Source: a virus. Taken from it: 36,932 nt of DNA. The number at the start of each line of letters is the position of its first letter. Position 1 is the first letter of the stretch. Under the pieces are notes generated by a model. That model was not told where the DNA came from. It worked only from the letters and a program-made list of their open reading frames with translations, and did not search any database. Below are positions 1 through 36,932 of this stretch, in pieces. The DNA is taken from positions 1-36,932 of the IMG/VR virus record IMGVR_UViG_3300035703_000225. One strand, written 5' to 3'. Made by a program: the position numbers and the translations under genes.

Positions 1-127
1 ACCAGGTTGACAATCTCGCCCAGCCCGTTGCGCTGGATCCATGCCAGCCCCCGTCCGCCCGTCAGCACCTGTTCGAACAGCCACTTGCGGAACTCGAAGG
101 ACGATTGCTCTTCGTTCGGCGCGTCGT
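1..127. repeat. End redundancy, left copy (127 bp, identical to the right end)
   Basis: The first 127 bases are identical to bases 36806-36932. The repeat lies inside the portal coding sequence, and joining the two copies restores an uninterrupted reading frame. A repeat of this odd length inside a gene is what assemblers leave when a circular or circularly permuted molecule is closed with a 127-base word. I infer a circular map of 36,805 bp and not a true terminal repeat. Confidence 0.95.
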
Positions 128-413
128 GCAGCAGGCGCGCCAGGGGCGTGTCCGTCACCTTCGTCCGGCTGCCATCGCTCTTGCGGCGGTAAAGGTTCAT
201 CGGCAGCCCGGCCAGCGTGCCGGGAATGAAGTTCACCGCCGCCCAGATCGCCGGGACACCAAGGGCGGCGTCGATGGTGACCGGAACATCCGCCACTCCA
301 TCCATCCAGCTGATGTTCAGCGCCTGGTAAAACTCAGACGGCGACGCGCTTTGCGCCACGGTCGCCCGGGCCTCCGGCGCAGACCGGCCAATCTGGATGC
401 CGAGGATCTTCAT
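1..413 (-). CDS. Portal protein, N-terminal part (continues at the right end of the window)
   Basis: This is the first part of the HK97-type portal, the dodecameric ring at the capsid vertex through which DNA passes. The ATG at 413 shares its A with the TGA stop of the large terminase (TGATG), so the two are translationally coupled. The visible protein starts MKILGIQIGRS and runs into the typical early portal motif VPAIWAAVNFIPGTLAGLP, then to LARLLHDAPNEEQSSFEF. The frame is open to base 1 and continues at 36805 on the circular map, giving 433 residues in total, normal for HK97-family portals. Confidence 0.93.
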   Translation of the reverse strand, partial: MKILGIQIGRSAPEARATVAQSASPSEFYQALNISWMDGVADVPVTIDAALGVPAIWAAVNFIPGTLAGLPMNLYRRKSDGSRTKVTDTPLARLLHDAPNEEQSSFEFRKWLFEQVLTGGRGLAWIQRNGLGEIVNL

Positions 414-2170
414 CAGACAGCCAGCCGAAAGTTCGGGTCAAGATCCCACGGCGTGACGCCACCGCCTGCCGCTGTCGGGTTCCGGCTCATCAGCGCGAAG
501 GCGTTGAACATGGCAATCAGGGGGTCGATCTTGGCCTTGCCGGCCGTCTCTTTCGTGATCAGCACGGCGTTCCCCTTTTGCTCGGCCTTCGCGTTGCCGA
601 TGCACCAGGCCATCAGGCGCTGGCCCCCGTGCACGAAGGTTCCATCCATCAGTTTCCGTTCCAGCCCCCAGATCGCCGACGACAGCCGGTAACCCTGCGC
701 CACCGCCACCATCTGCGCCTCTGTCACGCCCGCACCCGCCAGGGCGTCGACCAGGGCCGCGACACCAGCGGCATCGAGCCCGACCGCCTCGGCCTCGGGC
801 AGAATGCCCGCGTCCATCAGCGTGCCGACGATGTCGCACATCTCTTCGTGGTCCTGCGTCGGCCGTTCGCAGAAGGTCAGGTCGCCATCGTTGGCAAAGT
901 CCTGCAGCGCCGGGATGATCTCTTTCCGCCGCTGCAGCACCGTCGGATGCGCCCAGGCGTGCGCCCAGCCGATCAGCCGCCTTGTCTCCCGTTCCCGCCC
1001 GATGACCCCCAGCCCCCCGAGGTCATCGGCGCCCCCGCCGTCGATCCCGACCGTCGCCACTTCGCACCGCTCAATCAGCTTCTGCAGCCCAATCAGCCCG
1101 CCGCCCTGCACCTCAATCCGCAGCGCGCCCTGCCAGAAGTCGGCCCCGACCCATGTCCAGTCGCCCTGCGCTTGGCCGATCTCGACATTGAAGTGCTGCG
1201 AGGCCAGAAGGTTCAGCGCCTCTGGCCCCTTGGCCTCGGCCGCGATCAGCTCTTCGCGCAGAAAGTCTTCACTGACCGATCGACCCAGGTTCGGGTTGAC
1301 CAGCCCCCAGGTCGCCGGGTTCTTCCAGCCGCCGTCCCGTGCCAGCGCCACCGGCAGCTCGTAGAGGATCGGCAACAGCGGCAGGACCAGCTTCCCGTCC
1401 CTGACCGCCCGCGCCTTTACCACCTCAGCCGCGAAGACACCCTGCGGCGGCTTCTTCGACTGCGTCGTGATCTGCAGCATGAACCCGGTGTTGTCCGGGT
1501 GCGAAATGCCACCCCTCAGCTCGACGAACACGTCGCTGGCCGAGGGCTTCGTTGCGAAGACGTGCGTCTCGTCGATCAGGACGCAGCTGGCCTTCGACCC
1601 GGTGACCACATCGGTGTCGGCGGCCTTGACCACCATCTCCGACGGGCAGTCCGGGCTCAGGTGCTTGATCTTCTTCTCGCTCGTGTGGATCGAGAAGAGG
1701 TCGATCAGCGCCACGCCCGATTTCATCACCGTCAGCTTGATGATGCCCGAGGCCTGCTTGAACGACCGCTGCGCCACCTGGATCGTCGGCGCGATCAGCA
1801 GAAGCTCGGCGTCCGGCCGCTCGTTCAGGATCTGCGCCGTCACCATGATCGCCGCGGCGAGGCTGGTCTTGCCGTTCTTCTTCGGGATCATCAGGAAGTA
1901 TTCCCTGATCATCCGTGCCTGCGTCTCGACATCGAAGGCGCCGAAGATCGCCCGCACCAGGTCGAAGACCCATGGCTCGCAGACTTCGCCATGCGTCGGG
2001 CGGCCCTTGATGTCTGGCACCCGGAGCTGCTTGAAGATCCGCAGCGCCTTGTCGGCGCGGGCCAGATCAAGCGGCAGGTCGGGGATCAGCGTCCGCCGGT
2101 TGCGGATTCGATCTTCCCAGTCGGGCAGCGCAGTCGACCAGGACTGGACGGCCGCCGGATGGTCCAGCAT
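413..2170 (-). CDS. terL: Terminase large subunit (ATPase/nuclease DNA-packaging motor)
   Basis: This 585-residue protein belongs to the HK97-like terminase family. It docks on the portal, pumps DNA with its N-terminal ATPase and cuts the concatemer with its C-terminal nuclease. The Walker A-like loop PKKNGKTS is at residues 96-103 and the Walker B VLIDETH at 197-203. The nuclease domain begins with GIDGGGADD at 375-383, and a late acidic position lies in KIDPLIAMFNAF near the C-terminus. The start overlaps the small-subunit stop by one base and the stop overlaps the portal start by one base. Terminases of this clade usually make 3'-overhang cos ends, which fits the HNH gene upstream. Confidence 0.96.
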   Translation of the reverse strand: MLDHPAAVQSWSTALPDWEDRIRNRRTLIPDLPLDLARADKALRIFKQLRVPDIKGRPTHGEVCEPWVFDLVRAIFGAFDVETQARMIREYFLMIPKKNGKTSLAAAIMVTAQILNERPDAELLLIAPTIQVAQRSFKQASGIIKLTVMKSGVALIDLFSIHTSEKKIKHLSPDCPSEMVVKAADTDVVTGSKASCVLIDETHVFATKPSASDVFVELRGGISHPDNTGFMLQITTQSKKPPQGVFAAEVVKARAVRDGKLVLPLLPILYELPVALARDGGWKNPATWGLVNPNLGRSVSEDFLREELIAAEAKGPEALNLLASQHFNVEIGQAQGDWTWVGADFWQGALRIEVQGGGLIGLQKLIERCEVATVGIDGGGADDLGGLGVIGRERETRRLIGWAHAWAHPTVLQRRKEIIPALQDFANDGDLTFCERPTQDHEEMCDIVGTLMDAGILPEAEAVGLDAAGVAALVDALAGAGVTEAQMVAVAQGYRLSSAIWGLERKLMDGTFVHGGQRLMAWCIGNAKAEQKGNAVLITKETAGKAKIDPLIAMFNAFALMSRNPTAAGGGVTPWDLDPNFRLAV

Positions 2171-2685
2171 CAGTGCGCCTTCGAACCCCGGCCTGGCTGC
2201 AGGTCAGGGTCGATCGCCAGGGCCGCTTGCGCGGCATCGGCCGCCACGGTGCCCTTCTTGACGTAGGCCCCCGGACGGGCAGCCGGTTGGGCGGGCCGGA
2301 CCTCATCCTCTTCTTCATCGTCTTCGCGTGCCCTGGCCGTGCGGGCCATCCGGTCGTTTACTTCCAGCATGCGATCGAAGGCTTTCATTGCGCCGACGTT
2401 GCCCTTCTCGACCTGCGCCCAAAGCAGCTCGGCCCGCCGGGCGTCAAGGGCATCACGGGCCAGGCCCCTCAGTTTCAGAACTGAAAGATAATGCCGCCGC
2501 AAGGTGGGTTGGGTGATGTTCAGCGCATTGGCGATCCGCTCATTCGACCAGCCGAACGCCAGTAACATCTTGACGCGATTGACATTTTCCGGCGACGGCA
2601 AATGCGGAGGCCGTCCCCGCCGCCCTTTCCAGGGCATCACCGGCCAGCCGAAGAGGCAAGGCTGCTCTGTGATTTCCTGACTCAA
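2170..2685 (-). CDS. terS: Terminase small subunit-like protein
   Basis: This 171-residue protein lies directly before the large terminase, with a TGATG overlap. Residues about 36-66 read as a helix-turn-helix (GWSNERIANALNITQPTLRR), as expected for a small subunit that recognises the packaging site. An acidic EDDEEEDE stretch and a Pro/Ala-rich tail follow. The chosen start is a TTG at 2685 because GGAGG sits 9 bases upstream (2695-2699); the next candidate, ATG 16 codons in, would cut off only a short, weakly conserved N-terminus. Function is inferred from position, size and the HTH. Confidence 0.8.
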   Translation of the reverse strand: MSQEITEQPCLFGWPVMPWKGRRGRPPHLPSPENVNRVKMLLAFGWSNERIANALNITQPTLRRHYLSVLKLRGLARDALDARRAELLWAQVEKGNVGAMKAFDRMLEVNDRMARTARAREDDEEEDEVRPAQPAARPGAYVKKGTVAADAAQAALAIDPDLQPGRGSKAH

Positions 2686-2760
2686 GAAAAAAATCCTCCG
2701 AATGGCTACCCACGCCGGTCCCTAGCAGCCGGCCTTTCAGACTTTGACCCACCCCCCCCG

Positions 2761-3117
2761 TCATGCGCGGCGGGCGGCGGCCTCTTCCTTCTGCTTCACG
2801 CTGTCATGGCACCGCTTGCAGAGGCACCACACGTTGCCCTCATCCCAGAACAGCACCTCATCCCCGCGATGGGGAACCTTGTGGTCACCGACCAGCTCCG
2901 AGGTCTTCGGCTCCACCGTCTTGCAGATCTGGCAGGTGAAGAGATCGCGGACCAGCACCTGCCACCGCAACCGACGCCAGCGTTGCGTCTTGTACCAGGC
3001 GCGGTGTTCCTGCACCCGATCGCGCGCCCGGCTGGCCGCTGCCTTGTCATCGTTCAGGAAGGCGAGCCTTGGCTTGACCACGGGCAGCGGCCCGCGCAGC
3101 TGGCGCAGCTTGCCCAT
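2761..3117 (-). CDS. HNH endonuclease, packaging-associated (HK97 gp74 type)
   Basis: This 118-residue HNH nuclease has the zinc-binding pairs C62-x2-C65 and C100-x2-C103. The catalytic core has DHK at 78-80 (His79), Asn95 and the final His104 (CHDS). HNH proteins next to terminase genes, such as HK97 gp74, are needed with the terminase for specific cos cleavage. It is the first gene of the late operon, after the promoter and hairpin at 3150-3228. A 75-bp gap separates it from the terminase small-subunit start; that gap could hold part of the packaging site, but I see no decisive motif in it. Confidence 0.88.
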   Translation of the reverse strand: MGKLRQLRGPLPVVKPRLAFLNDDKAAASRARDRVQEHRAWYKTQRWRRLRWQVLVRDLFTCQICKTVEPKTSELVGDHKVPHRGDEVLFWDEGNVWCLCKRCHDSVKQKEEAAARRA

Positions 3118-3149
3118 GGGTCACCGGATGTAAGGGAGTGGAAACAGAA

Positions 3150-3181
3150 CCGCGCCCGGAAGCGGTTTGCTTCGGGCGCGG
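3150..3181 (-). terminator. GC-rich hairpin in the late leader, terminator-like
   Basis: Read on the minus strand, arms CCGCGCCCGAAGC and GCTTCCGGGCGCGG (one bulged base) enclose a 5-base loop and are followed by TTCTGTTTCC, a short T-rich run. It lies about 20-45 bases after the predicted start of a promoter, before the HNH start at 3117. It may end early transcription or form the terminator part of an antitermination control point. Confidence 0.6.
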
Positions 3182-3192
3182 CTATGGAGAAT

Positions 3193-3228
3193 ATCCAGAC
3201 ACATACTCTCGACGGACCTAAGCGTCAA
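3193..3228 (-). promoter_or_regulatory. Putative late promoter
   Basis: On the minus strand TTGACG (3228-3223) is separated by 17 bases from TATGTG (3205-3200). These match the sigma-70 -35 and -10 boxes at 5/6 and 4/6 positions with ideal spacing. It is the only clear gap between the regulator-position gene (stop at 3247) and the packaging operon. Transcription from here would cross the hairpin at 3150-3181 almost at once. Confidence 0.55.
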
Positions 3229-3246
3229 GCCCCATGTTGTGGGGGC

Positions 3247-3987
3247 CTAATCCCGATACCCCTGCATCCTGTCCAGCGCCCCACGGATAGCGTCCCGCAG
3301 CTGACGCCTATGCTCTCCCTTCTCGGCCCAGCCGAAGCGGCGCAGCACCTCGCTCAGGTCCACGCCACCGAGGCAGACCATGTCCACCACGGCCCGCACC
3401 GTGATCCTTGCCCGGCCGTTGCCCCGGTCCATGTGGCGCCGCACGTCCATCGCCACCCCGTCACCGATGCGCGCCTGCAGCTCGGCAAGCTGGCGGCCGC
3501 GATCCATGAAGCTGTCGATGAAATGGCCCGACCCGCCACCCTCACGCCCGGCTTCAAGGCTCGCGCATTTCATCGCGCTGCCGTCCCGCCATTCGACCAG
3601 GGCAGCGTAGAGCTCGGCCATCGCCACCTGCGCCGGGCTGTAGGGTGGCACGAAGGGCGCGTCGGGCTTCCGCGCCTCATGCCGCTGGCGGGCCTGGGCG
3701 ACGGCGGCGGCGAGGGGCGAGAGGGCACGCCAGTGCATCCCTTCGACCCGGCGCATCCCGCCCGATGTGACGGTGAAGTTCGGCACCTGCGCCTGCGGCC
3801 CGCGTGCCGGGGCGATCGGCGCGGCCCGCATCGCCTCTGGCGGGGTGGCATGGTCCAGCATCGCCCGCAGCGCCTTGCCCTCGGCGAGGGTGCGCGCCGC
3901 ACCGGCCACGGGATCAAGCCTGAGCGAGGCGGTCTGGAAGGCCTGGCCGACCTTAACCCGGTCAAATCGCTTGGAATGATCGGTCAT
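3247..3987 (-). CDS. Hypothetical protein in the position of a late regulator (Q/ArpU-like position)
   Basis: This 246-residue protein has no domain I can name. The N-terminal half is low in secondary-structure signal (Ala/Pro-rich); the C-terminal part (about 195-246) is a predicted helical, HTH-like region with VVDMVCLGGVDLSEVLRRFG. It is the last gene before the late promoter/hairpin, the place occupied by lambda Q or ArpU/RinA-type late activators in other phages, so a role in late transcription is a positional inference. The ATG at 3987 was chosen over 4020 because GAAAGGG lies about 8 bases upstream, whereas 4020 has its GAAGG directly touching the start. Confidence 0.7.
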   Translation of the reverse strand: MTDHSKRFDRVKVGQAFQTASLRLDPVAGAARTLAEGKALRAMLDHATPPEAMRAAPIAPARGPQAQVPNFTVTSGGMRRVEGMHWRALSPLAAAVAQARQRHEARKPDAPFVPPYSPAQVAMAELYAALVEWRDGSAMKCASLEAGREGGGSGHFIDSFMDRGRQLAELQARIGDGVAMDVRRHMDRGNGRARITVRAVVDMVCLGGVDLSEVLRRFGWAEKGEHRRQLRDAIRGALDRMQGYRD

Positions 3988-4062
3988 GCCGTGGCCCTTT
4001 CGCCAGATGTTGTGGCCCATCCTTCATTCAACCCAATGGGTTGATATCCCTCTTTTTTCAAA

Positions 4063-4410
4063 GGGAGGTTGGGGAGGTTGGAAAATAGGAAAAGGGAGGT
4101 TGAAAGGGATGATCTGGAAAAGGGAAGATGACGGCATATCAAGGACTTGCCGGTAAAAAGGGGAGGTTGGGGAGCTTGGGGAGGATGTTTTCTTGCGTCA
4201 TGTGAGAGGACGCCTTTCCCCACATCACCATCATCCATCCCCCAGACCCCGATGAAGACGTGCGCACGTGTATGACGCGCGATCAAGCTCCCCAAGCTCC
4301 CCAACCTCCCTGAATGCTGGTCAAGCCCATGATCCGCAACACTTTCCCCCGAACCCCGATCAGGGCCGGAACCTCCCCGAAAGGGCGGGTTCAACCTCCC
4401 TGACCTCCCC
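4063..4410. repeat. Mirrored iteron cluster, candidate replication origin
   Basis: The gene-free stretch 4021-4444 holds twelve copies of a 9-10 base unit, GGGGAGGTTG or GGGGAGCTTG. Six lie in plus orientation (starts about 4063, 4071, 4094, 4160, 4169, 4178) and six inverted (4284, 4293, 4302, 4370, 4392, 4402). The two halves are mirror images about position 4235.5: the 23-base arms 4161-4183 and 4288-4310 are perfect reverse complements, and the outer units match their mirror positions within one base. Short A-rich runs lie between the left units. The region directly follows the D5 helicase gene. Iterons beside an SF3 helicase gene recall the P4 alpha/origin arrangement. Confidence 0.7.
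4258..4269. promoter_or_regulatory. Perfect 12-bp palindrome inside the iteron region
   Basis: ACGTGCGCACGT is a perfect palindrome between the two mirrored iteron halves. It could be a dimeric protein-binding site or initiation element. No function can be assigned from sequence alone. Confidence 0.5.
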
Positions 4411-4444
4411 GAAAGCGTCCTGCCGTGGGTGCGGGAGAGGTGCA

Positions 4445-6361
4445 TCAGAACTCACCGCTGTAGTCTGGGCTGGGCGGGTCGTCCTGCGGAATGGCCCCGA
4501 CGGTCAGGGCCCGACCCCGTGTGTCCTTCGGTGCGGCGTCCCAATCCTTGCGGAAGAAGGCGGTGAAGCGCAGGCCGTCGTAGAACATGCGGCCGCCGCT
4601 TTTCACCTGGGTGAACTTCTGCCCGGTGCGGCGCGATCGCCAGCGGCGGGCGTGGTCGGCCATGGCCTTGGCGATGGTGCGGTCGCGGTACTGGCCTTCG
4701 CCCCGCGCGGTCAGCCAGTAGTTGAAGGCGTTGACAAGCTCGGCCGCGCCGATGCGGTCGCCGTCCTCGCCGGTGATCTCGCAGGCCTCATCGAGGAAGG
4801 CGCCATAGGGGTCGCTTTCCTCGCGCAGGGCAGAGGTCGCGTTCCTGACCTCGGACGGTTCCATCAGCCCGCCTTCGAGGTAGGCAAGGCACCCCTCGAC
4901 CAGCCAGTTCAGGATGCCAGAGGCTTCGGCGAAGAGCTCGGCATCGATCTCCTGTTTCGGCCGTCTTTGGGCCTCGGGGATCTGCACCGGGAATTCCACG
5001 ATCTTGACCCGGCGCCAGATGCCGTCATCGGTGCCCCGGAAGACCGGCTTGTGGTTCCCGCTGACGAAGGTCTTCTGGTAGGTGGTGACCTCGACGAAGT
5101 CGCCGAAAAGGCCGCGGATCAGCATCGGCTCGCCGCCGGTCATTTCCTTGATGAAGGATTCCTGCCACTGGATGCCCTCGGCGGGCTCCGACGTGGTGCC
5201 AAGCCGCGCGCCGATCAGCTGCATGAGGTCCGGAGTGGCGTCGCTGCCCGATCGCCGGTTCGTGCCGGTCAGGCTTTCGATCTTCACCTTGGCGGCGTAG
5301 TCGTCCATCATCCGGTGCAGAAGGTCCATCAGGACCGACTTGCCGTTCGCGCCGTCGCCATAAAGGAAGAAGATCACCTGCTCGATCACGGCCAGCATGG
5401 ACAGGCCGAAGGCGCGCTGCAGGTAGCCCTGCACCTCGGGCCGGGGCTGGATCAGGTTCAGGAAGGCCTGAAACGAAGGGCAGCGCGCGTCGGGGTCATA
5501 GGCCACGTTCATGCGCTTGGTGATCAGGTCGGCCGGATCATGCGGGCGGAACTCCACCTCGGCGCGCCGGATCCTGCCGTGCAGGACCACCCTGAAATGC
5601 AGGGTGCCGTTCAGAAGGTTGACCTTCAGCGGGTCGGCGTCCAGCTGGTCGACGGTGGCCGACAGCATGACCCCGCCTTCGTTCAGCATGTTGTTCATCG
5701 TCGAGGTGTTGCCGGCCTGCTTTGCGTGCCGCAGGCGCTGCGCGACGCGGTCCTGGGCGCGGGCCAGGACTTCCTCGATCTCGGCCTTCTCGACCCGCAG
5801 GGCGTCAATCTCCGCACTGGCCTCGGGCGTGCGGTCCTTGGCGGGCGTGTCCAGCAGCTCAGCAAGGCGGGTCGCGATGGCGCGGGCGCGCTTGTGCAGG
5901 TCGGATTCGTTCCGGGGCCGCAGGAACACCGTCTCGCGGCTGATCCAGTCCGACATGCAGTGGACGAGCTTGCGCGTGGCAACGCCGCCTGGCGCGTCCT
6001 TCTTGACCGGCGGGTCGAACTTCCACCGGGTGGTGTCCCAGATGTGCCAGCCGATGTTCGGCACGAAACGCGCGGCGGTGCCGTAGTAGATCGCGAACCG
6101 CTTGCCGTTGCCCACGTCGTGCATGGGAAGCTCGGAGGCGCGCTCGACGCGGCCCCAGTCGATCCCGTCGCCATCGGTCGGACCGTCCGGCGGCGGCAGG
6201 TCGCCCCCGTGATCAAGGTCGGACGGGTCAGGTCCGGGATCACCGGCATGGCGGTCATCGGGATCCGCGTGGCGCGCTTCGGCCGGGCGCGCTTCGGCGG
6301 GGCCGGGCGCATCGGCAGGCAGGATTCCGGCGAAGGGGTCGGGCTTCTTTTTCCGGGTCAT
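4445..6361 (-). CDS. D5-type primase-helicase, SF3 helicase (phage/plasmid replication initiator family)
   Basis: This 638-residue protein is the replicative helicase candidate. Residues 1-70 are a charged, Pro/Asp-rich disordered leader; 80-320 resemble the D5_N region with a coiled-coil part near 180-215. The SF3 ATPase follows: Walker A GDGANGKS at 335-342, a B-motif region ARLGTTSEP at 385-393, and the sensor/Arg-finger stretch FVSGNHKPVFRGTDDGIWRR at 432-451. A winged-helix-like C-terminus ends the protein. No archaeo-eukaryotic primase domain or TOPRIM motif is visible at the N-terminus, so priming may depend on the host. Start ATG 6361 overlaps the previous stop (ATGA). It is followed directly by the iteron cluster. 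Confidence 0.9.
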   Translation of the reverse strand: MTRKKKPDPFAGILPADAPGPAEARPAEARHADPDDRHAGDPGPDPSDLDHGGDLPPPDGPTDGDGIDWGRVERASELPMHDVGNGKRFAIYYGTAARFVPNIGWHIWDTTRWKFDPPVKKDAPGGVATRKLVHCMSDWISRETVFLRPRNESDLHKRARAIATRLAELLDTPAKDRTPEASAEIDALRVEKAEIEEVLARAQDRVAQRLRHAKQAGNTSTMNNMLNEGGVMLSATVDQLDADPLKVNLLNGTLHFRVVLHGRIRRAEVEFRPHDPADLITKRMNVAYDPDARCPSFQAFLNLIQPRPEVQGYLQRAFGLSMLAVIEQVIFFLYGDGANGKSVLMDLLHRMMDDYAAKVKIESLTGTNRRSGSDATPDLMQLIGARLGTTSEPAEGIQWQESFIKEMTGGEPMLIRGLFGDFVEVTTYQKTFVSGNHKPVFRGTDDGIWRRVKIVEFPVQIPEAQRRPKQEIDAELFAEASGILNWLVEGCLAYLEGGLMEPSEVRNATSALREESDPYGAFLDEACEITGEDGDRIGAAELVNAFNYWLTARGEGQYRDRTIAKAMADHARRWRSRRTGQKFTQVKSGGRMFYDGLRFTAFFRKDWDAAPKDTRGRALTVGAIPQDDPPSPDYSGEF

Positions 6362-6771
6362 GCCGCAGCGTCCTTTGCCGGTTGCGCGAAGGCCAGGAAG
6401 GCAGCGCGGTCTTCCGGGGCAAGGCTGTTCCAGATCTCGACCATCGCGCGCTTGCGGGCGTTGATCGCCAGGATCATCTGGCCGCGCGCCAGGCGTCTCA
6501 GGCAGGCCGCCAGCATTGCCGCGACCTGGCTGCCCGGCGCGCAATCGGCCCACCAGTCCGCCTCGGACTGCAGCATGTGGCTGAAGGGCGCGAGCGTCAG
6601 CTCGTCGGGGGCGACCAGATCGAGGAAGGCATCGGCCACGGCCACGGCGGCCTCAGGGTTCCGCTCATGCACCGCCATCAGGGCGCGCAGGCAGACCATC
6701 GCCTCTTCCCGCGCGACGAAGGCATCGAGGTCGATCGGCGGCGGGGGCGTGTCGCGGGCGGCGTCGGTCAT
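6358..6771 (-). CDS. Hypothetical early protein, helical
   Basis: This 137-residue, mostly helical, acidic protein begins MTDAARDTPPPPIDLDAF and has no motif I recognise. Both ends overlap their neighbours by ATGA, so it is translated with the D5 helicase that follows and with the double-HTH protein before it. A helper role in replication is possible only by position. Confidence 0.75.
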   Translation of the reverse strand: MTDAARDTPPPPIDLDAFVAREEAMVCLRALMAVHERNPEAAVAVADAFLDLVAPDELTLAPFSHMLQSEADWWADCAPGSQVAAMLAACLRRLARGQMILAINARKRAMVEIWNSLAPEDRAAFLAFAQPAKDAAA

Positions 6772-7040
6772 TGCTGCCTCCGCCGGCGGTTGGCCTTGCT
6801 GACGGCGGCCAGCGAAACGCCGCAGGCCCGGGCCGCATCCGTGACCGACGGATAGGCCTTGCCGCGATAGACGCAAGGCTTGCCCGGCCGCGCCCGCCGC
6901 AGGCCGACCTCGTCTATCCGACCTTCCTCCAGGGCACGGGCGACGGTCCTGTGATTCACACCCAAGGCGCGCGCGGCCGCCGCCATGCTGACATAGACAT
7001 TGCCGCGAATGCGGACCGGGCAACCGTTGTGCTCAGCCAT
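6768..7040 (-). CDS. Small DNA-binding protein with two HTH repeats
   Basis: This 90-residue basic protein is made of two related halves. Residues 11-40 (GNVYVSMAAAARALGVNHRT) and 58-87 (GKAYPSVTDAARACGVSLAA) each give a Tyr-x-Ser turn followed by a helix-turn-helix, like the NUMOD-type DNA-binding modules attached to homing nucleases. The C-terminus is RRRRQQ. There is no nuclease domain. The TGATG overlap with the upstream stop fixes the start at 7040. It may be a regulator or origin-binding factor; the exact target is unknown. Confidence 0.75.
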   Translation of the reverse strand: MAEHNGCPVRIRGNVYVSMAAAARALGVNHRTVARALEEGRIDEVGLRRARPGKPCVYRGKAYPSVTDAARACGVSLAAVSKANRRRRQQ

Positions 7041-7372
7041 CACCAGCCTCCCAGCTTCGACTTCGCCACGCGGATCGCGTCGGTTGCGATGGCGCGGCTG
7101 AGGTCGAGGTGGGCCAGGCACCAGTCCCGCGCGCCGGCGGCGGTGCGGCGGCGGGGGGCGGCGACGAGAATCCCGCTGGCCGCGTCGCGCAGCGCCTCGA
7201 TCCGGCTGGATTTCGAGGACAGCGGCAGGGTGCGCTCGATCAGGTGCAGGGCCAGATCCATGTCCGGTGTGTCGATCCGGCTCGTCGCGACGCAGATCAG
7301 CGCGGCGATCAGCACCTGGTCGGCATCCGCCGGGTTGATCCGGCCCGAGGGATAGGCAGCCCCGTCAGCCAT
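7040..7372 (-). CDS. Hypothetical early protein
   Basis: This 110-residue protein begins MADGAAYPSGRINPADADQV. It looks helical, with an internal basic stretch (APRRRTAAGARDW). No family is recognised. Its start overlaps the upstream stop by 8 bases and its stop shares a base with the next start, so it belongs to the early minus-strand operon. Confidence 0.7.
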   Translation of the reverse strand: MADGAAYPSGRINPADADQVLIAALICVATSRIDTPDMDLALHLIERTLPLSSKSSRIEALRDAASGILVAAPRRRTAAGARDWCLAHLDLSRAIATDAIRVAKSKLGGW

Positions 7373-7658
7373 GGATATCCACCCGGCCCGCGTCGACCGG
7401 AACGAAGGCCATCAGCTGAGACACCGTCGCCCGCAGGTGCCGCCCGGCAAGGGCGACCTCTTCCAGGCGACCGTGGCTGTCGCGCAGGGCTTCGGTGAAC
7501 TGTTCCGCTGCCCGCCGCAGCTGCGGCATGTCCTCGCGTGCCGCCTGGCGCAGGGCAAAGGCCGCCGCCATGGGCACGGCGCGGGTTTCAGGCGCGACCA
7601 TCGCCGTCAGCGCGACGGCATGGGCCTGTGACAAGACCTGCAGTTCATTCCGGGTCAT
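7365..7658 (-). CDS. Hypothetical early protein, helical
   Basis: This 97-residue, Ala-rich helical protein starts MTRNELQVLSQAHAVAL. The ATG at 7658 forms an ATGA overlap with the preceding stop and is preferred to the GTG/ATG just upstream. A coiled-coil-like middle (LRRAAEQFTEALRDSHGRLE) is visible. Function is unknown. Confidence 0.7.
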   Translation of the reverse strand: MTRNELQVLSQAHAVALTAMVAPETRAVPMAAAFALRQAAREDMPQLRRAAEQFTEALRDSHGRLEEVALAGRHLRATVSQLMAFVPVDAGRVDIHG

Positions 7659-7900
7659 GCCCAAGGCTCCTTCGGCAAGGTGACCTTTGCGCGCAGGGCG
7701 ACGCCGCTGTTGCTGGTGGGATAGGGAACCTCGACCGACTTGCGCTCTGAACGCTCAGCCACCGGAACAACAGGCTCTCTGCCGGTGCACTTAAAGCACT
7801 GGCAGTATGGGGCCATGTGGTTGTGGGCCCTGCAAACCCCCGACCGGTTTCGCTCGTAAAGCGAGGCGTCGCATCCGGGGACCGAACAGCGGCGTGTCAT
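7655..7900 (-). CDS. Small Cys-rich protein, probable zinc finger
   Basis: This 81-residue protein has its cysteines and histidines in the first half: C5, C10, C23, H26, H28, C33, C35 and C38. The spacing suggests one or two zinc sites. The C-terminal half (SERKSVEVPYPTSNSGVALR) has no motif. It sits in the overlapping early operon and may bind nucleic acid; no named family is assigned. Confidence 0.72.
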   Translation of the reverse strand: MTRRCSVPGCDASLYERNRSGVCRAHNHMAPYCQCFKCTGREPVVPVAERSERKSVEVPYPTSNSGVALRAKVTLPKEPWA

Positions 7901-8280
7901 ACCTCGGCCCCCGAAAGCTCGCCGCCGCAGGCCGCATAGCCCGCAATATCGACCCAGTTGTCGGCGTGGCCGGGGTTGCCCCAGGCGCGCACGGTCTTGA
8001 GGTCGACCATCATGATCGACACCTGCGCGGCCGTGACCGGCACGCCCAGACGCACCGACCAGATCGCCGCGATCGCCGCGAAGCTGTTCGCCAGCGCGCC
8101 ATGCGTGGCGGCGCGGTCCTTCGTGACCGCCTGCTTTGCCACATCGAGGACGGCGGTGCGGGACAGCCGGACGGCGGCCACAGCCTTAGCGTCGGCCGGG
8201 GCGGTGTCATAGTCGCGGCCGAGCACATACGCTTCGGACGGACCATAGACATACCAATCGGCACTTTTTCCTGATGTCAT
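7897..8280 (-). CDS. DUF6378-like phage protein
   Basis: This 127-residue protein contains the pattern HGALANSFAAIAAIWSVRLG, a central V-D-L-K-T-V-R-A-W segment, and DNWVDIAGYAA near the end. That order (His-Gly near a helical region, M-x-x-LK-x-x-R, D-x-x-D-x-AGYA) matches the small phage family DUF6378, found with nucleotide or DNA metabolism genes. The start at 8280 makes an ATGA overlap with the gene before it. Biochemical function of the family is not known to me. Confidence 0.72.
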   Translation of the reverse strand: MTSGKSADWYVYGPSEAYVLGRDYDTAPADAKAVAAVRLSRTAVLDVAKQAVTKDRAATHGALANSFAAIAAIWSVRLGVPVTAAQVSIMMVDLKTVRAWGNPGHADNWVDIAGYAACGGELSGAEV

Positions 8281-8657
8281 GACGCCTTCCCCCACTGATA
8301 TCCCCGCAGCACCTCGGCCATCGGCTCGCCGCTTTCGCTCAGATCGGCGTCGCGGACGGCGGTCAGCGTGGTCTGCACATGGCTTGCCCCGCAGCGCGCG
8401 GCGCGGGCGATGGCGGCAACCGACAGCCCGGCAGAGCGGTCCTGTCGCTCGACCTCGGCCAGCGCGGCGGCCCTGACCGTCTCCATGATCGCCATGTTTT
8501 CCAACGCGCTGGCCAGCTGCCGCGCCTGGGCGGGCGTGAACTGCGGGCGAACGAAGCCCTGCGCATCGCAGATGGTCGAGGCCACGATCAGCGACCGCGC
8601 CAGGTCCTGCACCGTCTCGGCCTTGTAATGGTAGCGGATGGTCGGGGCGTCGGTCAT
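8277..8657 (-). CDS. Hypothetical protein with possible HTH
   Basis: This 126-residue protein begins MTDAPTIRYHYKAETVQ. Residues about 77-100 (AGLSVAAIARAARCGASHVQ) look like a helix-turn-helix, so DNA binding is possible. ATGA overlaps at both ends place it in the early operon between the ParB-fold protein and the DUF6378-like protein. Confidence 0.7.
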   Translation of the reverse strand: MTDAPTIRYHYKAETVQDLARSLIVASTICDAQGFVRPQFTPAQARQLASALENMAIMETVRAAALAEVERQDRSAGLSVAAIARAARCGASHVQTTLTAVRDADLSESGEPMAEVLRGYQWGKAS

Positions 8658-9472
8658 GCGGCAGCCCCCGCCCTTGCGATCATCATCCGCAGCGCCTCGC
8701 GTGCCCGCACGGCCTGCGGCACCGATTTATCGAGGCTGGCCTGCGCGTCCTCGATGACCTTGAAGGGATTCCGCATTTCCAGCGCGCGGACAAGATGGTC
8801 CCGGGGCGGGACATAGGCGGCCGCGACCGCATTGATCCAGGGGCGCAGCAGGAAGTCCGAATAGCAGACGGCACGGTCCAGCGCCGGGACCGCGCGCAGG
8901 GCGGCCAGCGCGGCGGTGATCGCCCGATCCTGTCCCGCCTCGACCAGCGACCGGATCAGCCCGATCGCGTAGATCTCGCCCGGCTTCTTCAGCGCAGACG
9001 AGGCATTGGACCGCATCAGCCGGCACCCGGCGGCGCTGACGGCCGCATCGGCCCTGACGGCCCAGTCGTCACCGGCCGAGAACGCGGCCTTGAAGATGTG
9101 GAACACGCTGACCCGGATAGACTGGCTGTTGACCCAGGCAAAGGCGCGGGACTGTTCCTCGATCCCGACCTGGACGACCATGGCGGGAACCTCCGCAATG
9201 CCGCAAAGAGCGGCAGCGTGGACCCGGTGCTGCCCGTCGATCACCGCAAACAACCCGCCCATGACCGGCGCGACCAGGACCGGCGAAAACCGGCTCCACT
9301 GGAAATTGGCCGCGATCTTCTCGATTGCCTTCCAGTTCCCCGCCAGCAAAGGGCGCTGGTAATCGTCATCGATCACCAGCTTGTCGACCGCCAGCCATTG
9401 CAGCATCGGCGCGGGGCCGGGGTTCGGCACGACCTGCGCGCGCCCGTCGATGTGGATCCCGCGATGCGTCAT
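8654..9472 (-). CDS. ParB/sulfiredoxin-fold protein
   Basis: This 272-residue protein has the ParB N-terminal (ParB/Srx) signature: a basic/hydrophobic run LAVDKLVIDDDYQRPL at about 27-42, SPVLVAPV near 63-70, then FAVIDGQHRVHAA at 75-87, where IDGQHR is the nucleotide-binding box. The C-terminal 150 residues are helical. Stand-alone proteins of this fold occur in many phages and need not segregate DNA; no ParA partner is present. It could act as a CTP/ATP-dependent DNA-binding factor. It overlaps both neighbours by ATGA. Confidence 0.82.
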   Translation of the reverse strand: MTHRGIHIDGRAQVVPNPGPAPMLQWLAVDKLVIDDDYQRPLLAGNWKAIEKIAANFQWSRFSPVLVAPVMGGLFAVIDGQHRVHAAALCGIAEVPAMVVQVGIEEQSRAFAWVNSQSIRVSVFHIFKAAFSAGDDWAVRADAAVSAAGCRLMRSNASSALKKPGEIYAIGLIRSLVEAGQDRAITAALAALRAVPALDRAVCYSDFLLRPWINAVAAAYVPPRDHLVRALEMRNPFKVIEDAQASLDKSVPQAVRAREALRMMIARAGAAA

Positions 9473-9699
9473 GCCGCCACCCCCGGGTTGCCCCGGCGCG
9501 CGGACACCACTCTACGCGCCGGGGCAGGAAGGCAGACGCCCCACACCGAAGGACCGGATGCCGTTGCCCCGTCGCTGCGGCGGTCACCCGCCCCTGCGCC
9601 AAGTCTGATTTCCGGCCACGCGACGCGCGGCAGATACCGGGAACCGCCCGGCAGCGGACCAGGCGCACAGCGCGCCGGATGGGAATGGGGTGGGGTCAT
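9469..9699 (-). CDS. Small hypothetical protein
   Basis: This 76-residue Pro/Arg-rich protein is supported mainly by architecture: its ATG at 9699 overlaps the upstream stop (ATGA) and its stop overlaps the ParB-fold start (ATGA), exactly like its neighbours. Composition is unremarkable for GC-rich DNA and no motif is visible, so a chance frame cannot be excluded. Confidence 0.5.
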   Translation of the reverse strand: MTPPHSHPARCAPGPLPGGSRYLPRVAWPEIRLGAGAGDRRSDGATASGPSVWGVCLPAPARRVVSARRGNPGVAA

Positions 9700-10193
9700 G
9701 ATCCGAACCGCCCCTCGGGGATGTAAAGGCAGATGATCCGCTCTGCCGGTGTGACTGCTGACGGGCTGGGGTTGTCGGTCCGAACGCAGGCGTGCCAATG
9801 GTCATCCTCGGACGGCAGGACCTGGTCGAACGGCACTAGTTCGACCATCGGGGCCAAGTTGACCATCGGGTGCTGGCCGGGGCGCAGCGCGACCCGCCAG
9901 CCGTTCGGCGTCCAGGTGACGGCGCTGGCCGCGATCGGCGCGCAGTCCTTGCCGGAACAGCAGGCCTGCGAATACCAGCTGTGACCGAAGGCCTGGCCGA
10001 CGCCCGCGCCGCAGATCAGGCCAAGGGCGACGGCCGCCACTCCAACCCATTTGACCGCGCGATCATGGCGGCGCTTGGCCGCCTCGACCATGTCGTCAAG
10101 CTCGCCGCGCGACAGGGTGACCATCCGGCCCCGGGTGACCGGGCGGGCATCGGTGCCGGGCGTTGCCTCACCCCATCCGCGCTGCCAGCTCAT
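9696..10193 (-). CDS. Membrane-anchored or exported Cys-containing protein
   Basis: This 165-residue protein has a basic N-terminal region, one hydrophobic segment at about 48-66 (GVAAVALGLICGAGVG) and then an outside domain starting GHSWYSQACCSGKDCAP. Cysteines at 78, 79 and 84, plus two later in HACVRT and IICLYIP, could form disulfides in the periplasm. The pattern W-Y-x-x-x-CC-x-x-x-DC recurs in uncharacterised alphaproteobacterial phage and bacterial proteins. It overlaps both neighbours by ATGA. An envelope role, such as exclusion, is a guess. Confidence 0.75.
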   Translation of the reverse strand: MSWQRGWGEATPGTDARPVTRGRMVTLSRGELDDMVEAAKRRHDRAVKWVGVAAVALGLICGAGVGQAFGHSWYSQACCSGKDCAPIAASAVTWTPNGWRVALRPGQHPMVNLAPMVELVPFDQVLPSEDDHWHACVRTDNPSPSAVTPAERIICLYIPEGRFGS

Positions 10194-10390
10194 GGCCCCA
10201 CCCGCCAGCCAAGGATGATCAGCCCGATCAGGGCAAAGGCGATCACCGCCAGGATCAGCACGATGGCCGGGCCGAGGTAGGACCCGCGGCCTTCGTCGTC
10301 ATCGGCGAAGACGGGCCAGTCGCGGCCCAGCTCGCTCGGCTCGGGGTCGACCTCGTAGTCAACCGGAATGGAACGGCGGGGCGGGATCAT
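10190..10390 (-). CDS. Small membrane protein
   Basis: This 66-residue protein has an acidic N-terminal 35 residues and one strongly hydrophobic helix at about 40-62 (PAIVLILAVIAFALIGLIIL). It lies next to the exported protein gene and overlaps it by ATGA; the two may work together at the inner membrane. No family is recognised. Confidence 0.72.
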   Translation of the reverse strand: MIPPRRSIPVDYEVDPEPSELGRDWPVFADDDEGRGSYLGPAIVLILAVIAFALIGLIILGWRVGP

Positions 10391-10779
10391 GCCACCCTCC
10401 CGACCAGGATCGCCGCGAACTCGCGCGGGAACTCGGTCGCGGCCCAGACCATCGCGGTCCCGGTCGGCACGACCTTGCCGTCATACCAGTTGCAGGCGGT
10501 CTGGAACGTCACGTCGGCCCGGCGCGACAGGTCCGTCCGGCTGCGGGTGACGGTCCGGCAGAACCGGCCCCAGTTCTCCATGCATTCGTCGCGGTCGATC
10601 GGCGTGGCGAAGGTCACGGTCTGCGCCGACAGCCGCCCCCGCCGCCAGCGCGCGGCCCCGGACCAGCGCCCCCGCCCCTCGAAGGCATTTGCCTGCGACA
10701 TTGGAGGGGTCGCCGTGAGACGACGTTTCGGCACGGCCTGGCTGGCCGCAAGACGCAAGGAAGGGCGAGGCAATGACAT
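10387..10779 (-). CDS. Putative early regulatory protein, HTH-like
   Basis: This 130-residue protein starts at 10779, sharing a base with the Cro-like stop (TGATG); a shorter form could start at 10701. Residues about 60-125 hold the conserved-looking part, RDECMENWGRFCRTVTRSR followed by ACNWYDGKVVPTG and FPREFAAIL. This layout (helix, turn, N-W-x-x-G, P-x-G) is seen in small phage DNA-binding proteins near immunity regions. It is the second gene of the early minus operon. Confidence 0.7.
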   Translation of the reverse strand: MSLPRPSLRLAASQAVPKRRLTATPPMSQANAFEGRGRWSGAARWRRGRLSAQTVTFATPIDRDECMENWGRFCRTVTRSRTDLSRRADVTFQTACNWYDGKVVPTGTAMVWAATEFPREFAAILVGRVA

Positions 10780-11006
10780 CACGCGGCATCCTCTGTGGTG
10801 GAGGGCGGGGAGACGGCGCTGGACCGCCATGCGTCGACCGGAACGGCGCCGTCGGTCGCGCGTTCAATCTGAAAGGCCAGCGGAAGGCTTGGCACCTTCC
10901 TGCCGTTTACCAGCTGCGACATGTAGCCCCGGTTGATTCCAAGCATGTCCGCGAGTGCCGACTGCCTGGTCCCGGACGCATTGAGAAACTGCTGCAGTTT
11001 TTCCAT
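10779..11006 (-). CDS. Cro-like HTH regulator
   Basis: This 75-residue protein contains a helix-turn-helix (TRQSALADMLGINRGYMSQL, residues 13-32) followed by VNGRKVPS, typical of Cro/XRE-like phage regulators. It is the first gene of the minus-strand early operon and is transcribed away from the repressor at 11131. The ATG at 11006 lies only 6 bases from the edge of the operator cluster. I expect it to compete with the repressor for those sites; that is inference from the arrangement. Confidence 0.85.
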   Translation of the reverse strand: MEKLQQFLNASGTRQSALADMLGINRGYMSQLVNGRKVPSLPLAFQIERATDGAVPVDAWRSSAVSPPSTTEDAA

Positions 11007-11012
11007 GGCGGG

Positions 11013-11075
11013 AAGTTGGCATGGAGCAAACAAGTTTGCAAGCGGAAATGTTGGCTGGCAGCGATTAGCGTTTGC
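11013..11075. promoter_or_regulatory. Operator cluster between the divergent regulator genes
   Basis: The 124-bp gap between the Cro-like and repressor genes holds a palindrome, GCAAAC-AA-GTTTGC (11026-11039), flanked by related half-sites AAGTTGGC (11013-11020), ATGTTGGC (11048-11055) and CGTTTGC (11069-11075). The 19 bases 11013-11031 recur at 12051-12069 with one mismatch, so these look like binding sites of the same regulator. Clear -35/-10 boxes could not be fixed. Confidence 0.7.
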
Positions 11076-11130
11076 AGGCCGTTGGCGCGATGATGACGAA
11101 TTGGAGCCGGCGAGACGACGGAGGCCGCGA

Positions 11131-11520
11131 TTGTCCCTGCATTTGAAACACTTTCGCCTTCAGAAAGGCCTGACCCTCGACCAACTTGCCGAGGTCAGCG
11201 GCCTGTCGAAGGGCTTCCTGTCGCAGCTTGAAACCGGCGCGCGGCAACCCAGCATGGAAACCATCAACATCCTGTCGACCGCGTTAAACGTTGCCGAGGC
11301 TGACCTCATCGGGCCGGCGGGCTTCGCCGAACCGGGCGCACCGGCCAGCATGGCGCGGCGTATCCTCATGGACCTCGATCGTGAACCTGTTGAAGGCGGG
11401 CAGGATTTCAAGCTCGGCACCGACGGCCAGCGCGTCCAGATCATTGCGACGGTTGATCGGGCCGGATTGCAGCGGCTGATCAAGCAGCTCGAAGCGATGA
11501 AGCTTTTTCTGGACGCATGA
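11131..11520 (+). CDS. XRE-family repressor (short, no peptidase domain)
   Basis: This 129-residue protein has an N-terminal XRE HTH (GLTLDQLAEVSGLSKGFLSQ, about residues 13-32, then LETGARQPS). A short helical C-terminus follows. There is no S24 LexA/CI-type self-cleaving domain, so induction by RecA-driven cleavage is not expected. Start choice: TTG at 11131 has GGAGG 6 bases upstream (11120-11124); an upstream TTG at 11101 lacks such a site and no ATG fits. A weak start codon is common for repressors kept at low level. It is followed by two accessory genes. Confidence 0.85.
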   Translation: MSLHLKHFRLQKGLTLDQLAEVSGLSKGFLSQLETGARQPSMETINILSTALNVAEADLIGPAGFAEPGAPASMARRILMDLDREPVEGGQDFKLGTDGQRVQIIATVDRAGLQRLIKQLEAMKLFLDA

Positions 11521-11684
11521 AAAACCCAGCCATGATCCGCAAGACGCTGGCAGCTCTCTCAATCCTGGCACTTTGCGGCGCGGCTCTACCCGCCGCGGCC
11601 CACGGCGGCGGCTGCCGCAAAAGTTCGCCGCCTGGACAATGCTGTCACAAGGACAACTCGACCGGCAGGGTTCACTGCCATTGA
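11517..11684 (+). CDS. Secreted Cys/His-rich 55-residue protein (YHYH/HCH-like)
   Basis: ATG at 11517 overlaps the repressor stop by ATGA, so it is co-translated in the prophage state. Residues 1-28 form a clear signal peptide (basic start, hydrophobic LAALSILALCGAALP, then AAA before HGGG). The mature part of about 27 residues contains C33, GQCCHKD at 41-46 and RVHCH at 51-55. The ending C-H-x-D-x-x-T-G-x-x-H-C-H resembles the short secreted proteins grouped as YHYH-domain proteins. Metal binding in the periplasm is likely; its use to a lysogen is unknown. Confidence 0.78.
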   Translation: MKNPAMIRKTLAALSILALCGAALPAAAHGGGCRKSSPPGQCCHKDNSTGRVHCH

Positions 11685-11699
11685 TGGAAAGGTAGAATC

Positions 11700-11978
11700 A
11701 TGGCGTTGCGATTCCAAAAACGCATCAAGATCATGCCGGGCGTCAGGGTGAACCTCAGCAAGAAGGGCATCAGCGCCAGCGTCGGCAAGCCGGGGGCTAC
11801 GGTAAACCTGAACAAGGACGGCCTGCAGGGCACAGCCGGGGTTCCCGGAACGGGCCTGTCCTACAGAAGCCGGCGCCCGACCTCCTCGCGCGGCCAAGCA
11901 ACATCGAAAGGTGGCCTCGCCTTCGCGGCTGGCGCTATCGCGCTGGTACTGATCGCCGTTGTGATCTGGGCCGTCTGA
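11700..11978 (+). CDS. DUF4236 membrane protein
   Basis: This 92-residue protein opens with the DUF4236 pattern: MALRFQKRIKIMPGVRVNLS, then KKGISASVGKPGA and GVPGTGLSY (residues about 2-55). A linker and one C-terminal transmembrane helix (71-91) follow. It lies 15 bases after the secreted-peptide gene, with AAAGG before its ATG, so it is the third gene of the repressor operon. The family's role is unknown; the N-terminal domain should face the cytoplasm or form a small surface. Confidence 0.85.
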   Translation: MALRFQKRIKIMPGVRVNLSKKGISASVGKPGATVNLNKDGLQGTAGVPGTGLSYRSRRPTSSRGQATSKGGLAFAAGAIALVLIAVVIWAV

Positions 11979-12050
11979 GGCATCATTCCATTCTCAAAGA
12001 TTGCTGAAGGTGATGGGCCGCGAATCGACCTAAAATGATACACGTCTTGA

Positions 12051-12100
12051 AAGTTGGCATGTAGCAAACTTTTCCGCTTGCCAACTTGTTTGCTGTATGC
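12051..12100. promoter_or_regulatory. Second operator cluster, upstream of the plus-strand early genes
   Basis: AAGTTGGCATGTAGCAAAC (12051-12069) matches 11013-11031 at 18 of 19 positions. The adjoining 12074-12100 matches, in inverted orientation, the first operator region at all but a few positions (shared blocks CCGCTTGC and AACTTGTTTGCT). The site is thus two opposed copies of the 11,0xx operator. It lies just before the hairpin and first gene of the plus-strand early operon, implying control by the same repressor or Cro-like protein. Confidence 0.72.
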
Positions 12101-12108
12101 AATCAATA

Positions 12109-12133
12109 CCTCCATCGAACCACCCGATGGAGG
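12109..12133 (+). promoter_or_regulatory. Leader hairpin covering the ribosome binding site
   Basis: CCTCCATCG (12109-12117) and CGATGGAGG (12125-12133) form a perfect 9-bp stem with a 7-base loop. The right arm contains GGAGG, the Shine-Dalgarno sequence for the ATG at 12139. Folding would hide the ribosome binding site, so translation of the first early gene may need the hairpin to be opened. Confidence 0.65.
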
Positions 12134-12138
12134 CCACC

Positions 12139-12366
12139 ATGCCCCTGCACCGCATCCTTCGCGTCACCACCCGCGGCGAACGACCGTCGGTCACGCTGCG
12201 CGAGGTGGCCCATTTTGAGGCCTACATCTTCACCGCTGACGAGATCGCCACGCTCGACGCCGGCGGCCATGTCATCCGGCCCGATGCGATCATCGTCGAC
12301 CTCAACGCCTATTACGATGCGGCCGAGGCTGAACGCGGCACCCTGGCGCTGCAGGCGGTGGGCTGA
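12139..12366 (+). CDS. Hypothetical early protein
   Basis: This 75-residue protein begins MPLHRILRVTTRGERPSVTL; no domain is recognised. ATG 12139 is preferred over 12127 because GGAGG (12129-12133) lies 5 bases before it. It is the first gene after the second operator cluster and its ribosome binding site is inside a hairpin. It overlaps the next gene by TGATG. Confidence 0.68.
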   Translation: MPLHRILRVTTRGERPSVTLREVAHFEAYIFTADEIATLDAGGHVIRPDAIIVDLNAYYDAAEAERGTLALQAVG

Positions 12367-12587
12367 TGTTCCGGCTGGTCGCCCCTTCCGATCTGGTCTC
12401 GCTGACCCTGCCCGAGGCGCGCCGCCTTGTCGGGGACGCGGACCTTGCGGCGGCGACCGATCCTCAGCGCCGGGCTCTTGCCTGGGCCACCTGCCTTGCC
12501 GCCCGTCACGGCCAGCTCGCCCCGTTCCTGCTTCTGGTCACGCCTGACCAGCCAGCCCACCCCGAACCGCCAAAGGATGCCGCATGA
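12366..12587 (+). CDS. Hypothetical early protein
   Basis: This 73-residue helical protein starts MFRLVAPSDLVSLTLPEAR. It is linked by one-base and four-base overlaps to both neighbours. No motif is visible. Confidence 0.65.
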   Translation: MFRLVAPSDLVSLTLPEARRLVGDADLAAATDPQRRALAWATCLAARHGQLAPFLLLVTPDQPAHPEPPKDAA

Positions 12588-12940
12588 CCGCCGCGATCCA
12601 TCACTTCCCCGTGCTTGCCGCCTTTTTGGCCCAGAGAGAGGCCGAGGCCCGCCGGACCGACATCGTCACCGCCGCCCGCGCTATCCTGCGCTCGGCTGCG
12701 AACCACGATGACGCGATCCTGATCGAGGCTTGCACCGCCCTGCAGACATGGGGCGACGGCACTGACTGGCTGCAGGGCGACGCGATGCTTCTGGCGATCC
12801 GCCTGCGTGCCCGCCGCCGCGCCGCCGATGCTGCGAAGGCCACGGTCCGCAAGGGCACCATCCGCGCCGCCCTGGTCGATTGCGCCGGGCTGACGGTGAT
12901 CATCGCCGTGGCGCTGGCCGTCTACATGGCCGGCCCCTGA
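12584..12940 (+). CDS. Hypothetical protein with C-terminal membrane helix
   Basis: This 118-residue protein has a helical, basic body and a hydrophobic C-terminal segment at about 94-116 (AALVDCAGLTVIIAVALAVY). It is probably a tail-anchored inner-membrane protein with the N-terminal part inside the cell. It starts by an ATGA overlap and ends the first block of early plus-strand genes before a hairpin. Confidence 0.68.
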   Translation: MTAAIHHFPVLAAFLAQREAEARRTDIVTAARAILRSAANHDDAILIEACTALQTWGDGTDWLQGDAMLLAIRLRARRRAADAAKATVRKGTIRAALVDCAGLTVIIAVALAVYMAGP

Positions 12941-12997
12941 CAGATCCCCGGCCGCGCGGGGGCCTGCGCGGCACGACTGCCTCCCTGTTGGAACCTA

Positions 12998-13037
12998 CCC
13001 CGGCGGCGCTCCTCCCACCCTCCCGAAGCCGCCGGGG
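12998..13037 (+). terminator. Terminator-like hairpin
   Basis: CCCCGGCGGC (12998-13007) and GCCGCCGGGG (13028-13037) make a 10-bp GC stem with a 20-base loop, followed by GGATTTTCC. The long loop and short T run make it a weak intrinsic terminator or attenuator in the gap 12941-13073. Confidence 0.45.
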
Positions 13038-13073
13038 GATTTTCCACCGAAACCCCCGAAAGGATCCACGACC

Positions 13074-13328
13074 ATGAAGACCTTCCTGACCCTGACCGCT
13101 GCCATCATCGGCGGCATCCTGATGCCCGCGCTGGTGATGGCCGGCCCGACCGAGACCATCACCGGCTGCGCGACCGTGCCGGTCGAAGGCTCGAACTACA
13201 CCGTCCGCGCCGACGTGACCTGCGCGCTTTCGACCGACGAAAGCGACGGCTCGGGCCTCCTGACCGCCTTTGCCGCCGCAGCCCTGATCGACGCGCTGAC
13301 CCCCGACGAAGAGGAAGACGCCGAGTAA
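13074..13328 (+). CDS. Small secreted acidic protein
   Basis: This 84-residue protein has a typical signal peptide (MKTFLTLTAAIIGGILMPAL) with probable cleavage after VMA at residue 23. The mature part has two cysteines, in ITGCATV and DVTCALS, which could form a disulfide, and ends in an acidic tail (PDEEEDAE). AAAGGAT lies before the ATG. No family is recognised. An envelope-directed product among early genes is notable. Confidence 0.7.
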   Translation: MKTFLTLTAAIIGGILMPALVMAGPTETITGCATVPVEGSNYTVRADVTCALSTDESDGSGLLTAFAAAALIDALTPDEEEDAE

Positions 13329-13342
13329 CCGGCCCTTCCCCG

Positions 13343-13371
13343 GCCTGCCGCCTCGCTCCCGGGCGGCAGGC
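13343..13371. terminator. GC-rich hairpin, attenuator-like
   Basis: GCCTGCCGCC (13343-13352) and GGCGGCAGGC (13362-13371) form a perfect 10-bp stem with a 9-base loop, between the secreted protein gene and the next gene. No T tract follows, so it may protect or attenuate RNA and need not terminate transcription. Confidence 0.4.
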
Positions 13372-13396
13372 TTGATGAAGGACCGAGAGGAACCCC

Positions 13397-13645
13397 ATGC
13401 AAGTCACCGCCCTTTACGACATGCACTTCGGCCACGGCAACAGCGCCGAGGTCATCCATCGCGGCACCACGTTCAGCCCGCCCGGCACCGGCCAGATGAA
13501 CGCCCGCGAACACGCCCAGTCCCTGATCCATCAGGGCGCCTGCTGCGCCGAGGAAGACTTTGCCCGCCTGAACGCCAAGCGCGAGGCGGGCGCGAAGTGG
13601 GCCGTGGGTGAAGTCGCCCGGCTGACCACGATCAGGAGAGGATGA
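13397..13645 (+). CDS. Hypothetical protein
   Basis: This 82-residue protein begins MQVTALYDMHFGHGNSAEVI. GAGAGGA upstream is a good ribosome binding site. Residues 20-60 have a small beta/turn character with CC at about 49-50. It lies just ahead of the sliding-clamp gene with a 4-base gap. No family is recognised. Confidence 0.68.
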   Translation: MQVTALYDMHFGHGNSAEVIHRGTTFSPPGTGQMNAREHAQSLIHQGACCAEEDFARLNAKREAGAKWAVGEVARLTTIRRG

Positions 13646-13649
13646 CCCG

Positions 13650-14840
13650 ATGACCGCTCACGACCCAAAGGTATTTGACCCCCTGTTTCTCGCGGCAATC
13701 ACCGCTCCGGCGGAACGGCTGCGCGCGATCTTCCGCCAGCTGGCCCCGGCCTTCGCGCGCCGCAGCTCGGTCGCAGTGCTGGAAACCGTCCTGATCGAGG
13801 CGGGCAAGAACGGGACAATCTTCCGGCTGACCGACCTCGACATGCAGATCACCGTCACGGCCGACGACCTGACCTGCGCCGCACCGTTCAGGGCCTGCGT
13901 CCCCTTCGGGCTTTTGCGCAGCGTCGCCGCCACCTTCGACGGGACGATCCGCATCAGCCTCACGAAGGCTGACAGGAAGGACACGCCTGACCGGCTGACC
14001 CTTGCCGCCGATGACGGCTCATCCGCGACGATCAACCTTCTCTGCCCGCCCGAGGACTTCCCGGAATGGGTCGGCCCCGAGGACGGCTGGACCGAGACCG
14101 AGACGACCCCGGCCCAGCTGCGCCGCATGTTCGCCCTCTCGCGCCCCTGCATTTCGACCGAGGAAACCCGCTACTACCTGAACGGCGTCTACCTCTGCCA
14201 GAAGCCGGGCGGCGACACGCTGCGCGCCGTGGCGACGGACGGGCACCGCATGGCGGTGATCGACGGGCCGATACCTGCAGCCGCGACCATCAGCGCGATC
14301 CTGCCCACCGACCTTGTCGGCGCGATCCTGGCGACGCTCGACCCGAAGGCAAACGAACCCGTGACGCTGGCCCTGACCAGCATCCGTGCTCGCATCATTG
14401 CCGGGCCGGTCAGGATCGACGCCAAGCTGATCGACGGCACCTTCCCGGACTACACGAAGGTGATCCCCACGGCCGACCCGCGCCTGTCGATCACGATGAC
14501 AGCCACCGCCCTGCGCCGCCTGATGCCGTTTTTCACCGCCTCCGTCTGCGCCGTGAAATTCAGCGACGGCTGGGCCAGCACCGGAGACCGCGAAAGCGGA
14601 ACCGCGCGCGTGCCGGTGAAGATGACTGCCTTGATAGACGGTCAGTCACTGGACATGAAGGTACCTGGCATCGTCCGAACCACAACCTACGGCTTCAACC
14701 TGCGCTACCTGGTCGACCAGGCGCGCCTGACGCCCACCTTCCGCATGGACGTTGCCTCCCCCTCAGATCCCGCGCGCATCCACGGCGAAGACCCGGACGC
14801 GATGTGGATGATCATGCCGATGTGGGGGTGTGACCCATGA
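13650..14840 (+). CDS. dnaN: DNA polymerase III beta subunit-like sliding clamp
   Basis: This 396-residue protein has the three-domain layout and signature motifs of the bacterial beta clamp, the ring that tethers DNA polymerase III to DNA. Visible motifs are ETRYYLNGVYL (172-182), ATDGHRMAV (195-203), IDGTFPDYTKVIP (261-273), GFNLRYL (348-354) and the C-terminal IMPM (388-391), which corresponds to the partner-binding pocket; five extra residues WGCDP follow it. The N-terminal domain is the least conserved. AGGAG precedes the ATG. No polymerase is encoded here, so the clamp probably recruits host polymerase III or another clamp-binding enzyme to phage DNA. Confidence 0.92.
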   Translation: MTAHDPKVFDPLFLAAITAPAERLRAIFRQLAPAFARRSSVAVLETVLIEAGKNGTIFRLTDLDMQITVTADDLTCAAPFRACVPFGLLRSVAATFDGTIRISLTKADRKDTPDRLTLAADDGSSATINLLCPPEDFPEWVGPEDGWTETETTPAQLRRMFALSRPCISTEETRYYLNGVYLCQKPGGDTLRAVATDGHRMAVIDGPIPAAATISAILPTDLVGAILATLDPKANEPVTLALTSIRARIIAGPVRIDAKLIDGTFPDYTKVIPTADPRLSITMTATALRRLMPFFTASVCAVKFSDGWASTGDRESGTARVPVKMTALIDGQSLDMKVPGIVRTTTYGFNLRYLVDQARLTPTFRMDVASPSDPARIHGEDPDAMWMIMPMWGCDP

Positions 14841-15112
14841 GCAGCTCTGCCGAATTGAACAAGTTCCTCTTCGCCGCCCTCGAACGGCTGGACGTGGAGA
14901 ACATGACGCCCGAACAGATCGAGGCCGAGACGCCTGCCGAAGCCGCCGCCGAGATCGCCCGCCTTCGGGACGCACTGATCGAAGCGCGGCACCACGTTTA
15001 TCAGGCGAGCATTGATCGCGCCCAACCCACAGAGGCGAGCGAAGCACTTACGCTTATCGATGCCGCGCTCACCGCCAGCAAGGAGGGCAAGGAATGGCCG
15101 CGCCGGAGTTGA
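14837..15112 (+). CDS. Hypothetical coiled-coil protein
   Basis: This 91-residue acidic helical protein begins MSSSAELNKFLFAALERL. It has a heptad-like middle (PAEAAAEIARLRDALIEARH) and ends KEGKEWPRRS. Its start overlaps the clamp stop by ATGA. The R-L-R-x-A-L-x-E-A pattern recurs in the gene at 15405, so the two may share ancestry. Confidence 0.68.
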   Translation: MSSSAELNKFLFAALERLDVENMTPEQIEAETPAEAAAEIARLRDALIEARHHVYQASIDRAQPTEASEALTLIDAALTASKEGKEWPRRS

Positions 15113-15408
15113 AGCCGTGCCCGTTTTGTGGGGCGGCACCGGAATACACACCTCCGTCGGAGGTTTCTGATTTTCCGTTCATAGCTTGCCCAAGCGTTCT
15201 AACAACTCCAGAGGGCTTCGAAGAATGCTGCGGGGTATCATCCCAAAGCGCTTCCCACTGGAACAATCGCGCCGGCCTGTTCGACGCCAAGGAGGCCGAG
15301 ATCGCGGACCTTCGCCGACAGCTTGCCGAGGCGGAAGCGGAAAACTTCCGGCTCAAGGATCGCGTTCACCGCCTGCAACGCTCACGCATGGAAGGACCAA
15401 ACGAATGA
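15094..15408 (+). CDS. Lar-like restriction alleviation family protein
   Basis: This 104-residue protein begins with the zinc-ribbon motif LKPCPFCG (6-13), followed by C32, then CC at 45-46 and SASHWNNRA at 52-60, the order seen in the Lar_restr_allev family. The Rac-prophage Lar protein eases type I restriction. Unlike small family members it carries a C-terminal coiled coil (about 66-95). The second metal pair is less regular than in Lar. It overlaps the previous gene by 19 bases and the next by ATGA. Confidence 0.75.
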   Translation: MAAPELKPCPFCGAAPEYTPPSEVSDFPFIACPSVLTTPEGFEECCGVSSQSASHWNNRAGLFDAKEAEIADLRRQLAEAEAENFRLKDRVHRLQRSRMEGPNE

Positions 15409-16010
15409 CGCTGCAAGAGGCGATTGCCGAGGTAAGGCGACATTCAAATCTTTCGCTTCCGCAAGAAACGATCCAACAAATCCTCAACGCCGTAGCATCC
15501 GGCGACCTGATCCCCAAAGCCGACGCGGGGGCCGCTAGTACCGGTCCTTTCTCATCTCAGCCGGGGGAGGTGCCCGCGTCGAGCGCCCCGGCGCTTATCC
15601 CCAAAGCCGACGCGGACCTTGCCATTGCCGAGGCGCTGCGGACGGCGGGGGAGGTCGTCGAGGAACATTTCCCCGGCACCCTCTACGCATCCAATCGCAC
15701 CAAAGTGATTGCCGACATCAACAGGATCGCCAACCAGGACCATCTGGCCGGGGTGACGGCGATGCGGGCGGACCTTGAGGCAACACGTCGCCTGTTGATG
15801 GCAGAAGCCGACGCAAGCCTTGAACGCTTGGCCCGTGCCGAAGCCGCAGAGGCCGAGGTGACGCGGCTGCGGGAGGCGCTGGTCGAAGCGCGCGACGAGG
15901 CGCACAGCTTGGCTCACAATGAATATGATGGCGTCTGGAACGAGCAAGACTTTGCGAACCTTACGCCACTTGCTGACGCCGCCCTCACGCGCAAGGGAGA
16001 GCCGACATGA
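15405..16010 (+). CDS. Hypothetical coiled-coil protein with internal duplication
   Basis: This 201-residue protein starts at the ATG overlapping the Lar-like stop. The first part (MTLQEAIAEVRRHSNLSL) is followed by two copies of LIPKADA separated by 29 residues; the underlying 19 bases are identical (15510-15528 and 15597-15615). The C-terminal half is a long helix with REALVEARDEAHSL, similar to the protein at 14837. It appears structural or scaffold-like; no function is assigned. Confidence 0.7.
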   Translation: MTLQEAIAEVRRHSNLSLPQETIQQILNAVASGDLIPKADAGAASTGPFSSQPGEVPASSAPALIPKADADLAIAEALRTAGEVVEEHFPGTLYASNRTKVIADINRIANQDHLAGVTAMRADLEATRRLLMAEADASLERLARAEAAEAEVTRLREALVEARDEAHSLAHNEYDGVWNEQDFANLTPLADAALTRKGEPT

Positions 16011-16198
16011 CCGAAGCTGAAGCTGACCGCCGCATAAGCCCTGCCGTCAAAGGCTACTGCCTAGTGCAGAAAGCGGGCAACATCATCACCATCGAGGTCG
16101 GGGCAGGCCTGGACGCGGACACAGTCTACAAGGCCGTGCGCGAGGCCGTCGCGCCTTTGGTGAAGCTGAGGCTGATGGATGAGGAAAAGCCGACATGA
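16007..16198 (+). CDS. Small hypothetical protein
   Basis: This 63-residue protein begins MTEAEADRRISPAVKGYCLV and looks like a compact alpha/beta domain. It is joined to the genes on either side by ATGA overlaps. No family is recognised. Confidence 0.62.
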   Translation: MTEAEADRRISPAVKGYCLVQKAGNIITIEVGAGLDADTVYKAVREAVAPLVKLRLMDEEKPT

Positions 16199-16242
16199 CC
16201 GACGCACAGATCGAGGGCATCGCCCGCGTCACCGCCGCCTGA
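16195..16242 (+). pseudogene. Truncated start of a small gene (15 codons)
   Basis: ATG at 16195 overlaps the preceding stop (ATGA), as for every gene in this run, but the frame ends after 15 codons (MTDAQIEGIARVTAA). It looks like the beginning of a phage gene whose remainder was lost, plausibly when the HNH-AP2 gene arrived 180 bases downstream. The gap 16243-16423 has no other supported gene. Confidence 0.45.
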
Positions 16243-16423
16243 TCCGCGACCAGTAGGGCAGCAGCCGCCGCGGCTTCACCGCCGGAACACCCGCGTGACG
16301 GCGGCGAGGCCGAACAGGCTGAGGATTGCGGATTTCCTATGCTGGCGTAGACTGTGCCGGTCCGGGCTGTGTTTGCGGCACAACACCGGACCTAACCTAA
16401 ACGGATCGCATGAGGATCGCGTC

Positions 16424-16990
16424 ATGGCTGTCAATCATCTACCCTCGCCAGAGCTTCTTCGTCAACTTCTGGACTATGACCCCGAGACGGGTGCGCTTAC
16501 ATGGCGGCCACGGCCCGTCGATCTCTTCCCGAACGAGCGAGCAGCAAAGGGTTGGAACACTCAGTTTGCAGGCAGGGCGGCGCTAACCGCAGGAAACGGA
16601 TCCGGGTATCGCCACGGGTCGATCTTTGACCAAAAGGTTTTCGCTCATCGTGCGATTTGGGCGCTGATGACCGGAGCGTGGCCAGAGGCGAGCATTGACC
16701 ATGCGAACGGCAATCGGTCCGACAACAGGTGGATCAACCTGCGATCCGCCACGAGAAACGAAAACGCTCAAAACAAGCGCCCAACCGCCGGGGCAACGTC
16801 GCGTTTCCTTGGTGTCTGCTGGTCGACCAAAGAGCGTAGATGGATCGCTCAGATTCACGCGGAAGGAAAGAACCGCCGGGTCGGATGCTACACTGATGAG
16901 GTGCAAGCGGCGCGAGCCTACGATGGAGCGGCAACCGTCCATTTCGGCCCCTTTGCCAACCTCAATTTCCCTAGCGAGCGAGCCCCCTGA
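16424..16990 (+). CDS. Free-standing HNH homing endonuclease with AP2 domain
   Basis: This 188-residue protein has an HNH core at about 73-115 (HRAIW at 75-79, IDHANGNRSDNRWINLR at 91-107, then ATRNENAQNKR) and a C-terminal AP2/ERF-type DNA-binding domain at 125-184 (FLGVCW, RRWIAQI, ARAYDGAA). This combination defines selfish mobile endonucleases common in phages. AGGA lies 7 bases before the chosen ATG. The gene is the last on the plus strand and overlaps the convergent membrane gene by 20 bases. Its base composition is visibly less GC-rich than its surroundings, consistent with recent arrival. Confidence 0.92.
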   Translation: MAVNHLPSPELLRQLLDYDPETGALTWRPRPVDLFPNERAAKGWNTQFAGRAALTAGNGSGYRHGSIFDQKVFAHRAIWALMTGAWPEASIDHANGNRSDNRWINLRSATRNENAQNKRPTAGATSRFLGVCWSTKERRWIAQIHAEGKNRRVGCYTDEVQAARAYDGAATVHFGPFANLNFPSERAP

Positions 16991-17321
16991 TTGTCGTCGT
17001 GACGAAGAAAAACCCGACGATCACCGACTGGAGAGTGTAGAGCTCGGCCGATAGCGGGTCGGTCACGCCCCAGCCAAGCACTTTGTCCCAGATGACCAGC
17101 TTGGCATTGTAGATGATGAAGGGCAGCGCCCAAGCCAGCTGCACCAGCGTAATCCATCGACCGCCGATCGCGTGCGATGCCTGCCGAGCCTCTAGCCGGG
17201 CGATCTGCACTTCCGCCGCCAGCCGGTCGGCATCGTTCTGCGCGTTCAGCCGGGCTTCATAGGCCCGGCGCAGCTGGTCCGGGATTCCGCCGCCGAAGAT
17301 CGAGGCGAGAAGGCGGATCAC
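16971..17321 (-). CDS. Membrane protein of the lysis cassette, holin/spanin-like
   Basis: This 116-residue protein has a coiled-coil-like helix at about 15-50 (LRRAYEARLNAQNDADRLAA) and two hydrophobic segments at about 56-72 and 95-112. It follows the endolysin and the two-TM protein. Such proteins, widespread next to phage lysis genes in alphaproteobacteria, are candidates for a holin or lysis helper, but no decisive motif exists. Its last 20 bases overlap the convergent HNH-AP2 gene. Confidence 0.7.
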   Translation of the reverse strand: MIRLLASIFGGGIPDQLRRAYEARLNAQNDADRLAAEVQIARLEARQASHAIGGRWITLVQLAWALPFIIYNAKLVIWDKVLGWGVTDPLSAELYTLQSVIVGFFFVTTTIRGLAR

Positions 17322-17533
17322 TTCCGCCCCCAGCCGAGGAACGCAGCCACGGCCGCCAGCGCGGACGCCGCGACGGGCGCGACCAGGCCGACCACCATCG
17401 GGATCGAGATCGGGTGCAGGTCGATGGTCTGCGCCACCGGGTCATAGGTCGCAAGGCCGAACATCGCAAGGATGGTGCCAGCGCCCGCGAGAAGGCTGGT
17501 CAGGTAAAAGGCGATGCGTGCAGGGGTCCACAT
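17318..17533 (-). CDS. Putative holin (two transmembrane segments)
   Basis: This 71-residue protein has two hydrophobic helices, about 8-27 (AFYLTSLLAGAGTILAMFGL) and 46-67, joined by a short acidic loop (DPVAQTIDLHP), with a basic end GWGRK. Size and topology fit a class II holin, which makes inner-membrane holes for the endolysin. GAGAGG lies before the ATG. It directly follows the endolysin and overlaps the next membrane gene by 4 bases. Confidence 0.7.
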   Translation of the reverse strand: MWTPARIAFYLTSLLAGAGTILAMFGLATYDPVAQTIDLHPISIPMVVGLVAPVAASALAAVAAFLGWGRK

Positions 17534-17544
17534 GGGGTTTCCTC

Positions 17545-18300
17545 TCAGTTCCAGAAGGTAAGCCAATCCACGACGCCCGCGCCCCACTCCCAGACCGCGT
17601 AGGCAGCGGCTAGGACAGCGGCGACATAGGCGGCGGGGGGTGCTGTGACGGGAGTGCGGGCCGGGGCCTCTGGCGCGGGCTCTGGCGGGCGCTGCGGGGC
17701 AGTTCCCCACCCCGCCTCTTCCAGCGCGGCCGCGAATTGCCGGTGAAACCCGGCCACCTCACGGTCCGATCCGTCCTGCCCGTTCACGATCCGGCGCGGG
17801 TTCTGCGCTGGCGGCGCATCGAGGGCGGCGGGGAAGGCATAGTCGGCCAGCTTCCGCCCGGTGAACATGCCCTCGACCATGCCCCGCACGGCGATGCGGG
17901 CCGACACCTCGGGGCGCAGGGCGTCCTCGGGGCGGGTGATCCCGAACTTCGCATAGTTGGCCTTGTGGGTCAGCTGGATCTGGCCGCGCCCGAACCAGCC
18001 GTCGCGCCAGTAGGGCGTCTTGACCCATTTCAGCTTGCCCGCGGCGAAGGCCTTGTCGAGCCGCGCGATCACGGTCGCGTCGGACGGGGTCTTGTCCTTG
18101 TGCGACGGCATGACCGTTTCCTTGATCGGGAACATGTAGCCCCCGGTCTCGCGCCGGACCTGCGCCAGGACATTCGCCATGTGGTGCAGCGGCAGGCCCG
18201 GTCCGGCATCAAGAAGCGCGTTCATGCCTGCGACCTGTGACGCGCTCAGGCTGCCGCCGAAGGCCGGGCGGATCGCGTTGAAAAAGGCTTCGCGGTTCAT
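17545..18300 (-). CDS. Endolysin, GH19-like muramidase with C-terminal membrane segment
   Basis: This 251-residue protein has a catalytic part at 1-200 with a probable catalytic Glu in RRETGGYMFPIKE (E51) and the conserved box GRGQIQLTHKANYAKFG (104-120), as in GH19 lysozyme-like phage endolysins that cut peptidoglycan. A Pro/Ala linker (201-222) leads to a hydrophobic stretch at about 224-248 (AAYVAAVLAAAYAVW) that looks like a transmembrane helix at the C-terminus. Most endolysins are soluble, so this anchor is unusual. ATG 18300 overlaps the upstream stop (ATGA). Confidence 0.88.
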   Translation of the reverse strand: MNREAFFNAIRPAFGGSLSASQVAGMNALLDAGPGLPLHHMANVLAQVRRETGGYMFPIKETVMPSHKDKTPSDATVIARLDKAFAAGKLKWVKTPYWRDGWFGRGQIQLTHKANYAKFGITRPEDALRPEVSARIAVRGMVEGMFTGRKLADYAFPAALDAPPAQNPRRIVNGQDGSDREVAGFHRQFAAALEEAGWGTAPQRPPEPAPEAPARTPVTAPPAAYVAAVLAAAYAVWEWGAGVVDWLTFWN

Positions 18301-18635
18301 GCTGCCCCCCAGAATGTTGCCACAATCCACTTGATCACGGTCGTCACGGTCGCCCCGAATGCACCGCCTGCGATGCCGACGCCGATGACCACGCCCTTTG
18401 CCTGCATGGCGCGGTCATGGATGGCCCGGTCCAGTGCGTTGAAGCGGTCGGTCACGGCCTCCGCCACATCCGCCCGGCGTTTCAGCTCTGCGATGTCCGA
18501 CCGCATAGGTTCGGAGGCCTCCCGCAATGCCGTGACGGCTTCGGCTAGATGCCTGATGCCCTCGGCCATGGCCTCCTGGTGGGCCTCGATCCGGCCCACG
18601 CTGCGCTCGATGCTGTTTTCCTGCCTCGGGGTCAT
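18297..18635 (-). CDS. DUF1515-like coiled-coil membrane protein
   Basis: This 112-residue protein has a long amphipathic helix (about 10-75, SIERSVGRIEAHQEAMAEGI onward) and a C-terminal transmembrane segment (about 81-108). It resembles the small DUF1515-type proteins located beside phage endolysins. It starts 2 bases after the spike stop and overlaps the endolysin start by ATGA, so it is the first gene of the lysis cassette. Confidence 0.72.
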   Translation of the reverse strand: MTPRQENSIERSVGRIEAHQEAMAEGIRHLAEAVTALREASEPMRSDIAELKRRADVAEAVTDRFNALDRAIHDRAMQAKGVVIGVGIAGGAFGATVTTVIKWIVATFWGAA

Positions 18636-18637
18636 GG

Positions 18638-21511
18638 TCAGAACCCATACCGATCTGACACCCACGCCTCGCATTCAACAATCTCGACAGAGGTTGCCAC
18701 TCGGTCCAGGACGATGAAGGCTTGAAGGTAGCCGTCAAAGGGAAGCGACGCGTTTCCACGGCGTCCCAGATACAGCGCGTAGTTCCCGAAGTTCCCGGTG
18801 CCTTTAGAGCCAGTCCCGTTTACCGCAGCAACTTCATTTCGGCGCATCGTGGATAGATTGCCGGAAATGTCATGTGTGATTGTCAGAAGCGCGTGGTCAG
18901 GGTCCGCCTGTGTAGAATAGGAAGCTTGGCTAAAATTAGCCGTGTTGCTTCCTCTGGCAAGGGCAGACCATTTCTGTGTTGCGTCGTTATCGGTTACGAG
19001 AAACCAGGCTCCATTATTGGTGCCAGCGTTAGCCGACAGTTCAGCCGCTACGCTCGTCCCCACGCCGCTGGCCTTGTAGACAAGTGCGAAAATCGTGCAT
19101 TCGTCCGATCCAGTGAAGTCTATGGCCGAGGTAAACAGGCAGTGATTGCTCGCCTTGGTGAATTGCACTCTGCCGATGCCAGTCGTTTCCTGGTATATCG
19201 GCTTGTTCGATGACGCCTGTGTGGCGTGATTGCTGTTGCCGGATTTGTCAGCCCAGCGTCCAACGCTTTGCCCCGCCGCAGTGACGGGTGTAGTGCCAGC
19301 CGAGTCCTGGAACAGAGTTGCAGCATCTTCGGCGTCATACCAGACGCGGAGATTTGCCCCAAAGATGACGTCAGGGCTTCTCGCTGCCAGGGTCGTAAAG
19401 TTGGCCGTGGTAATGGCCGACTGAACCGACCAGCCATTTTCCGCCACGACGCAAAGCTTATAGGCCGTGCTGGGCGCTGCTGTATTCAGCGAGATCGCAA
19501 GGTCAGTCCCGGCACTGGCCCGGTTGCACCATACAACGCCATAGCCGACAGCATTCGTGACCCGCTGCTCTTTGATTTCGCGCCACGTCGGGTCTGGATC
19601 GGCTTGCGGGATGACGGCCCAGAAAGCGTTATTGTTCCCCACACTGGTCCTGAGTGTGCCAGTGAAGCCAATTGAAGTTGGCGTCAAGGTGATGTTGCTG
19701 ACGACAGGCGTGGTGTAGTTCAGAACATAGGAGGACCGCTCTGCGCCCCATGACGTGATGTTCTGGTTAGCACCCTTGCCAGCCGCAGCCGCAACCCCTG
19801 CCGCGTGAACCTGCAAGGCGTTCTGCAAGGTGGGAATGTCAGCCATTTCCCAATTCGGGTAGTTCGTATCCCAATCGGCCTCAACCCAGGATTGGCTATC
19901 GACGTTTCCTGTTTGAGTGATTGCCGGGGTTGCGTCCAAGACTGACGAGGTTGCGCGGAAAACGCTGTTCAAAAGGTCGTTTGTGCCGCTCGCCGAACCG
20001 CGAATACGAAGGCCGCCTTGCGGATTGGATAGTGGGAAGCTCGCCCCGAACTTCGGAAGCCAGGTGGTGTTGGTAATCGAAAGGCCGACAGGCTGACCGC
20101 CAGACGATTTGCCGAACGAAATCTGATACAGCGAGTTGTCGGAAACAAGAACGTTCCGCACGTTATGGGTTTGGTTGCTGTCGCCTCCGTAGAGGCTTTG
20201 CCACGCGCCACGGCTATCCCCCGCGATGAAGGCGCTGGCTTCCACGGTAGACTGACCGCCGAAAAATTGAGTTCCGTCGCAATGCGGCGCGCCTGTATCC
20301 GTGACGATTGCCATCGGTCGGCTAACAAGGTTGCCGCCGAACAGGCCAGGAGTGGAAGGCGGGCGGATGCCGTCATAGTAAAACAGATCGACCCAGTTCC
20401 CGACGATCTCCCACCATCCCGTGACGGACGCGGCATAGATAGCGGAAGGATCAACCCCGGCCCCGCTGATGACGTTATCTCGCACCGAAACCCGGCGAAC
20501 GTCCCCGGAGAAGTAAACGCCAGCCGCGCCTGGGAATGTCGAAGCACCTCCGCTGTAATCCCCATTCGGAAGTGGTCTGGAGCAAGAGAGGTAGGACCGC
20601 AGAACGTGGATATCAGCGCAGAAGTTGCCGCCGCCTGAGACCACAATGTTGATCGCGTTGACCTTGCCTCCCGCCGTCGATCCGGTGACAAAGCGCAGGT
20701 TATCAAAGATCAGCCTCTTGGTGTTGTAGGTTGCCCAAGCGACGAAGTGCTTCCGGCTGTCGTTGCTGGTGTCTGCAAGCCCTGCGGTGGTCGTCGGGCG
20801 CGGGTCTGCGCCATCGCCAAGGATTGTGGCCCAGTTGAAGTCCCCGCCACTGTTCCATGTGTTTAGGACGGTCAGGCCAGCCGCTTCCCGCACAAGGATC
20901 GTCTTGGCCGCAGAGTTGGCAGGCGTCAGGGCGTCAAATTGCGCCTGGTTCGCTACTGCCTTGTAGCCGCTGATGACCTGCACCGGCCAGCCGCCCACGT
21001 CATAGGTGCCGACAGTCTGCGATCCGTTAGGGGTGATGACGCCCGAGGTGACCGAGAAGTTGCCATAGGTGCCATTGGCCGGGGGCGTGCCGGGGTAGAG
21101 GTTTGTATCGAAGGCGCCCGTTCCCGTGGCGTTGTCCGCCCCTACGCCGAAGCGGGCGGTGTAAAGCACGCTGGCAGCCCCAGCCGGTGCCGCCGCGCCA
21201 TAGCCGAAGGTCCGCTGATTGGCCACGCTGTCGGTCACCAGCACGGAAAGCCCGACCACATCGCCCTCGATCAGCACCGTCGATCCGGGCTGCGACACGC
21301 CGTTGATCGTCCACTGCGGCGTTGCGCTGGAAATCGTGCCCGCCGTGCTGGCATAGGTGCCCGCCGTGTAGACGCCCGCCGGGGTCTGGCCCGCCGTGTA
21401 GGGGCCGAACGTGGGCGCGGCGGTCTGGGTGATGATGGGGGGCGCGGGCGGGGTCGAATCCCGTCGCCCGAGCTTCCTGAATCCATCGAACGGCGAGCTG
21501 AGACGCTGCAT
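18638..21511 (-). CDS. Tail spike/receptor-binding protein with beta-helix, FN3-like and LamG-like domains
   Basis: This 957-residue protein has a short helical virion-anchoring start (MQRLSSPFDGFRKLGRRDS) and an Ig-like beta region to about 100. A right-handed beta-helix-like stretch with many G/N/D turns (about 180-520, such as VSVRDNVISGAG) follows, then an FN3-like part (about 600-700). It ends in a concanavalin/LamG-like domain (712-957) with WYDAEDAATLFQDSAGT, WADKSGNSNHATQ and LYLGRRGNASLPFDGYL. Beta-helix spikes bind and sometimes degrade host glycans. The region from about 18,650 to 20,700 is visibly AT-richer than the rest, suggesting exchange. Confidence 0.85.
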   Translation of the reverse strand: MQRLSSPFDGFRKLGRRDSTPPAPPIITQTAAPTFGPYTAGQTPAGVYTAGTYASTAGTISSATPQWTINGVSQPGSTVLIEGDVVGLSVLVTDSVANQRTFGYGAAAPAGAASVLYTARFGVGADNATGTGAFDTNLYPGTPPANGTYGNFSVTSGVITPNGSQTVGTYDVGGWPVQVISGYKAVANQAQFDALTPANSAAKTILVREAAGLTVLNTWNSGGDFNWATILGDGADPRPTTTAGLADTSNDSRKHFVAWATYNTKRLIFDNLRFVTGSTAGGKVNAINIVVSGGGNFCADIHVLRSYLSCSRPLPNGDYSGGASTFPGAAGVYFSGDVRRVSVRDNVISGAGVDPSAIYAASVTGWWEIVGNWVDLFYYDGIRPPSTPGLFGGNLVSRPMAIVTDTGAPHCDGTQFFGGQSTVEASAFIAGDSRGAWQSLYGGDSNQTHNVRNVLVSDNSLYQISFGKSSGGQPVGLSITNTTWLPKFGASFPLSNPQGGLRIRGSASGTNDLLNSVFRATSSVLDATPAITQTGNVDSQSWVEADWDTNYPNWEMADIPTLQNALQVHAAGVAAAAGKGANQNITSWGAERSSYVLNYTTPVVSNITLTPTSIGFTGTLRTSVGNNNAFWAVIPQADPDPTWREIKEQRVTNAVGYGVVWCNRASAGTDLAISLNTAAPSTAYKLCVVAENGWSVQSAITTANFTTLAARSPDVIFGANLRVWYDAEDAATLFQDSAGTTPVTAAGQSVGRWADKSGNSNHATQASSNKPIYQETTGIGRVQFTKASNHCLFTSAIDFTGSDECTIFALVYKASGVGTSVAAELSANAGTNNGAWFLVTDNDATQKWSALARGSNTANFSQASYSTQADPDHALLTITHDISGNLSTMRRNEVAAVNGTGSKGTGNFGNYALYLGRRGNASLPFDGYLQAFIVLDRVATSVEIVECEAWVSDRYGF

Positions 21512-21524
21512 GGTCGGGGGCCTC

Positions 21525-21809
21525 TCAGGCGTGGCTGATGTAGATGTTCGACGACGGCACCGCGCCCCAGGCGTACAGCCGGTTCGCGCCCGCGGTGCCC
21601 GGCGCCAGGTCCGCCATCGCCAGCGCGACCTCGACCTGCCCGGCGTGGTACTGCACCGCATTGTCGAGGTCGGCGGGCGGCGTCGCGCCGACGGTGGCGA
21701 CCAGGTAGACCGACCCGCTTTTCACCTGGAAGGTGACGGTGGTGGCGTCGGAGTTCGTCAGCTGCGTCCAGGCGTTCGCCGGGACGGAAACGGTATCGGT
21801 GCGGGCCAT
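21525..21809 (-). CDS. Small beta-rich tail-associated protein
   Basis: This 94-residue protein begins MARTDTVSVPANAWTQLTN; the rest is beta-rich (VTFQVKSGSVYLVAT) and ends NIYISHA. Short proteins with this N-AWTQL opening are frequent near phage fibres. CAGGAG precedes the ATG. It is likely a minor baseplate or fibre component by position. Confidence 0.72.
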   Translation of the reverse strand: MARTDTVSVPANAWTQLTNSDATTVTFQVKSGSVYLVATVGATPPADLDNAVQYHAGQVEVALAMADLAPGTAGANRLYAWGAVPSSNIYISHA

Positions 21810-21832
21810 GATGGTCTCCTGAAGGGTTGGGG

Positions 21833-22162
21833 TCAGGCGATGTCGCCGGCGACGACGACGGTGATGAAGCCGTTGTTCGGGAAGGTCTCGACCACGCCGC
21901 CGGCATAGGTCACCTCGAACTCGGCATCGCAGAGCTCAGGCACGGCGGTGTCGCCCGCCTGCCAGTCATAGGCGACGGTGGGCAAGCCGGTGGCGGTGAC
22001 GATGACGGCGGCGGCGCGGGTGATCCTGACCGTCCCGGTGGCGCGGGACCGCATGTTGAACCGCACGGTCGCGCCCGTCAGGTCGATCTCGGCCGCGGGG
22101 GTCAGGGCATAGACAAGGCGCGGGCCAGTGTCGGCCCGCTTGATGGTGAACGTCGGTTGCAT
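21833..22162 (-). CDS. BppU-N-like baseplate protein
   Basis: This 109-residue protein has the Ig-like pattern seen in BppU N-terminal domains: MQPTFTIKRADTGPRLVYAL, then DLTGATVRFNMR (about 26-37), AYDWQAGDTAVPELCDAEFE and a final hydrophobic beta strand. BppU domains attach receptor-binding proteins to the baseplate. Here it is a stand-alone domain. It starts 1 base after the stop of the repeat protein. Confidence 0.78.
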   Translation of the reverse strand: MQPTFTIKRADTGPRLVYALTPAAEIDLTGATVRFNMRSRATGTVRITRAAAVIVTATGLPTVAYDWQAGDTAVPELCDAEFEVTYAGGVVETFPNNGFITVVVAGDIA

Positions 22163-22163
22163 G

Positions 22164-23036
22164 TTACCCCTCGATGATCTCGCCCGACCGCAGGCTTGCG
22201 CCCAAGGTGCCGGTCCTGATGCCTGTGCCTGCCAGCGCGCCGCCACGGTCCGCCCCGGCCAGGACGCCCGCGCGGACGGATGCGGTGATGGTCCCGCCGT
22301 TCGTGGCCGCGCCCGGATAGGCGTCGCGGGCTCCGGTGATCCCGGTCGCCACCACGGGCGCGAAGATCACGTCCGCGAAGACCGCCAGCCCGGGGGCCAG
22401 CGTGACCGAACCGGGAACGACGGCCGGCGCGAAGATCGCGTCGATCCCGTCCACCAGCGGCGCGCCAAGGCTGACTGCCCCCGGCTGGACGACCGGCCCG
22501 AAGATCCCGTCAGCCCCGGTCACCAGCGGCGGCGACAGCGCCACAGCACCGGGCAGCACGGTCGGCCCGTAAATTGCATCCCCACCCGCCACGATCGGCG
22601 GCGACAGGGTGACAGCCCCCGGCACCACGGTCGGGGCGTAAATCGCGTCGGCCCCGCTCGTCAGGGGCGGCGCAAGGCCGACCGCGCCAGGCACGACGGT
22701 CGGGCCGAAGATGCCGTCAGGGCCCGTGATAAGCGGCGGGGCCAGCGTCTGCGACGGCGGCACCAGCACCACCGCAGGCGCGAAGATCGCATCCGCACCA
22801 TCGACCAGCGGTGGCAGGGCCGTGACCGCGCCCGGCGTCACCGTCGGGGCGAAGAACCCGTCCGCCCCGGTGACGAAGGGCGGGGCAAGGGACACCGCGC
22901 CGGGGATGACCGTGGCAGCGAAGAAGGCGTCGGCCCCGGTGACTAGGGGCGGAAGCAAGTCCTGTGCCGGGGCTCCCGAAGCCAGGGCAATGTCAAACCC
23001 GCCGCCCGGATTGCGGAGTTCGACATCAAAGCTCAT
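22164..23036 (-). CDS. Fibre protein built of nine 23-residue repeats
   Basis: This 290-residue protein has a 26-residue N-terminal cap (MSFDVELRNPGGGFDIALAS), nine repeats (about 27-232) and a C-terminal Gly/Ala-rich tail of about 58 residues. The repeat consensus is LAPPLVTGADAIFAPTVVPG followed by AVT: two short beta strands with a D-x-I-F/Y core. One unit carries a 2-residue insertion (VVLVPPSQT). Such repeats should form a long thin beta structure. ATGA overlap with the preceding gene. A fibre or collar role is inferred from position. Confidence 0.78.
   Translation of the reverse strand: MSFDVELRNPGGGFDIALASGAPAQDLLPPLVTGADAFFAATVIPGAVSLAPPFVTGADGFFAPTVTPGAVTALPPLVDGADAIFAPAVVLVPPSQTLAPPLITGPDGIFGPTVVPGAVGLAPPLTSGADAIYAPTVVPGAVTLSPPIVAGGDAIYGPTVLPGAVALSPPLVTGADGIFGPVVQPGAVSLGAPLVDGIDAIFAPAVVPGSVTLAPGLAVFADVIFAPVVATGITGARDAYPGAATNGGTITASVRAGVLAGADRGGALAGTGIRTGTLGASLRSGEIIEG
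22341..22958 (-). repeat. Nine tandem 69-bp coding repeats
   Basis: The tandem units have a period of 69 bases (one of 75), in frame with the coding sequence. Each encodes a P-L-V-x-G-x-D-x-I-F-x-P-x-V-x-P-G core. The units have diverged from each other in DNA while keeping the protein core, so the array is old or selected; copy number may still vary by recombination. Confidence 0.85.
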
Positions 23037-24943
23037 GCGGCGATATCCAAGGCCGACCGCCCGACATGCGTCCCGTCCTGGTAAGCGTCCACGTAGTAGC
23101 TCAGCGCGTTGTCATAGACCGTGAAGCTGAAGGCCGTGGTGCCCGCCGTCAGGGTCTGTTCCTGTAGTGCCTCGCCCGTGCTGGCGCGGATCAGCTTCAG
23201 GTCGGTCGGCAGGGCGGCATTGTTGCCCGTTATGCTGCCCGCGACAGTGTAGGTGCAGTGGTGCAGCGTGGCGAAAGCGACCATGCCGAAGCGCGCGGTG
23301 GCCGGGGCGAACAGCCGGAAGCTGCGCGCGGATTCGATGTTCATCCGACCGCTGTCTGCATCCTGCGCAAACCGCTTGAAGGCATCCCGCGCCCGCGCCC
23401 ATACCTGCGTGCAGCCGAGTTCCGCGTCGGTCTGCATTCCATCGGCATAAAGGTCCTGCCAGCCAGCGCCGGGGCCTTCACCTGCAAGATATTCGGCCAT
23501 CAGGACATAGGCATTGGCCGCGTTTGTGTTCCAGATCGTCATGTAGACCCCGACCGCCGCCAGCCAGTAGTTCGCCGGGGTGATCGAGATCGAAAAGCTG
23601 TTGACGGCCACAAGGTTGACCAGACCGGCATTGAAGTTGGTCATGCTCTTGAAGATCGTGTGCGATGCTGCCCCGATGCCTTGGGCGGGAACGTCGCTTT
23701 CGTAGTTCAGGAAGATGTAGCCGTTGATGTTGGTGACATAGGGGGTCGCTGCCGAGGCATAGCCGTCGATCACGATATCGTTCGCGCCCGCCGCAAGGGT
23801 GATCCCCGCGCCTTGGGCAGACCCGCCGTCGATCCGCTGTTGCAGGCAGAACATGCCGCAGACCACGTCAGAGACCCCGGTGTAGGTGCGATAGGCCTGC
23901 CCACCAGCCCGCCAGAGGTAGTTGACCGAGGCGCTGGTGTTGAAGTTGATGTTGAAACCCGACTGCCGCAGGGTGATCGTTCCAGGCTCGCCGACGATGT
24001 ATTCCCGCTTGAACCGCGCCGCGTCCCCGACCGCGTTGATCAGCGGAGACGGCAGTTCGACAGGCAGAAGCACCGAGTTCAGAACCCTCGTCGTTCCCGC
24101 AAGGGTGAACTTGTAGGTGACATAAAGCTTCACCGTCACATGGTTGCACTCGGCCACCGTCGCCCAGAGTTGCAGGTTGTGCGCCACCGTCGGATCAGGC
24201 ACGGCAGGGCGGTAAATCCAGCGGCAGTAGCGATCCGACGCCAGCGCCCGTTCCTGCAGGCCAAAGGCCGTCGCCGCGCCGCCGTCGATATTGGCGCTGA
24301 TGGTGAAGTCCACCGCCGCTGTCGATGCCTCGTTCCCCTCGATCACAAGGAACCAGTCCACGATGACCGGACTGTTCTCGGGCAGGATGCCGCCGCTGGT
24401 CAGTTGCGGGATCTGGTTCGTGCCGAAGTTGGTCGCCGTGGTCGGAAGCGCCGCGACAAGGCTTTCCAGCGGAATGCGCACCGTCTTGATCTGGGTCGCC
24501 GCCGTGTCGTCGTAGGTGTAGGTGATGTAAAGCAGGCCAGTGACGTTCGTCATGCCCAGCGTCGTGCCGCTGTTCTGGTCGAAGTAGACCTGCAAATCGC
24601 AGGTCATCGAGGAGCCGGTCCAGTTCGTCGTGAAATGCGAGGTGAAGTCGTGCGGCGACAACACCCCGGCGATGTTCTCGCCCGTGTTCGTGATATCGTC
24701 GGTCTCGGTGATCGTCGTATAGGCAGCCGCGCCAAGCCGCAGCCCCACCCGGTATTCGTTGATCGTTCCGCCTGTCGCCGTGATCAAGTCTTGAAACCCC
24801 ACTTCGGCAAAGACCGACACGAAGGTCGGGCTGGCCTCGGGGATTTCCACCGTGATCTGCGTCAGGTTGGTGACCGTGGCATCCGCGACCGTTCCCGTTG
24901 TCATCGGGAAGGCGTAGACGATGGTCTTTTCAACGATTGCCAT
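23033..24943 (-). CDS. Large beta-rich tail/fibre structural protein
   Basis: This 636-residue protein is rich in Thr/Asn/Gly beta strands throughout, from MAIVEKTIVYAFPMTTGTVA to YYVDAYQDGTHVGRSALDIA. Four or five similar all-beta domains seem to follow one another, but no named family or catalytic motif is visible. GGAG precedes the ATG. It lies between a small structural gene and the 23-residue repeat protein, within the baseplate/fibre block, so a virion tail role is likely. Confidence 0.75.
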   Translation of the reverse strand: MAIVEKTIVYAFPMTTGTVADATVTNLTQITVEIPEASPTFVSVFAEVGFQDLITATGGTINEYRVGLRLGAAAYTTITETDDITNTGENIAGVLSPHDFTSHFTTNWTGSSMTCDLQVYFDQNSGTTLGMTNVTGLLYITYTYDDTAATQIKTVRIPLESLVAALPTTATNFGTNQIPQLTSGGILPENSPVIVDWFLVIEGNEASTAAVDFTISANIDGGAATAFGLQERALASDRYCRWIYRPAVPDPTVAHNLQLWATVAECNHVTVKLYVTYKFTLAGTTRVLNSVLLPVELPSPLINAVGDAARFKREYIVGEPGTITLRQSGFNINFNTSASVNYLWRAGGQAYRTYTGVSDVVCGMFCLQQRIDGGSAQGAGITLAAGANDIVIDGYASAATPYVTNINGYIFLNYESDVPAQGIGAASHTIFKSMTNFNAGLVNLVAVNSFSISITPANYWLAAVGVYMTIWNTNAANAYVLMAEYLAGEGPGAGWQDLYADGMQTDAELGCTQVWARARDAFKRFAQDADSGRMNIESARSFRLFAPATARFGMVAFATLHHCTYTVAGSITGNNAALPTDLKLIRASTGEALQEQTLTAGTTAFSFTVYDNALSYYVDAYQDGTHVGRSALDIAA

Positions 24944-24969
24944 GGGTCACTCCTGCCCGCTCACCCGGA

Positions 24970-25377
24970 TCAGGCCCCCAGCCGGAAGATGCCGCTGGCG
25001 TTCCAGTTCACGTTGATGTCGCCGCCGTTCGGGGTGACCGGCAGGCCGGTGACGCCGGTGTCGATATAGGCGACCAGGCGCGAGGTGGCGGCGCTGCCCG
25101 TATCGACGTAGATCACGATCGCCTCGACCGTGGCACCCGTCACCGCCGGGAAGACGCTGTTGGCCGCGTCGAAGGTGCCGTCGGTGAAGGTCTTTGTCCC
25201 AAGCGTCTGGTCCGTACCCACCCGGCTTGCGCCAAGGTCATCCACGAAGTCGTGCGCGGCGTCGTAGGTGTAGACCCCGGTATCGACCAGCGCGGCCTTG
25301 ACCGTGCCCGCCAGCGACGTGTTGGCGGTGCCCTGCATCAGGGCCTCCTTCCACTTCGGGTAGATCGCGTTTGCCAT
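24970..25377 (-). CDS. Conserved phage structural protein (MANAIYPKWKE type)
   Basis: This 135-residue protein begins MANAIYPKWKEALMQGTANT and continues GTVKAALVDTGVYTYDAAHD, with VEAIVIYVDTGSAATSRLVA and GGDINVNWNASGIFRL at the end. This layout is common to an uncharacterised family found in tail regions of many proteobacterial phages. It reads as one beta-rich domain. Start 25377 is chosen because the family begins here. Confidence 0.78.
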   Translation of the reverse strand: MANAIYPKWKEALMQGTANTSLAGTVKAALVDTGVYTYDAAHDFVDDLGASRVGTDQTLGTKTFTDGTFDAANSVFPAVTGATVEAIVIYVDTGSAATSRLVAYIDTGVTGLPVTPNGGDINVNWNASGIFRLGA

Positions 25378-25435
25378 GGATATGCTCCTGTGTTCGCCTG
25401 AAGGCGGTGATGTGGTGCGGCGGTGCCGGGTGGGG

Positions 25436-25825
25436 TCAGATCGCGCCGTAGGTATTGAAGAAGGCGTCAAGCTGCGCGGGATCCTTGCCCTGCACGGTGC
25501 CAAGCGCAATCACGAGGGGATCATTGCGAAGGACGATGCTGGGGCGGATTGCGCGGGCCTTGGCAGCGAAGCGTTGGCCCTGAGGCAGTTGCGCGATCAG
25601 TGCATTCACGGGGGCCGGGGGTGTCCCGGTCAGCCATGCGTCGCCTTCGGCTTCCGTAATCCAGCCTTCGGTGACAAGGCCGATCAGCAGTTGCGCGAAG
25701 GTGATCTGTGTGGTCTGCGCCGTTGCCGCTTGCAGGGCATCGGCGGCAGCTTCCTCTTCTGGCGTGTATTGCCGCTGCGTTTGCGCGCCCGTGACAGCAT
25801 CAGTGATGACTGCAAAGCGTGGCAT
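25436..25825 (-). CDS. Hypothetical tail-region protein
   Basis: This 129-residue protein begins MPRFAVITDAVTGAQTQRQY, then a short helix rich in Glu/Ala (TPEEEAAADALQAATAQTT) and a helical C-terminal part (AFFNTYGAI). Proteins like this next to fibre genes often act as fibre chaperones or short tail parts, but no family is confirmed. Confidence 0.7.
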   Translation of the reverse strand: MPRFAVITDAVTGAQTQRQYTPEEEAAADALQAATAQTTQITFAQLLIGLVTEGWITEAEGDAWLTGTPPAPVNALIAQLPQGQRFAAKARAIRPSIVLRNDPLVIALGTVQGKDPAQLDAFFNTYGAI

Positions 25826-25852
25826 TATTGGCCCTCCCCTAAGTCTGGCAAT

Positions 25853-26371
25853 TCACCGGATTCCATACACGCGAACCGACCCGCCATCGAATGTGCCAGG
25901 GGTGGAGACTGTAATTGTGGTCGATGCGGTCGTTATGTTGGTATCGCCAGCCCTCGGATTGGCGGCACCGGAATCGCTTACACCGGCATTTGCCAAGGTG
26001 GCTGCAAATACGCCGTCTGAAAGGTCTATGTCGATAAAGCCACGAATGGTATCAGCCGTCCCTAGCAGATCATAAACCTGCACCCCGTTGAGATTTATCT
26101 GTGACGATCCAGTCTCGCCAACCCCGACAAAGACAAGTCGCAAGAAGCTGTAGATGGACAAGTCAAGGCTCGCCAGGCTCTGGCTGCTGCCGCTGGTCGT
26201 GGGAATCGTGCCGAGAAGAGTGGGCCCAAGCCGCAGGCCAATCGGCACGCTTGGGTCTTTCTCTGCGATGGCGATCGGGTTATCCCGCAGAGCCGTGATC
26301 GTCGATCCGCGCGGGCGGCCACCGGCCTGAACGGCGCTGTTCGGAAGCGAGGTATACGAGGTCACAGCCAT
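25853..26371 (-). CDS. Putative tail fibre or tip protein
   Basis: This 172-residue beta-rich protein starts MAVTSYTSLPNSAVQAGGRP. The sequence RGSTITALRDNPIAIAEKDP is a pattern often met at the N-terminus of phage fibre proteins, and the C-terminal 70 residues are Thr/Ser/Gly-rich strands ending VRVYGIR. It overlaps the hub gene by 10 bases. Composition is less GC-rich than the hub, as is usual for receptor-binding parts. Confidence 0.68.
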   Translation of the reverse strand: MAVTSYTSLPNSAVQAGGRPRGSTITALRDNPIAIAEKDPSVPIGLRLGPTLLGTIPTTSGSSQSLASLDLSIYSFLRLVFVGVGETGSSQINLNGVQVYDLLGTADTIRGFIDIDLSDGVFAATLANAGVSDSGAANPRAGDTNITTASTTITVSTPGTFDGGSVRVYGIR

Positions 26372-28101
26372 CTCCAGGGTTGCGGGTTGCCGTCAAGGTC
26401 AAGGTCGTCATCGTCCAGCCAGTAGCCGATGGTGGCTTTCTCGGTCGGGCTGGCGCTGGCCCATTCGGGCACGGTGTCGTCGACCCATTCCCACAGCGCG
26501 CCGACCATGTTGTTGTCTTCGGCCTCGAAGGCATAGGCGGCACCGGCGATGATCGTCTCGGCCTTCGTGACCAGCCAAAGGTTCGTCTCCGGCGCGCCGG
26601 TGAAGTCGGTGTCGGCGTAATGCGTGACCCGCACCTGGTCGCCGGTCCAGACGGTCGGCGCGGCCAGCGAAAAGCTGATCTTGCGCCGCACGTCGCGGAA
26701 CCGGCCGACATAGACCCCGGCCAGGTTCACGGCCAGCGCGTCGCTCGGGATCCAGCGGCTGAACATCTCGCGCGCGGTGGCCGTCTGGTATTGCGTCTCG
26801 GCCAGAACGTCCCGGTATTCGCGGGCGGACTCGAAGTTCGTGCTGTCCTTCATGTTGCCGACCCAGGACCGGGGCCGGTAGTAAAGGATGAAGCGCGAGG
26901 CCCGCTGTTCGGGGTGCGCGATTTCCTTGAAGCTGCCCTTCAGGATGTCGGCCTGCCAGTCGATCAGCACCGGCGACGCCTCGGGGGCCTGCGCCTTGAA
27001 CTTGATCTCCTGCAGCCGCTCATCCCACCAGAGGTGCATCAGCATCGAGGCACAAATTTCCCCGGCCAGGTCCTCGACCGGCGTCGGCTCGGTGATGTAG
27101 CTGGTGAAGGTATACTCCGCCCGCCATTCGTCGGTTTCGGCCTGCCAGTCCACGAAGGGCACGAAGGTCGAAGGGATGCCGCCGCCGACCTCGATGATGT
27201 CCTTCATGATCACGTCGCCGCGCACGCCCTCATAGGCGATCACGCGCTGCACGCGGGCGGCCTGCTTCTGCGTCGCGGCGGTCGTGTTCAGGACACCACG
27301 GATGCAGCCGGTGAAGGTCAGTGTACCAGCCGCACCGCTGCGCCCGGTGTAGGACAGAAGTTCGGACCCGATGCGCAGATACCCGGTCGCGGGATAGTCG
27401 GACTCGTATGCGTTGATGACCGCGAAACTGGTCTGCACCGCGTCGATGTCGAGCTGCAGCTCACCCGGCGACAGGGCCGGATAGCGGACGCCCGTGTCGG
27501 TGATCTGGCTCAGGATGTCCTTCGCCGTCACCTGCACCTGTTGCGCGGTCCGGTCGACCTTCGTCATCCGGTAGACCCGCTTTGTCATCGCGGCCAGCGT
27601 GTCGCCGCGGTTGCCTTCGTAGACCTCGACCGTGTTGCCTTCGTAGAACGGGTTCCGCCGCAGCCACTTGCCCCAGCGCGTGCCAAGGGTCATCGGGTCA
27701 TAGGCGCGGGTCAAAAGGTAGTCATCGAAGCCCACGTCGTTGTGCGGGTAGTCCGCCAGCGGAATCTGCACCACGGCGCGCAGGCCGATTGAGGCCTTGT
27801 CGTCATCGCCGTCGGCGACGTTCAGCTCGGTCGGCGCATACTGCGGCGCGCCGATCAGGCCGGGTTCCGCCAGCGCGGGCTGATAGGCGCCGGGCGTGTC
27901 GATCCACTGATGGCTTTCGTCCTTCGCCACGAAGTCCATGACGATCTCGGCCGTCATGTCCAGCGCCGCCCGGAAGCGGCAGGTGGCATCCGTGTTCCAG
28001 CAGGCCGCGCCGGTGGCGTTGCAGGGCGCGACCCCGAAAGTGCGGCTGCACTTCGGCTGCCGGATCCGCACAACGGTCAGCGGTTCCTTCGTGAAGGTCA
28101 T
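26362..28101 (-). CDS. Baseplate hub-like tail protein with Cys cluster
   Basis: This 579-residue protein starts at ATG 28101, which overlaps the previous stop (ATGA). Near its N-terminus it has four cysteines, C18, C27, C34 and C41, in KCSRTFGVAPCNATGAAC and following residues, a cluster suited to a metal or Fe-S centre. The body mixes beta regions (TCIRGVLNTTAATQKQAARV) and ends in an acidic tail (DDDDLDLDG). Iron-sulfur clusters are known in lambda gpL and in gene transfer agent hub proteins. Position after the tape measure and distal protein fits the tail hub. Confidence 0.78.
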   Translation of the reverse strand: MTFTKEPLTVVRIRQPKCSRTFGVAPCNATGAACWNTDATCRFRAALDMTAEIVMDFVAKDESHQWIDTPGAYQPALAEPGLIGAPQYAPTELNVADGDDDKASIGLRAVVQIPLADYPHNDVGFDDYLLTRAYDPMTLGTRWGKWLRRNPFYEGNTVEVYEGNRGDTLAAMTKRVYRMTKVDRTAQQVQVTAKDILSQITDTGVRYPALSPGELQLDIDAVQTSFAVINAYESDYPATGYLRIGSELLSYTGRSGAAGTLTFTGCIRGVLNTTAATQKQAARVQRVIAYEGVRGDVIMKDIIEVGGGIPSTFVPFVDWQAETDEWRAEYTFTSYITEPTPVEDLAGEICASMLMHLWWDERLQEIKFKAQAPEASPVLIDWQADILKGSFKEIAHPEQRASRFILYYRPRSWVGNMKDSTNFESAREYRDVLAETQYQTATAREMFSRWIPSDALAVNLAGVYVGRFRDVRRKISFSLAAPTVWTGDQVRVTHYADTDFTGAPETNLWLVTKAETIIAGAAYAFEAEDNNMVGALWEWVDDTVPEWASASPTEKATIGYWLDDDDLDLDGNPQPWRWL

Positions 28102-28895
28102 CCGGCATACCCCGTCACGGGCAGCGAGACGGCCACGAAGTCGCGCACGCCCATCAGCTGCGGCGCCACGTCCTGCCCGGTCCAGCACCAGCCCACGTCA
28201 GCCGCCCCAAGGCGCGAGGGGTTGCCAATGATGCCGAAGGGCCGGTTGGGCAGCGTCTTGGCGAAGGGCTCGAAGTTCGCCTCGTACCAGGCCTGCGTGA
28301 GGTGTTCCCAGGAATACTCCGCCTTCTGCGAAATGCGCCGGACGATCTGGCCAACCCACTGCCCGCCCTCGGTCTGCTGCGGCTCGGCCTCGGTCATCCG
28401 GTTCCATGTCAGGGGGCCGTGGCCGCCGTAGAAGGGCCGCTCCATCTGCAGGGCGACGCCCGCGCGGATGATGCCGATCTGCGCATCCGCCGACGCGCCG
28501 GTGACCTGCAGCCGGATTTCCCGGATCACATAGGGCGTGCCCGCGTTGTTGATCATGACGGCGATGGTGTCATTGTCCGCCGGCACGACGGTCGCCCGGG
28601 TGGTGTAGGGGCCGCCGACAACCGAGGCGGTCTGGACCAGCACCGTGCTGCCGGTGGACCCCAGATTGTGCGCCGCGATGAAGACGGTATCGACGTTCTG
28701 GTTCGCGGCGGTCTGCAGCGTCCAGTTCGAAGGCAGGGCGCCGCAGGCCCACCGCTGGGCGGTCAGGTCATTGGCGGCCAGCGCCCCGTTCGTGCCGCCC
28801 GCCGTGACGGTGCCGGTTATGGGTGCCCAGAGGATCCGCGCGTGGTTCAGGGGCTGGTTCGCGCCAAGGGTGTAGCCCGCAAGGTTCAGGGTCAT
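28098..28895 (-). CDS. Distal tail-like structural protein
   Basis: This 265-residue beta-rich protein begins MTLNLAGYTLGANQPLNHAR. It has a carbohydrate-binding-like middle (VIREIRLQVTGASADAQIG) and a C-terminal part with WEHLTQAWYEANFEPFAKTL. It lies between the tape measure and the hub, the usual place for the distal tail protein. It overlaps both neighbours by ATGA. The family is not recognised, so the call is positional. Confidence 0.7.
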   Translation of the reverse strand: MTLNLAGYTLGANQPLNHARILWAPITGTVTAGGTNGALAANDLTAQRWACGALPSNWTLQTAANQNVDTVFIAAHNLGSTGSTVLVQTASVVGGPYTTRATVVPADNDTIAVMINNAGTPYVIREIRLQVTGASADAQIGIIRAGVALQMERPFYGGHGPLTWNRMTEAEPQQTEGGQWVGQIVRRISQKAEYSWEHLTQAWYEANFEPFAKTLPNRPFGIIGNPSRLGAADVGWCWTGQDVAPQLMGVRDFVAVSLPVTGYAG

Positions 28896-30709
28896 GTGCC
28901 GACACTCACGTTCAGCCGAATGCCGTTCCGCTGCGCCTCGTTCACCCTGACAGCAATGGCCCGCGCCGTACGCTCGCCGATGCCGAAGGGATCGTTGACG
29001 AAGGTGATCCCCAGGTTCTGCGTGGCCTGTTGCGCCGGGGCGGCTGCGGATGCACCGCTTGCGCTTGCCGCGCCACCGCCCCCGGCAGCCCCGCCCTTCG
29101 CGCCCCGGATCGCCTTAACGAAGCCCATGCCCTGCGCGATGACCTTGGCGGCCGCGGCAAAGCCAAAGGTGCCTTTCTTGATCTCCTGGCTGGCTCCGAT
29201 GAAGGTGTTCACCAGCGCCAGCGCCGCGCCCGCCTTCTGCGATCCGGCAAAGAGGGTATCGAGCCCGCCCAGGATGTCGCTCACCATGCCGTTCGTCGCG
29301 CTGACCGCGCCCGCGCCCATGGCGCTGACCGCCGTCGCGACAATGCCGTTCGACGCCTCAATGCCCTGGGCCAGGCCAAGGCCGATGTTGTTGCCGACCT
29401 CGGCGAAGACGGTGGAAGGAGAATGGATGCCCAGCGTGTCGCGGGCGATTTGCGGGATCTGCGCGAAAAGGGCGGCGAAGGCTTCCTTCTTCTCGTTCAT
29501 CGCGTTCATCGCGCCCATGAATGCGCCGTTGACGATGCCAGCGCCCAGCATCTGGCCTCCCATGGTGCCGCCCGCCACGCCGTAGCCCCCGGCCGTGCCG
29601 CCGCTGATGTGGCCCTCACCGAAGGCGCCAGTCATCCATCCCGCGCCCTCGCCGAAGTTTTCCGGGCTATCCAGCGATCCGGGCTTGAAAGCCTCGGCGA
29701 CGGCCCGGCCGACTTCCTTCGCCTTGGTCACCACGGTGTCGAGCAAGGTCAGAAAGGCGTTGACCTTTTCCATCACCCAATCGACTGCACCGCCAACCGC
29801 AGTCTTGAACTCGCCGAAAGCAGACACTGCACCCGACGCGAACTTGGCGATCAGCTCGATCGCGCCGGCCACCGATCCGGCAAGCAGCCTCATCGCAGGC
29901 AAAGCATACTTTTCAATGGCCGGGACGACGTAATCGGTCATCGCTGGCAGGAGCTCATTCGCGGCTGCAAGCTTTGCCGCCTCAAAGCTTGCAGTAAGGC
30001 CATTCATCTTTTCATCGAACTTGCCGGCGGCCTCGATTGCATCTCCGCTCAGAACGACGCCAAGCTCGCGCGCGCGATCAACCAGGCTCTTGACCTGCCC
30101 CGGCGTCCCAGACAGTGCGGCCCCCATGCTGGCCCCTGCCCGCCCGAATAGGTCGGTCGCCACCGCCGCGGCTATGGCGGGATCCTTGGTTGCCTCCATC
30201 GTCGCCACGAAGGCGGCCATGGCCTTGTCGGTATCAAAGCTCGCGTCGGCCAGCTGCGCCTGGCTGATCCCGAGCTTCCCGAAGGCCGCGATCGCCGCCG
30301 CTGACCCCTCGCGCGCCTCGCCCAGCGTCTTGTTCAGCCTGGCGGCGGCACTGGCGAACTCTTCGTCCGTCATGTCCGCCGCTTCCTTGATCGCGAAGCG
30401 GTACTCCTGGAAGGCGGTGGTCGACATGCCAGCGGCCTTGGACGCATCGCCGATCGCATCACCGAAGGCGGCCGAGCTGCGGACGAAGGCAAGGGCCGCG
30501 CCGGTGACGGCCGCAACGCCAGCCGCGACGACCGCCATGTTCTTGCCAAAGCTCAACGCCATGCCGCCCGCCCGCTGCAGGCCGCCACCCATGCGCGCGG
30601 CGGCCCCCTGCAGCCCGGACATGGCCCCTTCGGCCTTTCCCATCTGGCGCATCAGCGGGCCGACATCGGCGGTCACGTCGATGACGATTTCGCCGACTAC
30701 ACTCGACAT
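28892..30709 (-). CDS. Tail tape measure protein
   Basis: This 605-residue protein has a helical, Ala/Gly-rich sequence with an N-terminal MSSVVGEIVIDVTADVGPLM (strand then helix), a first hydrophobic helix at about 57-76, long Ala-rich helices through 280, further hydrophobic stretches near 455-480, and a terminal part with Gly/Ala runs. The length would set a tail of about 90 nm at 0.15 nm per residue. Its start lies 13 bases inside the -1 chaperone frame, the standard order in siphoviruses. Confidence 0.9.
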   Translation of the reverse strand: MSSVVGEIVIDVTADVGPLMRQMGKAEGAMSGLQGAAARMGGGLQRAGGMALSFGKNMAVVAAGVAAVTGAALAFVRSSAAFGDAIGDASKAAGMSTTAFQEYRFAIKEAADMTDEEFASAAARLNKTLGEAREGSAAAIAAFGKLGISQAQLADASFDTDKAMAAFVATMEATKDPAIAAAVATDLFGRAGASMGAALSGTPGQVKSLVDRARELGVVLSGDAIEAAGKFDEKMNGLTASFEAAKLAAANELLPAMTDYVVPAIEKYALPAMRLLAGSVAGAIELIAKFASGAVSAFGEFKTAVGGAVDWVMEKVNAFLTLLDTVVTKAKEVGRAVAEAFKPGSLDSPENFGEGAGWMTGAFGEGHISGGTAGGYGVAGGTMGGQMLGAGIVNGAFMGAMNAMNEKKEAFAALFAQIPQIARDTLGIHSPSTVFAEVGNNIGLGLAQGIEASNGIVATAVSAMGAGAVSATNGMVSDILGGLDTLFAGSQKAGAALALVNTFIGASQEIKKGTFGFAAAAKVIAQGMGFVKAIRGAKGGAAGGGGAASASGASAAAPAQQATQNLGITFVNDPFGIGERTARAIAVRVNEAQRNGIRLNVSVGT

Positions 30710-30906
30710 GCGTGTTCCCTTTCAGCTTCGGCGAGCATCGCCTGCAGTTCCTTGATTTCCGCCTTGGACAGCCCCTGCTTCGGCGGCGGGGACAGCGTTT
30801 CGACCAGCCACCAGAAGTGGTCCGGCTCCATCCGCCAGAACTCGGACGGCGCGACCGACAGTTTCGCGACCGCGATCTGAAACGCCGTCTTTACGAAGCG
30901 GTGGCT
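30697..30906 (-). CDS. Tail assembly chaperone, downstream -1 frame (rcc01693/TIGR02216 type)
   Basis: These 69 codons in the -1 frame encode SHRFVKTAFQIAVAKLSVAP, then SEFWRMEPDHFWWLVETLSP. The FxxAxxxLxxxPxEFWxMxPxHFWW pattern is the small chaperone found in gene transfer agents and their phage relatives. The frame has no usable start: an in-frame TGA lies seven codons above the slippery site, no ATG/GTG/TTG occurs between, and the first ATG falls within the domain. It is thus most likely made only as a frameshift fusion (191 residues total with the upstream frame). Confidence 0.85.
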   Translation of the reverse strand, partial: SHRFVKTAFQIAVAKLSVAPSEFWRMEPDHFWWLVETLSPPPKQGLSKAEIKELQAMLAEAEREHACRV

Positions 30907-31271
30907 TTTCCCGGCGCGTCGGCTTCGTCATCCGCCGGGGGCGCGCCGCCCATCAGGCAGGCGACCAGCGCATTCATCGCCATCATCCCGGCGATCTCGG
31001 CCGGGTCAGGATCGCCCGCGACGCGCGCCTTCCCGGCGGCCTGCAGGTTGGCCATGATCTCGGCATGGACCTCGCCGTCGGTGACCTTGGCCCCGGCAAA
31101 GCGAAGCATCGTAGCATAGGCCCGGGCCACCTTGAAGAAAGGCACCTTCTCGCGCCACGTCCCGATCTCGCCCAGGGTGACGATCTCTTCAACCGCCGCA
31201 CCGACTTCGAACGCTTGGCTCGCGGGGATGACATAGGCCGCCCCGCGCCAGTTCATGCGGATGGCTGCCAT
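30891..31271 (-). CDS. Tail assembly chaperone, upstream frame (GTA gp10-like)
   Basis: This 126-residue protein starts at ATG 31271, sharing a base with the tail tube stop (TGATG). It has an N-terminal beta region (MAAIRMNWRGAAYVIPAS) and a helical middle with WREKVPFFKVARAYATMLRF and EVHAEIMANLQAAGKARVAG. This layout matches the GTA gp10-type phage chaperone. Residues 121-122 (Gly-Lys) are encoded by the slippery GGA-AAA; most ribosomes continue to a TAA, a minority shift -1 into the following frame. Confidence 0.85.
   Translation of the reverse strand: MAAIRMNWRGAAYVIPASQAFEVGAAVEEIVTLGEIGTWREKVPFFKVARAYATMLRFAGAKVTDGEVHAEIMANLQAAGKARVAGDPDPAEIAGMMAMNALVACLMGGAPPADDEADAPGKATAS
30906..30912 (-). 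promoter_or_regulatory. -1 ribosomal frameshift slippery site G GGA AAA
   Basis: On the minus strand GGGAAAA is read in frame as G-GGA-AAA, an exact X-XXY-YYZ heptamer and a close relative of the lambda G/GT site GGGAAAG. It lies 12 bases before the zero-frame TAA. A shift here gives codon AGC and joins the two chaperone frames. No strong pseudoknot was identified downstream. Confidence 0.85.
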
Positions 31272-31669
31272 CAGGAATGGGTCCACGCGCCCGAGGACGT
31301 GAACTCGGCCGAGAAGGTCGATTCCGCGTCATGCGGGTTGCCCTCTTCGTAGCTCGTGAAGAAGAAGTTCCCGGCGATCGTGTCTTTCGCCGCCAGCGCA
31401 TCGCCGAACTTGAACGTAAGGTCGGTCAGCAGCTTCGAGGCCGCCGTGTCGAAGGCGATGTCGCGCAGGGTCGGGCTGGAATACACGCCCTCGACCGTCA
31501 GCGTGATCTGTTGCGTGGCGACGGCGGCCAGGACTTCGGTGATGCCAGCCGAGTCCTTGTCGGTCACGTCGATCGCCTCAGCGCCCCAGCTGATGGTGCT
31601 GACGCGGACACCGGCGATCGGCACCGCGTTCTTGGAAAGGACGGCAAGCCGCCCGGCGTTCTTGGCCAT
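31271..31669 (-). CDS. Major tail tube protein
   Basis: This 132-residue protein begins MAKNAGRLAVLSKNAVPIAG. It continues with the tail-tube pattern VSTISWGAEAIDVTDKDSAG and an ending AESTFSAEFTSSGAWTHS, of the Phage_tail_2 (TP901-1-like) tube family. It stacks as rings around the tape measure. It overlaps the chaperone start by one base and follows the tail terminator after 30 bases. Confidence 0.9.
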   Translation of the reverse strand: MAKNAGRLAVLSKNAVPIAGVRVSTISWGAEAIDVTDKDSAGITEVLAAVATQQITLTVEGVYSSPTLRDIAFDTAASKLLTDLTFKFGDALAAKDTIAGNFFFTSYEEGNPHDAESTFSAEFTSSGAWTHS

Positions 31670-31699
31670 GGTGGTAGTCTCCTACGGTTGAAGGGAGTG

Positions 31700-32098
31700 T
31701 CAGGTCTTGTCGAGAAGCAGCCGGTATTCGCAGACGCCGTGAAAGCTGCCGTCCGGCATCCGGTCGCAGCGGCTGAGCTCGCGCTGCACGGTCACGGTCA
31801 GGAAGCCGGTGACGGCCAGGACGCCCCGGTGCAGGCGGTCGTAAATGCGCCCCTGGATGTCCTTCGCCTCGGCCATGCTGCCATTCTTGCTGCGCGTGTG
31901 GATGCGCGCCACGCCGTCAAAGCCCGTGCTGTTGGCCGTATCAAAAGGGGCAAGCGAGATGAAGCCGACCTCGACATAGGGCCAGTTCGCCCGTGATCCG
32001 CCGTCCGCCGCTTGCGGGGCGCTGTCATAGGCGGTCAGGCCAAGGCCCGACAGCGCCTGGTAAAGGGCCTTCTGGATCTCGAACTCGGCCGACGCCAT
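31700..32098 (-). CDS. Tail terminator (DUF3168 family)
   Basis: This 132-residue protein has a DUF3168 layout: MASAEFEIQKALYQALSGL, the strand WPYVEVGFIS, and IHTRSKNGSMAEAKDIQGRI in the helix that precedes the C-terminal strands. DUF3168 proteins are associated with phage neck/tail ends and cap the growing tail. Position between the tail completion genes and the tail tube fits. Confidence 0.87.
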   Translation of the reverse strand: MASAEFEIQKALYQALSGLGLTAYDSAPQAADGGSRANWPYVEVGFISLAPFDTANSTGFDGVARIHTRSKNGSMAEAKDIQGRIYDRLHRGVLAVTGFLTVTVQRELSRCDRMPDGSFHGVCEYRLLLDKT

Positions 32099-32105
32099 GT
32101 CAGGA

Positions 32106-32456
32106 TCAGTAGCGCAGGTAGGACGCGACCAGGCCGACGCCGCCGGTGATGGTAACGACGCCTTCCAGATACTTCTTGATGCTGTCGAGCGGGATCACAC
32201 GCGCCTGACCGGCGGGGATTGAGCCCACGGCATAGGACGCAGCGCTCACGGTGCCATAGCCGTCCACCGGGATCGCGGTGCTGGCAAGGCTGCCCGTGAT
32301 GGTCGGCGACAGCGCGCCGCCAGTCGGGTTGCGCAGGATCAAAACGCCACCCGGTGCGCCGGGCTCGAAGGGCAGCGTGTCGCTGGCCGAAAGGGTCAGC
32401 TCCGACATGGCGCGAACGCCAAAGCCGGTCATTGAGGTTGCGGTAATGGCAGCCAT
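32106..32456 (-). CDS. Hypothetical beta-rich head/tail junction protein
   Basis: This 116-residue protein begins MAAITATSMTGFGVRAMSEL. It contains many Gly/Thr turns (PGGVLILRNPTGGALSPTIT) and a compact ending VTITGGVGLVASYLRY; it reads as an Ig-like or jelly-roll single domain. It lies between gp10-like and tail-terminator genes. It may be a decoration or junction protein; no family is recognised. Confidence 0.72.
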   Translation of the reverse strand: MAAITATSMTGFGVRAMSELTLSASDTLPFEPGAPGGVLILRNPTGGALSPTITGSLASTAIPVDGYGTVSAASYAVGSIPAGQARVIPLDSIKKYLEGVVTITGGVGLVASYLRY

Positions 32457-32459
32457 GGG

Positions 32460-32873
32460 TCAGCCTCCTGATGCCTTGCGCTTGCGGGCGAGACGCGCCA
32501 GCAGCTTCGTCACGAAAATTTCCAGATAGCGGCGGTCGAGATCGGGCCGCAGCGCCTGCAGGGTCTGCAGGAACATCGCGTGTTCCACCCCGTCCGGCCC
32601 CTGCCCGTATTCGAGGAACCGCCAGTAGAACGCCTGCGGCGCGACCCGCACGGTCGCGGCGATGGTGTTCCGCGTGCCCCGCTCGCGCTTGGCCTTGACG
32701 GCACCGGCCAGGACACCCTGGTCCTTCGGCGCGCGCTCGGCCCCTTCCTTGGCGAAGTCCTTCGCCACGTCGAAAACCGTGGCCCGCATCAGGTTCCGCG
32801 CCTCGTTCGTCGCGATCGTCTGCAGCACCCGGTTCACATCCGCGATGCCCCGGATGGTCACGTCGAGGTTCAC
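32460..32873 (-). CDS. HK97 gp10-like head-tail completion protein
   Basis: This 137-residue protein begins MNLDVTIRGIADVNRVLQTI. It continues with ARNLMRATVFDVAKDFAKEG, then APKDQGVLAGAVKAKRERGT and APQAFYWRFLEYG, the succession of motifs typical of the HK97 gp10 family. The family helps join heads and tails. It overlaps the head closure gene by 4 bases. Confidence 0.88.
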   Translation of the reverse strand: MNLDVTIRGIADVNRVLQTIATNEARNLMRATVFDVAKDFAKEGAERAPKDQGVLAGAVKAKRERGTRNTIAATVRVAPQAFYWRFLEYGQGPDGVEHAMFLQTLQALRPDLDRRYLEIFVTKLLARLARKRKASGG

Positions 32874-33211
32874 TGCGCGACCCCCCGCTCGGCCTCGATC
32901 ACTAGGCGCAACTCGCGCGCGCCCATGTCCCGGATGCCCCGGATATTGTAGGCCACGCCCTGCCAGATGATCCGGTCCCGCGGCTCGATGTCGCGGCGGT
33001 TGTGGATCGTGAAAAGGACGGTGAAGGTCGCGGTCACGCGGCCCTCGATCATGCTCTCGTTGCCCGCCTTGGCGACCACGTTCGCCCAGATCGTCGGGCT
33101 CTCGGCGAAGTCAGCCCAATCCTCGGTGATCCCGCCCGCGCCATCCGCCGTGCGAACGATGCGCTGCAGCGTGATCCGCTGGTCCATGGCGCCGATCGGG
33201 GTGCGCTTCAT
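32870..33211 (-). CDS. Head closure/head-tail joining protein
   Basis: This 113-residue protein begins MKRTPIGAMDQRITLQRIVR, then WADFAESPTIWANVVAK and RRDIEPRDRIIWQGVAYNIR with a final GARELRLVIEAE. This order is the head-tail joining family (SPP1 gp16/lambda FII-type neck proteins). It forms the ring below the connector. ATGA overlaps link it to both neighbours. Confidence 0.9.
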   Translation of the reverse strand: MKRTPIGAMDQRITLQRIVRTADGAGGITEDWADFAESPTIWANVVAKAGNESMIEGRVTATFTVLFTIHNRRDIEPRDRIIWQGVAYNIRGIRDMGARELRLVIEAERGVAQ

Positions 33212-33765
33212 CCCGCAGCCCAGCCGATGCGATGAATCGCCGTCAGCGCCTGCACGGCCATCGGCACTTCCACCATGGTGCCATCGCTGACCGCGCTCCG
33301 GTTTTCGTAGAGGTGGGCCGCGACCATCAGGATCGCCTGGTTAAGCGCGGGCGGCAGGACGGTGTATCCCGCGATGAAGGTGACCGTCATCGCATCGTCG
33401 CGCTTCTGCAGCGGCGGCCATGTCTTGCCTTCCTTCGGCGTCACCACGGCGCGGTCGTCATCGGCGAAAAGATGGAAGTCGGACAGCGTTGCCGTCTGCA
33501 CCGCGCCAGCCGCGTCGTAGTAGGTGATCGACACCAGCGACTGCACCGGGCTTTTCGGCAGCTCCAGCCGGGCCGGCGCTTCACCGACCGACAGCGCCCA
33601 GGTTTCCGCGCCCAGCACCCGACCGGACGTTTCCGCCACGAAGTCATGCGCCGCCAGCCGGAACGCCTCGATCGCGCCTGCGTCATCCTCGGGTTGCCGA
33701 AGATGTGCGGCGACCACGGGCGCAGCGACAGGCGCGGCGCTCGGGGTGATGCGGCGCAGAAGCAT
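33208..33765 (-). CDS. Head-tail connector (phiE125 gp8/HK97 gp6-like)
   Basis: This 185-residue protein starts at ATG 33765, sharing a base with the upstream stop. It has the connector pattern: MLLRRITPSAAPVAAPVVAA, HLRQPEDDAGAIEAFRLAAH, the WALSVGEAPARLELPKSPVQ strand and SITYYDAAG, then LNQAILMVAAHLYENR and MAVQALTAIHRIGWAAG. Proteins of this kind form the adaptor ring on the portal. Confidence 0.9.
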   Translation of the reverse strand: MLLRRITPSAAPVAAPVVAAHLRQPEDDAGAIEAFRLAAHDFVAETSGRVLGAETWALSVGEAPARLELPKSPVQSLVSITYYDAAGAVQTATLSDFHLFADDDRAVVTPKEGKTWPPLQKRDDAMTVTFIAGYTVLPPALNQAILMVAAHLYENRSAVSDGTMVEVPMAVQALTAIHRIGWAAG

Positions 33766-33947
33766 CAGGCAGCCTTCTCGGGTTTCGGCCCGCGACCGGC
33801 AGCCTTCTCGGGTGCGGCGCCCCGCACCAGCTCGGCATGACCGGCGGCAACGACGGACTCGGCCTCTTCGGCAGACACCTCGATCACGTCGCCGACGTTC
33901 TGCGCGCCGTCGTTCGTCGTGCGGGGGACAAGCAGCCTGATCTTCAT
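33765..33947 (-). CDS. Small conserved head-region protein
   Basis: This 60-residue protein begins MKIRLLVPRTTNDGAQNVGD and has the helix EVSAEEAESVVAAGHAELV. It ends with two related copies of PEKAA (APEKAAGRGPKPEKAA). Proteins like this, with an MKxRxLxP start and D-V-x-x-V-S-x-x-E-A, sit between capsid and connector genes in many siphoviruses. A minor head role is inferred. Confidence 0.8.
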   Translation of the reverse strand: MKIRLLVPRTTNDGAQNVGDVIEVSAEEAESVVAAGHAELVRGAAPEKAAGRGPKPEKAA

Positions 33948-33977
33948 GGGGTGATCCTTTCACGCTCGGCTTGATAA

Positions 33978-33999
33978 GGCGGCGGGTCTCCCCGCCGCC
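33978..33999 (-). terminator. Hairpin after the major capsid gene
   Basis: GGCGGCGGG and CCCGCCGCC form a perfect 9-bp stem with a 4-base loop in the 79-base gap below the capsid gene; TTATCAAG follows on the minus strand. It could be a partial terminator or an RNA-stabilising structure that raises capsid mRNA over downstream genes. Confidence 0.55.
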
Positions 34000-34026
34000 C
34001 CGAAAGCCGATCGGCCCGAAGGCTGA

Positions 34027-35289
34027 TCAGGCGTTGCGCAGGTACTTGACGGCGCCGGTGTCGGCCAGCTCGCCGTCCAGGCGGATGTAGCCGGCAATGC
34101 CGAAGCCCGGCCAGAAGTCCTTGTCCTGGATCGCGCCGATCAGGGGCGAGCCCACTTTGCGGACGTAGTACTTCGAGAAGTCACCGAACGCGATGATCCG
34201 GGCGGCGGCGGCCTGGGCCGAAGCCATGTCCTGGTTCACCGAGTAGGGCTTGCCGAGCAGAAGGTCAGGCTGGCCGGTGCGGACATCGCCCATCTGCCAG
34301 AGATAGTTGCCCTGGCCGTCCTTCAGGCGGCGGATCGCCAGCATGATGTTGTCATGGAACATCCAGCGGCACTTGGGCGACCGGCGGTAAGCCGGATCGA
34401 CCGCGTGCTGCAGGCCGATGATCTCGTCAGCGGTCACGGCGGTGGCCGAGGCAGCGGTCACGCCCAGCGACGCGGCGGTGATGATGCCGTTCGGCTGGCC
34501 GGTGCCGGTGCCGGTGGTCAGCCACAGGTTCGCGCGGCGGCCGAGGCGTTCACCCAGAAGCGAGCCGAGCAGCTGCTCCATGTTGAAGATCGAGTCGTTC
34601 GCAAGCTCGAAGGACACGCGCAGCCATTCGGTCGATGCCGAGAAGGCGTCGAGCTGACGCTGGGCAAAGACGACATCTTCCGAACCGTCGTCGGTCAGGG
34701 TGACACCTTCCGACTGCGCTCCGGCGACCTTGGCGGTGTCATCGACGAACGGCATCGGCATCGGGTTGCCCGAGGCCGTGTTGATGACGGTGCAGATGTC
34801 CTCGTCGTACATCGGCCCCCAATCCTTCATCGCACGGATCAGGATCGCCTGCAGTTCGGTCGGCACGGTGAAACCACCCTGCGAGCCGGTGCCGGCGGTC
34901 TGCGCCCGCTGTTCGATCTCTTCGAAACCGGACTGCAGCACGGCGCGGGCGTCCGGGCGCATCGAGCCCATGTCGCCGGCATTGCGCAGGTACTCCGCGA
35001 AGGCCTCGCGGTAGGTCACCGGCTTACCGTCGTCGGACCCTTCGGCGCGGCCGTCCGTGTTCGGGCGGCGCGGGTCGGGCTGGTTCAGCACGTTCCGGGC
35101 ACGCTCCAGCTTCTGCTCGCGCTCGATCTGCGCGCCGATCTGGTCGAACTCGGCCAGCATGGCATCGAATTCGCGGTTGATCTCGGCCGCACGAGCCTCT
35201 TCGGTCGTGTCCGTGATCTCGTTCAGTTTCGACTGTGCGGCCGCATGGATGCGCGCCTGCTTCTCACGAAGCTCAACAATCCGGGACAT
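34027..35289 (-). CDS. Major capsid protein, HK97 fold
   Basis: This 420-residue protein has an N-terminal helical delta domain/scaffold (about 1-100, MSRIVELREKQARIHAAAQS, with long charged coiled-coil). The HK97 capsid core then holds GSQGGFTVPTELQAILIRAM, the E-loop region, CRWMFHDNIMLAIRRLKDGQ and LLGKPYSVNQDM. The delta domain is normally cut off by the prohead protease encoded just upstream; the cut site is not obvious. AAAGGAG lies 7 bases before the ATG. Confidence 0.95.
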   Translation of the reverse strand: MSRIVELREKQARIHAAAQSKLNEITDTTEEARAAEINREFDAMLAEFDQIGAQIEREQKLERARNVLNQPDPRRPNTDGRAEGSDDGKPVTYREAFAEYLRNAGDMGSMRPDARAVLQSGFEEIEQRAQTAGTGSQGGFTVPTELQAILIRAMKDWGPMYDEDICTVINTASGNPMPMPFVDDTAKVAGAQSEGVTLTDDGSEDVVFAQRQLDAFSASTEWLRVSFELANDSIFNMEQLLGSLLGERLGRRANLWLTTGTGTGQPNGIITAASLGVTAASATAVTADEIIGLQHAVDPAYRRSPKCRWMFHDNIMLAIRRLKDGQGNYLWQMGDVRTGQPDLLLGKPYSVNQDMASAQAAAARIIAFGDFSKYYVRKVGSPLIGAIQDKDFWPGFGIAGYIRLDGELADTGAVKYLRNA

Positions 35290-35342
35290 GGGATGCTCCT
35301 TTGTGTCCGGGTTTCAGGGATGGGCTTCCGGCGCGCCGCCGT

Positions 35343-35927
35343 TCAGCCGTTCTCCGCGCCTTTGAGGCGCAGGTTCATTTTCATGCGGTGGCGCATCGCC
35401 GCCGCGCTGAAATTCTTCCGCTTCGTCTCCTGCCGGTGCGCTTCAAGGCTCCGCAGGCCGATGCTGGTCCCGTCATAGGCCGGGGTGGTGACGATCGACA
35501 CGTCATGAAGGCGCGCCTTGCGGATCGTCCTGACCGGGATCTCGCCGCTATCGTCCCACTCCTGCACCTCGGGCCAGAAGGCGAAGCTCATCTTGTCGAG
35601 GTCGCCGCGCTTCATCTTCGGCACGATCGACAGCACATCGGGGTCGGTAGCATCGAGGACCGTCTCCATCCGCAGGCCTTTGCTGTCCTGCGTCAGCGTC
35701 AGCGTGCCCGACCGGGTGCGCGCGAGCGGCAGACCGTCATGGTTGATCAGGAACACCACGTCATCCCGGCCGATCGCCTCATCGAAGGCACCGGGCGCGA
35801 TCACCTCGCGGAACATCCCGCCAATGTCGGTCTCCTGGTTGAAGACGGCGGCATAGCCGGCGACGCGGACCTCATCGCCCTCGGCACGAATTTCGGCGGC
35901 GATCCCGCCCCGGATTTCACGCTCCAT
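35343..35927 (-). CDS. Prohead protease, S78 (HK97 gp4) family
   Basis: This 194-residue protein starts at ATG 35927, with AGGGGGA upstream, overlapping the portal stop by 11 bases. Catalytic candidates are His63 in FLINHDG, Ser114 in DKMSFAFW and Asp142 in RLHDVSIVTTPAYDGTS. It carries the usual VAGYAAVFN (22-30) and FREVIAPGAFDEAI (39-52). It removes the capsid delta domain during maturation. A longer frame upstream is just the portal antisense-like overlap and has no better ribosome binding site. Confidence 0.92.
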   Translation of the reverse strand: MEREIRGGIAAEIRAEGDEVRVAGYAAVFNQETDIGGMFREVIAPGAFDEAIGRDDVVFLINHDGLPLARTRSGTLTLTQDSKGLRMETVLDATDPDVLSIVPKMKRGDLDKMSFAFWPEVQEWDDSGEIPVRTIRKARLHDVSIVTTPAYDGTSIGLRSLEAHRQETKRKNFSAAAMRHRMKMNLRLKGAENG

Positions 35928-36932
35928 CGCTTTCCCCCTGTCCCGCGCCACCGGCGCCCTGGTCGTCATCCGTGGCCGTGCCACCTGTCGCGGCCTGCTT
36001 TCCGGCCTGCGCGATGGGCACCATCGCGCCCTGCACCAGAAGGACGCTGCCCGCAGGATCATCCGGGCGGTTCTCCATCTGGCGCGCCTCGTTCGGCATC
36101 AGGATTCCGTTCTGGATCGCCGTGCCATAGCCCTGCATCCGCGACGTGAAGTCGCCGCGCAGCAGGCCGTCCATGTTCAGCTCGACGAAGTAGCGCTTGT
36201 TCTGTCGCCCGAAGAGCTTCAGGTTCAGCTCCTGCTCGAAAGCTTCGACCCAGCGCTTCAGCGTGTGCTTTACGAAGTGCAGATCCTGTTGCTCGGTGTT
36301 CGAGAAGGTGCCGTGTGTCAGATCCTGCAGAAACGTGGGCGGAAGCGCGTAGATGCGCGCGATCTCTTCGACCAGGAACCGCTTCAACTCCAGCAGCTGC
36401 GTCTTCTCGGCATCCGCGCCGATCGGCTTGATCTCCAGCCCGGACGGAAGGACCAGCGCCTGCCGCCGTTCCTTGGCGGCCTTGCGCACCGCGGCCTGAA
36501 GATCGTCGGCCGCGACGCCCATCGTCTTGCCGGACTGGAAGTTCCCTGTCACAGCGAAGGGCGGAACGCCGCCGTTCTGGAAGTACTTCGAGGCATAGTC
36601 ATTCGCGGCGATCGCCAGTGCCACGACGCCACGGTTCGTCATGATCGGCCCGCGATGCCCCAACCCATCGGCCTTCAGCATGAACGGAATGTCGATGATC
36701 TCGGATGCCGCGTAGGTAATTGAGTCTTCACCAGCGCCGCCGTGGTAATCGTAAAGCTTCTTGCCACCCGTGCGCCGGATTTTCACCTTCGACGGTTCAA
36801 GCGGCACCAGGTTGACAATCTCGCCCAGCCCGTTGCGCTGGATCCATGCCAGCCCCCGTCCGCCCGTCAGCACCTGTTCGAACAGCCACTTGCGGAACTC
36901 GAAGGACGATTGCTCTTCGTTCGGCGCGTCGT
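35917..36932 (-). CDS. Portal protein, C-terminal part (starts at the left end of the window)
   Basis: The frame is open to the right edge and continues from base 128 onward on the circular map, so this is the same gene as the entry at 1-413. It holds the most typical HK97 portal motifs: the wing/stem region with ARIYALPPTFLQDLTHGTFS, then NTEQQDLHFVKHTLKRWVEA and NGILMPNEARQMENRPD. The C-terminal 40 residues are Gly/Ala/Asp-rich and probably disordered. Its stop overlaps the protease start by 11 bases. Confidence 0.95.
   Translation of the reverse strand, partial: DAPNEEQSSFEFRKWLFEQVLTGGRGLAWIQRNGLGEIVNLVPLEPSKVKIRRTGGKKLYDYHGGAGEDSITYAASEIIDIPFMLKADGLGHRGPIMTNRGVVALAIAANDYASKYFQNGGVPPFAVTGNFQSGKTMGVAADDLQAAVRKAAKERRQALVLPSGLEIKPIGADAEKTQLLELKRFLVEEIARIYALPPTFLQDLTHGTFSNTEQQDLHFVKHTLKRWVEAFEQELNLKLFGRQNKRYFVELNMDGLLRGDFTSRMQGYGTAIQNGILMPNEARQMENRPDDPAGSVLLVQGAMVPIAQAGKQAATGGTATDDDQGAGGAGQGESDGA
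36806..36932. repeat. End redundancy, right copy (127 bp)
   Basis: These bases are an exact copy of 1-127, within the portal gene. Taking one copy away gives a 36,805-bp circle and a full portal frame of 433 residues. Confidence 0.95.

Follow-up and report, generated by a model that had tools for sequence, protein, structure and literature searches.

A mirrored twelve-iteron array beside a D5/SF3 helicase gene as a probable phage replication origin

Directly 3' of its D5/SF3 helicase gene, a tailed-phage record carries twelve copies of a 9-bp unit arranged in mirror symmetry. Does this array mark the place where the phage starts its replication, and, if so, does it represent a new type of origin? 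The whole stretch of DNA analysed, 36,932 bp with terminase, portal, capsid, and tail genes, is referred to below as the window. Judged from sequence comparisons, the region is very probably the lytic replication origin, with its units presumably bound by the C-terminal winged helix of the neighbouring D5/SF3 helicase.

Layout of the array and its chance level

The units, all of the GGGAGGTTG type, are arranged as 2+1+3 on one side of an axis at 4235.5 and as 3+1+2 on the other (Table 1). Eleven of the twelve have 0-1 mismatches to GGGAGGTTG, and the unit at 4401-4409 has two. The six-against-six symmetry described in the original prediction was recovered: the inner arms (4161-4183 and 4288-4310, 23 bp each) are 100% complementary, the inner six units and the two singles occupy exact mirror positions, and the doublets mirror each other within 1 bp. 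The perfect palindrome reported within the core is also present. As a whole it is not a plain 9-bp array; it is a mirrored 2+1+3 arrangement with fixed steps of 22-23 bp and 67 bp. No exact copy of GGGAGGTTG occurs in the record outside the array, which holds six, and of the 16 copies that differ from it at no more than one position, 11 lie within the array. A 153-aa ORF (3984-4445, -) overlaps the array region; no family match was found for it and it is interrupted by stops in the closest relative, so the region was treated as non-coding.

Table 1. Features of the proposed origin and its surroundings (positions in the window unless stated otherwise)
Feature	Position	Strand	Remark
Proposed replication origin, 424 bp	4021-4444	.	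helicase stop to start of hypothetical gene 3247-4020 (-)
Iteron 1, distal doublet	4063-4071	+	GGGAGGTTG
Iteron 2, distal doublet	4072-4080	+	GGGAGGTTG
Iteron 3, distal single	4094-4102	+	GGGAGGTTG
Iteron 4, distal inner triplet	4161-4169	+	GGGAGGTTG
Iteron 5, distal inner triplet	4170-4178	+	GGGAGCTTG
Iteron 6, distal inner triplet	4179-4187	+	GGGAGGATG
Iteron 7, proximal inner triplet	4284-4292	-	GGGAGCTTG
Iteron 8, proximal inner triplet	4293-4301	-	GGGAGCTTG
Iteron 9, proximal inner triplet	4302-4310	-	GGGAGGTTG
Iteron 10, proximal single	4369-4377	-	GGGAGGTTC
Iteron 11, proximal doublet	4392-4400	-	GGGAGGTTG
Iteron 12, proximal doublet	4401-4409	-	GGGAGGTCA
Core between inner triplets, 96 bp	4188-4283	.	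presumed opening region
Alternating purine/pyrimidine tract, 17 nt	4258-4274	.	with palindrome ACGTGCGCACGT (4258-4269)
IHF-like site, distal 67-bp step	4137-4149	+	TATCAAGGACTTG; full consensus match, putative binding site
IHF-like site, proximal step	4322-4334	-	GATCATGGGCTTG; two mismatches
Second full IHF consensus match, outside distal doublet	4034-4046	-	TATCAACCCATTG
G-box in core	4240-4250	+	CCCCAGACCCC (GGGGTNNGGGG on helicase strand)
G-box in proximal step	4347-4357	+	CCCCGAACCCC
Degenerate inverted G-box copy, just past helicase stop	4425-4436	-	family form CCCCGCACCCC
D5/SF3 helicase gene, proposed initiator	4445-6553	-	likely start 6361; Pfam D5_N 7.5e-23
C-terminal winged-helix domain of helicase, proposed iteron reader	4535-4810	-	residues 582-673 of 702-aa ORF
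BPP-1 mirrored doublets	1108-1211 of fetched locus		between endonuclease gene and bbp28

In a de novo mirror search for strand-segregated 9-mers, the window scored 12 units. Fifteen shuffles of its downstream region gave a mean of 0.9 and a maximum of 4, and among 40 shuffled versions of the 430-bp region alone the highest score was 8. With a 12-unit template (doublet, single, triplet, and their mirror image) the window scored 101 of 108; the corresponding null, 134 shuffles with one per locus, had a mean of 64.4 and a maximum of 73. Over the 36.9-kb record the template scan returned one clear match, the next best place scoring 75.

Conservation among helicase relatives and alternative readings

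Helicase relatives (160) were fetched from viral contigs and bacterial genomes, annotated phages were added, and near duplicates were removed, leaving 131 scorable loci, mostly of Rhodobacterales phages and prophages. The same layout was found at the same spot 3' of the helicase in 98 of the 131, above all 134 shuffles; about a quarter of the relatives were without the exact 12-unit layout. A held-out set was drawn later from loci that had played no part in noticing the pattern, with helicase identity of at least 45% (46-84% in the set), and 10 of its 15 members scored at least 80, most with the same spacings. The repeats, which on the original prediction should accompany the same helicase in related phages, do so at most loci of both sets. 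Spacings were near-constant (mostly 29-32 for doublet-single and 66-68 for single-triplet, with a core of about 60-110), while the unit words differed by lineage: GGGAGGAT, GGGAAGGTA, GGGACGAC, GGGC[CT]TGA, CGGCCCGAA, GGGGCAGA, and GGGCCGAAA. Such concerted change of twelve copies at near-constant distances is expected if a DNA-binding protein contacts every copy. No report of a Rhodobacterales-phage layout of this kind was found in the open-licence literature. At Rhizobium loci with more distant helicases, other repeats (TCTGACAGT / CTGATAGTT) were seen 3' of the helicase, at roughly 9-12-bp steps and in a different layout.

In the AlphaFold model of the helicase (mean pLDDT 84.7), the C-terminus is modelled with high confidence as a winged helix, with helices at 539-552 and 560-573 plus a beta wing at 584-595 (model positions; 64 has to be added to obtain positions in the 702-aa ORF). 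A fold search with this model led to the ASFV C962R PrimPol, a D5-type helicase whose structure has been solved both as a hexamer and as a dodecamer; a search of the PDB by sequence matched nothing but the ATPase portion of ASFV C962R. Covariation of the repeats with the helicase C-terminus, as anticipated earlier, was seen between nearest neighbours but not as a strong global trend. The unit distance to the nearest neighbour was 0.154 by C-terminus vs. 0.214 by ATPase domain (p=0.002), random pairs being 0.379 apart, and the global correlation of unit and C-terminus over all pairs was weak (Mantel tests; rho 0.20, partial 0.13). The computations show how the units are arranged, that the arrangement is kept while the unit words drift, that it stays with the helicase gene, and that a winged helix is predicted. 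Recognition of the origin by the helicase, as originally predicted, appears well supported by this comparative evidence.

Residue 623 of the helicase, at the start of the recognition helix, was compared with unit position 4. K, R, or S went with A in 34 of 34 cases and G, Q, or T with C or T in 31 of 34 (Fisher 5e-16). A one-residue recognition code based on this position, chosen post hoc, was correct for 3 of 9 held-out loci and was dropped as clade structure.

In the window and in several relatives, HNH, TerS, and TerL genes directly follow, and repeats together with an IHF site recall lambda cosB. The array could be a packaging site of the cos/cosB type, at which the small terminase subunit would bind IHF-folded repeats and the DNA would be cut nearby; the RcapNL record places a 26-nt 3' cohesive overhang mid-way in the 58-nt distal spacer of its array. 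We regard this reading as very unlikely. The array does not travel with the terminase genes in the manner of a cos site: three phages with the HNH-TerS-TerL-portal block of the window, but with another replication module and no D5 helicase, have no array (best scores 69-74, in the null range), whereas the Phaeobacter plasmid pP88_h, a phage-plasmid with a gpA-type terminase, has kept it beside the helicase (score 86). No such TerS is present in the flank at 40 of 81 array loci, and the element lies 3' of the helicase whichever gene comes next. Where a TerS homologue is present (41 loci), TerS was a poorer predictor of the unit than the helicase C-terminus (unit distance 0.281 vs. 0.197, p=0.005), and at these same loci the ATPase domain predicted the unit as well as the C-terminus did (0.199 vs. 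0.197). RcapNL itself is listed as circularly permuted (PMC8601537), and its annotated overhang is either an annotation slip or a sign of packaging termini inside the origin.

Stem-loop origins have been proposed 3' of SF3 initiator genes for pRN1 and Bordetella phage BIP-1 (PMC4234260), and the region studied here, taken as single-stranded DNA, folds strongly (z -5.8). That it acts as one large stem-loop and not via iterons is nevertheless highly improbable. The mirror array by itself accounts for the foldability, the fold being strong because the repeats are mirrored, and a stem-loop needs neither a tandem 9-bp word in each arm nor twelve copies that change together at fixed steps.

Least of all do we expect a partition site for a phage ParB-like protein or an operator array for autoregulation of the helicase operon. 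A ParB-like protein is indeed encoded in the window (8654-9472, -), but it is without a relative in most array phages searched, e.g., Pan4, RcapNL, Pthi1, and Nsp-JY21, and the array is located downstream of the operon. The promoter/terminator scan gave no match, and the Rfam scan was negative. The ParB-like protein is common to only few phages, and two array-bearing phage-plasmids have partition genes of their own. Phage-plasmids were also considered as proof of autonomous replication of the region and rejected as such, as they carry, besides partition genes, an HTH protein that is a possible plasmid initiator. The window further encodes a homologue of the DNA polymerase III beta subunit (sliding clamp) at 13650-14840 (+).

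Core, IHF-like sites, and a proposed mechanism

According to the sequence comparison, three elements of the anatomy are new: two IHF-like sites that mirror each other in position, GGGGTNNGGGG boxes, and, within the core, an alternating tract that is conserved. The alternating purine/pyrimidine tract has a family mean of 15 nt vs. 6.4 in shuffled cores. The AT content of the core is only slightly raised (0.450 vs. 0.366 for the loci); it has a CpG-rich alternating tract instead of the AT-rich region that separates the iteron sets in SaPI/PICI origins. The distal step is AT-rich (0.547 vs. 0.366).

Full matches to the IHF consensus occur only twice in the record, at 4137-4149 and 4034-4046, and the weaker site at 4322-4334 is the exact positional mirror image of the former. 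Of 88 family members, 35 have the IHF-like motif NATCANNNNNTTR in the proximal step and 15 have it in the distal step, with approximately 0.6 each expected from background, and its offset within the steps was nearly always identical. The full match at 4034-4046 (-) adjoins a stretch resembling the palindrome AACCCATTGGGTT. The boxes at 4240-4250 and 4347-4357 are the sole exact copies in the record; in the relaxed form GGGG-N1-4-GGGG, the box occurs in the core of 53 and in the proximal step of 74 of the 88 family members.

From these features we infer the following course of initiation. Through its C-terminal winged-helix domain, the helicase would bind the 9-bp units, one subunit per unit, with six sites (2+1+3) offered on each side. 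A protein of the IHF or HU type would bend each 67-bp step and bring the outer three units beside the inner three. Two helicase rings would then form around the core in head-to-head orientation, and the unit counts would fit two opposed hexamers. Within the core, the flexible tract of alternating purines and pyrimidines would be the place of opening; the phage primase (encoded as a separate gene in several relatives) would prime after this opening, and two forks would depart in opposite directions. Compared with the helicase side, GC skew, suggested earlier as a check, was raised beyond the array in 71 of 84 loci. This would fit divergent forks but may reflect gene content; along the entire window the skew was irregular.

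A stricter version is offered tentatively and may well prove wrong. The array would be a counted scaffold in which every subunit of two opposed SF3 hexamers has its own site, six on each side, the outer three being folded onto the inner three by the mirrored IHF sites. Selection would fix the geometry, while the word would drift jointly in the twelve sites and the helicase, giving rise to many mutually incompatible but architecturally identical origins.

For the question of how SF3/D5 initiator helicases are loaded as two rings, the loci collected here provide about a hundred putative origins of near-identical geometry and different words, each beside its own helicase. This natural series yields testable predictions on the C-terminal domain, the 67-bp step, the units, and the IHF-like sites. 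The array could also be used as a sequence signature for locating origins in Rhodobacterales phages and phage-plasmids.

Comparison with known helicase-iteron origins

The original prediction had been compared with P4 only. It had overlooked the 2+1+3 grouping of the units, the IHF-like sites and their mirrored positions, and the conservation of the core. P4 alpha is an SF3 helicase whose winged-helix domain binds origin repeats (PMC4234260). The phage studied here shares the SF3 helicase and the winged-helix domain, whereas P4 alpha fuses primase and helicase. In pRN1 and BIP-1, too, the region follows the 3' end of a gene for an SF3 initiator that has a C-terminal winged helix, but it has been proposed to act as a stem-loop. 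In BPP-1, the sister of BIP-1, we found mirrored 9-bp doublets GTTTGCCTC, 73 nt apart, around CATACGTGTACATG. These form a partial array only; they would also fit iterons and may be the real origin of the group for which a stem-loop was proposed. An archaeal virus, Methanoculleus virus, has short mirrored repeats (GGGGCATATAGG, GGGCATGA) downstream of its D5 helicase (4360-4660 of the fetched locus), again as a partial array only and possibly the same kind of origin. Listeria phage PSA had no mirrored array in the de novo mirror test.

Two annotated phage origins are closer. The record of Streptococcus phage Sfi21 describes, 3' of a putative primase, an 'origin of replication, 302 bp non-coding region, phage inhibitory sequence', in which mirrored TTTAGTTAC repeats surround an AT-rich core. 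It resembles the present array in the mirrored repeats around a core and in the position 3' of a D5-type primase/helicase, and differs from it in having fewer units, an 8-bp inner doublet, an AT-rich core, and no 12-unit layout. Lactobacillus phage A2, with a helicase of the same family, has a rep_origin annotated right after the primase/helicase (3317-3826 of the fetched locus), where mirrored ACGGGAGGAT units lie around a core with TATATATATA and ATATATACGTA. Besides the position 3' of a D5-type primase/helicase, the likeness extends to the unit, ACGGGAGGAT being close to the word of many relatives studied here, and to the alternating TATATA/ATACGTA core. The A2 origin has fewer units, steps of 12/64 and 8/56/12, an AT-rich core, and no 12-unit layout.

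The idea of a new origin type is not supported in that form, as opposed iteron sets 3' of a helicase are known from SaPI/PICI and the annotated origins of A2 and Sfi21 are alike; the array would be a new variant of these helicase-iteron origins. In SaPI/PICI elements the origin follows the initiator gene on its 3' side, and an AT-rich region separates its two iteron sets (PMC6092414). In the Rep-ori system (Ubeda et al. via PMC7581432; PMC6092414), the C-terminal domain of the initiator reads the iterons, and two hexamers have been proposed. The array in the window likewise lies directly 3' of the helicase initiator gene, with two iteron sets flanking a core. It is distinguished by the 2+1+3 mirror with fixed steps, the 9-bp period, the IHF-like sites, and the GGGGTNNGGGG boxes, as well as by the CpG-rich rather than AT-rich core. 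It also belongs to a phage with terminase, portal, capsid, and tail genes and not to a satellite island, so that it would work like a PICI origin without a PICI. The array would link SaPI/PICI origins with ordinary phages.
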